From positions 1 to 64,000 of the forward strand of contig PBNE01000010.1 in assembly GCA_002722885.1 (NCBI GenBank): a DNA stretch of 64,000 nucleotides. The letters are read 5' to 3'. Source of the stretch: Rhodospirillaceae bacterium (lineage in GTDB: Bacteria; Pseudomonadota; Alphaproteobacteria; SP197). Under the pieces are notes generated by a model. The model did no database searches, was not told the DNA's origin, and saw nothing but the letters and a program-made list of their open reading frames with translations. The position numbers and the translations under genes are program-made. Positions 1-64,000 of this stretch are shown here, piece by piece; positions within the stretch are counted from its first letter, which is position 1; each line of letters begins with the position of its first letter.

Positions 1-127
1 CCTCAGCAGACCCACGGCCTCCTCTGCTTGTAACGTTTCCTCACAATATCTGGACATCCTTACCAAACATCAGGATGGACCAATTCGCGGGCGAAGGATC
101 ACAAGGCAACATGCCGTTCAAAGCACA

Positions 128-2206
128 TCAAGCCGACGACGGCTCGACGACCAGTGATCCTGATAAGCTGCGTTCGGCGACCATCCCGGGATCGACGACA
201 ATCGTTGTGAATGCGGCTTCGACGATGGCAGGCCCGACAACACGCTGTTCGGGTTCGAGGCTCGACAACCTGGCGACCGGGACATCGTGCCAGCCGGTTC
301 CGGAAAAGAAGACGCTGCGCCGCTGTTCCATCGTCCCATCGTCGCTTCCGCCTGCGACGAGACCGATCGGCTTGTCACGCAGGCGGCAGGCCACACGGGC
401 ATGCCAGGCGATGATCTCGATATCGGAGTCCGGATCACTATGGGCGAACAGGGCCTCATGCCGTGCGTCGAAGTCGGCTCTGAACTGCTCGACGTCCTCA
501 TCGCTGCGAAAGGCGCTCTGACGCAGCGGAATCTCGATCTCCCATATCTGGCCCGTGTAGCGCGCCTCAGCAAAGAGTGTGGTGGTAACCTCCTGCGCGT
601 CATGCCCGGCATCGGCGGAAAACGACTCACAACGAGCGATCAGAGTGTTTAGCACGGTGTTTGCACCTTCCAGGTCGAAGGCGCCGCAATGGATCACATG
701 GATGTCGGAATGCTCCGCAGAGAGCTCGGCGATATGGCCGCCTGCGGCACTGAGGGCCGCGCCGGTATCGGGGAAGATGGTTCGCGGACTGCCCAGCCGC
801 GCCGCGATCGCCACAGCATTGATACCGGCCGCACCGCCGCCCGCGACCAGGGTGGCCGCAGCAGGATCCAGGCCCTCACCCACAGCGCACTGATCGACAA
901 TGCTCACCATGTCTTCGGTAAGGACCGCCATGATGGCTGCGGCCGCTTCTTCGGTCTTGATGCCGAGCGGTGTTGCAACATGCCAGGATATCACATCCCT
1001 AGCCGCTTCCAGGTCGAGCGGGCGACCGTGGGCAAACGGTGCCTCGGCATCGAGGTAACCCAGAACGAGGGCCGCATCGGTCACGGTTGCGCCGTCACCG
1101 CCCAGCCCGTAGCAGGCCGGCCCCGGCACTGCACCGGCACTGCGCGGCCCGACATGAAGCAGGCCGCCGCGATCGACCCGGGCTAAGCTGCCGCCACCGC
1201 TTCCGATGCTGCGGATGTCGAGCGACGGGAAACCCGTCATGTGACCGATGTAGGGCTGCCCGACCCAGCTCTCCCGGGTCCAGGCCATACGGTCACCGGA
1301 GACAAGGCTGACATCGCAGGTTGTGCCGCCAACATCGATCACGATGGCATTGCCCTCGCCGGTCTCATCCCGCGCGTAGTGACGCCCGGCCGCCGGCGCC
1401 ATGGCCGGCCCCGAACGCAAGGCATGGATCGGGGCCGCGGCGACCGCACCGGCGTCAAGCAAAGCACCCTTGGACGTGACCATCAGCAACCGGCCGGCCA
1501 GCCCGGCCTCGCGCAGCCGGGCTTCGAGTTCATCGAGGTAAACGCTCATCAGCGGTTTCAGGCTGGCATCGAGCGCTGACGCAGAGGCCCGCCGATACTC
1601 CCGCAGCGACGGGTTGATCTGGTGCGACAGCGTGTAGGGCAGACCAGGCAGATGGCGTTCGATCAGGCGGCCGACGGCGAGCTCGTGTTCGGGATTGGCG
1701 GTCGACCATATTAGCGACACGGCAATGGCCTCGACATCCCGCCCGGGCAGGTCTGCAAGCATGTCCACGACAGCCGCTTCATTGAGGGGTGTCAGGATGG
1801 CTCCGGCATGGTCGATACGCTCGGGCACCTCGAAGGTGAGATCGCGCGGGACCAGTGGATCGGGATAGGGAATGGTCCAGTCGAAGCGCCCCAGCCCCAT
1901 GCGTCCGGCCTCGCGCATGACCAGAATGTCGGGATGGCCTTGTGTCGTGAGAAGGGCCGATCGCGCCGTCGTGTTTTCCAGCACGGCGTTGGTCGCGATT
2001 GTTGTTCCGTAGACAAAGATCTCGACCTGCGACAGCAAGGCCCCCGGTGTGGTCTCCCGCGCCGAGGCAGCCACCCCGACGGCATCGAGAACCGCGCCTG
2101 CCGGGTCATCGGGCCGGCTCGGCGTCTTGTGAAGATGCAACAGGCCGTCGTCGTCCTCCAGAACGAGGTCGGTGAAGGTGCCCCCGGTGTCGACAACGAT
2201 CCTCAT
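128..2206 (-). CDS. hyuA: Hydantoinase/oxoprolinase subunit A (HyuA family)
   Basis: Encodes 692 aa, the usual length for the A subunit of ATP-dependent hydantoinases and 5-oxoprolinases, which open cyclic amides in the cytoplasm with ATP hydrolysis. Two actin-like phosphate loops are visible: VDTGGTFTD at residues 6-14 and VIDVGGTTCDVS in the middle (about residue 290). The ATG start lies within the stop of the upstream hyuB (4-nt ATGA overlap), so the two subunits are translationally coupled and probably made in equal amounts. The substrate cannot be read from sequence: hydantoin, N-methylhydantoin, 5-oxoproline or another lactam are all possible. Acetone carboxylase is unlikely because no third subunit is present. 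Confidence 0.9.
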   Translation of the reverse strand: MRIVVDTGGTFTDLVLEDDDGLLHLHKTPSRPDDPAGAVLDAVGVAASARETTPGALLSQVEIFVYGTTIATNAVLENTTARSALLTTQGHPDILVMREAGRMGLGRFDWTIPYPDPLVPRDLTFEVPERIDHAGAILTPLNEAAVVDMLADLPGRDVEAIAVSLIWSTANPEHELAVGRLIERHLPGLPYTLSHQINPSLREYRRASASALDASLKPLMSVYLDELEARLREAGLAGRLLMVTSKGALLDAGAVAAAPIHALRSGPAMAPAAGRHYARDETGEGNAIVIDVGGTTCDVSLVSGDRMAWTRESWVGQPYIGHMTGFPSLDIRSIGSGGGSLARVDRGGLLHVGPRSAGAVPGPACYGLGGDGATVTDAALVLGYLDAEAPFAHGRPLDLEAARDVISWHVATPLGIKTEEAAAAIMAVLTEDMVSIVDQCAVGEGLDPAAATLVAGGGAAGINAVAIAARLGSPRTIFPDTGAALSAAGGHIAELSAEHSDIHVIHCGAFDLEGANTVLNTLIARCESFSADAGHDAQEVTTTLFAEARYTGQIWEIEIPLRQSAFRSDEDVEQFRADFDARHEALFAHSDPDSDIEIIAWHARVACRLRDKPIGLVAGGSDDGTMEQRRSVFFSGTGWHDVPVARLSSLEPEQRVVGPAIVEAAFTTIVVDPGMVAERSLSGSLVVEPSSA

Positions 2207-3966
2207 GGCGTGGCGGCCCTGCTTCGATGAGCGGCTGTGGCGGCATCATCGACATCACCATCGGAGCCAAACACAACACCGTAGACTTGCTGCGCCCGCT
2301 CCCGGCTGATCAGCCCCGCCGTAACGTCGCGCCGGACACGGTCAGGATCGCGGTCGAGCGGCGATCCATAACCACCACCCCCGCAGGTGTCGCAGACGAC
2401 CAGGTCGCCGGGCGAAAGCACGAAATCGCCAACACTGGGAAGTTCCTCGACCTGACCGTCCTGCCGCTCAATCCGCTGGCTAGCGCTCGAACCGGACACA
2501 CCGCCGCGCACACCCTGGCCGGGATTTTCCGTGCCGTCGCTGGCATAGATCATGCGCACGTCAGCCCCGTTGGTCCCGATGGTCATGCGGCAGCCCGGCG
2601 CACCGCGGTGACGCCCTGCCCCCTCGGTGTCGGGCACAAGACGACGCTCGTGAACAATCAGCGGGAAGTTGAGCTCGTCGATCTCGACACTGTCCATGAG
2701 CCAGAAACCCGCCGTGCAAACGTTGCCGAGCATCAGCCAGCCATCCTCGCGCGGCCCGGCGGGACCGCCGGTATCGCCCAGCGCCAACTGATTGACGAAG
2801 GGCTTGTTGTCATAGCGGGGATCATGGCCAGAGATCACCGCACCGCCTGGCCCTTCAGTTGACCCCGCTTCGGCAAGACCGATACCGTCCGCGATCTCGG
2901 CCATGGCGCAATGCACAGCGTTGGCCAGGCGATCGGCAACATTGGTTGTCGCGACCGAGCAGCTTGTCGGGTGGCGCGGAATGCCGACCACGCAGTTCTC
3001 GCGCAGCCTGATGTCGATCCGCCGGATGCTTCCCGCATTGGGCGGGATGTCCTGACCCAGGCTGTTGAACAGGCCGACCAGGGAGGCGGACCGGGCGCAG
3101 GCTTCGCTGAGGTTCAGGCCGCAAGGCAGGCAATCGGGGTTGTCCGTGATGTCGACCGTGATGCGTTGGGCCACGGGGTCGATCTCGACCGTCGCGCGAA
3201 TGGGGACGCCTTCCTCAGGCGTCCCCGGAAAATGGTCATGACAGGTCTCGCCGGTCGCACGCCCGGCGGGCAGGCCTGCAATGGCTTCAGCCATCATGCG
3301 GTCGCCGTAGTCAAGCCACGATCCGATGTAGTCCTTGAGCGCGTCCCAGCCGATTTCCTGGCCCAGGGCCAGCATTTCGCGCTCGCCGACCCGTGCTGCA
3401 CCCAGCAACGCAAGAAAGTCGCCGTGCCACTGGTCGGGAACACGGATGCGCATGCGGCACAGGCGCACGATGTCCTCGATCGTTTCGTAGTTTTCCTGGA
3501 CCTTCACGGCCGGGAACAACAGCGCACCCTCTTCGTAGATATCACGTGCGGTCGGCATGTAGGTCGTCGGGCTGGCGTTGCCGATGTCGGCCTGGTGCGC
3601 CTTGCTGAGCACCGTGAAGTGATGGATGCCGTTCTCGTCGATCACCGGCACGAGGATCGAGAGGTCGGCGGCATGCGAGTTGCCGTGATAGGGCGAATTG
3701 TGAAGGAACGCATCGCCGCGTTTGAGCACGTGATGGTGAGCATGCATGGTCCGCGACATCTCATCGGGGCCAACCATGACGTGGATTGGAATGCTGTCAG
3801 CGACCGTGACCAGCTGGCTGTCGGCGGACAGAAGGCAGCAGGAGCAATCGTGACCGCTGCTGATGACCCCCGAACGCGAGGTCCTAATCAGCGCGGCCTG
3901 CATCTTGTGCACGATGCCGTCCAGGCGCCGCGCAAGCACGCTGAACCGTGTCGGGTCGAAGCTCAC
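2203..3966 (-). CDS. hyuB: Hydantoinase/oxoprolinase subunit B (HyuB family)
   Basis: Encodes 587 aa, full length for the B subunit that carries the hydrolytic half of the hydantoinase/oxoprolinase complex. Typical family stretches are GHDCSCCLLS near residue 38, the HNSPYHGNSHAADL block near residue 88, and a Gly-rich C-terminal GGGGYGSPLDRDP. The start is GTG at 3966, overlapping the TGA of the broken upstream gene by 4 nt (GTGA). The order hyuB-hyuA with a second 4-nt overlap indicates one operon. It lies in a region rich in amide and ureido hydrolases, consistent with nitrogen scavenging (inference). Confidence 0.9.
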   Translation of the reverse strand: MSFDPTRFSVLARRLDGIVHKMQAALIRTSRSGVISSGHDCSCCLLSADSQLVTVADSIPIHVMVGPDEMSRTMHAHHHVLKRGDAFLHNSPYHGNSHAADLSILVPVIDENGIHHFTVLSKAHQADIGNASPTTYMPTARDIYEEGALLFPAVKVQENYETIEDIVRLCRMRIRVPDQWHGDFLALLGAARVGEREMLALGQEIGWDALKDYIGSWLDYGDRMMAEAIAGLPAGRATGETCHDHFPGTPEEGVPIRATVEIDPVAQRITVDITDNPDCLPCGLNLSEACARSASLVGLFNSLGQDIPPNAGSIRRIDIRLRENCVVGIPRHPTSCSVATTNVADRLANAVHCAMAEIADGIGLAEAGSTEGPGGAVISGHDPRYDNKPFVNQLALGDTGGPAGPREDGWLMLGNVCTAGFWLMDSVEIDELNFPLIVHERRLVPDTEGAGRHRGAPGCRMTIGTNGADVRMIYASDGTENPGQGVRGGVSGSSASQRIERQDGQVEELPSVGDFVLSPGDLVVCDTCGGGGYGSPLDRDPDRVRRDVTAGLISRERAQQVYGVVFGSDGDVDDAATAAHRSRAATP

Positions 3967-4508
3967 GTGATCGTTCCCCGTATCCTTGTCTCACACCTGT
4001 AAGAGAGGCCGGGACAAAAAACAGCCCGGCGCTTCAAGTCAATCCTAACGTAAGCGCACTGAGTGTTGTGTGACAACAAGGCGCAAGCCCGTTGATTGGG
4101 GGCCTCGATCGTCAGGACCGACATCACCTCCCGCCCGCCGGTGACGACATAACGGCCCGACGGAATCGGAAACATCAGGGTCTCCATGATGTAGCCGCGC
4201 TCCTCGACCCACCAGGCCTCGCTATCGTGCCGCCAGCCTGCGGGGTCGAGGCCTTCGCTCTCGACCAGAACGTCATAGTCGGTGAGGTGGATGCCGCGCG
4301 GACCGGGATCAAGCGGCCAAAGGCCCCACTCTTCCGCGCCCGTGCCTGAGGTCGACAACGGATCACCCAAGGCCGCGACATACTAGATCGGCGTGCGGAT
4401 GCAGACATCTTCGGCCTGGGCCGTCGCGTGCCAGAACGCGAGCGTCACCATGGCGGAAAAGACGAGACCCAGGGTGCTGTGCCCCGCTGACTTCAAAGCC
4501 ATTACCAT
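3963..4508 (-). pseudogene. Exported protein gene interrupted by an in-frame TAG
   Basis: The gene begins at ATG 4508 behind a GGAGG ribosome site (forward 4516-4522 region). Its first 36 or so residues form a signal peptide (LGLVFSAMVTLAFWHA, cleavage near TAQA-ED). The mature protein starts EDVCIRTPI and then meets TAG at 4383-4385. The same frame continues without another stop for about 140 residues (YVAAL, then GDPLSTSG onward) to 3963, where it overlaps hyuB. The part after the stop keeps protein-like composition and could restart at TTG 4370, but it would then lack the signal peptide. I recognise no characterised family. It sits first in the hyuBA operon, so it may once have been a periplasmic partner (inference). 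Confidence 0.75.
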
Positions 4509-4661
4509 CACGCAAACCTCCATCGGAACAAAATCATCCTCTTCACGGCATGTTGTAGCGATCCATCGATCCCGACGCCAATAACAGCTTGCTGATCGCA
4601 CCCGTGCGGCGGACAGACGGGTGGGCTACGATGGCAGCTCCGCCATGCTGAGGAAGACAAC

Positions 4662-5048
4662 ATGACGATCCAGAGGGCTGTTCTAAGCGCGGCCGTTGTA
4701 GGGGCGACGCTCTGGTTTCCCGTCGCCCAGGGCGGCGACATGCTGACCGGCGATGACATCAGCGCCATGCTCACTGGCAGCACCTTGCTGGGAACGGCAC
4801 TGGGTGGCGGCGACTACAAGGAGTTCTTTGCAGCCGATGGAACTATTACGATGACAACCAAGGACGGCCTTTATGAGGGACAGTGGTCGGTCGCCGATGA
4901 CCGGGTTTGCGTTGTGATGGTTCTGCCTCCGATCGACGATTGCTGGAGTGTGGTTGTTGAGGGCGACGCGATCACGCTGATCGGGCAGGATGGCCGCATC
5001 GACTATGAGAAGACGATCATCGCCCGGGGGCAGGACAGCTCGGATTGA
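4662..5048 (+). CDS. Small secreted protein of unknown function
   Basis: 128 aa with a clear N-terminal signal peptide (residues 1-24, hydrophobic AVLSAAVVGATLW, cleavage near AQGG). The mature domain is about 100 aa and beta-rich. It reads LTGDDISAMLTG, then FFAADGTITM, then GLYEGQWSVADDRVCV, a pattern seen in small periplasmic or secreted proteins of Alphaproteobacteria where a G-x-W strand precedes one or two cysteines. Two cysteines in the mature part could pair. A GGAAGA-like ribosome site precedes ATG 4662. The gene stands alone between the broken exported gene and a ligase stub. Function unknown. Confidence 0.7.
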   Translation: MTIQRAVLSAAVVGATLWFPVAQGGDMLTGDDISAMLTGSTLLGTALGGGDYKEFFAADGTITMTTKDGLYEGQWSVADDRVCVVMVLPPIDDCWSVVVEGDAITLIGQDGRIDYEKTIIARGQDSSD

Positions 5049-5062
5049 CGCCTTGATGACGA

Positions 5063-5425
5063 CCGGAAGGAAACGCCAACATCGTCGGTCGCGTGAAGGA
5101 AATGGTCGTGCGCGGCGGCGAGAACGTTTATCCCCGCGAGATCGAGGAGTATCTTTACCGCCATCCCGCTATCGGCATGGTTCAGGTCTTCGGTGTGCCC
5201 GATGACAGGACGGGCGAGGAGATCGCGGTCTGGATGGTGTTGCGGGAAGGCCGCGAAGCGACGGCCGAAGAAATCATCGACTTTTGCCGCGTCCAGATCG
5301 CTCACTTCAAGATTCCGCGTTATGTCGAGTTCGTCGACGACGTTCACATGACTGTCACCGGCAAGGTGCAGAAGTTCAGAATGCGCGAAGCGATGGCCGA
5401 GAAACTCGGTCTGTCCGAGACCTGA
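5063..5425 (+). pseudogene. C-terminal stub of an AMP-forming acyl-CoA ligase
   Basis: The frame reads [20 protein letters not shown] and continues through the lid domain with its [11 protein letters not shown] motif, including the conserved C-terminal lysine of the adenylate-forming superfamily. Only about 115 residues remain. The adenylation core (about 400 residues with the P-loop and TGE motifs) is absent upstream, where the frame runs into a stop at 5057-5059. The stub could start at GTG 5093 but cannot adenylate a substrate alone. It looks like the remnant of a deletion. Confidence 0.85.
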
Positions 5426-5446
5426 ACCGCTTGACCAAACGCACCC

Positions 5447-6931
5447 TCAGCTCAGCAGGTCAAAGCAGAAGAAGACTAGAGCCGACAGCAGCGCCGTCGC
5501 AGGAACCGTGATGACCCAGGCCGCCAGAATGGTGAGAACGTGGGACCGGCGCACCAGCTTGCGATGACGAATCTCTTCAGGTGCGACACGCCGCTCGGCC
5601 TCGACATCCGCCGGCTTGTAGCGGGTCACCATCGCACGGCGGCGTTTGCTGTGTTTGGTGTAGTACTCCCGGAAGAAGCCTACCCCAAACACCGCACCGA
5701 CAGCCACATGGGTCGAGCTGACCGGCAGACCCAGCCACGAAGCGATGATCACCGTGATGGCCGCCGACAACGCCACGCAGTAGGCGCGCATGGGGTTCAT
5801 CTTCGTAATCTTCGCACCGACCATGCGGATCAGCTTCGGCCCGTAGAGGAAGAGACCCAGGCTGATGCCGAAAGCGCCGATCACCATGACCCACATCGGC
5901 ACGGCGACCTTGCCCGCGATATCGGAGAACTCGACGGTGTGGATGATCGCCGCCAGCGGTCCGATCGCATTGGCGACGTCGTTCGCGCCGTGAGCGAAGG
6001 AGAGCAGCGCAGCCGAAAAGATCAGCGGAATGTGGAAAAGTTTGCGCAGGGACTGGTTGCGGTTCGCCATGCCCTGGGACTGACGGCGGATCAGCGGCCT
6101 GACGATGATCCAGGTCAGGAAGAATGCCCCGAGGCCGATCCCCACCACGGTCCAGGTGTCGGGTGTCCAGATGCGCTTCAGGCCCTTGATCGCGAGATAG
6201 CTTGCAAAGGCACCGGACATGATGCTCACCAGCACGGGGATCCAGCGCCGAGCCGCAGCGATCTTGTCGTCCTGGTAGATCAGGTTGATCTTGATAAAGG
6301 CCAAAAACAGGGCCGCAATCACACCGCCCATGAGCGGTGAAATCACCCAGCTTGCGGCGATGGCGCTCATGGTGCCCCAGTTGACCAGCGCAAAGCCCAC
6401 CGCCGCGATGCCCGAGCCCATCACGCCACCCACAACCGCGTGGGTGGTCGACACTGGCGCGCCGATGAACGTGGCAAGATTGACCCAGATCGCCGCCGAC
6501 ACCAGGGCCGCCATCATCGCCCAGACGAAGGTTGTGTTGTCGTCGACCAGGGAGGGATCGATGATGCCCTTGGAGATGGTCGAAACCACGTCGCCACCGG
6601 CTATCAGCGCGCCCGCACTTTCAAAGATCGCCGCGATGATGAGAGCGCCAACCAGCGTAAGTGCCCGCGAACCGACCGCGGGCCCAACATTGTTGGCAAC
6701 GTCGTTGGCGCCGATGTTGAGCGCCATGTAGCCGCCCAGCACGGCAGCCACCACGACAAGAACACTGTCGGTCGCCACTCCGGACCAAAGTCCCGCGATG
6801 AGACCGCTGATCACGAGGAACAGGATCGCAACGCCATGATTGACGACACCGGCGGCGGATTGATGCACCGCCGCCTCAACATGAGCGATCTTCGCAAGGT
6901 CTTTGTCGAGCGTTTGTTTTCGATTACTCAT
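5447..6931 (-). CDS. pit: PiT-family inorganic phosphate permease
   Basis: 494 aa integral membrane protein of the PiT family, which imports phosphate with cations. The two family repeats are present, each with the signature GANDVAN (residues 74-80 and 315-321) followed by GP, and there are about ten hydrophobic segments. A soluble N-terminal tail of about 30 aa and a basic cytoplasmic loop (KHSKRRRAMVTRYKP) near residue 430 are extras seen in some bacterial members. Its start overlaps the Nudix stop by 4 nt, so both are expressed together. No PhoU-like partner is present, although such partners are common beside PiT genes. Confidence 0.93.
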   Translation of the reverse strand: MSNRKQTLDKDLAKIAHVEAAVHQSAAGVVNHGVAILFLVISGLIAGLWSGVATDSVLVVVAAVLGGYMALNIGANDVANNVGPAVGSRALTLVGALIIAAIFESAGALIAGGDVVSTISKGIIDPSLVDDNTTFVWAMMAALVSAAIWVNLATFIGAPVSTTHAVVGGVMGSGIAAVGFALVNWGTMSAIAASWVISPLMGGVIAALFLAFIKINLIYQDDKIAAARRWIPVLVSIMSGAFASYLAIKGLKRIWTPDTWTVVGIGLGAFFLTWIIVRPLIRRQSQGMANRNQSLRKLFHIPLIFSAALLSFAHGANDVANAIGPLAAIIHTVEFSDIAGKVAVPMWVMVIGAFGISLGLFLYGPKLIRMVGAKITKMNPMRAYCVALSAAITVIIASWLGLPVSSTHVAVGAVFGVGFFREYYTKHSKRRRAMVTRYKPADVEAERRVAPEEIRHRKLVRRSHVLTILAAWVITVPATALLSALVFFCFDLLS

Positions 6932-7446
6932 GGCCTCGAGGCTCCATGTGGTGGAACTACCTGAGTCGATAGCAAGATGGACGGTTCGGGATGATGGGCA
7001 GCAAAACCGCGAAGATGTTCGGCGACGTCGCCGGAACAGTCGGCGAGCAGCTTGCCTAGAGAACGATCATCGACGAGTTCAGAGGCTTCACCGAGGTCGC
7101 ACCAGCGCCTGACACGAGTGGAATCTTCGGACCACGTTTCGGCCTGTGACCGCACCAGAAGCGGAAAAACGACCACCTCGCAACGCAGGGCGTAACCTTC
7201 CGGCATCTTCTTGTCATAGGCGTAGCGTCCAAGCGGCAGCTCGGCCGCCGTGCCATCGACACCAGCTTCCTCAGCGGCTTCACGCTCGGCTGCCGCCACG
7301 AGCGTTTCCTCCTTTTGCGCCCAACCCTTGGGCACCCCCCAACGGCCGCGTCGGCGCGAAGACACGAGCATGATCCGAATGTTCCCGGCCAGGTTAACGA
7401 AAGGCAGAGCACCGCCCTGCTGAGCATCTGGGGGAAATAGATTCAT
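6928..7446 (-). CDS. Nudix hydrolase, DIPP-like
   Basis: 172 aa from ATG 7446 (a TTG two codons upstream is possible). A perfect 23-residue Nudix box, G-x5-E-x7-REAAEEAGV, spans residues 41-63, preceded by RRGRWGVPKG as in diphosphoinositol polyphosphate/diadenosine polyphosphate hydrolases. Such enzymes cleave a nucleoside or inositol diphosphate bond using Mg2+ or Mn2+ held by the REx2EE glutamates. The gene is coupled by a 4-nt overlap to the phosphate permease, which suggests a link to phosphate homeostasis (inference). The exact substrate is not readable. Confidence 0.88.
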   Translation of the reverse strand: MNLFPPDAQQGGALPFVNLAGNIRIMLVSSRRRGRWGVPKGWAQKEETLVAAAEREAAEEAGVDGTAAELPLGRYAYDKKMPEGYALRCEVVVFPLLVRSQAETWSEDSTRVRRWCDLGEASELVDDRSLGKLLADCSGDVAEHLRGFAAHHPEPSILLSTQVVPPHGASRP

Positions 7447-7595
7447 GAGCAAGAAGCCGACGGATGCGACACCAAGAAATCACTCTCATGACGAATCAAC
7501 GATGGGCTAACTAAACGAATGTGCCCATGAAGTCACGATCCTGTGCGAGGGTCTGTGGATGACCCACAACGGCGACGACAGGCAGCACCGATCAA

Positions 7596-7691
7596 TCAGA
7601 CGGAGCCGCTACCAAATTCCCTTTCTGTCGGCGAAAGCGCCGGAATACCCGCTGCGGCAGCACCCAATTGCAGGAAACGACGGCGTTTCAT
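7596..7691 (-). pseudogene. Orphan Tat signal-peptide stub
   Basis: ATG 7691 opens a 31-residue frame, MKRRRFLQLGAAAAGIPAL, then SPTEREFGSGSV and TGA. RRRFLQLG plus a hydrophobic AAAAGIPAL core is a textbook twin-arginine signal peptide, as on periplasmic binding proteins and cofactor enzymes. No mature protein follows: the frame stops at 7596, and no downstream frame resembles an export substrate. Most likely the 5' end of a deleted gene. Confidence 0.6.
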
Positions 7692-7843
7692 CACCCGCTT
7701 CTCCCTGATTCCCGAAGTCAGTCTTGCACGCCGGTCTGGAAAGGCCATTCACAATTGCGCTCCGATGTGACGACCGTTCCACCATCACGCATTTCGCCTT
7801 AGGCTCGCCTGTCAGTTCACAGAACAAACTGCCGGGGGGCACC

Positions 7844-9058
7844 ATGATTCAGCATTATCTGCGCGACCAGATCGACTGGGAGCAGCCGTTCACACCCGAA
7901 GAGTACGCCGACCGTCGTCGCCGCACCCGCGACGCCATGGCTGCTGCCGGACTCGATGCACTCTATGTCACCAATCCGGCCGACCTGACATGGCTCACCG
8001 GCTACGATATGATCTGGTACCATCTGGAGAACCTGACCGGTCTTCTGGTACGCACCGAGAACGACGACACGCTGTTCTTCGATGGCAAGGGCCACACCAC
8101 AATCATCTCGACCACGCCGGAGATACGGGAAGTCTGCTGGCTGAACCACGAATCGGTCGGAAGCGAATGTGGCCAGATTGCCGACGCGCTGGCCGATTAC
8201 GGTCTGACCAACGGCAAGGTCGGCTACCAACCCTGGGGCTACGCGCCCCACGGACGGACCTACGACACGATGAAGGCGGTTCTGGAATCACGGGGCGCGA
8301 CCGTGGAAGAGCATTCCTTCCTGGTCGAAGAGCTGCGTTTTGTGAAGACACCGGCCGAGGTTGCCGTGGTGCGCGAAGCCGCGCGTATTGCCGATGAGGC
8401 CATGGCCGCCGCGCGTGACGCGATTACCGTGGGTGTCATGGAAACCGAACTCGAAGCCGTGATCGTGTCCACGATGGCGAGAGCCGGCGGCGGTTATCCC
8501 GGAATTCGCACCATGATCGGATCAGGCCCCCGCGCCGGCACCCATCACAGCCCGCCGACACACCGCCGGATCAGGCAGGGCGATCTGGTGTTTGTCGACT
8601 TTTGCGGCGTGCTTCACCGCTACCACGTCAACATCAACCGTACGTTCAGCCTGGGCGAACCGGATCAGCGATGGACCGACATGATGAACATCTCGGCAGG
8701 CTGTATCGACGCCATTGTCGAGACCTGCAAGGTCGGTGATCCCCTGACCAAGGCCCAGAAGGTGGCCGATGACTACACCGACAGCGCGGGCCTGCGGCCC
8801 TATGTCTGGTTTGTCGGTGGTTATTCGCTGGGCATTGCCGTGCCGCCGGACTGGTGCGGCAGCCACTGGGTCAGCCCGCGCCAGAACCTGGGCGACCGCT
8901 TCCTGACGCCGGGCCAGGTGTTCAACATGGAGAACCAGTTCGACGTCTGGGAAGACTGGCCCGGCGGCTCCGGCGCAGCCTACATCGACAGCTTCCTGGT
9001 GACAGACAGCGGACTGGAGGTGCTGTCAAAGCTGCCCCGCAACATCGTGGTGGTGTGA
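7844..9058 (+). CDS. M24 'pita-bread' family protein with altered active site
   Basis: 404 aa from ATG 7844, preceded by GGGGGG at 7834-7839; an upstream start at 7724 would add a non-conserved leader. The creatinase N-terminal domain (to about 165, with WLTGYD at 50-55) is followed by the M24 fold. Members cleave Xaa-Pro bonds, creatine, ectoine or DMSP. Of the five usual metal ligands only D252 and E363 align. The second Asp is N263, the His of the GHG motif is Y327, and the last Glu is I381. H234/H235 sit where creatinase has its catalytic His. A metal-free or different chemistry is likely. It converges with the M20 gene, 3 nt away. Confidence 0.82.
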   Translation: MIQHYLRDQIDWEQPFTPEEYADRRRRTRDAMAAAGLDALYVTNPADLTWLTGYDMIWYHLENLTGLLVRTENDDTLFFDGKGHTTIISTTPEIREVCWLNHESVGSECGQIADALADYGLTNGKVGYQPWGYAPHGRTYDTMKAVLESRGATVEEHSFLVEELRFVKTPAEVAVVREAARIADEAMAAARDAITVGVMETELEAVIVSTMARAGGGYPGIRTMIGSGPRAGTHHSPPTHRRIRQGDLVFVDFCGVLHRYHVNINRTFSLGEPDQRWTDMMNISAGCIDAIVETCKVGDPLTKAQKVADDYTDSAGLRPYVWFVGGYSLGIAVPPDWCGSHWVSPRQNLGDRFLTPGQVFNMENQFDVWEDWPGGSGAAYIDSFLVTDSGLEVLSKLPRNIVVV

Positions 9059-9061
9059 CAG

Positions 9062-10207
9062 TCACCTGGCCGTCCGGAATAACCCGGCCAGCATTTTCGC
9101 GCGGGGCACCATGGAGGAATAGAGGACGTGCTCCTCGTGGGTATGCGCGCCATCGCCCATGAGGCCGAGGCCGTCGAGGGTGGGGATGCCGAGAGCACCG
9201 GTAAAGTTGCCATCGGAACCGCCGCCCGAAGGGCCGTGGCCGGGGTCAAAGCCGATCTCCCTGGCAATGGCTTCAGCCTGTTCGCAGAGCGCCATGGTGC
9301 CGTCGCTCGCCTCGAACAGGGGGCGCACGACTCCCGGCTCGACCGTGACGGTGCAATCGGGATTGAAGGGTGTGAGGCCCGCCATGTTGTCGCGGATCTC
9401 GTCCATGGCTTTGGCGAAGGGCGCGACACAGAGGACCTGGGCGTGACATTCGATGGGCACCACGTTGACGAAGGTGCCGCCTTCAATGGTGCCGACGCTG
9501 TAGGTGATGCCCCGGTCGCGGTCGGTGAAGTCTTCGATGACAATGATCTGGCGCGCCATCTCGGCGATCGCGCTGCGGCCGCGTGTAAGCTGAGACCCGG
9601 CGTGGGCCGGTTTGCCGGAGACATGCACGGTGAAGCGCAGGAAGGCGTATCGGCCGGTGACCAGCCGCCCGGTCTCACCCTTGGCCGGTTCCGGCACAAA
9701 GACATGACGATGGGCGCGGGCCATCTCCTCTATGCGCGCGCGGGTCGAGGGGCTGCCGACCTCCTCGTCCGGAATGAACATGAAGGTGACCGGCAGTTCC
9801 GGCGCTTCGCCGGCGCGCAGAAGCTGGCGCAGGGCGTAGTAGGCCGTGAACATGCCGCCTTTCATGTCGTAGATGCCGGGGCCGTAGACCTTGTCGCCCT
9901 CACGGCGCAACGGAAGCCGATCTTCCAGCGTGCCGACCATGTGGACCGTATCGAGATGGCCCAGAACCAGAGTACCGGGTCCGTCCTGTTTGCCCGGCAC
10001 GCGGCCGATGACGATGTCGCCGAAGCCGTCGGTGCCGGGTTCACGGCTGACCTCGGCACCCAGCCGGGCCATGGCGGCCTCGGCCTTGTCCATCATCAGG
10101 TTCACGCCATCGACATGAACCGTGGGACTTTCGGTCAGCACCCAGTCGGTGATGCCTTCGAGGATCTCATCGGCGTCGAAAACGGGTTCGTTGTGCCCAC
10201 CGGTCAT
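9062..10207 (-). CDS. M20 metallohydrolase (glutamate carboxypeptidase/ArgE type)
   Basis: 381 aa from ATG 10207, which overlaps the upstream dioxygenase stop (ATGA). All M20 dinuclear zinc residues are visible: GHLDTVH near residue 93, GIYDMKGG, the catalytic PDEEVGS, FVPEPAKG and the C-terminal GDGAHTHEEH. Members hydrolyse a peptide, N-acyl or carbamoyl bond of a small amino acid derivative. A dimerisation domain (roughly 180-290) lies between the two halves of the catalytic domain. It is the last gene of a five-gene leftward operon, so it probably releases an amino acid or amine from an intermediate made upstream (inference). Confidence 0.9.
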   Translation of the reverse strand: MTGGHNEPVFDADEILEGITDWVLTESPTVHVDGVNLMMDKAEAAMARLGAEVSREPGTDGFGDIVIGRVPGKQDGPGTLVLGHLDTVHMVGTLEDRLPLRREGDKVYGPGIYDMKGGMFTAYYALRQLLRAGEAPELPVTFMFIPDEEVGSPSTRARIEEMARAHRHVFVPEPAKGETGRLVTGRYAFLRFTVHVSGKPAHAGSQLTRGRSAIAEMARQIIVIEDFTDRDRGITYSVGTIEGGTFVNVVPIECHAQVLCVAPFAKAMDEIRDNMAGLTPFNPDCTVTVEPGVVRPLFEASDGTMALCEQAEAIAREIGFDPGHGPSGGGSDGNFTGALGIPTLDGLGLMGDGAHTHEEHVLYSSMVPRAKMLAGLFRTAR

Positions 10208-11208
10208 GCGACTTCCCAGCTCCGGGCTTCGCCGTCGTAGTAGGGGCCGGGATTGCCCCAGACCGTGGTGCGCCACATGACGCGGTCGACCGTGTCGGCA
10301 TCGAACCAGGTGGCGCTGTGGATGGTGCAGCGGTTGTCGTAGATTACCACGTCGCCCTGATCCCAATGATGGGCATAGGTGAAGGCAGGCTGGGTGAAAT
10401 GTTCCATCAGACGATAGAGCAGGTCACGACCCCCGCCGGTGACCCCGGGTTCCATGCCGACGAAGGGTCCGTTGCGCCAGTCGATCTGCTCGCGCTCGCA
10501 GAGGTAAAGCGCCTTGCGTCCGGTCACGGGATGGGTTCGCACCACGGGCTGCGGCTGGGGGCCGTCACGCTCGTTGAGCTCCTGCGGTGGATCGCCCACC
10601 ATCACAGCATCCTCGCCATAGCCCTTGAACGGCGCGACATGTAGCGCCAGCAGGTCTTCGACCTGCGCCCTAAGATCATCAGGCAAGGCCTCGTAGGCAC
10701 CGACACCGTCGGCATAAAGCGTCTGGCCCTGGTCGCGCGGCGCCGGCTGGTGCGCGTAGAAGAGCGAGATGTCGGGCGGCGGGCGGCGGAAGCTCTGGTC
10801 GGTGTGCCAGCCGCGCCGGTGAGGAAACTGAACCGGCAACGCACCGTCTTCGGTTCGTGGCGGATCCGGCTGTTCGGGCGGCGCGAAGTTCATCGGCGGC
10901 ATGTTCGAGATGCGGATGATGTGCGACGACGCGGGATGCAGGAGGTTCTGGCGGTTCGAGGCTGTGGCGTAATCCTCCACCTCGTCGCCAAAGGGCCGGC
11001 TGAGGCGGATCAGCAGCTCGGGATCGTCGGAGATGGACGAAAGTCCCTTCAGCAGCAGGAAGCCATCGGCATCGTAGAGCGCTTGTGGAAGCTGGCCCGG
11101 ATCGGCCTCGACCGCAGCAACGAAGGCTACGCCATCGCTGACATCAACAACGCCACCGAAGCGGGCGCCGGGCAGAGGCTGAATGTCGCAGCTGTGCACG
11201 TTCTTCAT
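10204..11208 (-). CDS. TauD/TfdA-type Fe(II)/2-oxoglutarate dioxygenase
   Basis: 334 aa. The iron-binding H-x-D is H135/D137 in GWHTDQSF, the distal His is H297 in TIHSATWF, and the 2-oxoglutarate Arg follows in MWRTTVWG. This class hydroxylates taurine, butyrobetaine, herbicides or other small anionic substrates with O2 and 2-oxoglutarate, releasing CO2 and succinate. It overlaps the M20 gene by 4 nt and follows the SDR by 4 nt. The substrate is unknown. It shares the fold with the second dioxygenase of the operon (12840-13676) but is not a close copy. Confidence 0.9.
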   Translation of the reverse strand: MKNVHSCDIQPLPGARFGGVVDVSDGVAFVAAVEADPGQLPQALYDADGFLLLKGLSSISDDPELLIRLSRPFGDEVEDYATASNRQNLLHPASSHIIRISNMPPMNFAPPEQPDPPRTEDGALPVQFPHRRGWHTDQSFRRPPPDISLFYAHQPAPRDQGQTLYADGVGAYEALPDDLRAQVEDLLALHVAPFKGYGEDAVMVGDPPQELNERDGPQPQPVVRTHPVTGRKALYLCEREQIDWRNGPFVGMEPGVTGGGRDLLYRLMEHFTQPAFTYAHHWDQGDVVIYDNRCTIHSATWFDADTVDRVMWRTTVWGNPGPYYDGEARSWEVA

Positions 11209-11212
11209 CGGA

Positions 11213-11986
11213 TCAATCCCTGGGCCAGTATCGCGTCGCCAGCCAACCGCCGTCGACAGCGATCACCTGACCGTTGATGTAGCGTGCATCGGCCGAACAG
11301 AGAAAGGCAACGACCCCGGCAATGTCGTCGGGCTGGCCCACACCCATCGGCGTGTTCTTGATCATGGCCTCGTTGTACCAGGCATCGTTGTGGATGCGCT
11401 CGGCGGTCATCGGTGTTTCGATGACACCGGGGGCGATGGCGTTGACATTGATCCCAAGCGGACCGCAGTCGGCCGCCATCTGGCGGGTCAGCTGCGCCAC
11501 GCCCGCCTTGGCCGCGGCATAGGCGGCAGAATCCGGAAATCCGATCAGCCCGAAGACGGAGCTGATCTGGACGATCTTGCCGCCCGGACTGGTGAGGTGC
11601 TTGAGCCCTGCGCGTGACATGCGAAAGACCGACGAGACGTTCATGTCGATCACTCCGTCCCATTCCTCGTCACCGGCCTGCGCTGCACCACCGCCACGAC
11701 CGCTGATGCCCGCGTTGTTGACCAGAAGGTCGAGGCCACCATGGGCGGAGACAGCCTTGCTCACGATCCGCTCCGGCGCTGCACGGTCCGCCACGTCGGC
11801 GACCATGGTCCGGAAGTTGGAGCCATAGGCCATCGAGGCGGTTTCGGAGAGTTCCGCCTTCTTGATGTCGACCGCCAGAACGGATGCCCCCTCACCCGCC
11901 AGCCGCAGTGCCGTCGCTCGGCCGATACCACCGGCCGCGCCCGTGACAATCGCGGACTTGCCGGCAAAGCGGCGCCCTGAACTCAC
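11213..11986 (-). CDS. Short-chain dehydrogenase/reductase
   Basis: 257 aa starting at GTG 11986, which overlaps the deacetylase stop. It has the classical SDR set: TGAAGGIGRA cofactor loop at residues 15-24, NNAG near residue 90, catalytic Ser in QISSVFG, YAAAK (Tyr-x3-Lys) near residue 155, and a C-terminal NGQVIAVDGGW. An acidic VDIKK after beta-2 favours NAD(H) over NADP(H). It oxidises or reduces an alcohol/ketone intermediate, probably a product of one of the flanking dioxygenases (inference). Confidence 0.9.
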   Translation of the reverse strand: MSSGRRFAGKSAIVTGAAGGIGRATALRLAGEGASVLAVDIKKAELSETASMAYGSNFRTMVADVADRAAPERIVSKAVSAHGGLDLLVNNAGISGRGGGAAQAGDEEWDGVIDMNVSSVFRMSRAGLKHLTSPGGKIVQISSVFGLIGFPDSAAYAAAKAGVAQLTRQMAADCGPLGINVNAIAPGVIETPMTAERIHNDAWYNEAMIKNTPMGVGQPDDIAGVVAFLCSADARYINGQVIAVDGGWLATRYWPRD

Positions 11987-12828
11987 GCGTCGTCTCCTGC
12001 CTGCGCGGCCCAGGCGCCGGCAATCTCGTTGCCACGGGCGAACCAGACGCCGGGGAAGGTCTGCATCCAGGCGATGAACTCCCGCAACAACGCGATGCGC
12101 GACGGACGGCCGATCACCTGGGGATGCATCACGAGATCGAACAGGCCGCCCCAGGCGTGGATCTCGCGGAACTCGTCCTGCCAGATCTCCATGATGTGGC
12201 TGTTGGTGAAGACCGGTCGCGGACTGCGGATCGAAAACAGCAGGTAGATCGCGTCGTCCAGGCTCCAGTGCCAGGGCAGCTCAATGACGCCGGGCGAGCC
12301 GTCCTCCAGCCGATGCCGGTAGGGATTGATGTGATCCATCATGGAGCTGTCGTACTTGAAGCCCCGGTCGGTCAGCAGGCGAACCATGTTGCCGCTGGTC
12401 TCCCCGGCCGGCGACCGATACCCCTTGGGCACAACCCCGACGGTCTTCTGCAGGGCCTCCAGGCCCTTATCAAGCTCGGCTTCCTCGGCTTCGGGGTCTT
12501 CGGGATCAATCCATTCGTGGAGATAGCTGTGGTGGCCGACCTCGTGACCGCATTCGAGGATCGCCTCAACGCGGCCCGTGTGGTTCTCCGCCGTCCAGCC
12601 CGGAACGAAGAAGGTCGCGGGCACACCGGCGTCTTCCAGCGTTTCCAGGATCTTCGGAACGCCGAGGTTCGCGCCGTACTTGCCCTGGCTGAGCGTCCCC
12701 GGCCGTTTCCAGTTGGCCCGGTCGCGTCCGATCCACAGTGTTTCCGCATCGAAGTCAAAGGAGAGCATGACGGCGCAGCGGGCGCCGTTGGGCCACTGGA
12801 CTTCGGTATCGACAATCGGTGTGGCCAT
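11983..12828 (-). CDS. NodB-type polysaccharide deacetylase/allantoinase-like hydrolase
   Basis: 281 aa. The NodB motifs are present: SFDFDAE at residues 23-29 (catalytic and metal Asp), the metal H-x4-H in GHEVGHHSYLH near residue 95, and RSPAGETSG for motif 3. No signal peptide is seen, so it is cytoplasmic and more likely acts on a small C-N amide or N-formyl group, like PuuE allantoinases and HpPgdA-type proteins, than on cell wall. It lies between the SDR (4-nt overlap) and the second dioxygenase (12-nt gap). Confidence 0.87.
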   Translation of the reverse strand: MATPIVDTEVQWPNGARCAVMLSFDFDAETLWIGRDRANWKRPGTLSQGKYGANLGVPKILETLEDAGVPATFFVPGWTAENHTGRVEAILECGHEVGHHSYLHEWIDPEDPEAEEAELDKGLEALQKTVGVVPKGYRSPAGETSGNMVRLLTDRGFKYDSSMMDHINPYRHRLEDGSPGVIELPWHWSLDDAIYLLFSIRSPRPVFTNSHIMEIWQDEFREIHAWGGLFDLVMHPQVIGRPSRIALLREFIAWMQTFPGVWFARGNEIAGAWAAQAGDDA

Positions 12829-12839
12829 GGAAGGCTCCT

Positions 12840-13676
12840 TCAGGCGGGGGTAGCGGTCTCGTCACGGGCCTCGGCTTCGCTGACGGCGATGGGGATGCGG
12901 CGCAGGGTGCGCCGGGCCGAGGGGTCGAAGTCGGTCCGAGCGTGCTGCAGCGTGATGTTGTTCCAGACCAGCACGTCGCCGTGCCGCCATTGATGGCGAT
13001 AGCCGATGGCGGGATCAGCGATCACGTCGACAAGCTTCTCGATCAGGCTGTCGGTCTCGTCGTGATCCATCCCCTCGATGGCTGCGGTGGTGTGGGCATG
13101 CATGAACAGGACGGTGCGGCCGTCCTGATCGGTCTTCGTGAGGGGATGCCAGCAGCAGGGCGCGTCGGCCGGCGCATCCTCGGCCAGCGTGCGGCGGTTG
13201 TAGTCACCGCTGTAGTCGAAGAGCTGCAAGGACTGCCGCCCGTCCAGACGCATCTTCATGGCCTCAGGCAGGCGCTCGTAGGCCAGCGCGACGTTGCTGA
13301 ACAGCGTGTCTCCCCCCTTCTCCGGCACTTCGATTGCGTAGAGGCAGATCGCGCGCAGGGGATGGCGGAAGAAAGTGTGGTCAGAATGGAAGTGCAGAAT
13401 GCCGCCGCCGAGGATGCCGTCCTCGCGTACGTTGGAGACATGGGTGAAGTCGCGCGCCTTCATATAGGCGCCACGATGGGAGATCGGGCCGAACAGGGTC
13501 GCGAAGCGGATCTGTGCGGCTTCGTCAATCTCCTGCCCGCGCAAAAACAGGAGATGATGCTTGTCAAAGGCCGCACGCAGGTCCTCAGCGACATCATCCT
13601 CCCATGCCGTATCGAGATCGAGCCCGATGATCTCGACCCCCAAAGACGGTGACAGTGGTGTCATGGCGAGGGCCAT
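12840..13676 (-). CDS. Second TauD/TfdA-type dioxygenase
   Basis: 278 aa from ATG 13676, with a GGAAG ribosome site just upstream; starts further out (13718) would extend into intergenic sequence. The iron facial triad is H97/D99 (LHFHSDHTF) and the distal His in ITLQHARTDF, followed by RRTLRRI with the 2-oxoglutarate Arg. First gene of the leftward operon 13676-9062. Two different dioxygenases in one operon suggest two successive oxidations, or cleavage of a quaternary amine or ether followed by chain hydroxylation (inference). Confidence 0.9.
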   Translation of the reverse strand: MALAMTPLSPSLGVEIIGLDLDTAWEDDVAEDLRAAFDKHHLLFLRGQEIDEAAQIRFATLFGPISHRGAYMKARDFTHVSNVREDGILGGGILHFHSDHTFFRHPLRAICLYAIEVPEKGGDTLFSNVALAYERLPEAMKMRLDGRQSLQLFDYSGDYNRRTLAEDAPADAPCCWHPLTKTDQDGRTVLFMHAHTTAAIEGMDHDETDSLIEKLVDVIADPAIGYRHQWRHGDVLVWNNITLQHARTDFDPSARRTLRRIPIAVSEAEARDETATPA

Positions 13677-13750
13677 GTCTTCCCTTTCCCCCAACAATCC
13701 ATGGCCTATGGTAGCCACGTGTAAGCTTAGATGACAGCCGGGAGTGCGTC

Positions 13751-14560
13751 ATGGATTTCACCTTCAGCCCCGACCAGATGGCGTTACAGGCGCGGGCGCG
13801 AGCCTTCGCCGAGGACCGCCTGTTTTCCCATGAGCAAGAGGTGCAGCACACGAACGCACTCTCCGACGCAAGCCGCACGGCGATCCGAAGAAGGCAACAC
13901 TCTTCCTGCTCTACAAGGGCATGGCGGGCTTCGAGATCGTGAAGACGCCCAGGGCCCTCTACAAAGGGCCCAGCGAACACCCTTGGGTGCAGCTCACGGA
14001 CCTCCGGGTTCATGAATCGAAAATTCTGGGTGGCATCGGCCAGGGTTTCGAACTCACCAAGGACTGGTTTGTCGAACAGCGTGCCAACATCGCCGCACGC
14101 TGTATCGGCGTCGCCGTACGCTGCGCCGAAATCGCCGCCGCCTATACGGAAGAGCGCGAGGCCTTCGGCCGCAATATCCAGGACTATCAGGGCATCGAAT
14201 GGAAGCTGGCCGACATGGCCGTCGAGATCATGGCAGCCAAGGCCCTGCTCTATCGCTGCGCCAGAGTATGACAACGGGCTCGACCGCAAGGCTGCCCATG
14301 CCCGCATGAGCGCTGTGAAGCTGTTCTGCACCGAGATGGTCTGGCGCATCTGCGACCAGGCCCTGCAGATTCAGGGCGGTCATGGCTACATGATGGACAA
14401 CCCCGTGGCCCTCCACTACACGAGTGTACGCGCTGAACGGATCGTCAAGGGGACCAGAGAGATCCAGAAGGTGATCATCGGCGGCCAGATCAAGAAGCGC
14501 GGCATCGGCGTCTACACAGGCCTGATGGCCCATCCCAACATGCCGGGAGGAAACGCATGA
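13751..14560 (+). pseudogene. Acyl-CoA dehydrogenase, deleted and frameshifted
   Basis: Starts like a normal acyl-CoA dehydrogenase (MDFTFSPDQMALQARARAF) in one frame. It jumps near 13885 to a second frame (DPKKATLFLLYKGMAGFEI) and near 14265 back to the first (EYDNGLDRKAAHARMS). Roughly 100-150 residues of the N-terminal and middle beta domains are missing between RTAIR and the second piece. The C-terminal helical domain is largely intact (EREAFGRNIQDYQGIEWKLAD; QIQGGHGYM). The last codons overlap the enoyl-CoA hydratase start (ATGA), so the pair was once a coupled operon. The product cannot be functional. Confidence 0.9.
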
Positions 14561-15327
14561 CCGACCACATCCAGACGGAAATCAATGACGGCGTCCTGGA
14601 GATCAGGATGAACCGGCCCAAGAAGAAAAACGCGCTGACACCGGAGATGTATTCCGCGCTGGCCGATGCCCTGCTCGGTGCCGACGATGATCGCCGGATC
14701 CGGGTGGTATGGATAACCGGCATGGGTGATGCCTTTACCAGCGGCAACGACATCAATTCCTTCATCAGGGAAGGCCGAGACGCCGACAGCGGGCTGGATG
14801 CCGACCGGTTTCTCCCTGCCCTCGCGACGGTCGAAACCCCCTTCATTGCCGCGGTCAACGGTATGGCGATCGGCATCGGTTCGACCATGCTACTGCACTG
14901 CGACATGGTCCACGCGACCGAAAACGCAAGCTTCTGCTTCCCCTTCACCAATCTCGGCATTTTTCCCGAGGCGGCGTCGACCATGGTCCTGCCCTTTATC
15001 GCGGGACACCAGAAGGCCATGGAGTTGTTCCTTATGGGTGAGCGCTTCGACCTCGAGACCGCGTGTGACGCCGGCATGATCAACCACGTTTTCGCTCCGG
15101 AAGATCTGGAAGCCGAAAGTCTCGCCATCGCCAAGAGGCTGGCCCAGAAGCCGGCACGAGCCCTGCGCATTACCAAGAGGCTGGTGCGCCGCGGCTACCC
15201 CGACCTGGTAAAAGCCATGGAAGAAGAATCGCCGCTCTTCACCGAGATGATGCACGCTCCGGAGGCTCAGGAAGCGTTCAACGCCTTCCTCGAAAAGCGG
15301 AAGCCGGATTTCTCACAATTCGATTGA
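14557..15327 (+). CDS. Enoyl-CoA hydratase/isomerase family protein
   Basis: 256 aa crotonase-fold protein. Oxyanion-hole segments FTSGNDINSF (about residue 65) and AAVNGMAIGIG (about 102) and the family stretch NLGIFPEAAST are present. It lacks the full pair of catalytic glutamates typical of classical hydratases, with only the FPEAAS Glu evident, so isomerase or another crotonase reaction is possible. It is coupled to the dead acyl-CoA dehydrogenase upstream by a 4-nt overlap, so its pathway is probably interrupted here unless a paralogue such as 21540-23875 substitutes. Confidence 0.85.
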   Translation: MTDHIQTEINDGVLEIRMNRPKKKNALTPEMYSALADALLGADDDRRIRVVWITGMGDAFTSGNDINSFIREGRDADSGLDADRFLPALATVETPFIAAVNGMAIGIGSTMLLHCDMVHATENASFCFPFTNLGIFPEAASTMVLPFIAGHQKAMELFLMGERFDLETACDAGMINHVFAPEDLEAESLAIAKRLAQKPARALRITKRLVRRGYPDLVKAMEEESPLFTEMMHAPEAQEAFNAFLEKRKPDFSQFD

Positions 15328-15394
15328 TGGCGTAACCGCCCCACGCGAACCTTAACCCAGAAAATCAATGCAGGGTTGGCGAAGGAACAACACC

Positions 15395-15933
15395 ATGCTT
15401 TGGAGACGATATCTTCTGATCGGCTTGGCACTTTCGCTTGCCGCTTGCGCCCAGCCGGCGCGTGTAGGGCAGATGATCCATCATCCGACCGAAACCCAGG
15501 TCGCTTCGGTCCCCGACAATGTGAAGGGCGGGATCGAGCTGGTCGACGTGATTGGCGGCCAGGAAACCGATCCGCTCTCGATGTCCGAAGTGGGCAATCT
15601 GGAGTTTCGCGAGGCTCTGTGCTCGTCCTTCGATGTCTACGGGCTGATCGGTTACGGCGATGACGTGCCTCTGGCGATGACCGCTCACCTGATCGAACTG
15701 GAATAGCCCCTGGCCGGCTTCGATGTGGAAGTCACATCGACCGTTCAGTATGTCGTGACGCGCCGGAGCGATGGTGTGGTGTGTTGAATGAGACTATCGT
15801 GACGCCATACACGGAGGACTTCTCCTCGACCTTCCTGGCCGCCGAGCGCCTGAGGCTGGCCAACGAGGGTGCGATAAGACGCAACATCGAAACCTTCATT
15901 AACGCACTGATCGAGAAGTCATCAGGCTTCTGA
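15395..15933 (+). pseudogene. Lipoprotein gene with in-frame TAG and 2-nt frameshift
   Basis: ATG 15395 follows an AAGGA ribosome site. MLWRRYLLIGLALSLAAC is a lipoprotein signal with lipobox LAAC. The first 103 codons end at TAG 15704-15706. The same frame continues PLAGFDVEVTSTVQYVVTRR to TGA 15785-15787, and the natural end (NETIVTPYTEDFSSTF through IEKSSGF, TGA 15931-15933) lies in another frame reached by removing 2 nt from the GTGGTGTG run at about 15776-15783. Together the pieces make about 178 residues of a small envelope lipoprotein of unknown function. Confidence 0.8.
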
Positions 15934-15950
15934 GCAACCTGCGGATCAAC

Positions 15951-17303
15951 TCAAATCAGTCCGTCGTCACGCACGTCCTGGAGGGCGTCACAAAACGCCT
16001 GTCCAATGGTGTCGATGTCTTCGGGCGTGTGTTCGGTCGAGGTGAAGAAGAGATGGATGCCCGGCACGATCACGCCGCGGGCCATCAGATGGACATAAAA
16101 CTCCTGCTCGGCCTCGTGATTGGAGCCTTCGAAATCGCGTGATGTCCTGATGCCGCGCTTGAAGTGCATGTGAAAGATCGAGCCGGCGTTGTGGAGTTCC
16201 GCACCGATCTGGCGCTCCTCGCAAAAGCCATTGACGATCGCGGCAAGCCGGTCGGCCTGCTCGTTGAGCTTGGGATAGATGGTGTCCCGGTGGTCTCGCA
16301 TGTGGGTGAGTGCGGCGATCCCGGCGGCCATGGTGAGCGGGTTGCCGGAGAATGTTCCGCCCAGGAACACGCCCTCGGGGTCACCCCAGGTCTTGCCCAG
16401 TGGTGCCATCACATCCGATTTGCCCGACAGCGCGCCGATCGGCATGCCACCGGCCAGCGCCTTGCCCCAGGTCATGAGATCGGCGTCGACATCGAAGTAT
16501 TCCATGCCGCCACCGAAGCCGAGCCGGAAACCGGTCACGACCTCGTCGAGCAGATAAAGGACACCGCATTCGCGGCAGACATCGCGCAATTCCTGGAGGA
16601 ACGGCCCGACATCGGCGCGCGGAACGCTGTTCTGCACCGGCTGGACCATGACCACGGCCAGCTCGGCCTTGTGCCTGCGGATCAGATCAAACGCGGCGAG
16701 GTCGTCATAGGGCAGCACCAGCATGGTGTCGTCTCGGATGGTGTCAGGCACGCCGTTGCCCAGCACCTTCGCGGTCGGTTCACTGCGCGGACTGGCCGGG
16801 TCGGCCTTGACCAACGCGTAGTCGTGCGCGCCGTGGTAGCAGCCGTCGAACACAGCGACCCGGTTCTTGCCGGTGTGGGCACGGGCAATCCGCATGCCGT
16901 ACATCGTGGCTTCCGTGCCGGAGTTGCAGAAGACGGTCTTTTCGGCGCCCGGTGCAGCTTCGCGGATCAGTTCGGCAAGCTCGTGCTGACGGTCGTTCTT
17001 GAGCACCAGATGCCAGGTCCGGCCCAGTTGCTCGTGCATAGCATCTTCAACCACCTTGGGCCGATGCCCCAGAACGTGAGGCCCTGCCCCCATGGTGAGG
17101 TCGAGGAAGGTGTTGCCGTCGACATCGGTGACATGCGCACCTTCAGCGGAGTGGATGTAGAGCGGCGACGGCATCTCGAAGGTCGGCACAATCTCCACGG
17201 GCAGCAGATCGGCGCTCTTTTCGTTCATGGCCGCTGAGGTCGGCGTCATCTCCGCGAGCTTACGCCGCGCTTCAGCACCCCTGGTTCCCACATCCACATT
17301 CAT
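15951..17303 (-). CDS. GSA-type class III aminotransferase
   Basis: 450 aa from ATG 17303, behind GGGGGAG; longer starts run into the urease promoter. It has the fold and length of glutamate-1-semialdehyde aminomutase/class III aminotransferases: NSGTEATMYGMRIARA for the cofactor phosphate, YLLDEVVTGFR with the PLP Asp, and the Schiff-base lysine K281 in WGKALAGGMPIGA. Unlike true HemL it lies in a catabolic setting and there is a second paralogue at 39117-40442, so it is probably an amine or beta-amino acid transaminase or mutase. It diverges from the urease-like genes with 106 bp between, suggesting shared control (inference). Confidence 0.88.
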   Translation of the reverse strand: MNVDVGTRGAEARRKLAEMTPTSAAMNEKSADLLPVEIVPTFEMPSPLYIHSAEGAHVTDVDGNTFLDLTMGAGPHVLGHRPKVVEDAMHEQLGRTWHLVLKNDRQHELAELIREAAPGAEKTVFCNSGTEATMYGMRIARAHTGKNRVAVFDGCYHGAHDYALVKADPASPRSEPTAKVLGNGVPDTIRDDTMLVLPYDDLAAFDLIRRHKAELAVVMVQPVQNSVPRADVGPFLQELRDVCRECGVLYLLDEVVTGFRLGFGGGMEYFDVDADLMTWGKALAGGMPIGALSGKSDVMAPLGKTWGDPEGVFLGGTFSGNPLTMAAGIAALTHMRDHRDTIYPKLNEQADRLAAIVNGFCEERQIGAELHNAGSIFHMHFKRGIRTSRDFEGSNHEAEQEFYVHLMARGVIVPGIHLFFTSTEHTPEDIDTIGQAFCDALQDVRDDGLI

Positions 17304-17409
17304 CGCAATCTCCCCCTTCGGGCCGCATCTGACATCCATGCTAGGCCCATTCGGGCTTGGCCGAAACGCCTGCACCTCTAAAGTAAGCCCCCAAGGGGAG
17401 CGACCTGCC

Positions 17410-18105
17410 ATGATGCTGACACCGACCGAACTCGACCGGCTGACGCTGCACACTGCAGCGGAGCTGGCGCGCAAGAGACAGGCGCGCGGCCTGAAACTCA
17501 ATCTTCCGGAAGCCCAGGCTTTGTTGTGCGACGAATGTCTGGAAGCGGCGCGTGACGGCCGGTCGCTGGATGATGTCATGGCCTTTGCCGTGACCATTCT
17601 GACCACCGATGACGTGCTGCCCGACGTGCCTGAGCTCCTGGGCCTGCTCTCAGTCGAAGCCATGTTTGAAGACGGCGCCAAGACTGTCACGGTGTGGCAG
17701 CCGATCCGGCCCGGCAAGGAGACGCGTGAGGCCGGCCTGCGACCCGGCGCCATCCTGGCCGAAGACGGCGAGATCGAACTCAACTCCGGTGTGGACAAGA
17801 CGACGCTGGTGGTGCTCAACACCGGGGACAGGCCCGTGCATGTTTCGACCCATTTCCACTTTTTCGAATGTAACAGGGAGCTGGAGTTCGACCGCGCGGG
17901 GGCGTTCGGCTACCGGCTCGACCTGCCCGCAGGCGCGACCGCACGGTTTGACCCCGGTGAATCCAAGGAGGTCATCCTGACCAAGATCGCGGGCACCGGC
18001 GAGGTGACCGGACTGAACCGCCTGACCGAGGGCTCCATCCATGATCCCGTCGTGAAGGCGGCCGCGCTGCGCCGGGCGCGCGAACGCGGCTTCCGGGGGG
18101 CCTGA
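17410..18105 (+). CDS. ureAB: Urease gamma-beta fused subunit
   Basis: 231 aa. Residues 1-100 are urease gamma (LTPTELDRLTLHTAAELA, KLNLPEAQALL, AARDGRSLDDVM, VPELLGLLSVEAMFEDG). Residues 110-231 are urease beta (GAILAEDGEIELN, THFHFFECNRELEFDR, FGYRLDLPAGATARFDPGE, TGLNRLTEG). An AGGGGAG ribosome site precedes ATG 17410. Three nt separate it from ureC. Gamma-beta fusions occur in several lineages. No ureDEFG accessory genes lie in the window, so nickel loading would need genes elsewhere. Partner of the divergent ureC that follows. Confidence 0.92.
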   Translation: MMLTPTELDRLTLHTAAELARKRQARGLKLNLPEAQALLCDECLEAARDGRSLDDVMAFAVTILTTDDVLPDVPELLGLLSVEAMFEDGAKTVTVWQPIRPGKETREAGLRPGAILAEDGEIELNSGVDKTTLVVLNTGDRPVHVSTHFHFFECNRELEFDRAGAFGYRLDLPAGATARFDPGESKEVILTKIAGTGEVTGLNRLTEGSIHDPVVKAAALRRARERGFRGA

Positions 18106-18108
18106 GCC

Positions 18109-19818
18109 ATGGTCACGATGACACGCGAACGCTACGCCGACATGTTCGGCCCCACCACCGGCGACCGTATCCGCCTGGGCGACACCAATCTTTTGGCTCG
18201 CATCGAACACGACCACATCACGCCAGGTGAGGAATCAATCACCGGTGTGGGCAAGACCCTGCGCGACGGCAACGGGATCGACGGTGGCGCACTCCTGGCC
18301 GACGGCGCGCTGGAGGTCGTGATCTCGAATGTCGTCATCATGTGCCCCGTGCAGGGCATCATGAAGGGCGACATCGGCATCAGGGATGGTCGCATCTGCG
18401 CCATCGGCAAGGCGGGCAACCCCGCGATCATGGGCGGGGTGACGCCGGGCATGGTGATCGGGCCGGGCACCAAGCATTTCAGCGGCCAGGGCATGATCGC
18501 AACGCCCGGCGGGGTCGATGTTCATTCCCACTACGGCCAGCCAGACGAGATGCGACATGCCCTGTCTTCGGGACTGACCACGATCATCGGCGGCAGCTAT
18601 CCGGGCTGCTGGTCGATCGACAGCGGCGGCGACTGGGCCAACGCCAAGATGCTGAAGGCGCTGGAGGCTTTCCCGTTGAACTTCGGCCTGTTCAGCCGTG
18701 GCGGAGCGAATGCCGGTGCTGCCATCGAAGAGCAGATTTCTTCAGGCGTCATCGGCGTGAAGATCCACGAAGATCTCGGCGCGATGCCTGCGGTGCTGGA
18801 CACCTGCCTGAGTGTTGCCGATACGCTCGATTTCCAAGTGCAGCTTCACACGGACTCGATGAACGAAGCCGGGTTCTACGAGAGCACCATGGAGGCCATC
18901 GCGGGGCGTACGATCCACATGTACCACACCGAAGGTGCCGGCGGCGGCCACGCGCCCGACATCATCCGCTGTAACGGCGAAACTCATTGCCTGCCGTCAT
19001 CGACCTCGCCGACCAATCCGTTCACGCTGAACGCCTTCGGCGAACACATGGACATGATGATGCTCTGCCACACCCTGCGCGGCGACATCGAGGAGGACGT
19101 GGCCTTTGCCGAAAGCCGGTTGCGGCCCCAGTCGATGGCGGCCGAGGATGTGCTGCACGACCTTGGCGCGATCTCTATGGCAGGTTCCGATGCCGAGGGC
19201 ATGGGGCGCGTCATGGACGTGATCGCCGGGATGTGGCGCCTGGCCGACAAGATGAAAACTGAACGCGGCCCGCTGCCGGACGAACCCTTCGACAATGCCG
19301 ACAATGCCCGCATCCTGCGTTACCTCGCCAAGACCACGATCAACCCTGCTATCACCTTCGGCATCGCCAATCACATCGGCAGCCTGGAGGTCGGCAAGAT
19401 GGCCGACATCGTGCTGTGGAACCCGGCATTCTTCGGCGTGAAGGCCAGCCAGATCATCAAGGGCGGAGCGCAAATCTGGAGTGCGATGGGCGATTCCTCT
19501 GGATCGCTCTTCAACACGGAACCGACGATTTACACCGAAAGCTGGCATGCCCTGGGCAGTGCGCCCAACACGCTTTCGGCGATCTTCGTGCATCCCAGCG
19601 CGCTGGATGCCGATGTTGCCGGTCGCTGGGATGTCGCCAAGCCGCTGGTCCCGATCAGCGGCACGCGGACGCTGGGCAAGGCCGACATGGTGCGCAACAA
19701 CGCCCTGCCGGAGATCACCGTGAATCCGCAGACGTTTGAAGTCTTCGCCGACGGTGAACTCGCTACAACGGCTCCCTCGACCAAGGTGCCACTCGCGCGG
19801 ACCTACTTCCTGCGCTGA
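18109..19818 (+). CDS. ureC: Divergent urease alpha subunit, nickel site intact
   Basis: 569 aa, normal UreC length. Every nickel and catalytic residue aligns: H139/H141 (DVHSH), carbamylated K218 and H220 (GVKIHED), H247 (LHTDSMNE), H273 (HTEGAGGGH), flap C320-H321 (MLCHTL), R337 (AESRLR) and D361 (SDAEGMGR). Between the first His pair and the lysine, however, the highly conserved stretch is replaced. HSHYGQPDEMRHAL stands where ureases have H-x-H-x-I-C-P-Q-Q, and GGSYPGCWSIDSGGDW replaces the Gly/Thr-rich T-C-T-P-G-P-W segment, about four residues shorter. It is therefore a urease-family amidohydrolase that could use urea or another ureido substrate. Nickel use is inference. Confidence 0.9.
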   Translation: MVTMTRERYADMFGPTTGDRIRLGDTNLLARIEHDHITPGEESITGVGKTLRDGNGIDGGALLADGALEVVISNVVIMCPVQGIMKGDIGIRDGRICAIGKAGNPAIMGGVTPGMVIGPGTKHFSGQGMIATPGGVDVHSHYGQPDEMRHALSSGLTTIIGGSYPGCWSIDSGGDWANAKMLKALEAFPLNFGLFSRGGANAGAAIEEQISSGVIGVKIHEDLGAMPAVLDTCLSVADTLDFQVQLHTDSMNEAGFYESTMEAIAGRTIHMYHTEGAGGGHAPDIIRCNGETHCLPSSTSPTNPFTLNAFGEHMDMMMLCHTLRGDIEEDVAFAESRLRPQSMAAEDVLHDLGAISMAGSDAEGMGRVMDVIAGMWRLADKMKTERGPLPDEPFDNADNARILRYLAKTTINPAITFGIANHIGSLEVGKMADIVLWNPAFFGVKASQIIKGGAQIWSAMGDSSGSLFNTEPTIYTESWHALGSAPNTLSAIFVHPSALDADVAGRWDVAKPLVPISGTRTLGKADMVRNNALPEITVNPQTFEVFADGELATTAPSTKVPLARTYFLR

Positions 19819-20052
19819 TTCCGGCGAGAGAGTCGTCGCAAGAGGTGGCCCGGCCATCGACTGACAATTCTGTTGGGGCCATGCAAATCGCGCTGGACAC
19901 CGATGCCGTTCAAGCATGTGATCTTTGTGCGAATTGTGTGGATTCGCAGAGCCGAATCCTGCATACGCGCGCGCCTGCCAGCGCGAAGGGCAGCTTCGTC
20001 ACAACCCCCACCGCCCGCTCCCTCGTGATTCCGGGCTGACAAGGACCACGCG

Positions 20053-21309
20053 ATGTTTGCAGCCATTGCTTCCGTCTGGGCTTTGCTCGTTGGTGTGTCG
20101 TTTCTGATGGCCGGTAGTGGCCTCCAGGGTTCGCTCCTCGGCATTCGCGCCTCGGACGCCGGGTTTTCAGGCCTGATGACTGGTCTGATCATGTCCGCTT
20201 ATTTCGCCGGCTTCGTCGGTGGCTTTGCCATCGTGCCCAGACTGGTGCGCAATGTTGGACATATCCGGGTGTTCAGCGCCTTGGCCTCGATCGCGTCAGC
20301 CATCGCCGTGCTGCATTCGGTGTTTGTGGATCCAATCGTCTGGATCGGCCTGAGAACCCTGACCGGCTTCTGCTACATCGGTATCTACATTATCGCCGAG
20401 AGCTGGCTGAACGACCGGTCAACCAACGAGAACCGTGGCCAGATTCTCTCGGTCTACATGATCGTCATGACAGCGGCGATGGCTGTGGGCCCCCTTCTCC
20501 TGAACATCGGCGACCCCAGCGGCTTCGACCTCTTCATTGCAGCGTCGGTTCTGGTGTCCCTGTCCCTGGTACCGGTTTCCCTGACGACCTATTCCGCACC
20601 GAAGTTCGAGGAGCAGGACCGTCTTGGCATCCGGGAACTGATCAAGATTTCACCCCTGGGCGTGGCGGCAGGCCTGACCAGCGGCGCGACCGCGGGAGCG
20701 CTTGTCTGGCTGGCGTCAGTCTATGGCGACAAGATCGGCATGTCGCTCAACACGATTTCACTGTTCGTAGCGGCATCCATCGTCGGCGGTGCCGTGTTGC
20801 AGTGGCCTATCGGACACCTCAGCGACCGCTTCGACCGCCGCCGCATCCTGACCATTGTTGCGTTCATCGGCGCGACCTGCGCTGTCGGCGCAACTTTCGT
20901 CGGCACCGAGAGCTCGACGATCCAGATGGTGGCTGTTGCCTTGGTAGGAGCCTTCGTCGCGCCGATCTATTCGCTGTCGATTGCTCACACCAACGACTTC
21001 CTGACGCCGAAACAGATGGTGGCGGCCTCAAGCGGGCTACTGCTGGCCAACGGAATCGGGGGCATGATCGGACCGACCGTAGCCGGTGGCGCCATGCAAA
21101 TGCTCGGACCGTCGGGTTACTTCTGGTTCCCGGCCGCCACGATGGGCGCTCTGGGTACGTTCGCGCTCTATCGCATGACCCGGCGTGCGGCCGTCCCGCT
21201 CGAAGAGCAGGGGCAGTACATCAGTATGCCGAGGACCTCAGGCGTGTTTGCCAAGATTGCGCTGCGGGATCAGATGGACCGCGACATCGCCGACATGTCT
21301 CGGCGCTGA
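20053..21309 (+). CDS. MFS transporter, YcaD-like
   Basis: 418 aa with about twelve hydrophobic segments. Characteristic stretches are IVPRLVRNVGHIRVFSALA in the first intracellular loop, CYIGIYIIAESWLNDRST near residue 113, and GHLSDRFDRRR in the central loop. This matches the YcaD/major facilitator group, whose substrates are poorly known. It follows ureC after a 234-bp gap that contains no gene, so it may have its own promoter. Export or uptake of a small metabolite linked to the urease-like pair is possible but only suggested by position. Confidence 0.85.
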   Translation: MFAAIASVWALLVGVSFLMAGSGLQGSLLGIRASDAGFSGLMTGLIMSAYFAGFVGGFAIVPRLVRNVGHIRVFSALASIASAIAVLHSVFVDPIVWIGLRTLTGFCYIGIYIIAESWLNDRSTNENRGQILSVYMIVMTAAMAVGPLLLNIGDPSGFDLFIAASVLVSLSLVPVSLTTYSAPKFEEQDRLGIRELIKISPLGVAAGLTSGATAGALVWLASVYGDKIGMSLNTISLFVAASIVGGAVLQWPIGHLSDRFDRRRILTIVAFIGATCAVGATFVGTESSTIQMVAVALVGAFVAPIYSLSIAHTNDFLTPKQMVAASSGLLLANGIGGMIGPTVAGGAMQMLGPSGYFWFPAATMGALGTFALYRMTRRAAVPLEEQGQYISMPRTSGVFAKIALRDQMDRDIADMSRR

Positions 21310-21539
21310 CCGCACAAGCGTCAGTCTTCCACCTCTGCCCGTGGCCCTCGATCACCAGGCTGCTAAACTTGTTTGAGCCGGTCGTAGTAACTCGAAGAGC
21401 GCTGAACCGCATCGGGAATGCTCATCCGGCAGATGATCTCGTGTCAAACGGTTCATTTGCTTGCACAACCGTCCCACACTCGGGCTAAGCTCGCCCATCA
21501 AAGCAGGGTCCTGTTTGATCAGAGGCAGGTAACATTGTC

Positions 21540-22709
21540 ATGGCTTATGATTTCGGCTTCACACAGGAGCAAACCATGGTGCGCGACAGCCTCCGCGCCT
21601 TCATTCGTGATGAGGTCTACCCCCACGAGGATGCGGTCTATACCGCCGGCGATGTCACGCCGGAAATCGAGCAGGAGATCCGGTCGAAGTCACTCGAACT
21701 GGGGTTCTGGAACGCGCATTTTCCCGAAGTGGTCGGCGGCGGCGGCATCGACAACATCACCTATGCTCTGATGTCCCAGGAGCTGGGAGTGACGACCTGG
21801 GGATTGATCTCGTGCGTCATGGGCGGCAGCCTCATCCTGTGCGCCTGCACCGACGACCAGCGCGCGGTCTATCTCGATCCCGTGGTCCGCGGGGAAAAGC
21901 TGGATTGTTTTGCTTTGACCGAACCCGGTGCCGGATCCGACGCCATGGGAATCAAGACCCGTGCCCGCCGGGATGGCGACGACTGGGTCATCAGCGGCAA
22001 CAAACATTTCATCTCGAATGCGGACCGGGCGGACTTTGCCGTGGTCTTCGCAGTGACCGGCGAAAACGAGACGCCTCGCGGCAAACGTAGCCGAATCACA
22101 GCCTTCCTGGTCGACAAGGGGACCAAGGGGTTCGAGGTCGAACTCGGTTCGAAGCCGATCGGCAACCCCGGCCACAACGTCAACAACCTCTATTTCGACG
22201 AATGCCGCGTGCCCGCCTCCCAAATCCTGGGTGAGGAAGGCAAGGGCTTCGACATCGCCGGCGAATGGCTGGTGCCGGGCCGCGTGATGGTCGCAGCCAA
22301 CTGCTGCGGCAAGGCGCGGCGGACGCTGGACCTGAGCCTAGAATGGGCCGCCAGCCGCAAACAGTTCGGCCAGACCATCGGGCGGTTTCAGGGCGTGAGT
22401 TTCAAACTCGCCGATATGGAAACAGAACTCGAGGCGTCCGAGTGGCTGACCTATGACGCGGCCTGGCGGCTGGACCAGGGCACGCTCACCGATGCCGATG
22501 CCGCCATGGCCAAGCTCTATGCCAGCGAAATGCTGGGCCGGGTGACAGACGAAGCGATCCAGATCCATGGCGGCATGGGCATGATGGACGACGTGCCGAT
22601 CGGCCGGCTGTGGCGCGACGCCCGGATCGAGCGCATCTGGGAAGGCACCAGCGAGGTCCAGCGCCACATCATTTCCCGTTCCATCCTGCGTCCGCTGGAG
22701 GCCTCCTGA
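21540..22709 (+). CDS. Acyl-CoA dehydrogenase (first of pair)
   Basis: 389 aa, full length. Family landmarks: DCFALTEPGAGSDAMGI (flavin-binding beta domain), NKHFISNADRADFAVVF, RKQFGQTIGRFQGVSFKLAD, and the C-terminal IQIHGGMGMMDDVPIGRLWRD followed by IWEGTSEVQRHIISR. The enzyme introduces an alpha-beta double bond in an acyl-CoA, passing electrons to ETF. The weak ribosome site and 230-bp upstream gap make it the first gene of the operon 21540-26832. It overlaps the next gene as TGATG, so the two probably form a hetero-oligomer or act on successive substrates. Confidence 0.93.
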   Translation: MAYDFGFTQEQTMVRDSLRAFIRDEVYPHEDAVYTAGDVTPEIEQEIRSKSLELGFWNAHFPEVVGGGGIDNITYALMSQELGVTTWGLISCVMGGSLILCACTDDQRAVYLDPVVRGEKLDCFALTEPGAGSDAMGIKTRARRDGDDWVISGNKHFISNADRADFAVVFAVTGENETPRGKRSRITAFLVDKGTKGFEVELGSKPIGNPGHNVNNLYFDECRVPASQILGEEGKGFDIAGEWLVPGRVMVAANCCGKARRTLDLSLEWAASRKQFGQTIGRFQGVSFKLADMETELEASEWLTYDAAWRLDQGTLTDADAAMAKLYASEMLGRVTDEAIQIHGGMGMMDDVPIGRLWRDARIERIWEGTSEVQRHIISRSILRPLEAS

Positions 22710-23875
22710 TGCTTAATTTCACGCCCTCCGACGAACAGGTGATGCTGATCGATTCCGTGCGTGCCTTCATCGAGAAGGAGCTGCGCCCTCATGAGGACAT
22801 GGTCGAGGAAACCGGGGCCGTGCCGCCGGAGCTGGAAAAGGAGATCCGGCGCAAAGCGATCGAGGCCGGTCTCTACCTGCGCCACCTGCCTGAAGAGTGG
22901 GGTGGCCTGGGGCTCGATCATGTGACCCAGACGCTGTTGACCTTCGAGTTCTCCCAAGCTTCGTCTGGCCTCACGGTCTGCACGGGCGGACCGACCTACA
23001 TCCTGACCAAGTGCAAGGGAGAACAGGTCGACCGCTACCTCAACCCCGCCCTGCGCGGCGAACGGGCCGAGGCTTTCGCCCTGACCGAACCCAATGCCGG
23101 GTCCGACGCGCGCAACATCCAGACGCGGGCCGTGAAGGACGGGGAACACTGGGTGATCAACGGCCGCAAACACTTCATCAGCGAAGGTGACCTGGCGGAT
23201 TTCTTCATCGTACTGTGCGTGACCGGCGAAGACGAAACACCGCGCGGACCACAGAAGCGCATCACCAGCTTCCTGGTCGACAAGGGCACACCGGGATTTG
23301 ACGTGCGCAAGATGGAGGCCGTCTGCACCCGCGGCTACAACCCCACCGATCTCACCTTCGACAACGTCCGGGTCCACGAAAGCCAGATCCTAGGTGAAGA
23401 AGGGCAGGGCTTCGACCTCGCCAACGAATGGCTTTATGCCGGGCGCATCGCCATGGCCGCCTACTGTGTCGGCCAGACCCGCCGCGTGCTGGCCATGACC
23501 AACGACTGGGCCGCCAACCGCAAGGCCTTCGGCCAGACCATCAGCCGTTTCCAGGGTGTGAGCTTCAAGATCGCCGACGTGGCGACGGAGCTGCGGGCCG
23601 CCGAGCTGATGACACTCAGGGCCGCATGGAAGTTGGATCAGGGTACCTGCACACGCATGGACACCAGCACCTGCAAGCTTTTCGCCAGCGAAGTGCTGGG
23701 CCGGGCGACCGATCATGCGGTGCAGATCTTCGGTGGCATGGGCCTGATGATGGAACTGCCGATCCAGCGCTACTGGCGCGATGCCCGTGTCCACCGTATC
23801 TGGGAAGGCACCAGCGAGATTCAGCGTCACATCATCAGCCGCGACCTCTTGCGCCCGCACGAGCAGAACGCCTAA
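22709..23875 (+). CDS. Acyl-CoA dehydrogenase (second of pair)
   Basis: 388 aa from ATG 22709, which overlaps the preceding stop; an upstream in-frame start at 22610 would lie inside the first gene. It parallels its neighbour throughout (FALTEPNAGSDARNI, NRKAFGQTISRFQGVSFKIAD, QIFGGMGLMMELPIQRYWRD), so the pair probably arose by tandem duplication. The C-terminal stretch RIWEGTSEIQRHIISRDLL is typical. The catalytic base cannot be fixed by eye. Confidence 0.93.
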   Translation: MLNFTPSDEQVMLIDSVRAFIEKELRPHEDMVEETGAVPPELEKEIRRKAIEAGLYLRHLPEEWGGLGLDHVTQTLLTFEFSQASSGLTVCTGGPTYILTKCKGEQVDRYLNPALRGERAEAFALTEPNAGSDARNIQTRAVKDGEHWVINGRKHFISEGDLADFFIVLCVTGEDETPRGPQKRITSFLVDKGTPGFDVRKMEAVCTRGYNPTDLTFDNVRVHESQILGEEGQGFDLANEWLYAGRIAMAAYCVGQTRRVLAMTNDWAANRKAFGQTISRFQGVSFKIADVATELRAAELMTLRAAWKLDQGTCTRMDTSTCKLFASEVLGRATDHAVQIFGGMGLMMELPIQRYWRDARVHRIWEGTSEIQRHIISRDLLRPHEQNA

Positions 23876-23908
23876 ATCAACAACCAACCCGGCAACCGAG
23901 TTTCTGTG

Positions 23909-25990
23909 ATGCTGACCGAGATACGCCGTAAGAACCTTCAGCGTGCGTTGAACCCCAGAAGCGTCTGCTATGTCGGCGGTTCTTTCCTGGAGATGACCAT
24001 CCGGGGCACACTGGAATCGGGGTTCGACGGCGATGTCTGGCTTGTGAATCCCAAGACCGACGAGATGGCCGGTCTTCCCTGCTTCAAGTCGGTCGACGAC
24101 CTCCCCGGTGTCCCGGATGCCACCTTCATCGGGGTCAACCGAACGGTCACCAACGCCACCCTGCCCCGGCTCAACGCCATGGGTGCGGGCGGCGTGATCT
24201 GCTACGCGGCGGGTTATTCGGAGATCGGCGGCGACGGCCCCGAACTCGAGGAGGACCTGAAAGCTTCGGCCGGTGACCTCGCCCTGGTCGGCCCCAACTG
24301 CTACGGCATCGCGAACCAGCTCCAAGGGGTCTCCCTGATGGCGATTCCCAGCGACGGGCTGCGGGTCAAACGGGGTTGTGCCTTCATCGGCCAGAGCGGC
24401 AGCCTCTGTCATGCTGTCACCCGGAACGCACGGTCCGCTCCGCTGGCTTACGTCATCTCCTGCGGCAATCAGGCCGTGCTGGATATCGCCGATTACATCG
24501 ACGTCCTGATCGACGATCCCGTCATCACCTGTTTTGCATTGTTTGTCGAAGGCCTGCCGGATATCCCGCGTTTCAGCCGTATCGCGCTGCGCGCGCTGGA
24601 GGCAGGAAAGCCAATCATTGCCCTGAAGTCCGGTGTCTCGGATCTCGGCGCCTCGATGGCGATGAGCCACACGGCCTCCCTGGCGGGCGATGACGAACAC
24701 TACCAGGCCCTGTTCGACCGGCTTGGTATCATCCGGGTCACGACACCGGTGGAGCTGCTGGAAACCGCCAAGTTCGTCACCCACACCGGTGTCCCCGCGG
24801 GCCGCAGACTGAAGGGCTTCACCTGTTCGGGCGGCGACAACGAGATGATTGCCGATCTCTCCGCGCCCTACGGGCTGGAACTGCCGCAGCCGACCGAAAT
24901 ACAGCGGGCGGCGATGCAGGAGCATATGCAGCTCTACACCAGCATCTCCAACCCGCTCGACTTCAACACCACGAACTGGGGCAACTACGACGTCCTGCTG
25001 AAGCTCTTCACCGAGGCCCTTTCGGAAAACGCCGACCTTGGCCTGTTGGTGATCGAAAGCAGTCAGGCCCACGAAGAAAATCTCGGCACCCGGGAGGCTC
25101 TGGAGGCTCTCCGTGACGCCGGCAAGGCCACGGGTGTTCCGGTGGCCCAGACCAACCATTTCTCCGAAAATTCCAGTGCGGCAGACCGCGAGGCGCTGCA
25201 TGCCACAGGCCTCACCATGATGCAGGGCATGCGCGAGGGTATGGGAGCGATAGGCAAGACCTGCACCTTCGGGGAACGCCAACAGACCGTGATGGCGCGC
25301 GACAGCCGGGACGACCTCGCCATCCCCGCTGTTTCGCCTCTGCCCGATGGTGTTCACGCGCTCGACGAATGGGCTGGCAAGCAAGCGCTGAAGGCTCATG
25401 GCCTGCCAGTGCCGGATGGCCGCGCCGTGGCGGTCGGCGATGCGGCACTAGCGGCCGACGAGATCGGCTTCCCCGTCACCCTGAAGGTTCTGTCCGACAC
25501 CATTCTGCACAAGACCGATGTCAGCGGTGTGGCGCTTAACCTGGCGGATGCTGCGTCCGTCGAGGCGGCTGCCACTGACATGGTTTCACGGCTGGGCATC
25601 GACCGCGTCCTAGTGGAACCGATGGCGCCCAAGCCGGTTGCCGAACTGATCATCGGTGTGACGCGTTCTGAACAGTTCGGCCAGGTACTCGTTGTGGGTG
25701 CCGGCGGCGTGCTGGTGGAACTCTACAAGGACGCCGAATGCCTGCTGCTTCCGGTCCATGAGGACGACGTGCGCGCGGCCATCGGACGCCTGAAGATCGC
25801 GCGCCTGTTGGGGGGTTTCCGCGGCGCACCCAGGGGAGACCTCGACGCCCTGGTGGCGGCGGTGATTGCCGTTGCACGTTACGCCACAGACCACCGTGAT
25901 ACCCTTGCCGAACTCGAAATCAACCCGCTCTTTGTCCTGCCCGAGGGCGAGGGTGTAGTGGCTGTCGACGCCTTGATCAGAGAAGCCTGA
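23909..25990 (+). CDS. NDP-forming acyl-CoA synthetase (fused alpha-beta)
   Basis: 693 aa from ATG 23909 (a GTG one codon earlier also fits). Domain order: CoA-binding Rossmann domain (residues 10-130, SVCYVGGS), two succinyl-CoA ligase-like domains (about 140-450, with VGPNCYGI, FIGQSGSL, the SHTASLAGDD segment and CSGGDNEMIADL), and an ATP-grasp domain (about 480-693, GFPVTLKVLSDTILHKTDV, EPMAPKPVAELIIGV). The enzyme interconverts an acid plus CoA and ATP with acyl-CoA, ADP and phosphate through a phosphohistidine. It supplies or drains the acyl-CoA handled by the two upstream dehydrogenases. Confidence 0.92.
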   Translation: MLTEIRRKNLQRALNPRSVCYVGGSFLEMTIRGTLESGFDGDVWLVNPKTDEMAGLPCFKSVDDLPGVPDATFIGVNRTVTNATLPRLNAMGAGGVICYAAGYSEIGGDGPELEEDLKASAGDLALVGPNCYGIANQLQGVSLMAIPSDGLRVKRGCAFIGQSGSLCHAVTRNARSAPLAYVISCGNQAVLDIADYIDVLIDDPVITCFALFVEGLPDIPRFSRIALRALEAGKPIIALKSGVSDLGASMAMSHTASLAGDDEHYQALFDRLGIIRVTTPVELLETAKFVTHTGVPAGRRLKGFTCSGGDNEMIADLSAPYGLELPQPTEIQRAAMQEHMQLYTSISNPLDFNTTNWGNYDVLLKLFTEALSENADLGLLVIESSQAHEENLGTREALEALRDAGKATGVPVAQTNHFSENSSAADREALHATGLTMMQGMREGMGAIGKTCTFGERQQTVMARDSRDDLAIPAVSPLPDGVHALDEWAGKQALKAHGLPVPDGRAVAVGDAALAADEIGFPVTLKVLSDTILHKTDVSGVALNLADAASVEAAATDMVSRLGIDRVLVEPMAPKPVAELIIGVTRSEQFGQVLVVGAGGVLVELYKDAECLLLPVHEDDVRAAIGRLKIARLLGGFRGAPRGDLDALVAAVIAVARYATDHRDTLAELEINPLFVLPEGEGVVAVDALIREA

Positions 25991-26001
25991 GGAAGAAGAA
26001 C

Positions 26002-26832
26002 ATGAGTGATGTCGTCCGCACCGAGCGTCGGGGGAAAGTCCTGGAGATCACCCTCGACAATCCACCGGCCAATGCCATCGGCCGCGAAGCCACGGTAGGT
26101 CTGTCCAAGGCCTTTGTCACCCTGCGTGATGATCCGGACCTGCTGGTCGGCATCATCACCGGCGCCGGCGAGAAGTTCTTTTCACCGGGCTGGGATCTGA
26201 AGGAGGGGGCCGCCGAATTCGACGCCGTCGACGCCGGTGATGCCTCTGCCGACACCACGGATTACAAGAACGACGGCGGCTTCGCAGGGATCACCGAGAT
26301 GTGGGACCTCTACAAGCCGGTGATCGCAGCCATCAACGGCTATGCCGTGGGCGGCGGCTGGGAGATCGCCCTAGCCTGCGACATCCAGTATGCCGTGCCC
26401 CACGCCACGTTCTTCATCCCCGACGTCCACATGGGCTTCATCGCCGATGCCGGCGCGATCCAGATCCTGCCACGCCGCCTACCCCATTCCATCGCCATGG
26501 ACATCCTGCTGACCGGCCGCCGTATGGGCGCCGAAGAGGCCCTCAAATGGGGCCTGATCAACGAGATCGTCGAGCCGGAGAAGCTGATGGACCGCGCGCG
26601 CGAAACCGCCGATCACCTGGCCGAAGGCGGGCCGCTGGCGCTCCAGGCCAGCAAGGAAGCGGTGCGCCACACCATGCACATGTCGATTCCTGACTGCTTT
26701 GCCGCGCTGCGCGGCGCCGACAACAAGGGCGGCGACCTACCGATCTACACCCGCATGCTCAACAGCGAAGACGCCAAGGAAGGCCCCCGCTCCTTCGCCG
26801 AAAAGCGCAAGCCGGTGTTCAAGGGAAAGTAG
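26002..26832 (+). CDS. Enoyl-CoA hydratase/carnitinyl-CoA dehydratase-like
   Basis: 276 aa crotonase. The oxyanion segments KFFSPGWDLKEGA (about residue 56) and AAINGYAVGGGWEIALACD (about residue 110) are clear, with FFIPDVHMGFIADAGA containing an Asp where classical hydratases have the second Glu. The GAGGAAG ribosome site is 11 nt after the synthetase stop, so it is the fourth gene of the acyl-CoA operon. The TAG stop at 26830 is 4 nt from the convergent SDR stop, so TAG really terminates translation here. Confidence 0.9.
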   Translation: MSDVVRTERRGKVLEITLDNPPANAIGREATVGLSKAFVTLRDDPDLLVGIITGAGEKFFSPGWDLKEGAAEFDAVDAGDASADTTDYKNDGGFAGITEMWDLYKPVIAAINGYAVGGGWEIALACDIQYAVPHATFFIPDVHMGFIADAGAIQILPRRLPHSIAMDILLTGRRMGAEEALKWGLINEIVEPEKLMDRARETADHLAEGGPLALQASKEAVRHTMHMSIPDCFAALRGADNKGGDLPIYTRMLNSEDAKEGPRSFAEKRKPVFKGK

Positions 26833-26835
26833 TGC

Positions 26836-27612
26836 CTAGCCCGCACCCCGCACGAAGGTCTCGCGGCCGCCGCTGACGTTCAGGATGGCGCCGGTGACGT
26901 AGCCTGCCTCTTCGCTGGCCATCCAGAGCACCGCCGTGGCGATTTCCTCGACCTCGCCGACACGGCCCCAGGGAACACCGCGCTGGCCCATGGCGATCGC
27001 TTCCTCTTGGCCCATGCCTTCGTCCCAGATCTCTGTCTTGATCAGGCCGGGCCGGATACAGCAGACGCGAATTCCATCGGGCGCGATCTCCTTGGCCAGG
27101 CCCAGGGTGAAGCTGTCGAGGCCACCTTTGGAACCGGCATAGACGACGTCGTTGGGCAAGCCGCCATAAACGGCCGAGATCGACGAGATGTTGATGATCG
27201 CGCCGCCCTTACCGCCCTTCCGGGTCGACATGCGCCGGATCGCCTGCTGGCAGGTCAGCACCGGGCCCAGAAGGTTGGTGTCGATGATGCGGCCCACGAC
27301 ATCGGGATCGTGTTCGGCCACGGGCACCTCGATCGAGATACCGGCGTTGTTCACCAGCACGTCGACGGTGCCAAGCTGGCTGTCGACCTCAGCGAACAGG
27401 GATTCAATCTCAGCAGGGTTGGAGACATCGGCCTTCACGGCGATGGCGCGTTGTCCGGCCTTGTGGATGTCTTCGGCGACCTCTTCGGCGCGGTCGGCCG
27501 CAGCCGTGTAGTTGACCGCAACATCGTAGCCGCGCTCACCCGCGAGCCGCGCGATGGCAGAACCAATACCGCGGCTTCCGCCGGTGACAATCATGATGGG
27601 CGCATCAGCCAT
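26836..27612 (-). CDS. SDR oxidoreductase, FabG-like
   Basis: 258 aa with TGGSRGIGSA (residues 10-19), NNAGIS, ISSISAVYGG with the catalytic Ser, YAGSK (Tyr-x3-Lys), and a C-terminal VTGAILNVSGGRE. Residues after beta-2 (VNYTAAADRAEE) suggest NADP(H). It probably acts on a 3-oxoacyl or sugar alcohol intermediate. It follows the dead LysR gene in the same direction (6-nt gap), so it may have lost its dedicated regulator (inference). Confidence 0.9.
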   Translation of the reverse strand: MADAPIMIVTGGSRGIGSAIARLAGERGYDVAVNYTAAADRAEEVAEDIHKAGQRAIAVKADVSNPAEIESLFAEVDSQLGTVDVLVNNAGISIEVPVAEHDPDVVGRIIDTNLLGPVLTCQQAIRRMSTRKGGKGGAIINISSISAVYGGLPNDVVYAGSKGGLDSFTLGLAKEIAPDGIRVCCIRPGLIKTEIWDEGMGQEEAIAMGQRGVPWGRVGEVEEIATAVLWMASEEAGYVTGAILNVSGGRETFVRGAG

Positions 27613-27617
27613 GGAAA

Positions 27618-28371
27618 CTATCCCTCCGTCAGTCCAAGCCGCTGACGCAACTGTGCCATGGCTTCCCTGTCTTGTCTTTTCTGCTCCAGCATCCAGGCTC
27701 GGAAGGGGGCGATCTTCGGTTCATCGGAGCGTGACGGCAGACAAACCACAAAGTAACCACCCTCCGAACGCAGGAAGGTATCAAAGATTGGCACAAGACG
27801 GCCGCTGAGCACATCATGAGTCGCCAGCGCGCGGCGAGCAAGCGCGATGCCCTGCCCTTAGACAGCCGCATCGATCGCCATGCTGATGAAGTTGAAGTGG
27901 GGCCCCTTGGTGCCGTCGACCTTTGTCGCCATGGTGCACGCCCACATCAACATCAGAAACCGAAAGATCGATATGCTGACCCTCTGCCGCGACCCGCAGA
28001 TCGATTTCGCGATGCTCCTGCGCAAAGGTGCCCAAACGATGAACAAGCCACTTGGACGCGAAGTTCCGCGAGGCACTCACGGTGAGCACATGTGGCATGC
28101 GCGGGCGGCGCAGATCGGCCGTCGCTGCGGCCAGCCGGTCCAGGCTTTCGCTGACATCGGGCAGCTAGCGTTCCCCGGCCGGAGTCCGGACTAGTCCCTG
28201 AGCCGTGCGGTCGAACAGCACGATGCCGAGCCAGTCCTCCAGGTTCTTAACGTGGCGACTGATTGCCCCCTGGGTCAGGTTCAGCTCCGAAGCAGCTAAA
28301 GTGAAACTGAGGTGACGCGCGGCAGCCTCGAAGGCCCTGAGGGCATCCAGCGGCGGGAGATCGCGGGCCAT
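27618..28371 (-). pseudogene. LysR-type regulator (GcvA group), broken
   Basis: ATG 28371 starts a normal GcvA-like N-terminal helix-turn-helix (PLDALRAFEAAARHLSF, LTQGAISRHVKNLEDWLG). Then TAG at 28165-28167 follows GER. The frame continues LPDVSESLDRL and the effector domain start (LTVSASRNFASKWLVHRL) until about 28000. The rest (AIDAAV, TAA at 27858-27860, then GQGIALARRALA and FRAWMLEQKRQD to 27618) is in another frame. So there are two nonsense codons and one frameshift. A lone N-terminal DNA-binding fragment could still be made. Confidence 0.9.
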
Positions 28372-28440
28372 GGAAGGCTATGAATTTTCTTCATGGCCTT
28401 CGGAGTAAACTTGGTTTGTGCGGCGCTGTCACGTGACTAA

Positions 28441-28695
28441 ATGGTTGTCTCCATCCTGATGGAGGCAACGATTGCTTTGATCCATGATATTTTTGACTAC
28501 CTCGACAGCTCGCTTCCACACCACCGTCGTGACCACGGTGACCGCACGGAGCGCCTGATCCCAACCGCCCTGCTGTGGCGCCGGCGGGCAGTGACCCGGC
28601 GCCATCTCTCCTCGCTCGACGACGATCAGCTGCGCGACATCGTCCGTAGCCGCCGCGAAGCGTTGCCCGAAGCTGAAAAGCCGTTCTGGCAGTGA
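28441..28695 (+). CDS. DUF1127 (YjiS-like) small basic protein
   Basis: 84 aa. The C-terminal half carries the DUF1127 pattern: paired aromatic/basic residues (LLWRRRAVTRRHLSSL), then DDDQLRDIVRSRREA and a final KPFW. Alphaproteobacterial members are small Arg-rich proteins linked to RNA binding or to phosphate and stress physiology in a few species. The N-terminal 35 aa (IFDYLDSSLPHHRRDH) are longer than usual. An alternative start is ATG 28459. It diverges from the dead LysR gene, which might have controlled it. Confidence 0.7.
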   Translation: MVVSILMEATIALIHDIFDYLDSSLPHHRRDHGDRTERLIPTALLWRRRAVTRRHLSSLDDDQLRDIVRSRREALPEAEKPFWQ

Positions 28696-28701
28696 AAATG
28701 C

Positions 28702-28736
28702 TCATCGCGCTGCCCCCGATAGGAGCAGCGCGATGA
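28702..28736 (-). terminator. Hairpin terminator between convergent genes
   Basis: A perfect 12-bp inverted repeat, TCATCGCGCTGC at 28702-28713 paired with 28725-28736, with an 11-nt loop. It lies between the stop of the DUF1127 gene (28695) and the stop of the amidinohydrolase gene (28746). Read leftward it is followed by GCATTTTCAC, a short U-run, so it fits the amidinohydrolase transcript best. It may act in both directions. Confidence 0.7.
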
Positions 28737-28745
28737 AGCTGCTGG

Positions 28746-29651
28746 TTAGACCGGCTCGCGGCGTAGGGACTGGGCCATGCAGTGAATGCCGCCACCGCCA
28801 CGCGTGAAGACATCGACATCGGGGTCGTAGACCGTGAAGCCATGGGCCTTGAGTTTGGAGACCAGATCGGTCGCATGCGACGGCGCAAGAACCTTGTCAT
28901 TGCCCAGCGACATCACATTGCAGGCCAGAGCCATCGTGTCCTGATAGTTCACGGGAACGATCTCGATGTTCTTCGACTTCAGCCAGTCCACGATCTCAGG
29001 GTCGGTGGTCTCAAGACACACGGCACAGAGCTTCTCGGCCAGCATGCAGACCATGAGGTCGATGTGGACATAGTGCTCGGCGATGGTTGCGATGCGGACT
29101 TCCCAACCTTCCTTTTCGAACCAGCCCCGAACCTGTTCGGCGGACTGCTCCTGGGTGCGTTCGCCGCACCAGCCGATCAGCACGGAACCGGGTTCGATGA
29201 TGTCGAAATCACCGCCCTCGAAGGAACCGGCGGTGACCATGTCGTAAATCGGAATCCCCATGTCCATGTAGAAACGGATCACGGGGCCATACTCGCCACG
29301 GCGCCACCATTGCGCCATCTGCGTCACGACGGCACCATAAGGCGTCATGAACGACGAATCGCGGGCATAGACCTGGTAGGGCAGGCCTTCGTCGGCTTCG
29401 AGCCAGTGCACCTTCACACCGGCTGATTCGTAAGCATCGACCATTTCGCGGTGCTGCTTCATGGCAAGCTGCTTGTCGAAGGTGTCGCCGCGCTTCAGCG
29501 TCGCCTTCGAGATCGAGCTTGTGGCCAGCCAATGATAGTTGTCCGCCGGGCCGAGCAGAACATCGGTCAGCGCACCGTACTCGGAGTTGCAGCCCCAGTC
29601 GGTCAGGACGGGGGTGTTGCCTTCGGGGTTGCGGCAGCGAAGCGGGTTCAT
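28746..29651 (-). CDS. Dimethylarginine dimethylaminohydrolase-type guanidino hydrolase
   Basis: 301 aa from ATG 29651, with AGGA seven nt upstream; GTG 29663 is less likely. It has the amidinotransferase/DDAH fold: DSSFMTPYGAV, the FEGGDF acid motif, the catalytic His in EHYVHIDLMV, and the nucleophile C291 in GGGIHCMAQSLRR. Members cleave guanidino groups: methylated arginine to citrulline, arginine to citrulline, or agmatine-like substrates, or transfer the amidino group. DDAH or arginine deiminase-like hydrolysis is most likely. It diverges from a GcvA-type LysR gene, its probable regulator. Confidence 0.85.
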   Translation of the reverse strand: MNPLRCRNPEGNTPVLTDWGCNSEYGALTDVLLGPADNYHWLATSSISKATLKRGDTFDKQLAMKQHREMVDAYESAGVKVHWLEADEGLPYQVYARDSSFMTPYGAVVTQMAQWWRRGEYGPVIRFYMDMGIPIYDMVTAGSFEGGDFDIIEPGSVLIGWCGERTQEQSAEQVRGWFEKEGWEVRIATIAEHYVHIDLMVCMLAEKLCAVCLETTDPEIVDWLKSKNIEIVPVNYQDTMALACNVMSLGNDKVLAPSHATDLVSKLKAHGFTVYDPDVDVFTRGGGGIHCMAQSLRREPV

Positions 29652-29772
29652 GGCGATCCTCACGGGTCAGACAGGTTGCGTTGGCCAACAACGTCGGCCG
29701 GACCATGCGTGAACGCAAGGGAGAAGAATTCCATCCTTGCGTGAGAAAAACTATCGCTTGATTATGAGATCC

Positions 29773-30681
29773 ATGAGACGCCTTCCCTCACTCAATGCCC
29801 TACGCGCCTTCGAAGCCGCGGCCCGGCACCAGCATTTCGCGCGCGCTGCGGCCGAGCTCAATGTGACCCACGGCGCGGTCAGCCACCAGATCAGAGCACT
29901 GGAGGACAGTCTGGGCACGGCGCTGTTCCGCCGCAGTGGCAACCGGATCACCCTGACCCCAGAGGCCCAGCGACTTCTTCCCGTTCTGACCGAGAGCTTT
30001 GACCGCATCGCCGAGATCACCGGAAGCCTGGGCCAGGATGACAGCGCCGATCACATCACCATCGCCTGTGCTCCGGCCTTGGCGGCCAAATGGCTGGTCC
30101 CGGAGATGGCCGATCTCACGGAACGTCACCCGGGCCTTACGATCGATATCGCCCCGCGCCAGGATCTGACCTGGCTGGAACCCGGCAGGCGTCCGACCGA
30201 GGACATCGGCGACATCATAATTGCCTATGGCCGGCCCGATCCCGCCGCACCGGGATTTCTCGCGTTGCCCGACAACGCCTTTTTTCCGGTCTGCAGCCCC
30301 AGGCTGACACACGGGCCACGGGCTGTGAAACGGCCCCAAGATCTTCTTCGCCATCCCCTTCTTCACGACGACGACGGCACCGGCTGGCGTCGCTGGTTGG
30401 CCGAGGCCGGGGTCGTATCGCCCCATGACCTGCGCAACATGCGCCTGGGCAACGCCAGCCTCACGCTGGATGCGGCCGCCGACGGGCTGGGGATTGCCCT
30501 GGGCGATACGATCCTCGCAGAAGCCGACCTTGCGGCCGGCCGCCTGGTTGCTCCGTTCTCGACGCGTGTCGCCGCGCCGGGCGCCTACTTCCTGCTGCGC
30601 CCGGCCCTTAGCCGCGACAGCAGCACCCGCGACACGGTCGCGAACTGGCTCGCAGACCGACTCCGCGCACGGCTAACCTGA
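29773..30681 (+). CDS. LysR-type regulator (GcvA group)
   Basis: 302 aa from ATG 29773 (ATG 29764 is also possible). The N-terminal winged helix-turn-helix (LNALRAFEAAARHQHFARAAAELN, THGAVSHQIRALEDSLG) is followed by a co-inducer domain of about 210 aa starting ITIACAPALAAKWLVPEM. It diverges from the DDAH-type gene across about 120 bp and precedes the AruI-like gene, a layout in which one LysR protein usually controls both neighbours. The inducer is probably a guanidino or amino acid metabolite (inference). Confidence 0.9.
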   Translation: MRRLPSLNALRAFEAAARHQHFARAAAELNVTHGAVSHQIRALEDSLGTALFRRSGNRITLTPEAQRLLPVLTESFDRIAEITGSLGQDDSADHITIACAPALAAKWLVPEMADLTERHPGLTIDIAPRQDLTWLEPGRRPTEDIGDIIIAYGRPDPAAPGFLALPDNAFFPVCSPRLTHGPRAVKRPQDLLRHPLLHDDDGTGWRRWLAEAGVVSPHDLRNMRLGNASLTLDAAADGLGIALGDTILAEADLAAGRLVAPFSTRVAAPGAYFLLRPALSRDSSTRDTVANWLADRLRARLT

Positions 30682-30755
30682 TCCTTTCCAGTCGTGTTGA
30701 CACCACCGCTGGCGGGCCGATGATGCGCCGCTCAGCCAACGACAAGGACGCATCG

Positions 30756-32378
30756 ATGCCCAGTAGCAATCTCACCCGCGGACAGGCCCTGATGCAGCTC
30801 GTGAAGGCCTACGGCATCGACACGGTGTTCGGCATGCCCGGCGTGCACACGCTGGAGTACTACCGGGGCATTGCCGACGCCGACATGCGCCATGTCCTGT
30901 TCCGCCACGAGCAGGGCGGCGGCTTCATGGCTGACGGATACGCACGCATCTCAGGCAAGCCTGCCGTGTGCTGTGTGATCACGGGGCCCGGCGTGACGAA
31001 CATCGCGACGGCCGTGGGCAACGCCTATGCCGACAGCATGCCGATGTTGGTGATTGCCAGCACCAACGGCAGCGGTGACCTGGGCGCGGGCCGTGGACGC
31101 CTGCACGAGATCACCGACCAGCTTGCCGTGATCAAGCCCTTGACAGCCTTCGCCCAGACCATTCACGACGGACGCCAGATCCCTGGCGCGATCAACCGCG
31201 CCTTTGATATCTTCGAAACCGGCCGTCCCCGCCCCTGCTACATCGAACTTCCGATCGACAAGATTGCCGAAGCGGCCGAGTTCGCCGTTGAGGCCGCACC
31301 CATCGCACGGCCCATGCATCCCGCCGAGGACTCTATCGAACGCGCCGCCGAGGTGGCTCAGGGTGCGAAGGGGCCCGTGATTATCGCCGGCGGCGGCATC
31401 ATTGACGACGGTGCCGCGCTGCAGGCCCTGGCCGAAAAGCTGGGCGCCGCGGTGGTGCTGACCATCGCAGCCAAGGGTGCCATCCCCGACGATCACCCGC
31501 TCAACGTCGGCGCAGCGCTGGTCACCGACCGCGCGCACCGCTTTGTCGAGGACGCCGATCTCGTGATAGCTGTCGGCACGGAACTTTCGGAAACCGACAT
31601 CTGGATCGATGACGATTTCCTTCACTTGGGCGGCAAGCTGATCCGCATCGACATCGACCCCGCCAACCTGTCGCGCGACTATTCACCCGATGCCGCGATC
31701 CTGGGTGACGGTGGCCTCGCCATGCAGATGCTGGCAGACGCACTGCCCGCCAACAACGGCAGCGCCGGGTTCACAGGCTCATCCGTGGTGGCTGACCTGC
31801 GCAAAGCCTACATCGAAGACATGCTGAAAGGTCCGGTTGCACCGAAACACGCCAAGGTTCTCGACGCTCTGCGCGCCGCCGTTCCCGAGGACGGCTGGAT
31901 GATCACCGACGCCACGATGATCGCCTATTTCGCCAACGGTTACTGGCCGACCTCGACCCCGCGCAGCTACACGCATCCCAGCGGGTACTGCACGCTGGGT
32001 TCGGCCATGCCGTCAGCCGTCGGCGCCAAGATCGGCGTTCCCGATCGTAAGGGTATCGCGCTGGCCGGCGATGCCGGTTTCCTGTTCACAGCCACCGAAC
32101 TCGCGACCGCCGTCGACGAGAAGGTCGCGCTTCCCATCGTGGTCTGGAACAACGACTGCCTCGGACAGATCAACGAGGGCATGGTCAGCCGGGACATCAC
32201 GCCAATCGGCGTGAAGCCGGGCCGCAACCCCGACTTCCCGGCCTTCGCCAAGTCCTTCGGTGCCTATGGCCACAAGGCCACCTCCCTCTCGGACCTCACC
32301 GGGGCCGTGAAGGATGCCTTTGATGCCGACGGTCCGACGCTTATCGAAATCCACGAAAACGCAGACTTCCTGAGCTAG
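30756..32378 (+). CDS. ThDP-dependent decarboxylase, AruI/IlvB-like
   Basis: 540 aa from ATG 30756 behind AAGGA. ThDP-enzyme order: N-terminal Pyr domain with catalytic Glu E52 in RHEQGGGFMADGYAR, middle domain (about 190-330), and C-terminal PP domain with GDAGFLFT followed about 27 residues later by NND. The opening stretch (RGQALMQLVKAYGIDTVFGM, PGVHTLEYYRG) resembles 5-guanidino-2-oxopentanoate decarboxylase (AruI) of the arginine transaminase pathway more than acetolactate synthase, and there is no small regulatory subunit. Its neighbours, a guanidino hydrolase and a LysR gene, agree with a 2-ketoarginine-like substrate (inference). Confidence 0.82.
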   Translation: MPSSNLTRGQALMQLVKAYGIDTVFGMPGVHTLEYYRGIADADMRHVLFRHEQGGGFMADGYARISGKPAVCCVITGPGVTNIATAVGNAYADSMPMLVIASTNGSGDLGAGRGRLHEITDQLAVIKPLTAFAQTIHDGRQIPGAINRAFDIFETGRPRPCYIELPIDKIAEAAEFAVEAAPIARPMHPAEDSIERAAEVAQGAKGPVIIAGGGIIDDGAALQALAEKLGAAVVLTIAAKGAIPDDHPLNVGAALVTDRAHRFVEDADLVIAVGTELSETDIWIDDDFLHLGGKLIRIDIDPANLSRDYSPDAAILGDGGLAMQMLADALPANNGSAGFTGSSVVADLRKAYIEDMLKGPVAPKHAKVLDALRAAVPEDGWMITDATMIAYFANGYWPTSTPRSYTHPSGYCTLGSAMPSAVGAKIGVPDRKGIALAGDAGFLFTATELATAVDEKVALPIVVWNNDCLGQINEGMVSRDITPIGVKPGRNPDFPAFAKSFGAYGHKATSLSDLTGAVKDAFDADGPTLIEIHENADFLS

Positions 32379-32394
32379 ACCGAAGCTCCGACCA

Positions 32395-33153
32395 TCAGGT
32401 CGTGTAGCTGGGATCCTTGGCGTCGAGGATGCGGCGGACGGCCCGCCAGTTCTCGTCGGCAGCGGCGAACTCCGGGTCGTTGCCAACCTCAATGGTACGC
32501 GCCAGCGCTTCTTCGGATGGCATAATCATTTCCTGCCCCGAAGCCATCACATCGACCTGCACCTTGCAGGCGTTTTCGATGTTGTAGAGCGTCAGGAAGG
32601 CGTCGGCTGCCGTGGGGCCGCAGACCAGCATGCCGTGGTTTTCCATAACACAGACGTTCTTGTCGCCCATGTCTGCAGCCAGCGCGTCGCATTCTTCCTG
32701 CCCGGAGGTCTGTACATCCCACGGGTGGTAGGCGATCTGGCCGTGATAGAACATGGCCTGCTGGGTGATCGGCAGGATGCCGCATTTCATGCAGGCCACG
32801 GCCATACCGGCACGGGAATGGGTGTGAAGCACCCAGTTCGCATCGGGCCGGGCCTTCAGGATGGCATGGTGGATCGCATGGCCGGCCTTGTTCACGGGCC
32901 ACTCGCCCCGGATCTTGTTGCCTGCGTAATCCATGACGATCAGGCTCGAGGCCGTGATCTCCTCGAAGAACAGGCCATAAGGATTGATCAGGTAGTGACC
33001 GGGCTCATCGGGCAGGCGGGCCGAAATATGGGTGTAGATCAGGTCGGTCCAGCCGTAGCGCACGAAGGCTCGATAGAGTGCTGCGAGATCGCAACGGATC
33101 TCCCACTCTTCGGGACTGATTTCAGAGGGGTGAAGCTGGGTGACACTGGCCAT
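32395..33153 (-). CDS. Class II aldolase/adducin family protein
   Basis: 252 aa from ATG 33153, with AGGAG eight nt upstream; longer starts are not conserved. Zinc-binding histidines appear in VLHTHSRAGMA (H-x-H) and ENHGMLVCG, with the acidic residue region before QQAMFYHGQ. The family covers fuculose/ribulose phosphate aldolases and epimerases; this longer non-phosphate-type group is often an uncharacterised decarboxylase or aldolase in catabolic clusters. It converges with the AruI-like gene (16 nt between stops) and diverges from the broken epimerase gene. Confidence 0.87.
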   Translation of the reverse strand: MASVTQLHPSEISPEEWEIRCDLAALYRAFVRYGWTDLIYTHISARLPDEPGHYLINPYGLFFEEITASSLIVMDYAGNKIRGEWPVNKAGHAIHHAILKARPDANWVLHTHSRAGMAVACMKCGILPITQQAMFYHGQIAYHPWDVQTSGQEECDALAADMGDKNVCVMENHGMLVCGPTAADAFLTLYNIENACKVQVDVMASGQEMIMPSEEALARTIEVGNDPEFAAADENWRAVRRILDAKDPSYTT

Positions 33154-33235
33154 GGGTCCTGCTCCTTGTGATCCGGGGTTCGATGATGAGTTGTCGGGAA
33201 CCCTAACACATCTAAATTCCGCCAAGGAACACGTA

Positions 33236-34237
33236 ATGCGCCTTCTCGAAACCGGTGGGACCGGCTTTGTCATGAGCCATGTTCTGCTGAACTGGCTGCA
33301 GCAGAACCCGGACGGTTCCGCAACCTCGGTCGACCTTGCACCGCCTGATGCCGTGGCCCAGCGCTTCTTCGCGCCGGTGCGGGACAGGCTGGAATTCATC
33401 ACCGGCGACGTAAGCGCGCCCGATCTTCTGGACACAGTTCCCGATCCCACATCCATCAGCCACATCGTCTGCGGCGCGGCCATGACACCCACCCGCGGCA
33501 CCACCGAAAGGAGCCAGGCGGCGATGATTGCCGGCGTGAACCTGATGGGGCCCGTTCACTGTCTGGAGTTCGCCCGCGCACTTCCCGACCTCAAGCGCAT
33601 GGTTCACGTCAGCACCGGCAGCGTTTACGCCGACGATGGCCCCGAAGACGGTTCTCCTCTGTCGGAGGACGGCTTTGTGTGGTCCTTCCCCGACTCACTC
33701 TATCCCATCACCAAGCTGACCGGAGAGCTGCTGACGAACCGCTGGAAAGCGCTGTTCGACCTGCCACTGGGCGTGGTGCGACTGGCCAGCGTCTACGGCC
33801 CCATGGACCGTTGGACCCCGGGGCGCGACTTTGCCTGTGCACCGAACGTGATGGTGCACAAGGCACTCGCCGGCGAGCCCTGGACCATCGCTGGCTCCGA
33901 TGCCGTGGGCGACTTCATCCATGGCGGTGATGTCGGCCGTGCGATCTGCGCACTTCTGGCCGCTCCGGCGCTCAACTTCGACACCTACAACAACGGCTAC
34001 GGCGCGCCGGCCAAACTGACGGAGGTGGCAGATCTCGTTGTCGACGCGATTGCCGAGGCCTCCTGGAGGAGTGTTGAAGGTCGTGGCGACATCAATGGCT
34101 ACCCTGGACGCACGAGAGGAACCTGGGGCGCCTAGAGCATCGACCGGCTGACGCAGGACACCGGCTGGGCATCCATGCCCCTGGCCGATGCCCTCACCGA
34201 TTACGCCAACTGGGTGAAAACCGTCGAGTCTGCCTGA
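33236..34237 (+). pseudogene. NAD-dependent epimerase/dehydratase with premature TAG
   Basis: ATG 33236 follows an AAGGA site. The extended SDR fold is clear: TGGTGFVMSH, STGSVYAD, catalytic YPITK, and VRLASVYGPMDRWTPG. TAG at 34133-34135 stops translation after GRTRGTWGA. The same frame then continues SIDRLTQDTGWASMPLADAL to TGA 34235-34237, which is the normal C-terminus of this family. The third Gly of the cofactor motif GxxGxxG is replaced by Met. The 299-residue product lacks about 34 C-terminal residues and is probably inactive, though partial function cannot be excluded. Confidence 0.8.
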
Positions 34238-34247
34238 GGCAGGCCAA

Positions 34248-34736
34248 TCAGTCTGACGCACAAAGGTCCTGCAATCGCGGATCGACCCAAACATCCAGGC
34301 TCAGCTCGGTGTCGGGCCTGACCAGTGCTGCCGCAATGTATTCGGCGAGCATCGCACTGGGTTGTTTGGCTGAGCGGACTTGTGGTGTCTGCGCGAAACC
34401 ACGCCCGACAGCGTTGTTGATGAGATTATGGGTCTGTTGCCTGCAGGGCTCCTGCTCTGCCAGTTCCACAGCCCGGCCCGCCAATCGCGCCAGGTCCTCG
34501 TCCAACACAAGTGTCATCACGCCGGAGGCATAGACATGCTTGAAGGCGTCACAGCCGCCTCTCAGCGTTGCGATGTCAGGGTAGATCCCCGTCATAGAGT
34601 CGAACCTGTCACGTGCCGTTTCCTTGAGCCCGTGAACGACACCCACTGCTGTTGCCACCAAAAGCAGGAGGATCACACAGGAAACTCTCAGTGCGGCCAG
34701 AGTGCGTCTCAACCACACTCCTCTTCGAGCCGGCAA
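34248..34736 (-). CDS. Membrane-anchored hypothetical protein
   Basis: 162 aa with a basic N-terminus (MPARRGVWLRRTL), then one hydrophobic segment CVILLLLVATAVGVVHGL (about residues 20-38), then a soluble domain of about 120 aa on the periplasmic side. That domain has conserved-looking cysteines (GGCDAFKH, EPCRQQTH, DLCASD) and is mostly helical. I recognise no family. It ends 10 nt after the natural end of the broken epimerase, on the opposite strand, and begins inside the cysteine-rich frame upstream, so it may have arrived in a rearrangement that cut the neighbouring deacetylase gene. Confidence 0.6.
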   Translation of the reverse strand: MPARRGVWLRRTLAALRVSCVILLLLVATAVGVVHGLKETARDRFDSMTGIYPDIATLRGGCDAFKHVYASGVMTLVLDEDLARLAGRAVELAEQEPCRQQTHNLINNAVGRGFAQTPQVRSAKQPSAMLAEYIAAALVRPDTELSLDVWVDPRLQDLCASD

Positions 34737-34906
34737 ATATCAAAGCTCTCTTCACACAGATCAAACGACTGGGCGGCTGTGCGGTCGCAACGTCGGGTGC
34801 AGGGTTCCATACAGTCGTTGCACTGGTAGTAGCCGCCACCACCGCATTCCAAGGAGCATTGATCGGCGCGGCAAACCTCATGGCAGGCGGCCACGAGATC
34901 GCTCAT
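34709..34906 (-). CDS. Possible cysteine-rich small protein
   Basis: A 65-aa frame with eleven cysteines in about 60 residues (ACHEVCRADQC, LECGGGG, QCNDCMEPCTRRC, LCEESFDICRLEEEC). Spacing resembles a disulfide-rich or metal-binding knot. The frame extends further upstream on the same strand to 35257, but that part is the antisense of a deacetylase remnant, so the true start is unclear and ATG 34906 lies at the junction. It overlaps the membrane-anchored gene start by 28 nt in another frame. It may be a truncated secreted protein. No ribosome site supports it. Confidence 0.3.
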   Translation of the reverse strand: MSDLVAACHEVCRADQCSLECGGGGYYQCNDCMEPCTRRCDRTAAQSFDLCEESFDICRLEEECG

Positions 34907-35470
34907 CACGGCTGGCTCCACGGCCGCCTTCGGGACATGATCGATGACGAAGAGGCTGAGGATATCGCGTGCGGTGTCGAGGCCATCAAATCCGCAACGG
35001 GAGACAATCCCAGCGGGTTTCGTGCGCCAAGTTACACCATGTCCCATCGCACCATGAGTCTGCTGCAGGATCATGGCATCGGCTATGACGCCTCGCTGTT
35101 CGGCGACGATATCCCCTATCTGATCAAAAACGAGCGCGCCACGATGGTCGAACTGCCCAGCCACATGGCACTCCATGACTGGACCTAGTTTGTCAGTTTC
35201 CCGAATTTCGGCGTCCGTTAGTCGATCAAGACGCCGTCGGAGGGCTATCAGGTCCATGTCGAGGAGTTTGACGCCATGTGGGACACGGCGGCCTGCGGGT
35301 CTCTGTCTGGCATCCGTTCGTCAGCGGACGTCTGGCGCGGGCCATGCAGATCGAGCGGCTGATCCGGTATATGCAGGACAAAGGGGGGAGTGGTTTGCCC
35401 GGCTCGACGAGATCGACGACCATGTGAACGGGCTGGTTGAGCGTGGGGAATGGAACCGCGTCGACACACA
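34878..35470 (+). pseudogene. Polysaccharide deacetylase remnant with two TAG codons
   Basis: Begins in the middle of a NodB domain (AGGHEIAHHGWLHGRLRDM, then FRAPSYTMSHRTMSLLQDHG); the N-terminal half with the catalytic Asp pair is missing. In frame come TAG at 35186-35188 (after HDWT) and TAG at 35217-35219 (after FGVR). The sequence then shifts frame near 35288 (LRVSVWHPFVSGRLARAMQI) and again in a run of six G near 35386 (EWFARLDEIDDHVNGLVE). The order and motifs match the cytoplasmic deacetylase at 11983-12828. The final piece happens to be in frame with the M20 gene that follows. Confidence 0.88.
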
Positions 35471-35507
35471 CTGCCTTTCTGGACCCACGCTGACACCCGA
35501 GGACACC

Positions 35508-36758
35508 ATGGCCGACATGAAACAGCAGCTCCTAGACTGGATCGAGGAGGACCGCACCAAACTCCTGGGCTTCTTCAGTGAGTTTGTGGCGACCCCGACA
35601 CCCAATCCGCCCGGCGACACCCGCGAAGCGGTCAAGCACATCCGACGCTTTCTAGACGAACACAAGCTGGAACACCGCGTGATCGATCCTGAGCCACTGT
35701 TTCCCAATGTCGTGGGCAGCTTCGATGGTGCCGGTGACGGCAAACACCTGGTGCTGAACGGCCATATCGATTGCTTCGGCGCCACCGATGAAGGCTGGAG
35801 TCATGGCGGCCCTTGGTCCGGCGCGATCGAGGATGGTGCGGTGTGGGGCCGTGGTTCCTGCGACATGAAATGCGGCACTTCCACGTCGATCTTTACCTTT
35901 ATGTATCTGAATCGAATCCGGGAGCATCTGAACGGCAAACTGACGCTGACCTGTGTCTCCGATGAGGAGGTCTTCGGCCCCTGGGGGGCACGCTATCTCA
36001 TGGAGCACCACCCTGAGGTCCACGGCGATTGCTGTCTGAACGGCGAACCCTCAAGCCCGTTCTCCATCCGCTTCGGCGAGAAGGGGCCGTACTGGGTGAC
36101 CTTCCATATCCGGACCAAAGGCGCTCACGGCGCCTACACCCACGCAGGCGGCAGTGCGAGCCTTGTGGCGATGGCGTTCTGCCAAGATCTGCGGCAGGCG
36201 ATCGACGCCATCGACGTCGAACCGCCCCACAACATCGGCACCGCCCTGGAGGAAGCCCGCAATACGTTGGACCGCGCCATGGGCGAAGGGGCCCACACGA
36301 TCATCCAGAAGGTCACGTGCAACATCGGTGTGATCGAAGCGGGCGAGAAAGTCAATGTGGCGCCCGGCAGCGCCCGGATTGAGGCCGACATCAGGCTCCC
36401 GGTCGGCTGCGATAAGGATACTGTCACCCGGGTGATCGAGAACGTGCTGGCACGGCATCCTGACGTCACCATGGAAGAGCAGAACTACATGGCGCCCAGC
36501 TGGTGTGACCCCTATGGCGAGATGGTTGGCATCCTGCAAAACAATGTGGAGTCCCTTGCCGGCTACCGCCCCACACCCATCGTCAGCCTGGGCGGCACTG
36601 ACGCGCGCCTGTGGCGCTACCGGGGCATCGGTGGCTACGTTTACGGCCCCTTCCCCTATGGCATGGGCCAGCGCGACGAGCACGTCCCCGTCGACGATTA
36701 CTTCCATGTGGTGAAGAGCCACGTGCTGTCGGCTTATGATTACCTGAAGGCCGCCTGA
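35508..36758 (+). CDS. M20 metallohydrolase (DapE/ArgE type)
   Basis: 416 aa from ATG 35508 with GAGGA upstream. An in-frame extension to 35175 belongs to the deacetylase remnant. The zinc and catalytic residues are present: NGHIDCFG, GSCDMKCG, catalytic SDEEVFG, NGEPSS and the C-terminal His in GQRDEHVPVDDY. Members deacylate or desuccinylate amino acids. It precedes an amidohydrolase by 33 nt in the same direction, so the pair may hydrolyse successive bonds of an N-acylated or carbamoylated substrate (inference). Confidence 0.9.
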   Translation: MADMKQQLLDWIEEDRTKLLGFFSEFVATPTPNPPGDTREAVKHIRRFLDEHKLEHRVIDPEPLFPNVVGSFDGAGDGKHLVLNGHIDCFGATDEGWSHGGPWSGAIEDGAVWGRGSCDMKCGTSTSIFTFMYLNRIREHLNGKLTLTCVSDEEVFGPWGARYLMEHHPEVHGDCCLNGEPSSPFSIRFGEKGPYWVTFHIRTKGAHGAYTHAGGSASLVAMAFCQDLRQAIDAIDVEPPHNIGTALEEARNTLDRAMGEGAHTIIQKVTCNIGVIEAGEKVNVAPGSARIEADIRLPVGCDKDTVTRVIENVLARHPDVTMEEQNYMAPSWCDPYGEMVGILQNNVESLAGYRPTPIVSLGGTDARLWRYRGIGGYVYGPFPYGMGQRDEHVPVDDYFHVVKSHVLSAYDYLKAA

Positions 36759-36791
36759 CCCTCCCACTCCAACAACAAGAAAGTCTCTTTC

Positions 36792-38420
36792 ATGCCTGCC
36801 ATTTCCGCTGATCTGATCCTCAAGAACGGCCGCTTCGTCACATTTGACGATGACGGCTCGACCGCCGAAGCGGTTGCCTGCTGGAACGGCCGCATTCTCG
36901 CTGTCGGCGACGAAGGTGAGGTAAGCGCGTTCGCAGGCCCATCCACGAAAACCATCGATCTTGGCCGCAAAACCGTCATCCCCGGCCTGATCGACAGCCA
37001 TTGCCACCCCGATGCCCATGCCATCACCTACACCCTATGGAACGATGTGAAGTGCGATTCGACCGGTTCGATCGACGAACTTCTGGCGTTGGTGAAGAAC
37101 AAGACATCCGCCATGGACGACGACGGTATGTTTCTGGCCTGGGGCTGGAACGATAAGAAATGCGGCGGCTACCCGACGATTGACCAGCTCAATGCCGTGA
37201 GCCACGGCAGGCCGGTCTACATCGGCCGGACCGATGGCCACATCGCGGTCGTGAACCAGGCCATGCTGGACTGGATGAACATTCCGGCCGATGCCGAGGA
37301 TCCGCCCCACGGCGCCTATGATCGCCACCCGGAGACCGGAAAGATGACCGGCCTTCTGCGCGAGATGACTCACAAGGTCATACAGCGACGCATCTACGAG
37401 AGCCTGACACCACGAAACTATGCCGAAGGGCTCAAGGAGGTCTTTGCCATGTATCACCGGCATGGCGTGACTTCGCTCCACAACTCGCTCACGCGTCCGA
37501 TGGCAGTTGAAGCCTATCAGATGCTCCGCGACGAAGGCGCGCTGACGATGCGCATGGGTATCCTGGTCAACGGCGACGACAAGAAGATGGAGGACGACTA
37601 CATCGCCGCTGGCATCCGCACCGGGTTCGGGGATGAGTGGATCAAGGTCGTCGGCATCGAGTGGTGTCCCGATTGCTCCACCTCAGGCCGCACAGCCGCC
37701 TATTATGAGCCCTACATCGGCGAGCCGGTTCCGGGCGAACCGGTGCCCAACATCGGCATGTTACTCTACACTGCCGAGGATCTGACCCAACGGGCCATCC
37801 GGGCGCATAAAGCCGGACTGCGCATTTGCATCGAGGGTGTGGGCGACCGGGGAATCGACTTTGCGCTCGATGCCATCGAGGCAGCGCTCGAAGCCCATCC
37901 CATCGAGGATCACCGCAGCCGGGTCGAGCACTGCTGCTACGTGACACCTGAGCTGGTGCAGCGCCTGAAGAAGCTCGGTGTCACCAACAGCTCAGCGACC
38001 GGTTTCATGTACGACCTGGGCGATGCCTACGTCTCCAACCGGGGCAAAGATGCCATGAAACGCATGTGGCCACACCGTGCCCTGATCGACGCCGGTGTTC
38101 CGGCGCCGGGCCATTCCGACGCCCCAGTCTGCGGCGTTAATCCCTGGGAGGTTTTTTGGAGCCTCGTGAACCGCACAAGCGATACCGGCGGTTCCCTCGA
38201 TAAAAGCCAGGCAATCACGGTGACCGAGGCGCTGCAGACCTACACGATCCTGGGTGCCTGGACCGGATTCGAAGAGGACCTCAAGGGCACGATCGAGGCT
38301 GGAAAACTGGCGGATTTCGCAGTCTTAGAACAGAATCCGTGGGAGAATGACCCCACCGCTCTCCGGGATATGGAGGTCGCCATGACGCTGGTCGACGGCA
38401 AAGTCGTCTACGAGGCCTGA
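36792..38420 (+). CDS. Amidohydrolase family 3 (YtcJ-like)
   Basis: 542 aa. A beta-sandwich opens the protein (DLILKNGRFVTFDDD) and leads to the first metal motif DSHCHPDAHA (H-x-H, about residue 76). The second His group is in SRVEHCCYV and the metal Asp in GHSDAPV, then the sandwich returns (AGKLADFAVLEQNPWE). This group hydrolyses amide or ester bonds on diverse substrates; YtcJ-like members are mostly uncharacterised. It is downstream of and co-directional with the M20 gene. The substrate is not readable. Confidence 0.9.
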   Translation: MPAISADLILKNGRFVTFDDDGSTAEAVACWNGRILAVGDEGEVSAFAGPSTKTIDLGRKTVIPGLIDSHCHPDAHAITYTLWNDVKCDSTGSIDELLALVKNKTSAMDDDGMFLAWGWNDKKCGGYPTIDQLNAVSHGRPVYIGRTDGHIAVVNQAMLDWMNIPADAEDPPHGAYDRHPETGKMTGLLREMTHKVIQRRIYESLTPRNYAEGLKEVFAMYHRHGVTSLHNSLTRPMAVEAYQMLRDEGALTMRMGILVNGDDKKMEDDYIAAGIRTGFGDEWIKVVGIEWCPDCSTSGRTAAYYEPYIGEPVPGEPVPNIGMLLYTAEDLTQRAIRAHKAGLRICIEGVGDRGIDFALDAIEAALEAHPIEDHRSRVEHCCYVTPELVQRLKKLGVTNSSATGFMYDLGDAYVSNRGKDAMKRMWPHRALIDAGVPAPGHSDAPVCGVNPWEVFWSLVNRTSDTGGSLDKSQAITVTEALQTYTILGAWTGFEEDLKGTIEAGKLADFAVLEQNPWENDPTALRDMEVAMTLVDGKVVYEA

Positions 38421-38471
38421 GCGCGTGAATCAGCTCTACATCAGAGAATTGAAGCGGTCCAAATCCTCGTA

Positions 38472-39010
38472 TCAATAGGCGGTCGATACGACGATATAGA
38501 TCACCCCGACCATCGCAAAGTCGGGCCCGGAATCATCTGTAGCCCGCAAATCAACCTGCAGGACAAGCGGGATTGTATCCAGTGAGCTGAAGCGGTGGAT
38601 GCTGTCAAAGCCCACTGCCAGCAGAACGTTATGTTTGGTTTCCGGATCGAACAGAGACGTTGCAAGGCCTTGTACAGTGCCTGTCGCGTCAAGCATGGTC
38701 AGCCGACCGTCCGGCCCGGTGCCTTGGACATCCAGCAGGATGTCATCATCGAACGGCAGTCTGATCACGATGGGCACGGTCTGGTTGACAATTTCTCAGG
38801 GTTGAAGCGGCGACAGCGCCATCACATCGGACGAATAGGCGACGACAAACTTCTGAGGAACCGTCGGTCCCAAGCCTACGGTTGCACTTGCGCGTGGGCA
38901 AAATAGTCTCCTGCGTTAACTGATCAGTGCAACGCCATATACGTGAACGGCGCGACGGCTATAGCAGCAAAGACCTTGAGAACCCGCTTGGGCGAACGTC
39001 AAGGACTCAT
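38472..39010 (-). pseudogene. Heavily decayed exported protein gene
   Basis: A GGAGGAG ribosome site precedes ATG 39010, but the fourth codon is TGA (38999-39001). The frame continues as a signal peptide (KRVLKVFAAIAVAPFTYMAL) and meets TGA again near 38930 and TAG further on. After a frameshift it reads VGLGPTVPQKFVVAYSSDVM, then TGA at 38796-38798, then EIVNQTVPIVIRLPFDDD and about 90 more residues to 38472. The last part alone could start at GTG 38777. I recognise no family. At least four lesions make this the oldest-looking pseudogene here. Nothing else is seen between 38421 and 39116. Confidence 0.65.
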
Positions 39011-39116
39011 CGTCGGCTCCTCCGTTGAGCCCAAGGAAACGCAGATCCAACGAACGAGCCTTATCAACTGACTGGCTTGTAAACAACTCATACCAATTTC
39101 AAACACGATGTCCCAG

Positions 39117-40442
39117 CTACTCTGCTGCGAGCAGGTGACTGCGCGCGCCCAGCACGTCATCAAACGCGTCAACGTAGCTGTCGAGGTCCTCGTCGGTCAT
39201 CGGCAGACACAGCAGCATCGAGTTGCGCCAAGTCATGCGCTGGCCGCGGGCCAGCAGATCGTAGAACAACAGCTCGCCCTTGATCTTGTTGTCGCGCTCT
39301 GAATCGTGCTCGTCACGCAGCGGACCTTCACAGCAGTGGACCTGCATGATCGTCCCCAGACCCGTGACACACATTGGCAGGCTGTGCTTGCGGATCGTCT
39401 CGTTCAGGCGGTCACGGAAGGTGTCGCCGCGCGCGTTGAAGCTCTCGGCGACCTCCGGCGTGTAAACCTGGGTCATGGCCGTGGACCCGGCAGCATGGGT
39501 GATGACGTTGTTGTTGAACGTTCCCGCATGCCCGATGGCATTGGCCGAGCGCGGGTCGTAGCGGCTCATGATGTCTTCTCGGCCACCAAAGGCCCCGAAT
39601 GTCGTACCGCCTCCGATGTATTTGCCCATGGTCGTCATGTCAGGCGTGATCCCCAGGATTTTCTGCAGGCCACCTCCGGAGAGACGGCTGGTCACGACCT
39701 CATCGAAGATCAGGATGATGCCGTGTTTCGCGGTCACGTCTCGCAGGGCTTGCAGAAACGCCTTTTCGGCCGGGATCATGCCGCCTGCCCCCTGCATCGG
39801 TTCGATCACCACACAGGCAAGTTCATCAGCGTTTTTGTCCACCATCGCGACGGTGTCATGGGCATTGTTGAACGGCGCCATTACGTAGTCGAACGGTGCG
39901 TTGATGTGTGAACCGCCATGGGCAAACATGAAAACACCGCCGTGGTAGGCACCTTTAAAAACCATCACCTTGGATTTGCCCGACACCGCCCGGGCGGTCG
40001 AGATTGCCATCAGGTTGGCTTCCGTACCGGAATTCGTGAAGCGCACCTTGTCGAGTGAAGGGAACCGGTTAACCAGTTCCGCAGCCAGGATGCGCTCGTA
40101 GCGGTTCGGTCCTCCCAGAACCGTGCCGTCATTCACCGCACGGGTGATCGCATCCACGATCTTCGGGTTGGAATGGCCGAACAGTCCGGCCCCGAACTCA
40201 CCGACGAAGTTTGTGTACTTGTGCTCATCGATGTCCCAGACAAACTGGTCTTCACCACGGTTGATCGTGAGCGGGAACGGCGGATAGAACAGCACGGTAC
40301 GCGTGTTGCCGCCCGGCATGGCACCGGCGGCCTTTTCATCCTCCGCCTGACTCTTCGGATTGGCGGCAATAAAGTCATCAACCGCAGCCTTGAGCGCGTC
40401 CTTCAGATCGGCTTCCAGTGCAACATTTCTGAGCGTGGCCAT
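39117..40442 (-). CDS. Second GSA-type class III aminotransferase
   Basis: 441 aa with the class III fold: NSGTEANLMAISTARA for the cofactor phosphate, IILIFDEVVTSR with the PLP Asp, and the Schiff-base lysine K274 in TMGKYIGGGTTFGAFGG. It ends in TAG, so TAG serves as a normal stop here too. It is a paralogue, not a copy, of the enzyme at 15951-17303, and like that one is unlikely to be HemL because its neighbours are catabolic. It diverges from the FMN/FAD reductase gene across 172 bp. Confidence 0.88.
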   Translation of the reverse strand: MATLRNVALEADLKDALKAAVDDFIAANPKSQAEDEKAAGAMPGGNTRTVLFYPPFPLTINRGEDQFVWDIDEHKYTNFVGEFGAGLFGHSNPKIVDAITRAVNDGTVLGGPNRYERILAAELVNRFPSLDKVRFTNSGTEANLMAISTARAVSGKSKVMVFKGAYHGGVFMFAHGGSHINAPFDYVMAPFNNAHDTVAMVDKNADELACVVIEPMQGAGGMIPAEKAFLQALRDVTAKHGIILIFDEVVTSRLSGGGLQKILGITPDMTTMGKYIGGGTTFGAFGGREDIMSRYDPRSANAIGHAGTFNNNVITHAAGSTAMTQVYTPEVAESFNARGDTFRDRLNETIRKHSLPMCVTGLGTIMQVHCCEGPLRDEHDSERDNKIKGELLFYDLLARGQRMTWRNSMLLCLPMTDEDLDSYVDAFDDVLGARSHLLAAE

Positions 40443-40614
40443 GTCATTCTCCCCATTCCCGATGCCGCCGGCGACATCGAATCATCTATCGTTCCACATC
40501 GTACCGTATTGCCGGCGAGTCGATACAGGACCTTCGGAGCGGGACATCCTCCTTGGCTGTTCCGCCAACGGTGTGGTTTAGTGCCGGAACTCAGGATCAA
40601 GGAACAGGCTCGCG

Positions 40615-42576
40615 ATGTCCGACATGTTTCCCGACCTCTTTTCGCCGCTGACGATCAACAACGTCACGCTGAAGAACCGGATCTTCTCGACCGGGCACAT
40701 GACCACTCTTGTGTCAGGCTACAAGCCGAACGAGGAACTCGCGGCCTATCACGAGTCCAGGGCCAGAGGTGGCGCAGGGCTGGTGATCATCGAGGTTGCC
40801 CTGGCTCACGAGTCGGCGGTCTACACGTCACACACCATTGCGGCCTATAATGACGATTGCATTCCTGGGTACCAGCGTATCGCAAGGGGTGTCCATCAAC
40901 ACGGCTGCAAGGCGTTCGGCCAGCTGTTCCATCCCGGACGCGAGAACTTTGAGTCGCTCGACGGCAGTGCTCCGGTGGCCTATGCGCCATCGGCCGTGCC
41001 CAACGAACGGTTCCATGTCATGCCGCGGCCAATGTCGCGCTGCCTGATCCATGACGTCGTCGACGGCTTCGGCGATGCTGCCGTGCGCCTGCGCGAGGGC
41101 GGGCTGGATGGCGTCGAAATCGTCGCCAGCCACGGCTACCTGCCCGCACAGTTCCTGAACCCAAACGTCAACCTGCGCGAGGACGAGTACGGCGGCAGTC
41201 TGGAGAACCGTGTGCGTTTCCTACGCGAGATTACCGACAACATTCGCTCGAAGGTGGGTGACGACTTTGTCGTCGGCCTGCGTATCTCCGGTGACGAGCA
41301 ATCCCATGACGGTCCCGACATCGAAACCGTGGTCGACGCCATCGCAATGCTCAATCAGGGCGGCGGACTCGACTACTTCAACGTGATCGCAGGATCGTCG
41401 TCCTCTCTGGGCGGATCAGTCCATATCGTGCCCCCGATGTTCATTGAAACCGGCTACGTCGCCCCGTTTTCCGCAACCGTGAAGCAACGTGTCGATGTCC
41501 CGGTCTTTGTTGCTGGAAGGATCAATCAGCCCCAGCAGGCCGAGGAGATCGTGGCCACGGGCCAGGCCGACATGATCGGCATGACCCGCGCACAGATCTG
41601 CGACCCCGCGATGGCGGGCAAGGCCGAGACCGGTCGCGTCGATGACATCCGCGCCTGCATCGGCTGCAACCAGGCCTGTATCGGCCATATGCACATGGGT
41701 GTCGGCATTTCCTGCATTCAGCATCCGGAGACGGGGCGTGAGCTGGTCTATGGCGCGCGTAAGCCCAACAACGGCAAGAAGAATGTTCTTGTGGCCGGTG
41801 GGGGGCCCGGCGGCATGAAGGCGGCAGCCGTGGCCGCCGAACGTGGCCATAACGTCACGCTCTATGAAGCTTCCGGACAACTTGGAGGCCAGACACTTCT
41901 GGCCCAGGCCTTACCCGGCCGGGCTGAATTCGGCGGCATCGTGACCAACCTGACCCGCGAGATGGAGCTGGCCGGCGTCACAGTTGTTAAGAACAACGCG
42001 GTGGACCGGGCTCTGGTCGAGTCCAAATCACCAGACACCGTGATTGTCGCCACGGGCGCAACGCCCGCGCTCGTCGACATCGAAGGCGCCGAAGAAGCAC
42101 ACGTCGTTGAAGCATGGTCGGTGGTCAAGGGTGAAGCCAATGTGGGCGGCAATGTCGTGATTGCCGACTGGCGCTGCGACTGGATCGGCATGGGGCTGGC
42201 CGAACATCTGGCACGCAACGGCTGCAACGTCACACTGGCGGTCGACGGCTACATGCCGGGCCAGACGATTCAGATGTATGTCCGTGACCACTGGGCCGCA
42301 ACGCTCCACAAACTCGGTGTGAAGGTCATTCCTTATGCCCGAATTTTCGGTGCCGATGCCGACAGCGTCTATCTCCAGCATGTGACGAGCGGCGAGGCCA
42401 TCATCGTCGATGAAGTCGATACCCTGGTCACCGCCCTGGGCCATCACTCGGTCACCACCCTGGCTGACGAGCTCGAAGACTGGGACGGCGAACTGCATCT
42501 GATCGGCGACTGTCTTGCACCACGGACGGCTGAAGAGGCCGTTCTCGAAGGCCTTAAGGTTTCGGCAGACCTCTGA
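40615..42576 (+). CDS. NADH:flavin oxidoreductase, 2,4-dienoyl-CoA reductase/TMADH type
   Basis: 653 aa. An FMN TIM barrel (residues 1-340, starting DLFSPLTINNVTLKNRI) leads to a 4Fe-4S site C348-x2-C351-x3-C355-x11-C367 and then FAD and NAD(P) Rossmann domains (GGGPGGMKAAAVAAERGH, about residue 396; VIATGATP; WRCDWIGMGLAEHLAR). The architecture matches dienoyl-CoA reductase, trimethylamine dehydrogenase and related demethylases. A methylamine- or betaine-type demethylase fits the surroundings as well as fatty acid metabolism does. Its stop overlaps the DUF924 start as TGATG. Confidence 0.92.
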   Translation: MSDMFPDLFSPLTINNVTLKNRIFSTGHMTTLVSGYKPNEELAAYHESRARGGAGLVIIEVALAHESAVYTSHTIAAYNDDCIPGYQRIARGVHQHGCKAFGQLFHPGRENFESLDGSAPVAYAPSAVPNERFHVMPRPMSRCLIHDVVDGFGDAAVRLREGGLDGVEIVASHGYLPAQFLNPNVNLREDEYGGSLENRVRFLREITDNIRSKVGDDFVVGLRISGDEQSHDGPDIETVVDAIAMLNQGGGLDYFNVIAGSSSSLGGSVHIVPPMFIETGYVAPFSATVKQRVDVPVFVAGRINQPQQAEEIVATGQADMIGMTRAQICDPAMAGKAETGRVDDIRACIGCNQACIGHMHMGVGISCIQHPETGRELVYGARKPNNGKKNVLVAGGGPGGMKAAAVAAERGHNVTLYEASGQLGGQTLLAQALPGRAEFGGIVTNLTREMELAGVTVVKNNAVDRALVESKSPDTVIVATGATPALVDIEGAEEAHVVEAWSVVKGEANVGGNVVIADWRCDWIGMGLAEHLARNGCNVTLAVDGYMPGQTIQMYVRDHWAATLHKLGVKVIPYARIFGADADSVYLQHVTSGEAIIVDEVDTLVTALGHHSVTTLADELEDWDGELHLIGDCLAPRTAEEAVLEGLKVSADL

Positions 42577-43127
42577 TGGTGCCGGACGAAGCCAGGGCTG
42601 TTTTGACCTTCTGGTTCGAGGAGATGACGCCTGATCACTGATTCAAGCCTGATGTTTCCCCTGATCGCCGCTGTGCTGAACGATTTGCGGCGCTCCATGA
42701 GCACCTTTGCTCTTCAGGTGCCCCACAAACGTGGCTCTCGACCAGCCATGGCCGTCTGGCCGCAGTGATCGTGTTCGACCAATTCCCACGCAACATCTTT
42801 CGCGGCAGCCCGGAGGCGTTTGCCACCGACACGAAAGCGCTGTCACTGGCTGCTGAGACCATCGATCTGGGGCACGACCGTGAACTGACCGTTGACGAGC
42901 GGAAGTTCCTTCTCATGCCCTTTCAGCATGCGGAAGACAGGGAGGTACAGGCACAGTCTGTCGACCTATTCGAACGTCTCGGTGACGACAACACGCTCGC
43001 GTTCGCACAAGCGCACAAGGATGTTATTGATCAATTCGGACGCTTCCCACATCGCAATGCGATCCTTGGCCGCCAATCAACGGCAGAAGAAAAAGTCTAC
43101 CTCGAACAGCCGGACGCCGGTTTCTAA
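42576..43127 (+). pseudogene. DUF924 gene with a TGA at the conserved tryptophan
   Basis: Reads MVPDEARAVLTFWFEEMTPDH, then TGA at 42639-42641, then FKPDVSPDRRCAERFAAL, RLAAVIVFDQFPRNIFRG, RKFLLMPFQHAEDREVQAQS and RFPHRNAILGRQSTAEEKVY. This is a complete DUF924 (YbiU/TPR-like alpha-helical) protein except for one codon. Family members have a W at that place (W-F-K/x), so a TGG to TGA change explains it. A later internal start near 42765 would give a 120-residue fragment. The gene was coupled to the flavin reductase (TGATG) and its stop overlaps the SPOR gene stop. Confidence 0.85.
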
Positions 43128-43936
43128 GGCTCTACAGCCTCGACGTCGGGCGGTCCAAGCACCGTGCAGTAAAGGTGATTCTCCTCGAGTTCTGCGCAGG
43201 CCTCTTGGGCCTCTGTCTGACTCTGCAGCGGTCCAATCTGAAGGCGGTAGAACCTGCCCTGGTCTGTGCCGAGATCCTTCATAACCAGAACCGGTACCAG
43301 GGAGGCCAGGACATCCGGGTTATCCTTGAGAAGCTGGTCCCAGCGGGCCTGCGCTTCTTCCATGTTGCGGAAGGAAGCCAACCACAGGCGATAAGGGCCG
43401 ATGTCATCGGCGTCACCCAGCTCTACGGTGCTGTTGTCGAGCGGAACCATAACGACGTCATCAGCATCTTCAACGTCGCTCTCTTCCATGACCGTATCGA
43501 TCGCGGCAACTTCAATGGACTCCTCAGGTGCCGGCTCCGGCAAGGTTTCGGCCTCGATTTCTCCTTCCGTTTGAGTCGCGGTCAGCTCCACCATATCCGG
43601 CGAGACGGCGTCGGAGTCCTCGGTGACCTCCACGGTCATCGACCTGGCATCAGCATCGTCAACGACCTCAACCATCTCCTCCGCTTCGGCTTCTTCCATG
43701 GGATACAGCAGAGGATCGCTGGTCTCGGCAGCCATGGCGGCATCCTCAACCAGCGCATCGGCAGTAGTACTGCCCGAACCGATCGGATCGAGGGCGCCAT
43801 TGAGCTCGAGCAGGACGGCCTTTCCGCTGGCAACCAGCTCGTCGACGCGTGTCGCATTATCGGTGCTGGTCTGGGCCAGCGCGGTGCCGGTCAGCATGGC
43901 TGAACCGGCGATCAGGGCGAGATATCGTCGTGTCAT
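43124..43936 (-). CDS. SPOR-domain exported protein
   Basis: 270 aa. A short signal peptide (YLALIAGSAMLTGTALAQ) is followed by a long acidic, low-complexity spacer (about residues 50-175, many E, D, A, V, including EEAEAEEMVEVVDDADA). A C-terminal SPOR domain follows (about 185-262, YRLWLASFRNMEEAQARWDQ, FYRLQIGPLQSQTEAQEAC). SPOR domains bind denuded glycan strands at division sites. Two cysteines near the end (EACAELEENHLYC) could form a disulfide. It converges with the dead DUF924 gene. Confidence 0.85.
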   Translation of the reverse strand: MTRRYLALIAGSAMLTGTALAQTSTDNATRVDELVASGKAVLLELNGALDPIGSGSTTADALVEDAAMAAETSDPLLYPMEEAEAEEMVEVVDDADARSMTVEVTEDSDAVSPDMVELTATQTEGEIEAETLPEPAPEESIEVAAIDTVMEESDVEDADDVVMVPLDNSTVELGDADDIGPYRLWLASFRNMEEAQARWDQLLKDNPDVLASLVPVLVMKDLGTDQGRFYRLQIGPLQSQTEAQEACAELEENHLYCTVLGPPDVEAVEP

Positions 43937-44042
43937 GACCCGAGATTAGCCAGTTACAAGGGAACAGGCCAGTACGACACTTGCCACCCTGTCCCCGCCT
44001 GTTTATCAGAGCGCAACCAGCGACTGAGCGAAACAAAAGACC

Positions 44043-44798
44043 ATGAACGGACTGCTTGGCGAACTCATCAAGGCAACCGACGAGGCGGGCTCCGTCATTA
44101 TGGCGCTCTACGGCAAGGTCGATGCGCGCCAAAAGGATGATCGGTCTCCTGTGACCGCCGCCGATGAAGCTGCTGAGAAGGTCATTCTGGCGCATCTGGC
44201 CCGTCTGACGCCCGATATTCCCGTTGTGGCCGAGGAACAGGCCTCCCAGGGCCTGGCGCCGGAGTCCGTCGGCAGCCGGTTTTGGCTTGTCGATCCGCTG
44301 GACGGCACCAGGGAATTTCTGAGCAAGAACGGTGAGTTCACCGTCAACATCGCGCTAATCGGAGACGGTGTTCCGACGGTCGCCGTCGTCGGAACACCAG
44401 CCAAGGGCATGCTTCACGCCAGCGATGGCGACCGGGCCTTCCGCCGTGGCAGCGATGGCACGCTAAAAGCGATCGCGGCACGTGTCGCACCGGCGGATGG
44501 TGTTGTGGCGGCGGTCAGCCGTTCGCACCGGAATGAAGAAACTAACACGTTCCTGCAGGGCCTCACCGTGAGTGGCGAGAAGGTCGGCGGCAGCTCCCTG
44601 AAGTTCTGCCTGGTCGCCGAGGGCGAGGCTGATGTCTACCCTCGCTTCGGCAGGACCATGGAGTGGGACACCGCAGCCGGCCATGCCGTTCTGCGTGCCG
44701 CGGGCGGGCGAGTGTGCCGGGTCGACGATACCGACCTCGGCTACGGCAAGCCGGGCTTCGAGAATCCGTCTTTCATCGCCTGGGGTCGCAAAGCCTGA
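44043..44798 (+). CDS. cysQ: 3'(2'),5'-bisphosphate nucleotidase, CysQ-like
   Basis: 251 aa inositol monophosphatase-fold enzyme. Metal and substrate motifs: VVAEEQAS (about residue 60), WLVDPLDGTREFL (about 82-94) and WDTAAGHAVLRAAGG near residue 206. The REFL after DPLDGT and the overall length fit CysQ, which removes the 3'-phosphate from PAP formed in sulfate assimilation. The gene diverges from the SPOR gene across about 105 bp and precedes the FAD oxidase by 23 nt. Other IMPase-family activities cannot be excluded. Confidence 0.85.
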   Translation: MNGLLGELIKATDEAGSVIMALYGKVDARQKDDRSPVTAADEAAEKVILAHLARLTPDIPVVAEEQASQGLAPESVGSRFWLVDPLDGTREFLSKNGEFTVNIALIGDGVPTVAVVGTPAKGMLHASDGDRAFRRGSDGTLKAIAARVAPADGVVAAVSRSHRNEETNTFLQGLTVSGEKVGGSSLKFCLVAEGEADVYPRFGRTMEWDTAAGHAVLRAAGGRVCRVDDTDLGYGKPGFENPSFIAWGRKA

Positions 44799-44821
44799 GC
44801 GAATAGCGATACGATCGGGCC

Positions 44822-46255
44822 ATGATCAAGGAACAGACGATTGAACGCCTGAAAGAGATCGTCGGCCCGCAGGGCTGGCTCTCCGATCCGGACGACACCG
44901 AACCCTACACCCGCGACTGGCGGCGCAAGTGGCCCGGCAAGACGGCACTGGTGCTGCGACCGGCCACAACCGGCGAACTGGCCGAGGCGGTCAGGGTATG
45001 CGCCGAAGACGGCCTGCCGATGGTCCCACAATCGGGCAACACGGGCCTGGTCGGCGGCAGTGGCCCGCGCGAGACCGGCGACGATGTCGTCATCAGCCTC
45101 AACCGCATGACAGCGATCCGCGCGATCGACCCGTTGAACAACACGATCACGGTCGAAGCAGGTTGTATTCTGGCCGATATCCAGCAGGCCGCTGCGGATG
45201 CCGACCGCCTCTATCCCCTGAGCCTGGCAGCGGAGGGAAGTTGTCGGATCGGTGGCAATCTCTCGACGAATGCCGGCGGAACCAACGTGCTGCGTTACGG
45301 CAATGCCAAGGAACACGTTCTAGGCCTTGAGGTTGTCCTGCCCGACGGACGCATCTGGAACGGACTGCGTGGCCTGCGCAAGGACAACACCGGCTATGAC
45401 ATCAAGCAGCTCTTCTTGGGCAGCGAGGGCACATTGGGCATCATCACGGCAGCCGTGCTGAAGCTGTGGCCCCGACCGCGCCAGACGGTCACAGCCTGGC
45501 TTGGCGTGCCGCATGCCCATGCGGCCGTAGAAGTCCTCAACCGGGCGCAGGCCGGAACCGGCGGGCAGGTCACGGGCTTTGAGTACATGGTGGCCGATGC
45601 GCTGGCGCTGACCTTCGACAAACTGCCGCAAAACCGATCGCCGCTGGCGGGCGAACACGCAGGATGTGTCCTGATGGAGGCGACGTCGGGCCAGGACGGC
45701 GATGGCCTACGCGCGGCGCTCGAAGCGCTTCTGGCCGAGGTGATGGAGGCTGGCCTGGTGGACGATGCTGTGATCGCCGAGTCGGAAACCCAGGCCCGAG
45801 CGCTGTGGCAGATCCGTGAGGACATGCCGGAAGCACAGATCCATGCCGGGGGCGGGCTGAAGCATGATGTGGCCGTGCCGGTCTCGCGCGTGGCCGAATT
45901 CCTGGACCAGGCGACAAGGACCGTGCAGGAACTGGCCCCGGACGCCCGGATCATCACCTTTGGACACCTGGGCGACGGCAATCTCCACTTCAATCAGTGC
46001 GCCGCCACGCTCGAAGCGCTGCCGGACCTGCTGGCAAAGGAGCGTGAGATCAACGATGCTGTGGAATCACTCGCCGTCGGTATGGCCGGATCGTTCAGTG
46101 CCGAGCATGGCGTCGGCCGGCTACGGATGCGCCAGATGACTCGGTACAAGTCTGATGTGGAGCGCGATCTGATGACCACGGTGAAGCAGGCGCTTGACCC
46201 CCAGGGGCTCTTGAACCCCGGCAAGGTCGTCTTGCTCGACGATCCTCAGTCTTGA
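44822..46255 (+). CDS. FAD-linked oxidase (D-2-hydroxyacid dehydrogenase type)
   Basis: 477 aa. The N-terminal PCMH-type FAD-binding domain (about 40-220) carries PQSGNTGLVGG and the RIGGNLSTNAGGTNVLRYGN stretch that contacts the flavin. The C-terminal FAD-oxidase domain ends SFSAEHGVGRLRM, with DPQGLLNPGKV. GLKHDVAVPVS and TFGHLGDGNLHFN contain the metal histidines of D-2-hydroxyglutarate/D-lactate dehydrogenases. It oxidises a D-2-hydroxyacid and passes electrons to ETF or the respiratory chain. It is followed after 11 nt by a PhyH-type dioxygenase, a pairing that would hydroxylate and then oxidise an acid (inference). Confidence 0.92.
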   Translation: MIKEQTIERLKEIVGPQGWLSDPDDTEPYTRDWRRKWPGKTALVLRPATTGELAEAVRVCAEDGLPMVPQSGNTGLVGGSGPRETGDDVVISLNRMTAIRAIDPLNNTITVEAGCILADIQQAAADADRLYPLSLAAEGSCRIGGNLSTNAGGTNVLRYGNAKEHVLGLEVVLPDGRIWNGLRGLRKDNTGYDIKQLFLGSEGTLGIITAAVLKLWPRPRQTVTAWLGVPHAHAAVEVLNRAQAGTGGQVTGFEYMVADALALTFDKLPQNRSPLAGEHAGCVLMEATSGQDGDGLRAALEALLAEVMEAGLVDDAVIAESETQARALWQIREDMPEAQIHAGGGLKHDVAVPVSRVAEFLDQATRTVQELAPDARIITFGHLGDGNLHFNQCAATLEALPDLLAKEREINDAVESLAVGMAGSFSAEHGVGRLRMRQMTRYKSDVERDLMTTVKQALDPQGLLNPGKVVLLDDPQS

Positions 46256-46266
46256 GAGATGCGTTC

Positions 46267-47097
46267 ATGACAAAGGCGCTGAACACAGAGCAGATCGAGA
46301 ACTTCCGGCGCGACGGCTTCCTGGCACCGGTTGCGGTGTTCGGCGAGGACGAGGCCGCCAAGGCACGCGGAAAGCTGGAAGCAGCAGAAGAGACGTGGCC
46401 CGGTAGCCTGGCGGCGGCAAACCGGAACAACGGTCATCTCGTCTATGGCTTCCTGGACGCTCTGGCTCACGACCCGCGGCTGCTGGATGTGATCGAGGAC
46501 CTGATCGGCCCGGACTTCCTGGCAACGACATCGGTGCTGTTCATCAAGGAGCCGCAGCATGAAGGTTTTATCAGCTGGCACCAGGACGGCACCTATATGG
46601 GTCTAGAGCCTGACGACGGCGTGACAGCCTGGATTGCACTGACGGAGTCGAACCTGGAGAACGGCTGCATGGCCATGATTCCCAGCAGCCACACCGGAGG
46701 CATCAGGCCACACCACGACCGGTTCCGGGACAACAACCTGCTGACCCGTGGCCAGGAGATCGAAGGTGTCGATAAAGGCTGTGCTGAGCCGCTGATCCTG
46801 AAACCCGGGGAGGTGTCATTCCATCACAGCCGGACGATCCATGGATCACAGCCGAACCGGTCGACGGACAGACGGATCGGCTTCGCTGTTCAGAGCTTCG
46901 TCCGCCCCGAAGTTCGTCAGGTCAAGGCGGAAGGGTTTGCGCAACATGGCCGGGGCCGAACCGATCGTTCGACCATGACCCTGCTGCCCCGAGCTCAGGC
47001 CGACATGGCGCCTGATGATGTGGCGCGCCGCGACCGTGTGAACGCTGTGCTGGCCGATATCCTCTACGATGGCGCCGAACGGCGGCGAAACTACTAG
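46267..47097 (+). CDS. Phytanoyl-CoA dioxygenase (PhyH) family protein
   Basis: 276 aa from ATG 46267 (ATG 46252 is possible but overlaps the preceding stop). The Fe(II) triad is H105/D107 (SWHQDGTYMG) and H192 (RTIHGSQPNRS), with the 2-oxoglutarate Arg in DRRIGF. PhyH-family bacterial enzymes hydroxylate acyl-CoAs, ectoine, phosphonates or quaternary amines. It forms an operon with the D-2-hydroxyacid dehydrogenase upstream. The TAG stop at 47095 is the point where an antiporter remnant on the other strand breaks off. Confidence 0.9.
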   Translation: MTKALNTEQIENFRRDGFLAPVAVFGEDEAAKARGKLEAAEETWPGSLAAANRNNGHLVYGFLDALAHDPRLLDVIEDLIGPDFLATTSVLFIKEPQHEGFISWHQDGTYMGLEPDDGVTAWIALTESNLENGCMAMIPSSHTGGIRPHHDRFRDNNLLTRGQEIEGVDKGCAEPLILKPGEVSFHHSRTIHGSQPNRSTDRRIGFAVQSFVRPEVRQVKAEGFAQHGRGRTDRSTMTLLPRAQADMAPDDVARRDRVNAVLADILYDGAERRRNY

Positions 47098-47196
47098 GCC
47101 GATGGTGTGGGGCAGCTTCGGCAGCTTGTGATACAGATGAGCGAACGCAGCTGCCAGAACGATGACGATGGATGCAATGTCGAAAATAGCGTGCAT
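47091..47196 (-). pseudogene. N-terminal stub of a CPA1-type cation/proton antiporter
   Basis: ATG 47196 begins MHAIFDIASIVIVLAAAFAH, then a short loop and LPKLPHTIGLV. This is the first membrane helix and loop of NhaP/CPA1 Na+/H+ antiporters (FDIAALLIVLAALF...KLPHTIG). Homology ends at the 3' end of the PhyH gene, beyond which the frame is only its antisense. About 35 of some 500 residues remain, so a deletion or rearrangement joined the two. A GGGG ribosome-like site is 7 nt upstream. Confidence 0.7.
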
Positions 47197-47213
47197 GGTT
47201 GCCCCAAAACAAT

Positions 47214-47243
47214 CCGGGCCGCGCCCTTTCGAACGCGGCCCGG
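47214..47243 (-). terminator. Rho-independent terminator of the OmpA lipoprotein gene
   Basis: A perfect 10-bp GC stem, CCGGGCCGCG at 47214-47223 paired with 47234-47243, loop 10 nt. Read leftward it is followed by ATTGTTTTGG. It lies 30 nt beyond the stop of the OmpA-family gene on the same strand, in the right place and orientation to end that transcript. Confidence 0.85.
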
Positions 47244-47273
47244 AAAGGTAGCCGTTAGGCCCGTATCAGATCA

Positions 47274-48149
47274 TCACTCGAAGACGATCTCGACACGGCG
47301 GTTGTTCGGCTCGCGGACACCGTCAGGCGTCTCGACCGCGAGGTCGTTCTCACCGAACCAACCCACCGACATCAGGCCAGCATCGATACCGTGACCGACG
47401 AGGTAGTCAGCAACGCTATCGGCACGACGGCGCGACAGGCCAATGTTGTACTCGGCAGAGCCCGAGGTATCCGTGAAGCCGGCAATCGAGATCACGGACG
47501 GACCCTGCATCGCGGCCTCAGTAGCGACGTCATCCAGGAAGCTCTGCGCCAGCGGCGAGAGATCCGAACGGTCCCAACCGAAGTAAATGATGAACTCGGT
47601 CGCGTACTCGACAATCTCAATCTCAATCGGCTCTTCCATCGGCATGGTGAGTTCTTCCATGGCCGTCAGATACTCAGCGCGGCACTTGCCCATTTCGCGG
47701 GGCTGATGAACAGCCACGGGGCCATCGTGCTCGGGGCCTTCTTCGGCCTCCTCGACCCAACAGTCATACTTGGTCTGCGCCAGAGCGGCGAGCTCAGGGT
47801 GCTCGCTGCGGGCACCGTCATTCAGGACTCTGTTCAGACGGGGATTCTCGCTGTTGAGTTCAGCAAGAAGGGCCTCGTCGTCGATCGACCAGTTGTTGGG
47901 ATCCTCAGGCAGAACCACTTCGCCCGACCCAGCCATTTCGGCCTTGTCGCGGAAGAAGCCCGCATCAACCCAATCGTAGAAACCAGCTTCCTTGTACGCC
48001 AGCTCGACATAACCGGCGTGCAGAGCCTTTGTGAAGGCGCTCCCGCCGGTCTCCATCTCGGCCACCCGGTCGATGGAGATGACCGTGGTGCAAGCAGACA
48101 GCGCAAGGGCTGTAGCGCCAGCAACAAGGGCCTTCATCGAAAAATTCAT
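47274..48149 (-). CDS. OmpA-family lipoprotein (peptidoglycan-associated)
   Basis: 291 aa. MNFSMKALVAGATALALSAC is a lipoprotein signal with lipobox LSAC. A helical linker of about 150 aa with a Cys (YDCWVEE) follows. The C-terminal OmpA domain (about 185-290) has AGFTDTSGSAEYNIGLSRRRADSVA (split: GFTDTSGS, YNIGLSRRR) and ends EPNNRRVEIVFE, with the peptidoglycan-binding Asp and Arg in place. An AGAGGAAATAAAG ribosome site precedes ATG 48149. The long AT-rich upstream gap and strong terminator suggest a highly expressed single-gene unit anchoring the outer membrane to the wall. Confidence 0.9.
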   Translation of the reverse strand: MNFSMKALVAGATALALSACTTVISIDRVAEMETGGSAFTKALHAGYVELAYKEAGFYDWVDAGFFRDKAEMAGSGEVVLPEDPNNWSIDDEALLAELNSENPRLNRVLNDGARSEHPELAALAQTKYDCWVEEAEEGPEHDGPVAVHQPREMGKCRAEYLTAMEELTMPMEEPIEIEIVEYATEFIIYFGWDRSDLSPLAQSFLDDVATEAAMQGPSVISIAGFTDTSGSAEYNIGLSRRRADSVADYLVGHGIDAGLMSVGWFGENDLAVETPDGVREPNNRRVEIVFE

Positions 48150-48484
48150 TCTTTATTTCCTCTGGAATACTACAGATGTAAAAACTGCATCTTGTCACAG
48201 TAAATGACACAATCAGGTTCTGTTGCGCAAGGTTCGCAAAGAGAAACCCGAAGCTCTACAAGCTCTTTTTGCAGCGCACGCAGGGCCAAAACTCCAGCTG
48301 TCGTCGTACCTTACGTACAATCTTGCGTGAATGTGGCAAAAATAAAAGAGTTCAGCGACACGCCGGCGCGCTTTGTGCGAATCGTCACACTGGTGCGATT
48401 CTGGCACCATGGTAATAAAGGCCGGGGTCGAGACGGGACATCTGATGCCCTGTCCACACGGTTGAGGTGGTTCGGGGGTTATCC
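48150..48484. other. Intergenic region between ompA-type and ABC genes
   Basis: 335 bp without a credible gene. The half next to 48150 is more AT-rich than the rest of the window and must hold the leftward promoter of the OmpA lipoprotein gene; TAGTAT and TACATC near 48160-48175 on the minus strand are possible -10 boxes, but none is clear. The half next to 48484 must hold the rightward ABC promoter. No repeats, tRNA or conserved RNA structure were recognised. Confidence 0.5.
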
Positions 48485-49264
48485 ATGATTGAGGTGCGCA
48501 ATCTGCGCAAGTCCTTCAAGGACCTTGTGGCGGTCGAGGACGTGAGTTTTCTGGCGCAGGACGGTGAAGTGACCGGTCTGATCGGCCCCAACGGCGCCGG
48601 CAAGACCACGACCATGCGCATTCTCTACACCATCATGCAACCGAACAGCGGTGTGGCGCTGATCGACGGTTTCAACGCTTCGACCGATCCACAGGAGGTC
48701 CAGAGCAGAATTGGTGTGCTGCCCGACAACCGGGGACTTTATCCCCGCCTGACCGCCCGCGAGCATGTCCGATACTACGGCCGCCTGCACGGCATGGACC
48801 GCGACGAGCTGGAGCGGATCATCGACGAACTCGTCGAAACGCTGGGCATGAGCGCGGAGGCCGACCGGCGCACCAAGGGCTTCTCCAAGGGCCAGACCCT
48901 GAAGATCGCCCTGGCCCGGGCCCTTGTGCACAAGCCCCACAACGTAATACTGGATGAACCGACCAACGGCCTGGATGTCGCTTCGAGTCGGGCGGTGCGC
49001 GATCTGGTGCGCCGGATCCGCGACGAAGGTCGCTGTGTGCTTTTTTCAAGCCACATCATGTCGGAGGTCCAGGCGCTTTGTGACCGGATCATCGTGATGG
49101 GCTACGGCCGAATCGTGGCCGAAGGGACACCGGACGATCTGGCTACAATGACAGGTCAGGTCGACCTGGAAGAGATCTTCGTGGCGATCGCCAAGGAAGA
49201 AGCCGAGATGAAGAAGCGCAACCAGCTTGAGGCGCTCAAGGGGGAGGTTGGCGATGTGGAATAA
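48485..49264 (+). CDS. natA: ABC transporter ATP-binding protein, NatA-like
   Basis: 259 aa from ATG 48485. Walker A GPNGAGKTT at residues 34-42, signature FSKGQTLKIALARAL (Lys instead of Gly in LSGGQ), Walker B VILDEPTNGLD, and the switch His in LFSSHIMSEV. The C-terminal extension (TGQVDLEEIFVAIAKEEAEM) is typical of NatA-type ATPases that drive Na+ or drug export with an ABC-2 permease. Its stop overlaps the permease start by 11 nt. The exported species is inferred only from family. Confidence 0.88.
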   Translation: MIEVRNLRKSFKDLVAVEDVSFLAQDGEVTGLIGPNGAGKTTTMRILYTIMQPNSGVALIDGFNASTDPQEVQSRIGVLPDNRGLYPRLTAREHVRYYGRLHGMDRDELERIIDELVETLGMSAEADRRTKGFSKGQTLKIALARALVHKPHNVILDEPTNGLDVASSRAVRDLVRRIRDEGRCVLFSSHIMSEVQALCDRIIVMGYGRIVAEGTPDDLATMTGQVDLEEIFVAIAKEEAEMKKRNQLEALKGEVGDVE

Positions 49265-50432
49265 AATCTGGGTCATCGCGACCAAAGAACTCAATGACAA
49301 CCTGCGCGACCGTCGTTCGACGATCCTGTCCCTGCTCTATCCCCTGATCGGCCCGGTTCTGCTGGGTGCGCTGGTGCTGTTGGTGGGTTCCTCGCTGACC
49401 GCGCCGAAGGTGGCCGAACATGTCGTGGTCGTCCAGGGTTCGGACATGGCACCGGAGTTCGTGGCTTTTGTTCGAGAACAGGGCGCCGATGTCGTCGAAA
49501 CCGACATTGAAGACATCACTATGGCCGTGCAGTCGGGCACCCACCCCTCGATTCTTGTGTTCCCGGAAGGCTATGACGAGGCCTTCGCCAACGAACGCAA
49601 CGCCGAAATCAAACTCTTTATCGATTCGTCGCGGCTTTCTTCGATCATGTCGATCGGCCGCACGGTGGAACTGATCAACCGCTTCAACCGAACAGTTTCC
49701 GAAGAGCGCCTTAAGGCCCGCGATGTCGAGCCCGAGATTGCACACCCGATCACGATGAAGAGCATCAACGTAGCGGCTAGCCTGTCGATCAGTGGCATTT
49801 TCCTGAACATGATGGCGCCGTTTCTGATGTTCAACATCTTCATCGGCGGCGTTTATCTCGCGATCGACACCACGGCCGGCGAACGCGAACGCGGCTCTCT
49901 GGAACCGCTGCTCGTGAACCCGGTGCCACGCTGGCAGTTCATGCTGGGCAAATTCATTGCCTCGTTTGTTTTTACGGCCGTCGCGGTGCTAACCGCCATC
50001 ATCGCCTACAAGGTGATCTTCTCGGGACTCGATGCGCTGGGTGTGGGCATCAAGGTGAATCCGGGACTGGCTGATTTCTCGCTCGTCTTCCTGCTGTGCG
50101 TACCGATCATGCTGATGGCAACCGGCATCCAGATGATCGTCGCGACGATCTCGCGCAACTTCAAGGAGACCCAGACCTATTTGGGTCTGCTCCCGCTGCT
50201 GCCGTCACTACCGGGCATGATCATGGTCTTCATCCCGATCCAGCCAAGCGCCTGGGCGATGATGATCCCGACCTACGGCCAGACGATCCTGATCAGCCAG
50301 CTGGTGCGGGGTGAGACACCGGAGGTCAGCCATATGGTGATGAGCATGGTTGCAACCACGGCCTTCGCCCTGGTCCTTGGCATCATGGCCGCCCGCGCCT
50401 ACAGCCGCGAGAACATGGCCTTCGCAAACTGA
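49254..50432 (+). CDS. natB: ABC-2 type permease, NatB-like
   Basis: 392 aa from ATG 49254 with GGGGGAGG upstream, inside natA. One N-terminal helix (ILSLLYPLIGPVLLGALVLL), a large extracytoplasmic domain (about 55-180), then five to six helices including SGIFLNMMAPFLMFNIFIGG and the conserved TTAGERERGSLEPLLVNPV cytoplasmic motif of ABC-2/NatB exporters. It works with the NatA-like ATPase. Its stop overlaps the start of an M24 remnant (TGATG), so that truncated gene is still translated with the exporter. Confidence 0.88.
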   Translation: MWNKIWVIATKELNDNLRDRRSTILSLLYPLIGPVLLGALVLLVGSSLTAPKVAEHVVVVQGSDMAPEFVAFVREQGADVVETDIEDITMAVQSGTHPSILVFPEGYDEAFANERNAEIKLFIDSSRLSSIMSIGRTVELINRFNRTVSEERLKARDVEPEIAHPITMKSINVAASLSISGIFLNMMAPFLMFNIFIGGVYLAIDTTAGERERGSLEPLLVNPVPRWQFMLGKFIASFVFTAVAVLTAIIAYKVIFSGLDALGVGIKVNPGLADFSLVFLLCVPIMLMATGIQMIVATISRNFKETQTYLGLLPLLPSLPGMIMVFIPIQPSAWAMMIPTYGQTILISQLVRGETPEVSHMVMSMVATTAFALVLGIMAARAYSRENMAFAN

Positions 50433-50698
50433 TGAAGGATCTGCCTATTCTCGCCGAAGAGTACACCGGCCATCTGAAGGCGGCGCGTGAGGCCCTTGCC
50501 GAGTTGGACATCGATTGCGCCGTGCTGATGGGCCAGGAGCTGCAATACTGGCTGACCGGCTACGACACCCTCCTGGGTGCGGTGCTGCCGCAGGCGCTGA
50601 TCCTCACACCGGGGCAGGAAGCTGCCGGCTTTGTCTGGCAACGCACGGTGCCAAGCCACCCGCTGCCGCTTGCGATCTACAAACGAGAGCCGGACTGA
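50432..50698 (+). pseudogene. N-terminal stub of an M24/creatinase-type protein
   Basis: 88 aa: LKAAREALAELDIDCAVLMG and YWLTGYDTLLGAVLPQALIL match the start of the creatinase N-terminal domain of Xaa-Pro peptidase-like proteins. Homology ends near LAIYKREPD, then TGA. More than 300 residues, including the whole catalytic domain, are missing. The break lies at the 3' end of the convergent M19 gene. The TGATG overlap with natB shows the lost gene was part of that operon. Confidence 0.8.
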
Positions 50699-50705
50699 AG
50701 GTCAG

Positions 50706-51704
50706 CTATGAGGGGCCGAAACCGTCACGGAAGAAGGCGAGCCAGTTGCCGCCCATGATCTTGGCCGTGTCGGCCTGGCTGAAACCCTTGTCGAGCAGAC
50801 CCCGGGTGATGTTCGGAAAGTCGGCCGGGGTCTGGAACCATGTCGGCCAGTCGGGCCAGCCGCCACCGGCGGTCTTGGCTTCACCGCTGTCGATTTCCTT
50901 TGACCAGCGGCCGCTACGCATCCAGTCGAGGTAACCCGACGAAAGCTTGCGGCACATGTCGGTGCCGATGCCGACGTGGTCGATGCCGAGTTTTTCGACG
51001 GTGTCTGCGATCATGCCGCAGAAGGCATCGAGCGTGGTGTCCGACCCGCCGATGTGGAACGGGTAGGTCGAGAACCCGAGCATGCCGCCGGACTCGGCGA
51101 GTGCCTTGAGCAGGTCGTCGGACTTGTTGCGGATGCCCTTGTGGAAGCTGAGCGGATTGGCGTGCGTGATGGTGATGGGGCGTTCGGAAATCTCGATCGC
51201 CTGGAGCGAGGTGAGCTCTGCGGAATGGCTCATGTCGATCAGCATGCCGACCCGGTTCATCTCCTTGATGACCTCGCGGCCAAAGCGGCTGATCCCAGCG
51301 TCGACCTTCTCGTAACAGCCCGCGCCAATCAGGCTCTGGTTGTTGTAGGTGAGTTGTATGATCCTGACACCCAGTTCATGAAAGACCTGGACCAACGCCA
51401 GATCGTCCTCGATCGGCGAGCAATTCTGGAAGCCGAAGATGATGCCGGTCTTGCCGAGCCATTTGGCTTCTTCGATATCTGCGGCACTGCGCACCGGCAT
51501 GATGATGTCGTCATGGTTTTCGAACAGGCGATGCCAGCGGCCGATGTTGTCGAGCGTGGTGCGGGCGTCTTCCCAGAACACCAGCGTGATGTGGACGGCG
51601 GTGACACCGCCCGCGCACAGCTCTTCCAGGAGTTCGCGATCCCAGTTGCTGGCTTCGAGTGCGTCGATGACGATGAGGTCGTCGTGAAAGCTGCGGTCGG
51701 TCAT
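50706..51704 (-). CDS. M19 (renal dipeptidase-like) protein lacking part of the zinc site
   Basis: 332 aa with the M19 TIM-barrel layout: LGVRIIQLTYNNQSLIGAG, SRFGREVIKEMNRVGMLIDM, then SHSAEL and ITHANPL carrying the two later zinc histidines, and GIDHVGIGTDM. The first zinc motif H-x-D that normally follows VID is absent (VIDALEASN, residues 12-20), and the bridging Glu is replaced (FGFQN). A canonical two-zinc dipeptidase is therefore unlikely; a one-metal hydrolase or another lyase is possible. It is the last gene of the mtnA operon, coupled to the HisD-like gene by 4 nt. Confidence 0.85.
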   Translation of the reverse strand: MTDRSFHDDLIVIDALEASNWDRELLEELCAGGVTAVHITLVFWEDARTTLDNIGRWHRLFENHDDIIMPVRSAADIEEAKWLGKTGIIFGFQNCSPIEDDLALVQVFHELGVRIIQLTYNNQSLIGAGCYEKVDAGISRFGREVIKEMNRVGMLIDMSHSAELTSLQAIEISERPITITHANPLSFHKGIRNKSDDLLKALAESGGMLGFSTYPFHIGGSDTTLDAFCGMIADTVEKLGIDHVGIGTDMCRKLSSGYLDWMRSGRWSKEIDSGEAKTAGGGWPDWPTWFQTPADFPNITRGLLDKGFSQADTAKIMGGNWLAFFRDGFGPS

Positions 51705-53020
51705 CGGGTATTTCTCCGGGCGGCGATGGCAAGGGCGTGGGCGTCGAAGCCTTCATAGCGGGCGAACGTTTCGGTCTGGTTCGCAAGGGCATCGTAACCC
51801 TCTGGCGTGAGTTCGGCGATGGACTGGCGTTTGATGTAGTCCATCACGCCTAACGCAGAGTGGGTCGCGGCCTTGCCGCCGGTCGGCAGCACGGCGTTCA
51901 CACCGATCATGAAATTCGCCATCGAGAACGGTGCATCCTGACCCAGCAGGACTTCACCCGCGTTGGTGACCGCGTCGAGATAATCATGGGGGACGGTGCT
52001 GGCGATCTGGAGATGTTCGGCGGCGAATTCGTTGACGAAGGCGAGCGCATCGTCCCGGTCAGCCGCAACCAGAAGTCCGCCGTTCACACCCAGGGCGGTG
52101 GCTGCGAAAAACCGACGCTCTTCGCTCAGGCTCCAAAGGTGATGTTCGATCCGTTCTGCCGTCGCGCGGGCCAACGTTTCATCCCAGGTCACCAGGAAGG
52201 TGGTGGAATCATCGCCGTGTTCGGCTTCGACCAACAGATCGAGGGCCAGACGATCCGGATCGGCCGTGCCGTCGGCCAGCACCATGCTTTCGGACGGACC
52301 GGCGGGCGGGCCGGTTGCAATCGCCTCCGCACAAAGCTCCATCGCCGCACCGATCCACGGTGACCCCGGCCCGACGATCTTGGAACAGCGGGGAACGGTC
52401 TCCGTCCCATAGGCCACCGCAGCCACACCCTGCGCCCCACCGGCGAGATAGACCTCCGAGACGCCTGCCTCGCGCGCGGCAACCAGCGTGCCGGCATCGC
52501 AAGTGCCATCCGGCCCCGGCGGCGTGATCACGACGATCCTCGGAACACCGGCAACCTTGGCAGGAATGGCGGTCATGAGTGTGACGGACGGAAACGATCC
52601 CTTGCCGCGTGGCACATAACAGGCCACCGCCTCGATCGGGACATAGCGGTCGCCCGCCATGACACCGGGGCGGACCTCGATCATGTCGAGCCGCGGGGGT
52701 TTCTGCTGCGCGTGAACCGCGCGGATGTTTTCGGCCGCTTCGCGTATGGCGGCGACCATGGCGTCGGGCACGGCATTGTAGGCGGCTTCGAAAGCCTCGT
52801 GTGCCACCCTTATCTGTTCAGCCGCCATCGTGACCTTGTCGAAGGCGCCGGCGAACCGGACAAGCGCCACGTCGCCCTCGTCACGCACCGCCTCAACGAT
52901 GGGGCGCGCCCGGTCGAGATAGTCACCGACATCAATCAACCCACGGGCGCACAGCGCAGCACGCTCAGCAGCCGACAGGGCAGCGAGATGAAGAAGACGA
53001 GGGCTGGGCAGATCGGTCAT
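51701..53020 (-). CDS. Histidinol dehydrogenase-family protein with altered zinc ligands
   Basis: 439 aa from ATG 53020 (TTG 53026 possible). The HisD fold is clear: VACYVPRGKGSFPS, VYLAGGAQGVAAVAYGTETV, KIVGPGSPWI, GPSESMVLAD and AEHLQIA with the catalytic Glu-His. Of the HisD zinc ligands, the His of EAEHGDD (H268) and H428 remain, but the Gln is E265 and the Asp is N369; the HVLPT His is A376. This pattern differs from biosynthetic HisD and recalls HisD paralogues that oxidise other alcohols, such as HpsN. The genomic partner genes (mtnA, aldolase) also argue against histidine synthesis. Confidence 0.85.
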   Translation of the reverse strand: MTDLPSPRLLHLAALSAAERAALCARGLIDVGDYLDRARPIVEAVRDEGDVALVRFAGAFDKVTMAAEQIRVAHEAFEAAYNAVPDAMVAAIREAAENIRAVHAQQKPPRLDMIEVRPGVMAGDRYVPIEAVACYVPRGKGSFPSVTLMTAIPAKVAGVPRIVVITPPGPDGTCDAGTLVAAREAGVSEVYLAGGAQGVAAVAYGTETVPRCSKIVGPGSPWIGAAMELCAEAIATGPPAGPSESMVLADGTADPDRLALDLLVEAEHGDDSTTFLVTWDETLARATAERIEHHLWSLSEERRFFAATALGVNGGLLVAADRDDALAFVNEFAAEHLQIASTVPHDYLDAVTNAGEVLLGQDAPFSMANFMIGVNAVLPTGGKAATHSALGVMDYIKRQSIAELTPEGYDALANQTETFARYEGFDAHALAIAARRNTR

Positions 53021-53087
53021 GGTCAAAAGCCTGGTGAGCGCGCGCTGCTTCTAGAGCAGGTCCGCGCCGCTGCAAAGCCGTGCGGCA

Positions 53088-53735
53088 TCAATCGGGCTGG
53101 TAGTCAGCAAACTTTTCAAGCACCACGGCCATCTGCTTCCTGGTCAGCAGCTTCGGCTTGCCAGCCTGCAGGGCCTGCCAGTACTGGCGCGCGAGGCTCT
53201 CGACTTCAACGGCCAGCGCCAGGGCGCTTTCAAGATCGGCACCGACTGCGATCATGCCGTGGTTGGCGAGCAGACAGGCCTTGCGACCCTCAAGAGCGGC
53301 AAGGGCGTGGTTGCTGAGCTCCTGGGTGCCGAAGGTGGCATAGGGCGCACAACGGATATCATCGCCGCCGGCCATCGCCACCATGTAGTGAAAACGCGGA
53401 ATGGGTTTACCGAGACACGCCAACGTGGTGGCAAAGGTTGCATGGGTATGAACGATCGCGCCGGCCTCGGGACGGGCGGCATAGATATCGCGATGAATGC
53501 GCCATTCACTGGACGGACGCCGTCGACCCTTGGCCGTTCCGTCGAGTGCCACGGCAACGATGTCGTCCGGCGTAGTCTTGTCATAGGGCAGAGCCGAAGG
53601 CGTGATGAGGAAGCCCTTGCCCGCGCGGGCGCTGACATTGCCAGACGTGCCCTGATTGATGCCGAGACCGTTCATAGAGCGCGCCGTCACGATCAGGTCA
53701 CGGCGCAGGGCCTGGCTGTCACGCGGCACGGGCAT
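53088..53735 (-). CDS. Class II aldolase, probable 5-deoxypentulose-1-phosphate aldolase
   Basis: 215 aa from ATG 53735, overlapping mtnA by 17 nt. FucA-type class II aldolase: [11 protein letters not shown] (phosphate-binding Gly/Ser/Asn), [17 protein letters not shown], zinc H-x-H in [11 protein letters not shown], and ANHGMIAVG. It lies directly after mtnA. In the dihydroxyacetone phosphate (DHAP) shunt of Rhodospirillum rubrum and E. coli, MtnA makes methylthioribulose- or 5-deoxyribulose-1-phosphate and a FucA-like aldolase splits it to DHAP and an aldehyde. That role fits here; MtnB dehydratase is the alternative, less likely without the rest of the methionine salvage genes. Confidence 0.82.
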
Positions 53736-54813
53736 GCTCCGGAAACAGACCCGCAAGACCATCTGTGGAGGCAGCACAGACACCGCGTTCGGTGATGAGC
53801 CCGATGACAAGGCGCGCCGGCGTGACGTCAAACGCCGGATTGCCGACAGGCGAGCCATCCGGCGTTAGCTGCACAGCCGAGACTTTGCCTGCTGAATCCT
53901 TGCCCGCGATCACCGCGACCTCTTCGCCGTTGCGCTCTTCGATCGGTATGTCCTCCCCTGACATCAGTGTCCAGTCGATGGTCGGAGACGGCAGGGCGAC
54001 ATAAAATGGCACGGCGTTGTCGTGAGCAGCCAGCGCTTTCAGATAGGTACCGATCTTGTTGCAGACATCACCGTTGGCGCTGGTGCGATCGGTTCCGGTG
54101 ATCGCCATGTCGACCCGCCCATGCTGCATCAGGTGGCCTCCGGCGTTGTCGACGATCACCGTGTGGGGCACGCCATGGCGGCCCAGCTCCCAGGCCGTGA
54201 GCGCCGCACCCTGGTTGCGCGGCCGGGTCTCGTCGACCCAGACATGCACAGGAACGCCGGCATCATGCGCCTTGTAGATCGGGGCGAGCGCCGTGCCCCA
54301 ATCAACGGCAGCGAGCCAGCCGGCATTGCAATGGGTCAGGATGTTGACCGTATCGTTTTTCGTCTCGTAGAGCGCGCGAATGATCGGCAGGCCGTTGTCA
54401 CCGATCGATTCACAGATCGCGGCATCCTCGTCGCAGATCACCGCCGCACGGGCATAGGCTGCAGCCTGGCGCTCGTCCGGCGGCAGAGGGCTCAGGAGCG
54501 TTGTCATCGCATCAAGCGCCCAGCGCAGGTTGACGGCGGTGGGCCGGGTCGCCAGCAGGGTTTCGTGGGCATCCTTCAGGTTCGCATCAGACGAATCATC
54601 GTACATGGCAAGCGCCATGCCATAGGCCGCCGTGGCTCCGATCAGCGGCGCGCCGCGCACCAGCATCGCCGAAATGGCATGGGCTGCGGATTCGACCGAT
54701 GAAAGCGCCGTTGTTTCGAAAGCGTGAGGCAACCGGGTCTGGTCGATGATCCGGACAGTCACACCATCGTCGTCACACCAGATCGTGCGAAAGGGAACGC
54801 CGTCGACCTTCAT
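53719..54813 (-). CDS. mtnA: S-methyl-5-thioribose-1-phosphate isomerase
   Basis: 364 aa, the usual MtnA length. Landmarks: [19 protein letters not shown] near residue 45, the catalytic Cys in [39 protein letters not shown], and the catalytic Asp in [19 protein letters not shown]. The enzyme isomerises methylthioribose-1-phosphate (or 5-deoxyribose-1-phosphate) to the ribulose form. Its start shares one nucleotide with the VOC gene stop (TGATG) and its end overlaps the aldolase start. No MTA phosphorylase lies in the window. Confidence 0.93.
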
Positions 54814-55181
54814 CAGGTACCGTCAGCAAAGTTGAGCTCGACCGACACGCCATCCGGATCCTCGATGAAAACCTGGTGTATGAGCGTTTCCGGCACACCG
54901 TGGGATTCAAAGGCGATATCCCGTTTGCCGAGCCATTTCGTGATTTCATCATAACCCTTCACGGCAAAGGCGACGTGATCGACAGCGCTCTCGCCTGTTC
55001 TGGGATCGTCGGTGACCGTGACATGCAACAGGGGCGCACGCCCGGCGTAGAGCCAGGCACCGGGACTTTCGAACGGCGGGCGCCAACCGTCTTCAAAGCC
55101 CAGGACATCGCAGTAGAAGGCCCGGCAGCGGTCGAGATCGGCCGTACGGATGTTGATGTGATCGACACCGTGAACCGGCAT
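54813..55181 (-). CDS. VOC (glyoxalase/dioxygenase fold) protein
   Basis: 122 aa from ATG 55181. Paired beta-alpha-beta modules: [18 protein letters not shown] and [14 protein letters not shown], with first His, central His and a terminal Glu (GVSVELNF) arranged as a metal site. The family includes glyoxalases, methylmalonyl-CoA epimerases and dioxygenases. It is first in the operon VOC-mtnA-aldolase-HisD-like-M19 and may deal with the aldehyde made by the aldolase (inference). The frame continues upstream to 55364, but that part is not recognisable and lacks a ribosome site near its starts. Confidence 0.82.
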
Positions 55182-55416
55182 GCCGCGTCTCCTTACGTCG
55201 TCTGACGTCAAGCTTAAGCGATTCGCCTCGAGACCAAAACATGCGTCGCCAGCGGACAGAGCGATGCCCATTCGATCCGCGACCGCCTGGCACATGAACG
55301 AAACACCCGGCCGGTAATTGCCGCCCATGAAATATCCTTCTAAAAATTTCATATGGTCGAACACGACGTCCGGTCAAGCACGGATGAACTCCCGGCGCGG
55401 AAAGGAAAGCAGTGTC

Positions 55417-56356
55417 ATGGACAGATCAGAGCAAGCCGACATTTCGCTGGCGCCTGTATTCGGGAGCGAGGGGTTCACCTGCGGCGACAACTTCGCCCAC
55501 GACTGCGACCTGGCGAAACCGGGCGACTACATCACCGGTTATGCCGCGGATCAGGCGATCTTCGCCGTCCGCGGCGACGACGGCGAGGTTCGGGCCTTCT
55601 ACAATGTCTGTCAGCACCGAGGGCACCGTCTGCTCGAAGACGGCTGTGGCACCAAACCTCATCATCTGGTCTACCCTTACCATGCTTGGCCGTATGACCT
55701 GGGTGGACGGCTACGCCACGCGCGGGGCGCCGAAAGAGCTCCAGCGTGTGCCGATATCGCGTTGAAGGAAATCAGGATCCAACGGCTCGCCGGACTCTGG
55801 TTCGTCAATCTGGACCCGAATGCGGCCGATCTTGAAGAAACCGCCCGGGGCCTGGCAGGACAAATCCTTGGCAAAGCGCCGGACCTCCCCGCCTTTCAGG
55901 CGCTTTGCCAAGGCACCTTCTCCATAGATGGAAACTGGAAGGTTTGCATTGAGAGCTCTCTGGAGTGTTACCACTGTCGCCCGGCCCATCCCGGATGCTG
56001 GATGGCGGTCAGTAAGCGGCATGGCTGTTGTACCCGACATCGGTCGTTCGAGCGTCCAACGATACGGACGGATCGCTGATCACAACCATTGCCTTCCGGC
56101 CGACGGCGGCCGGCCACAGCACGGCGACATAAAGGCTCTACGGTCCGGCATCACTGGCCGGGGATCACGACCGGCTCTACGACAGATGGATCGACACCCA
56201 CTTTGTCCACGAGGACCTGGAGTTGATCGAATCGGTTCAGGCCGGCATGGCGAACAAGGGTTTTCCGGAGGATGGCTCGCGAACTCCGACGCATACGACA
56301 GCGAGCATCTGATCGGCGAGTTTGAGGACTGGGTCCTCCAGACAATGAACCCCTGA
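55417..56356 (+). pseudogene. Rieske oxygenase alpha subunit, inactivated
   Basis: ATG 55417 follows AAAGGAAAG. The N-terminal Rieske domain reads NVCQHRGHRL, then HLVYPYHAWPYD where a Cys should precede the PYH; a Cys to Tyr change has removed one cluster ligand. The catalytic domain starts (GNWKVCIESSLECYHCRPAH) but changes frame after WMAVS near 56010. Later pieces appear in other frames (DRLYDRWIDTHFVHEDLELI; EHLIGEFEDWVLQTMNP), ending at TGA 56354-56356. About 100 residues of the oxygenase domain are missing. Such enzymes oxidise aromatics, choline or carnitine derivatives. Confidence 0.88.
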
Positions 56357-56517
56357 GCAATCCGTCGGCCGGAAGTCTGTAACCCTCCGCGGAGAACAGC
56401 CCGCGAAAACACGCGGGCCGACCTGCCAGGGCGTCGCTCATCTGACCGTTGACACCAAACCGGTGATGCCTGAGTTTTCACTCGCGATTCTCCCACGCCG
56501 GACTCCAACCATGGCCG

Positions 56518-57405
56518 ATGACCATCATGCCAGTCGATCAGATCATACGCCTGGGCCTGCCCAAGGGCCGCATGCAGGACAATGTCTTCGCCTTGCTCGA
56601 GGACGCCGGCATTCATATTCGCTCGGGCGGTTCATCCAGCACGCGTGACTATCGCCCGAAGCTGTCGCTACCCGGTTTCGACGCCAAGCTACTGAAGCCT
56701 CAGAACATCGTGGAGATGCTGGATGTCGGCAGCCGTGATCTCGGCTTCGCTGGCGCCGACTGGGTCGCGGAAAAAGAGGCTGACCTGGTCGAGCTCGTCG
56801 ATACCGGTCTCGATCATGTCCAGCTTGTGGCCGCGGCACCCGTGAAGCTGCTGGTCGATGGCGCCCTGCCCGGCCAGCATCTGGTGATAGCCAGCGAATA
56901 CGAACGGTTGACCCGTGACTGGATTGCCCGCGCGAACCTCGACGCGACCTTCGTGCGCTCCTATGGCGCGACCGAGGTGTTCCCGCCCGAAGACGCCGAC
57001 TGCATCGTCGACAACTCGGCGACTGGCTCGACCCTGCGCGCAAACGGTCTTGAAATCGTTGGCGAGGTCATGACCTCGTCGACCCGCCTCTATGCCCATC
57101 CGGCCTCACTGGAGGACGCGGACAAGCGTGCCGCCATCTACAGCTTCGTCATGATGGTGGGCTCCGTGCTGGATGCCCGCCGGCGCGTGATGGTCGAAGT
57201 GAACGTGACCGCCGACGATCTGGAGGCCGTGATTGACGTGCTGCCGAGCATGCGGGAGCCGACCATTTCGCCGCTGCACGGCGCCGGGGGGTTCGCGATC
57301 AAGTCCGCGGTGCCGCGTGACGAACTCGCGCAGGTCATCCCGCGTATCAAGGCCCAGGGCGGCACCGACATCGTGGTCAGCCCCATAGGCAACATCGTGT
57401 CGTGA
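56518..57405 (+). CDS. hisG: ATP phosphoribosyltransferase, long form
   Basis: 295 aa; starts at ATG 56518 or 56527, without a clear ribosome site. Catalyses the first histidine step, joining PRPP and [23 protein letters not shown] opens the enzyme; [10 protein letters not shown] and the PRPP loop [10 protein letters not shown] follow. The C-terminal 75 aa ([33 protein letters not shown]) form the histidine-binding regulatory domain of long HisG, so no HisZ is needed and feedback inhibition is expected. First gene of a six-gene rightward operon. Confidence 0.94.
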
Positions 57406-57412
57406 GGATCCC

Positions 57413-58000
57413 ATGAGCACCCGCACCGCAACTGTGACCCGCAAGACCCGCGAAACCGATATCAGCGCCACCGTGACGCTGGACGGCACCGGCCAGGCCG
57501 AGATCGCCACCGGCCTGCGCTTTCTGGATCACCTGCTCGATGCCCTGACCCGGCACAGCCGGATGGACATCATGCTGACCTGCACCGGCGATCTCGACAT
57601 CGACGATCACCACACCGCCGAGGATTGTGGCCTGGCTCTGGGCGAAGCCTTCGACCAGGCGCTTGGCGACAAGCGGGGCATTCGTCGCTTCGGCGAAGGT
57701 CATGCGCCACTCGACGAAGCGCTGGCCCGCGCCGTGATCGATCTTTCGGGGCGCCCCTATGTCTATGTCGATCTGGGGCTGCGCCGCGAGAAGGTCGGCG
57801 ATATCGCCACCGAGATGATCGGCCATGTCCTGCAGTCCTTCGCCATGGCGGCCAATATGACCCTGCATGTCGAGCTGATCCGCGGCCAAAACGATCATCA
57901 CCGTGCCGAAGCCGCCTTCAAGTCGCTGGCCCTGGCCCTGCGTCAGGCCGTCGCGCCGATGGGCCATGACGAGGTCCCCAGCACCAAGGGGGTGCTGTGA
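57413..58000 (+). CDS. hisB: Imidazoleglycerol-phosphate dehydratase
   Basis: 195 aa, a stand-alone dehydratase without the phosphatase domain of enterobacterial HisB. Both metal-binding repeats are visible: [16 protein letters not shown] (about 40-55) with [19 protein letters not shown], and [19 protein letters not shown] with [14 protein letters not shown]. It dehydrates imidazoleglycerol phosphate. 7 nt after hisG, and overlapping hisH by 4 nt (GTGA). Confidence 0.95.
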
Positions 58001-58602
58001 GCGGCCGCGAGGTCGTTGTCTGCCGCACCGGAACCGCCAACATTGCTTCCGTTCTGGCAGGCCTGACGCGGGCGGGCGGCGCCCCGCGCATGGCGACTGA
58101 TCCCGACGACATCAGAAGCGCAAGCCATGTGATGCTGCCAGGCGTCGGCTCCTTCGGTGCGGCGATGGCGAACCTCAACGAAAGCGCCATGGCCGAGCCC
58201 CTGCGCGAGCGTATGGCGGCCGGCAAACCGACCCTGTCGATCTGCGTCGGGCTCCAGCTGTTGGGATCGACGAGCGAGGAATCGCCCGGTGCCAAAGGCC
58301 TGGGCCTAATCGAGGCCGACTTCACACGCTTCGCCGGATCCGTGCGTGTTCCCCAGTTCGGCTGGAACCGCATCGAGGCCGACGAACACTGTTCTGTGCT
58401 GGCGAGCGGTCATGCCTACTTTGCCAACTCCTACCGACTGACCGAAGCGCCCGAAGGCTGGAACGCCGCCATGGCCGACCACGGCGGACCGTTTGTCGCC
58501 GCCCTGGAGCGCGGGCCGGTGGTGGCCTGCCAGTTCCACCCGGAGCTTTCCGGTGCCTTCGGCCGTACGCTCCTTTCCCGCTGGATTGCCATGCCATGCT
58601 AA
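57997..58602 (+). CDS. hisH: Imidazole glycerol phosphate synthase, glutaminase subunit
   Basis: 201 aa with a GTG start overlapping hisB. Class I glutaminase triad: C83 in SICVGLQLL, then H181 and E183 in [21 protein letters not shown] opens the fold and LPGVGSFG contributes the oxyanion strand. It feeds ammonia to HisF. The overlap with hisF (7 nt) supports stoichiometric production. Confidence 0.94.
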
Positions 58603-59369
58603 CCGCTCGTGTGATCCCCTGCCTCGATATCGACGACGGCCGTGTCGTGAAGGGCGTGCGCTTTCAAGGCCTGCGCGATGCCGGCGATCCGGTAGAGCTT
58701 TCGATATCCTACGAAGCGCAGGGCGCTGACGAGCTGGTCATGCTGGATGTCTCGGCCACGCCGGAAGGGCGTGGCAACGCGCTGGTTACCGTCGCGACCG
58801 TACGGAAAGAGCTCGGCATCCCGCTGACGGTAGGCGGTGGCGTTCGAAAGGCAGCCGATGCCGGGGCTCTGCTGGAAGCCGGTGCCGACAAGGTCGCGGC
58901 CAACACGGCTGCGGTGGCCCGGCCCGAATTGCTTACCGAGATCGCCGGCCACTTCGGCAGCCAGTGCGCCATCGTCGCGATCGATGCCGCCCGCAAGGCC
59001 GACGACGACGGCTGGGAGGTCGTCACCATGTCGGGCAAGAACTGGACTGGGATCGACGCCATCGGCTGGGCGCAGGAGGCCGTGGAGCGCGGCGCGGGCG
59101 AAATCCTTCTCACGAGCTGGGACCGCGACGGCACACGTTCCGGCTATGACACGGTTCTGCTGAAAGCCATCTCGGACGCCGTGCACGTGCCGGTGATCGC
59201 GTCGGGTGGCGCAGCAATCCCCGAACACCTGGTGGAAGCGCTCGAGGCCGGCGCGGACTCTGTGCTGGCAGCCTCGATCTTTCACGACGGCGACTATAGG
59301 GTGGCCGATATCAAGCGGGTGATGGCCGCAGCCGGCATCCCGACCCGCATGGACTCCCACGAGACCTGA
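58596..59369 (+). CDS. hisF: Imidazole glycerol phosphate synthase, cyclase subunit
   Basis: 257 aa TIM barrel. Catalytic D11 in IPCLDIDDGRVVKG and the second catalytic Asp in AIVAIDAARKADDDGWEV; phosphate sites TVGGGVRKAAD and ASGGAAIPEHLVEAL. Closes the imidazole ring, producing IGP and AICAR with HisH. Followed 5 nt later by an MFS transporter inside the operon. Confidence 0.95.
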   Translation: MLTARVIPCLDIDDGRVVKGVRFQGLRDAGDPVELSISYEAQGADELVMLDVSATPEGRGNALVTVATVRKELGIPLTVGGGVRKAADAGALLEAGADKVAANTAAVARPELLTEIAGHFGSQCAIVAIDAARKADDDGWEVVTMSGKNWTGIDAIGWAQEAVERGAGEILLTSWDRDGTRSGYDTVLLKAISDAVHVPVIASGGAAIPEHLVEALEAGADSVLAASIFHDGDYRVADIKRVMAAAGIPTRMDSHET

Positions 59370-59374
59370 TAGCC

Positions 59375-60571
59375 ATGGCCACCACGGACACCCAACCCAA
59401 GCGCTTGCCGATCCTAACGTTCTGCGCCGGACACATGGCGGTGGATTGGCCCCATGGCGCGTTCTGGGTGCTACAGCCGCCCATCGCCCTGGCGATGGGT
59501 CTGTCGCCGTCGCAGATGGGTCTGATGGTCGCGCTCACCGCCGTCGGCGCGACTCTGAGCCTGCTCCCCGCGGGTATGCTGAGTGATCACACACGCCGCC
59601 GCGGCCCCGTGTTCGCCGGGACATTTGTGTGGGTTGTCGTGGGGTACGGTCTCGCCAGTCTGGCCCCGGACTTCTGGACCCTGACTCTGATGCTCGCCAT
59701 CGCCGGGATGGGAACCTCGGCCTGGCATCCGTTGGCGACCGGGACACTGACCCAGACCATGGCAGGCCAGCGTGCCCGGGTTTTGGGCATCCACGCCATG
59801 GGCGGCACCCTCGCGGAGGTCTTCGCACCGCTGCTGACCGGCGTGCTTCTGCTCTATCTCGACTGGCGTGAGGGACTGGCGCTTGCCGTGATCCCGGCAG
59901 CCGTTGTGGGCATCATCTTCTTCCAGGCTCGCGATCGCCTGACGGTCGAAACGGCGAGTGCCGCGCGTCTTGGCGACCTCAAAGAGATGATGCAGCAGTG
60001 GACCAGCAAGACCGGTCTCGCGCTGGTCTCGATGATCAGCATCTACAACATGGCCGTGATGTCCGTTCTGGCGATGGCCACGCTCTACATCGTCAACGAT
60101 CTCGGCTTCTCCGTGTTCTGGGGTGGCGTCGCTTTCTCAGCCATGATCCTGGCCGGAGCCGTGTTCCAGCCTATCATGGGCCATCTGTCGGACACGATGG
60201 GTCGCCGCAAGATCTTCGCGATCTCGCTGTTCGCGGCAGCACCGCTGGGCTTTGCCATGCCGTTCATCGGGTCACCCTGGGTCGCGATAGGCTTCCTGAT
60301 CGTCATGATCGGGGCATTCTACGGTGTCCGTTCGGTCGTGCTGGCCTCAGCCGTCGACTTCGCGGGCAAGCGTGAGGGCACGACGCTGGGCCTCGCTTTC
60401 ACGCTGATGGATGGTGTGGGTGCCCTGGGCGCCTTCCTGGGCGGCTGGGCCGGTGATTTCGATCTGGCCTATGCCTTTGCCCTGGCTTCGGGTTTCGCCA
60501 TGATTTCCGGAACGATCGCGCTTGGCTCGACCTTAGCCTTCCCGAAGATTCAGGCGGAACCCGCGGAATGA
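59375..60571 (+). CDS. MFS transporter inside the his operon
   Basis: 398 aa with about twelve hydrophobic segments. Signature loops LSDHTRRRGPVFAGT near residue 68 and GHLSDTMGRRKIFAIS near 270. The closest look is to the fosmidomycin-resistance (Fsr)-like branch (WHPLATGTLTQTMAGQRA, MGGTLAEVFAPLLTG). It begins 5 nt after hisF and its stop overlaps the hisA/I/E start (ATGA), so it is co-translated with histidine enzymes. Its substrate is unknown; histidine, an intermediate, or a drug are all conceivable. Confidence 0.88.
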   Translation: MATTDTQPKRLPILTFCAGHMAVDWPHGAFWVLQPPIALAMGLSPSQMGLMVALTAVGATLSLLPAGMLSDHTRRRGPVFAGTFVWVVVGYGLASLAPDFWTLTLMLAIAGMGTSAWHPLATGTLTQTMAGQRARVLGIHAMGGTLAEVFAPLLTGVLLLYLDWREGLALAVIPAAVVGIIFFQARDRLTVETASAARLGDLKEMMQQWTSKTGLALVSMISIYNMAVMSVLAMATLYIVNDLGFSVFWGGVAFSAMILAGAVFQPIMGHLSDTMGRRKIFAISLFAAAPLGFAMPFIGSPWVAIGFLIVMIGAFYGVRSVVLASAVDFAGKREGTTLGLAFTLMDGVGALGAFLGGWAGDFDLAYAFALASGFAMISGTIALGSTLAFPKIQAEPAE

Positions 60572-61830
60572 TCATCCCGTCGATTGACCTGATGGGCGGT
60601 CAGGCTGTCCAGCTTGTGGGTGGCAAGGAGATGGCCATCGAGGCGGGCGATCCACGGCCCATCGCCGAACGCTTCCGGCTCGCCGGCGAGATCGCCGTGA
60701 TCGATCTCGATGCCGCATTGGGCCAGGGCGACAACCGTGCCCTGATCGAAGAGCTCGTGACCCTGGCGCCCTGTCGCGTGGGTGGCGGTATCCGCGATGT
60801 CGAAGCCGCCATCCGTTGGCTCGATGCCGGCGCGTCTAAGGTGATCCTGGGTACCGCAGCCAAACCGGAGATCCTCTCGCAGTTGCCCCGTGAACGCGTG
60901 ACCGCGGCGCTCGACGCCGTGGAAGGTGAAGTGGTCACCCACGGCTGGACGACCAAGACCGGCGCATCGGTCAAGGACCGGATGGCGGAACTGCGTGATC
61001 TCGTGGGCGGCTTTCTCGTGACCTTCGTGGAGCGCGAAGGGCGCATGCAGGGCACCGACCTCGATGCCACCCGGCGCCTCAAGGACGCGGCGGGTTCCGC
61101 AGAACTCACGGTCGCAGGAGGGTTCACCACAGCCAACGACATCCGTCTGGCCGACCAAGCCGGGGCCGATGCCCAGGTCGGCATGGCACTCTATTCCGGC
61201 GCGCTGCACTTGGCCGATGCCATTGCAGCCCCCCTCAAGAGCGACCGGCCGGACGGACTGTGGCCCACGGTGGTGTGCGACGAACACGGCCGCGCACTGG
61301 GCCTGGCCTATTCGGACCGCGAAAGCCTCACCGCAGCGGTGGACCGTGGTGTCGGGGCCTATCACTCGCGCCGACGCGGTCTCTGGGTGAAGGGCGAGAC
61401 CTCCGGTGCGACCCAGGACCTGTTGAAGATCGACCTCGACTGCGACCGCGATGCCTTGCGTTTCACCGTGCGCCAGTCCGGCGATGGCTTCTGCCATCTC
61501 GACACCTGGACCTGCTGGGGCGAGGACGACGGCCTGCCCGCCCTCGCCCGCCTGATCGCCGAACGCCGTGCCTCCGCCCCCGAAGGCTCCTACACACGCC
61601 GCCTGTTCGACGAAGCCGGTCTGCTCGATGCCAAACTGCTCGAAGAGGCGCAGGAGCTGGTCGAGGCCGAAAGCTGCGATGACGTCGCCCATGAAGCGGC
61701 CGACGTCATCTACTTCGCACTTGCCGCCGCCGCCCGTGCCGGGGTCTCGCTTTCCGACATCGAGCGGGAACTCGTCCGCCGGAGCCGGAAGGTCACCCGA
61801 CGCAAGGGCGACGCGAAGCCGTCAGCCTGA
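60568..61830 (+). CDS. hisAIE: Fused HisA-HisI-HisE enzyme
   Basis: 420 aa with three histidine enzymes in one chain. Residues 1-222 are a HisA-type isomerase (IIPSIDLMGGQAVQLVGGKE; RVGGGIRDVEAAIRWLDAGA; ALDAVEGEVVTHGW), with a TFVEREGRMQGTD loop closer to the eukaryotic HIS6 type than to the usual TDIxRDG. Residues 228-318 are PRA-cyclohydrolase HisI (YHSRRRGLWVKGETSGA, DLDCDRDALRF, FCHLDTWTC). Residues 325-415 are PRA-pyrophosphatase HisE (SYTRRLFDEAGLLDAKLLEE, HEAADVIYFALAA). The chain therefore catalyses the second, third and fourth steps. The stop overlaps the broken DUF1772 gene by 9 nt on the other strand. Confidence 0.9.
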   Translation: MIIPSIDLMGGQAVQLVGGKEMAIEAGDPRPIAERFRLAGEIAVIDLDAALGQGDNRALIEELVTLAPCRVGGGIRDVEAAIRWLDAGASKVILGTAAKPEILSQLPRERVTAALDAVEGEVVTHGWTTKTGASVKDRMAELRDLVGGFLVTFVEREGRMQGTDLDATRRLKDAAGSAELTVAGGFTTANDIRLADQAGADAQVGMALYSGALHLADAIAAPLKSDRPDGLWPTVVCDEHGRALGLAYSDRESLTAAVDRGVGAYHSRRRGLWVKGETSGATQDLLKIDLDCDRDALRFTVRQSGDGFCHLDTWTCWGEDDGLPALARLIAERRASAPEGSYTRRLFDEAGLLDAKLLEEAQELVEAESCDDVAHEAADVIYFALAAAARAGVSLSDIERELVRRSRKVTRRKGDAKPSA

Positions 61831-62310
61831 CGACGCAAGAAGCAATCCCGCCAGAAGAAAGCATGCTGCAGCAGCCGTGGAGGCGACGGTCCTGACGTTG
61901 TTCCAGAAGGACCAGCGGGGGACATAGGTCCGCCAGGAGTCAGCAGCCTGCTCGGCCTGGTCGCGCAGGGCTTCCAGCCGATGATTCATCGCAATGTTAA
62001 AGGCAAAGGACACGCCGATCAGATAAAGCGGCGCACTGGCGATCAGAAGCGCAGAGGCCGGGCCGACCGGCTGCACCAGCGCAACGGAAGCGAGTAGCGC
62101 CGACAGAACGACCATGCCCTAGAGAAGGACCATTGTGGCCGAGCGATAAATTTCGCGATTGAGGGTCTGCATGACCTCTATGCCTGCCGCAGGGGTGGCC
62201 AGGCGCAGAGCACGCATCATGAAATCGGAGAAAATCAGAAAGAGGCCTGCAACCAGACCACCGGCAAGGGCGGCGATCTGGCTGCCGATCAGGATGAGAG
62301 TAAGGGTCAT
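61822..62310 (-). pseudogene. DUF1772 membrane protein gene with in-frame TAG
   Basis: ATG 62310 follows GGGAGA. The product starts MTLTLILIGSQIAALAGGLV, FLIFSDFMMRALRL and AGIEVMQTLNREIYRSATM, which is the DUF1772/anthrone oxygenase-like four-helix membrane family. TAG at 62119-62121 follows VLL. The same frame then continues at once with GMVVLSALLASVAL, FAFNIAMNHRLEALRD and a last helix (AACFLLAGLLL) to 61822. One base change (from TTG or TGG) accounts for the stop. Translation could restart at the ATG at 62115 and give a two-helix fragment. Confidence 0.85.
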
Positions 62311-62332
62311 GACATGTCTCCCAGGCGCCGGG

Positions 62333-62962
62333 TCAGTAGGAGAGCGCCGGGGCGCGGTGTAGATAGGTGAGGTCACAGATCTGACGCAGCATGAAGTCGG
62401 CGACATCGGCGCGTGACACTTTCAGCTTCGGGGCCGGCTCGGCAGCGGAAAAACCGCGTCGATAGCGTCCGGTGCGTTCGCCGTCCGTGAAGTTGCTGGG
62501 CCGCACCAGGGTCCAGTCGAGACCGCTGGCCATCACGAGGCGCTCCTGGTTCTCATAGTCGGCGTGCAGGCGCCGCATCACGAGCGGGAAAATCAGATAG
62601 CGGTAATGGAACGGCAGCAGATCACGGCTGTCACCGGCCCCAAGGCCGGACGGGCAGACCAGACGCCGGACATCGCTGGCCTGCATCGCCCGGATGATCG
62701 TGTCGGTCCCCGCAGCGCGCAGGCCATCGCCGTTGAGCAGCGGCATGCCCAGCGCACAGACCACCGCATCCCGACCTTCGATGGCCTGGCGCACAGCGGT
62801 GCCGTCGAGGACGTCACCTTCGACAACATCGAGATCAGGATCCGGCGTTTCGAGCCTGGCCGCATCACGGCTAAAGGCCGTGACGCGATGGCCCTCGGCC
62901 GGGGCCTGAGACACGAGGTGTCGACCCACGCCGCCTGTGGCGCCGAAGATGGCGAGATGCAT
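62333..62962 (-). CDS. NAD(P)-binding atypical SDR (NmrA/YwnB-like)
   Basis: 209 aa. N-terminal cofactor motif FGATGGVGRHLV (residues 5-16), then DVVEGDVLD, DAVVCALGMPL and LDWTLVRPSNFTDG near residue 145. There is no Tyr-x3-Lys, as expected for the NmrA-like/flavin reductase-like group, which act as quinone or flavin reductases or redox sensors. It has an AGGAG ribosome site. It diverges from tetR over a shared operator, so it is the probable target of that repressor. Confidence 0.88.
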   Translation of the reverse strand: MHLAIFGATGGVGRHLVSQAPAEGHRVTAFSRDAARLETPDPDLDVVEGDVLDGTAVRQAIEGRDAVVCALGMPLLNGDGLRAAGTDTIIRAMQASDVRRLVCPSGLGAGDSRDLLPFHYRYLIFPLVMRRLHADYENQERLVMASGLDWTLVRPSNFTDGERTGRYRRGFSAAEPAPKLKVSRADVADFMLRQICDLTYLHRAPALSY

Positions 62963-62979
62963 GGTTGGCTCTCCTGTTT

Positions 62980-63008
62980 GTTATAATTGACACTGTGTCA
63001 ATTGACAA
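62980..63008 (-). promoter_or_regulatory. Promoter of the NmrA-like gene with operator as spacer
   Basis: On the minus strand, -35 TTGTCA (63008-63003), a 17-bp spacer and -10 TATAAC (62985-62980); each box matches consensus at five of six positions. The spacer 62986-63002 is itself the core of a palindrome, so a bound repressor would block polymerase directly. Confidence 0.75.
62985..63003. promoter_or_regulatory. TetR operator, 19-bp perfect palindrome
   Basis: AATTGACACTGTGTCAATT at 62985-63003, with exact dyad symmetry about 62994. It lies between divergent tetR and its neighbour. A weaker copy, TTTACACTATGTCAA, at 63028-63042 overlaps the tetR start codon. Both fit TetR-type sites and suggest autoregulation. 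Confidence 0.8.
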
Positions 63009-63029
63009 AGCAGCGAATGGAAATATCTT
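63002..63029 (+). promoter_or_regulatory. tetR promoter, probably leaderless transcript
   Basis: -35 TTGACA at 63002-63007, a 16-bp spacer, -10 TATCTT at 63024-63029. Transcription would begin about seven bases later, at or next to the tetR ATG (63036), which has no ribosome site of its own. The two operator sites flank or overlap it. Confidence 0.6.
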
Positions 63030-63035
63030 TACACT

Positions 63036-63635
63036 ATGTCAAGTATCGAAATCAGCACCCGCGAGAAAATTCTTCAGGCGACCCTGGATCTGCTGCAGCA
63101 CGAACCCGGGGTCGCCGTGCGCATGGCCGATATCGCGCGGCGCGCCGGTGTCTCTCGTCAGGCGCTCTATCTCCATTTCGCCACGCGCACCGACCTCCTG
63201 ATCGCCACAACGTTTCACCTCGATGCTCTCAACAACAGCGAGGCAAGACTTAAGTTCAGCCGGCAGGCAACCACCGGTCTGGAGCAGCTGGATGCCTTCA
63301 TCACCGCATGGGCCGGCCATCTTCCCGAGATCAGCGCCGTGGCGCGTGCCCTGCTCGCCTTGCGCGCCATCGACGACGCGGCCGCAGCCGCCTGGGACCA
63401 ACGCATGCAGGATATGCGGGAGGGCTGCGCCGCGGCCGTCGAGGCCATGCACCGCGATGGTGATCTGACCCCGGAGCTCTCCCCGGAGCGGGCAGCGGAC
63501 ATTCTCTGGACCCTGTTGTCGTTCCAGACGTGGGATCAGCTCACGCAGACCTGCGGCTGGACGCAGACTGCCTATCTCAAGACGATGAAGGAGATGGCAC
63601 GGCGCGTACTGATGCGCCGGGATGGCACGCCTTAG
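63036..63635 (+). CDS. TetR-family transcriptional regulator
   Basis: 199 aa. N-terminal helix-turn-helix (residues 8-50: REKILQATLDLL, VRMADIARRAGVSRQALYLHF) followed by a helical ligand domain with WAGHLPEISAVARALLAL and the C-terminal LLSFQTWDQLTQTCGW. The start at 63036 has no ribosome site and lies at the expected transcription start. It presumably represses itself and the divergent NmrA-like gene until a ligand binds. Confidence 0.9.
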   Translation: MSSIEISTREKILQATLDLLQHEPGVAVRMADIARRAGVSRQALYLHFATRTDLLIATTFHLDALNNSEARLKFSRQATTGLEQLDAFITAWAGHLPEISAVARALLALRAIDDAAAAAWDQRMQDMREGCAAAVEAMHRDGDLTPELSPERAADILWTLLSFQTWDQLTQTCGWTQTAYLKTMKEMARRVLMRRDGTP

Positions 63636-63702
63636 TCAAAAAAAATCGCAGGATTCCGCGCCCAAGGGCTTGATCCCAGCGGGAAAAGCCTTAAATCGCC
63701 TG

Positions 63703-63729
63703 CTAGCACTCGCTGTAAGTGAGTGCCAA
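63703..63729 (+). promoter_or_regulatory. CIRCE element (HrcA operator)
   Basis: CTAGCACTC, nine bases, GAGTGCCAA. This matches the CIRCE consensus TTAGCACTC-N9-GAGTGCTAA at 16 of 18 positions, with the first position of the left arm and the seventh base of the right arm changed. It lies 46 bp upstream of groES. HrcA binding here gives heat-shock control in Alphaproteobacteria. Confidence 0.92.
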
Positions 63730-63775
63730 AGATCAATCAACAGCGAAAAAAATAGCTCAATCAGGAGGTTGAAGC

Positions 63776-64000
63776 ATGGCGTTCCGACCGCTGCACGACC
63801 GCGTCCTTGTCCGCCGCACTGACGGTGACGAGAAAAGCGCGGGCGGCATTATCATTCCCGACACCGCCAAGGAAAAGCCCATGGAGGGCAAGATCGTCGC
63901 TGTGGGCCCCGGCGCCCGCGACGGGGACGGCAAGGTCCAGGCCCTCGACGTGAAGAAGGGCGACACCGTCCTCTTCGGCAAGTGGTCCGGCACCGAGATC
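63776..64000 (+). CDS. groES: Co-chaperonin GroES (cut by window end)
   Basis: 75 residues are visible: [12 protein letters not shown], the mobile-loop region [17 protein letters not shown] (about residues 20-36), and [12 protein letters not shown]. The protein is about 95-105 aa, so the last quarter is outside the window, where groEL is expected. AGGAGG at 63763-63768 is a strong ribosome site, and the CIRCE element lies upstream. It caps the GroEL folding chamber. Confidence 0.95.

Follow-up and report, generated by a model that had tools for sequence, protein, structure and literature searches.

Urease is usually treated as a one-substrate enzyme. In a 64,000-nt stretch of a Rhodospirillaceae genome (the window), a fused ureAB gene and a ureC gene (Table 1) encode a protein pair with a urease-type nickel site and a rewritten segment next to it, while a tblastn panel gave no match to ureD, ureE, ureF or ureG anywhere in the window, as a previous reading of this DNA, made from the sequence only, had stated. 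This raises the question whether the pair still forms a working nickel enzyme, from where its maturation proteins are supplied and whether urea is its substrate. The answer that we favor, and to which we give an even chance as a whole, is that UreAB-UreC, a member of a remodelled urease lineage, would function as a nickel hydrolase after maturation in trans, with urea as its most likely substrate.

Table 1. Features of the urease-like locus, in window coordinates.
Feature	Position	Strand	Evidence or remark
Class III aminotransferase, GSA-aminomutase-like	15951-17234	-	below hemL cut-off
ureAB, fused urease gamma and beta subunits, 231 aa	17410-18105	+	NF009671, 313.8 bits (cut-off 243); PDB matches to fused UreA/UreB chains
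ureC, divergent urease alpha subunit, 569 aa	18109-19818	+	TIGR01792 equivalog, 701.3 bits (cut-off 680)
Rewritten segment after the H-x-H nickel motif, ureC codons 142-180	18532-18648	+	alignments; covers the place of Ala170 (S. pasteurii numbering)
G364 codon of UreC, equivalent to A363 (K. aerogenes) and A366 (S. pasteurii)	19198-19200	+	Gly clade-wide
MFS transporter, downstream of ureC	20053-21309	+	in 10/12 class I loci

The window enzyme shares with canonical bacterial urease (K. aerogenes, S. pasteurii) the fold, the nickel ligands, the lysine, the catalytic His and Arg and, in the window's own sub-lineage (class I), the flap Cys. Canonical urease differs from it by an intact Ala167 region and Ala363, a segment that is four residues longer, unfused UreA and UreB and its position in a separate clade. 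UreC passed the NCBIfam urease equivalog model, and the 39 best solved structural matches of its AlphaFold model (mean pLDDT 83.6) were all ureases, with TM scores of 0.94-0.96 for the top ten and a TM score of 0.95 at 49% identity for K. aerogenes urease. The iron urease UreA2B2 of H. mustelae (3qga) is also among the structural matches. The earlier claim that all nickel ligands and catalytic residues are kept was borne out: H139, H141, K218, H220, H247, H273, H321, R337 and D361 were invariant in a 35-row UreC alignment, and the same nine residues together with C320 were found in 12/12 class I UreCs.

The segment following the H-x-H motif had been described as replaced and about four residues shorter. 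Measured from the second nickel His to the next helix, it spans 40 residues in the window UreC versus 44 in K. aerogenes, a difference of exactly four, and both ICPQQ and TCTPGPW are gone. In the structure prediction, residues 161-180 of the replaced segment reached a pLDDT of 65-72, a lower confidence than in the rest of the model. The ureC frame is open across 569 codons, comparison with five relatives gave a dN/dS of 0.08-0.21 (rough values, as dS is 0.7-1.0), and the segment changes are identical in all 12 class I loci, so that the altered segment is not a product of chance.

A second change, absent from the earlier note, lies at the position of A363 (K. aerogenes numbering), which is Gly in 51/51 divergent UreCs and Ala in 17/17 canonical rows of our tree. 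Across the same 51 and 17 rows, A167 and the TCTPG run are replaced in the divergent proteins, and K196 to Arg and F271 to Tyr exchanges are present in all 51. Naming one residue at 167 was given up, because either Ser or Trp stands there depending on gap placement in the alignment, which limits the claim to a rewritten region. Two positions beyond the second nickel His, Ile is present in 17/17 canonical rows, Lys in 7/7 rows of class II (the type of the second UreC in the window's genome), Asp in 21 of the 51 divergent UreCs and Gly, Ile, Ala or Leu in class I; we take this position to be the place of the carboxylate-binding Arg of dihydroorotase (HxHxR). From the correspondence of His320 and His323, S. 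pasteurii numbering is offset from that of K. aerogenes by three. In S. pasteurii, the carbonyls of Ala170 and Ala366 hydrogen-bond the urea nitrogens and the C-beta of Ala366 touches a nickel-bound water, according to an excerpt of PMC7433671. Both urea-holding alanines are affected in the clade, with Gly at the place of Ala366 in every divergent row and the Ala170 region rewritten.

For the phylogenetic analysis of 72 UreC sequences, the rewritten segment and columns 319 and 363 were excluded, so that these changes cannot drive the tree. All 51 divergent UreCs nevertheless formed one clade (100/99) apart from canonical ureases, which upholds the earlier suggestion of a second urease-family lineage; the term clade depends on the root, here L181, which is one of three long branches (L181, L184, L162) and whose join with L180 is suspect. 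Sixteen of the 17 canonical rows fell into another clade (98/93), and one Streptomyces row was placed outside. The sister of the divergent clade is the type found on Klebsiella and Ancylobacter plasmids (100/90), followed by Haloarcula (98/97). Class I (12 rows, 100/100) lies inside a derived group of 29 rows (100/100) together with class II and others, and this group is nested among members with full operons. Class II as a single clade is not firm (52/89, L086 uncertain). Judged by its sequence, the window UreC is a genuine urease-family nickel enzyme of a separate branch.

The Klebsiella/Ancylobacter-plasmid urease resembles the window enzyme in Gly at 363, the loss of TCTPGPW and the fused AB, but belongs to the sister clade and has Ser at 319. 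It is carried on plasmids of Klebsiella michiganensis and Ancylobacter (L178, L182), the Ancylobacter plasmid having the order AB-C-G-D-E-F with ANTAR and nitrilase genes. The UreC of a Haloarcula marismortui plasmid (L176) has a shortened segment yet keeps Ala363. A Streptomyces ure(AB)C pair (S. anulatus plasmid, L181) is similar to the window in its fused AB plus C with no accessory gene annotated in 7.6 kb; unlike the window, it keeps Ala363, has Val at 319 and stands outside the clade on a long branch.

A genome scan that began from an alignment of divergent segments, of which the best 80 loci were kept and which is therefore no census, recovered among others records of Pseudomonas, Stutzerimonas, Paraburkholderia, Bradyrhizobium, Rhodopseudomonas and Binatota. 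Column 363 is reached by 78 of these 80 loci and is Gly in 78/78, while L107 and L109 end earlier. Identity to the window UreC fails to separate the types, so that matches typed by identity alone may be either: Gly at 363 was also found in L222 (51% identical) and in L216 and L218 (47%, genomes G301 and G378), the latter two with another segment again. By sequence, the Gly-363 group is wider than the 51 clade rows of the tree.

A cluster of the order ureEF(AB)CGD was described in 2008 for Bradyrhizobium BTAi1 (Bbta_1962, Bbta_4442) and P. syringae B728a (Psyr_2197), as stated in part of PMC2492869. Locus L148, which starts at the position given for Bbta_1962, falls into the same clade as the window UreC. 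This cluster has the fused AB in common with the window, and the accessory genes of the window's genome keep its E-F-G-D order; in contrast to the cluster, AB-C of the window lineage stand outside the accessory operon, beside an aminotransferase and an MFS gene. Early-branching members of the clade (64 loci assigned by segment, 19 of them in the tree, 44 of at least 16 kb) have mostly complete ureE-F-AB-C-G-D operons. In the 44 long loci, ureE, F, G and D all lie within 4 kb of ureC in 41, at least three of urtB-E are present in 37, amiE in 19, a CbbQ-VWA pair in 18 and AmiC-like or ANTAR genes in 15. Local ureE, F, G or D genes were found in 0/12 class I and 0/8 class II loci, and the other 12 derived-group loci are mixed (ureE in 2, F in 6, G in 2, D in 8). 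The window's sub-lineage, probably matured in trans, is on these sequence comparisons a derived branch.

The literature searched yielded no published assay of any clade member. For M. smegmatis, sections of PMC4222082 describe ureEFABCGD and ureABCFG clusters, urease activity that was low in whole cells and a failure to grow when urea was the only source offered, and in these sections the activity is assigned to neither cluster; this would weigh against urea should the M. smegmatis UreC belong to the clade. Urt-like permeases beside amidases in Bradyrhizobium japonicum are argued, in a passage of PMC3098086, to carry amides and not urea. SCO5526 appears as a Streptomyces ureC in PMC2492869 and as an nrd gene in PMC4991794.

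To locate the maturation genes, we searched the window's genome, a 3.71 Mb bin (98.56% complete, 8.66% contamination), for ureDEFG and a canonical second ureC, as had been proposed. It holds only two UreCs, that of the window and a class II protein on contig C19 which lacks the flap Cys, and no canonical UreC. The C19 gene neighbors glycine-betaine-type transport genes, a DppA-like binding protein gene and an MttB-like gene. UreD and UreG gave one match each, both in an isolated ureE-F-G-D operon on contig C6, in which UreE and UreF were identified by similarity and which is followed by a VWA and an AAA gene on the other strand. The idea of a urease matured without a local accessory set thus stands for the locus itself and for class I in general, but not for the genome, whose complete operon means that nothing unusual about maturation is needed. 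The same lone operon in the same order is present in 12 kin genomes (L163-L174; two end at a contig end inside ureD, and the VWA/AAA pair is found in five), and among 42 genomes tested of 116, UreD matched the presence of UreC exactly (25 both, 17 neither). Together with the lack of foreign composition in C19 and C6, this makes maturation in trans most likely. UreEFGD encoded on C6, on which the window UreC presumably depends, would carbamylate the lysine and load two nickels in trans, and would mature the class II paralogue as well. Of what the sequence-only reading had named as speaking against a separate lineage, the accessory operon elsewhere was found and would serve just the two divergent enzymes; UreC, however, lies outside the ordinary clade, and the literature searched offered no close homologue with demonstrated urease activity. 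Locus L005 (8942-10651) encodes a class II UreC that lacks the flap Cys, carries Lys two positions past the second nickel His and lies beside betaine-type transport and MttB-like genes; the substrate of this UreC may be acidic.

The pairing of window and operon would be an artefact if the C19 UreC or the C6 operon were bin contamination. The contamination estimate of the bin speaks for this, but in tetranucleotide usage, stretches taken from C10, C19, C6 and five further contigs correlated with one another at 0.94-0.99, compared with 0.80-0.90 to a same-genus genome, and in the kin genome G008 a single 3.4 Mb contig carries ureEFGD together with the class I and class II genes, which renders such an artefact extremely improbable. 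It is also quite unlikely that UreABC is a remnant or serves some purpose other than catalysis: the missing local accessory genes and the lost flap Cys of the class II paralogue would fit, but the low dN/dS, the catalytic residues kept throughout class I and the presence of UreD in 17/17 tested genomes with such UreCs argue against it. A live nickel enzyme matured in trans is the most likely reading of the window UreABC from these comparisons. More weight has to be given to a changed specificity, in which the clade, together with the window enzyme, would consist of UreEFGD-matured nickel amidohydrolases acting mainly on other small amides or on N-substituted ureas, each sub-lineage on its own; we rate this only slightly short of an even chance. 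It is in agreement with the A363 to Gly change and the rewritten Ala167 region, with the residue two after the second nickel His (Lys in class II, Asp in 21 of 51, small or aliphatic in class I) and with the amiE and AmiC-like or ANTAR genes in early-branching loci. Furthermore, a canonical UreC was also present in 25/25 isolate genomes with an early-branching member (among the best 80 loci, by residue check), and G008 combines a single UreD with three types of UreC, namely class I, class II and canonical; two bins tested alongside the isolates differed, the Binatota bin having a canonical copy and the gammaproteobacterial bin G422 no canonical UreC match. On the other hand, UreC is common anyway: 80 of 115 relatives of one isolate have some UreC, 3 of them a divergent one, each with a second (typed by identity, which is unsafe), and the coexistence with canonical urease is therefore suggestive, not strong. 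The retained catalytic residues, the passed equivalog model and the shortened segment of the Haloarcula pNG700 UreC also count against a new specificity, and backbone carbonyls can survive an exchange of Ala for Gly.

In the favored reading, a bridging hydroxide would attack a C=O with a nitrogen leaving group, as in urease, and the most likely substrate would be urea freed in the cell by many ureohydrolases, giving ammonium and CO2. We consider urea about as probable as all other substrates together, another small amide or ureide somewhat less than evenly probable, and the ureido or guanidino substrate proposed earlier possible. In favor of urea, the genome has 12 matches to the ureohydrolase family PF00491. 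Such genes number 6-19 in the 13 genomes with a class I or II UreC (this one included) and 0-5 in 21 more distant genomes, counts that fragmented bins may inflate. Three members of the same family without a class I or II UreC still have many (G003, 5; G013, 8; G011, 8), and since G003 and G013 are without any UreC, the expansion does not require a urease. G093 has 10 ureohydrolases, while the divergent UreCs of G085 and G095 are accompanied by 1 and 0. The absence of a urea carboxylase over the cut-off from the 19 genomes searched also speaks for urea, as do the urtB-E genes near most early-branching ureCs; against it speak the two affected alanines, the three UreC types of G008, the amide transport argued for Urt-like permeases and the lack of a UrtA over the cut-off in the window's genome. 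The twelve arginase/agmatinase-family matches, a number that compares with 5-19 across genomes of the same family, lie on contigs C2, C3, C6, C7, C8, C12, C13 and C18 (L225-L229, L232-L242), and a TauD-like dioxygenase gene accompanies 3/11 of these loci in the window's genome. The names of kin bins (RHO1_bin_48, EF100-94H03) look to us like those of sponge microbiome bins. For sponge microbiomes, part of PMC6742649 reports genes for the production of urea out of creatine and agmatine.

At the scale of the whole branch, which extends from Pseudomonas and Bradyrhizobium to uncultured symbiont-like Alphaproteobacteria and Binatota, we tentatively propose, at rather less than an even chance, that urease maturation builds non-urea nickel enzymes, in which the rebuilt Ala167/Ala363 cradle and the residue two positions past the second nickel His might set which small amide or ureide each sub-lineage accepts. 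As ureC serves as a marker of urea utilization (stated in part of PMC3669342), a clade with a rebuilt cradle that occurs beside canonical urease in all 25 isolates among the best 80 loci matters in one of two ways: either ureC counts overestimate urea use, or nickel relatives with new substrates sit in databases annotated as 'urease subunit alpha'.

The GSA-type aminotransferase and the MFS gene were found at the flanks of the pair, as the sequence-only reading had them. The aminotransferase was dropped as a clue to the substrate, being present in just 5/12 class I loci, some of which end at contig ends. An Rfam search of the window gave no match, hence no guanidine or other riboswitch, and in eight related loci it gave four, namely livK RNA twice and 5'ureB sRNA twice, the latter on the strand opposite ureC; none of these provides a hint to a ligand. 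A link to metformin or guanylurea through plasmid pMET1 was likewise rejected; the neighborhood there holds urt and taurine genes and nothing decisive.

On pMRAD01 of Methylobacterium radiotolerans, genes for the breakdown of urate and allantoin (L159, 944-4329) are separated by about 3 kb from the operon of the divergent urease. The bin G422 encodes three divergent UreCs (L086, L117, L140), two of them about 8 kb apart on one contig. In Pseudomonas grimontii (G407), the clade-type UreC gene of L124 contains an in-frame TGA and may have decayed.
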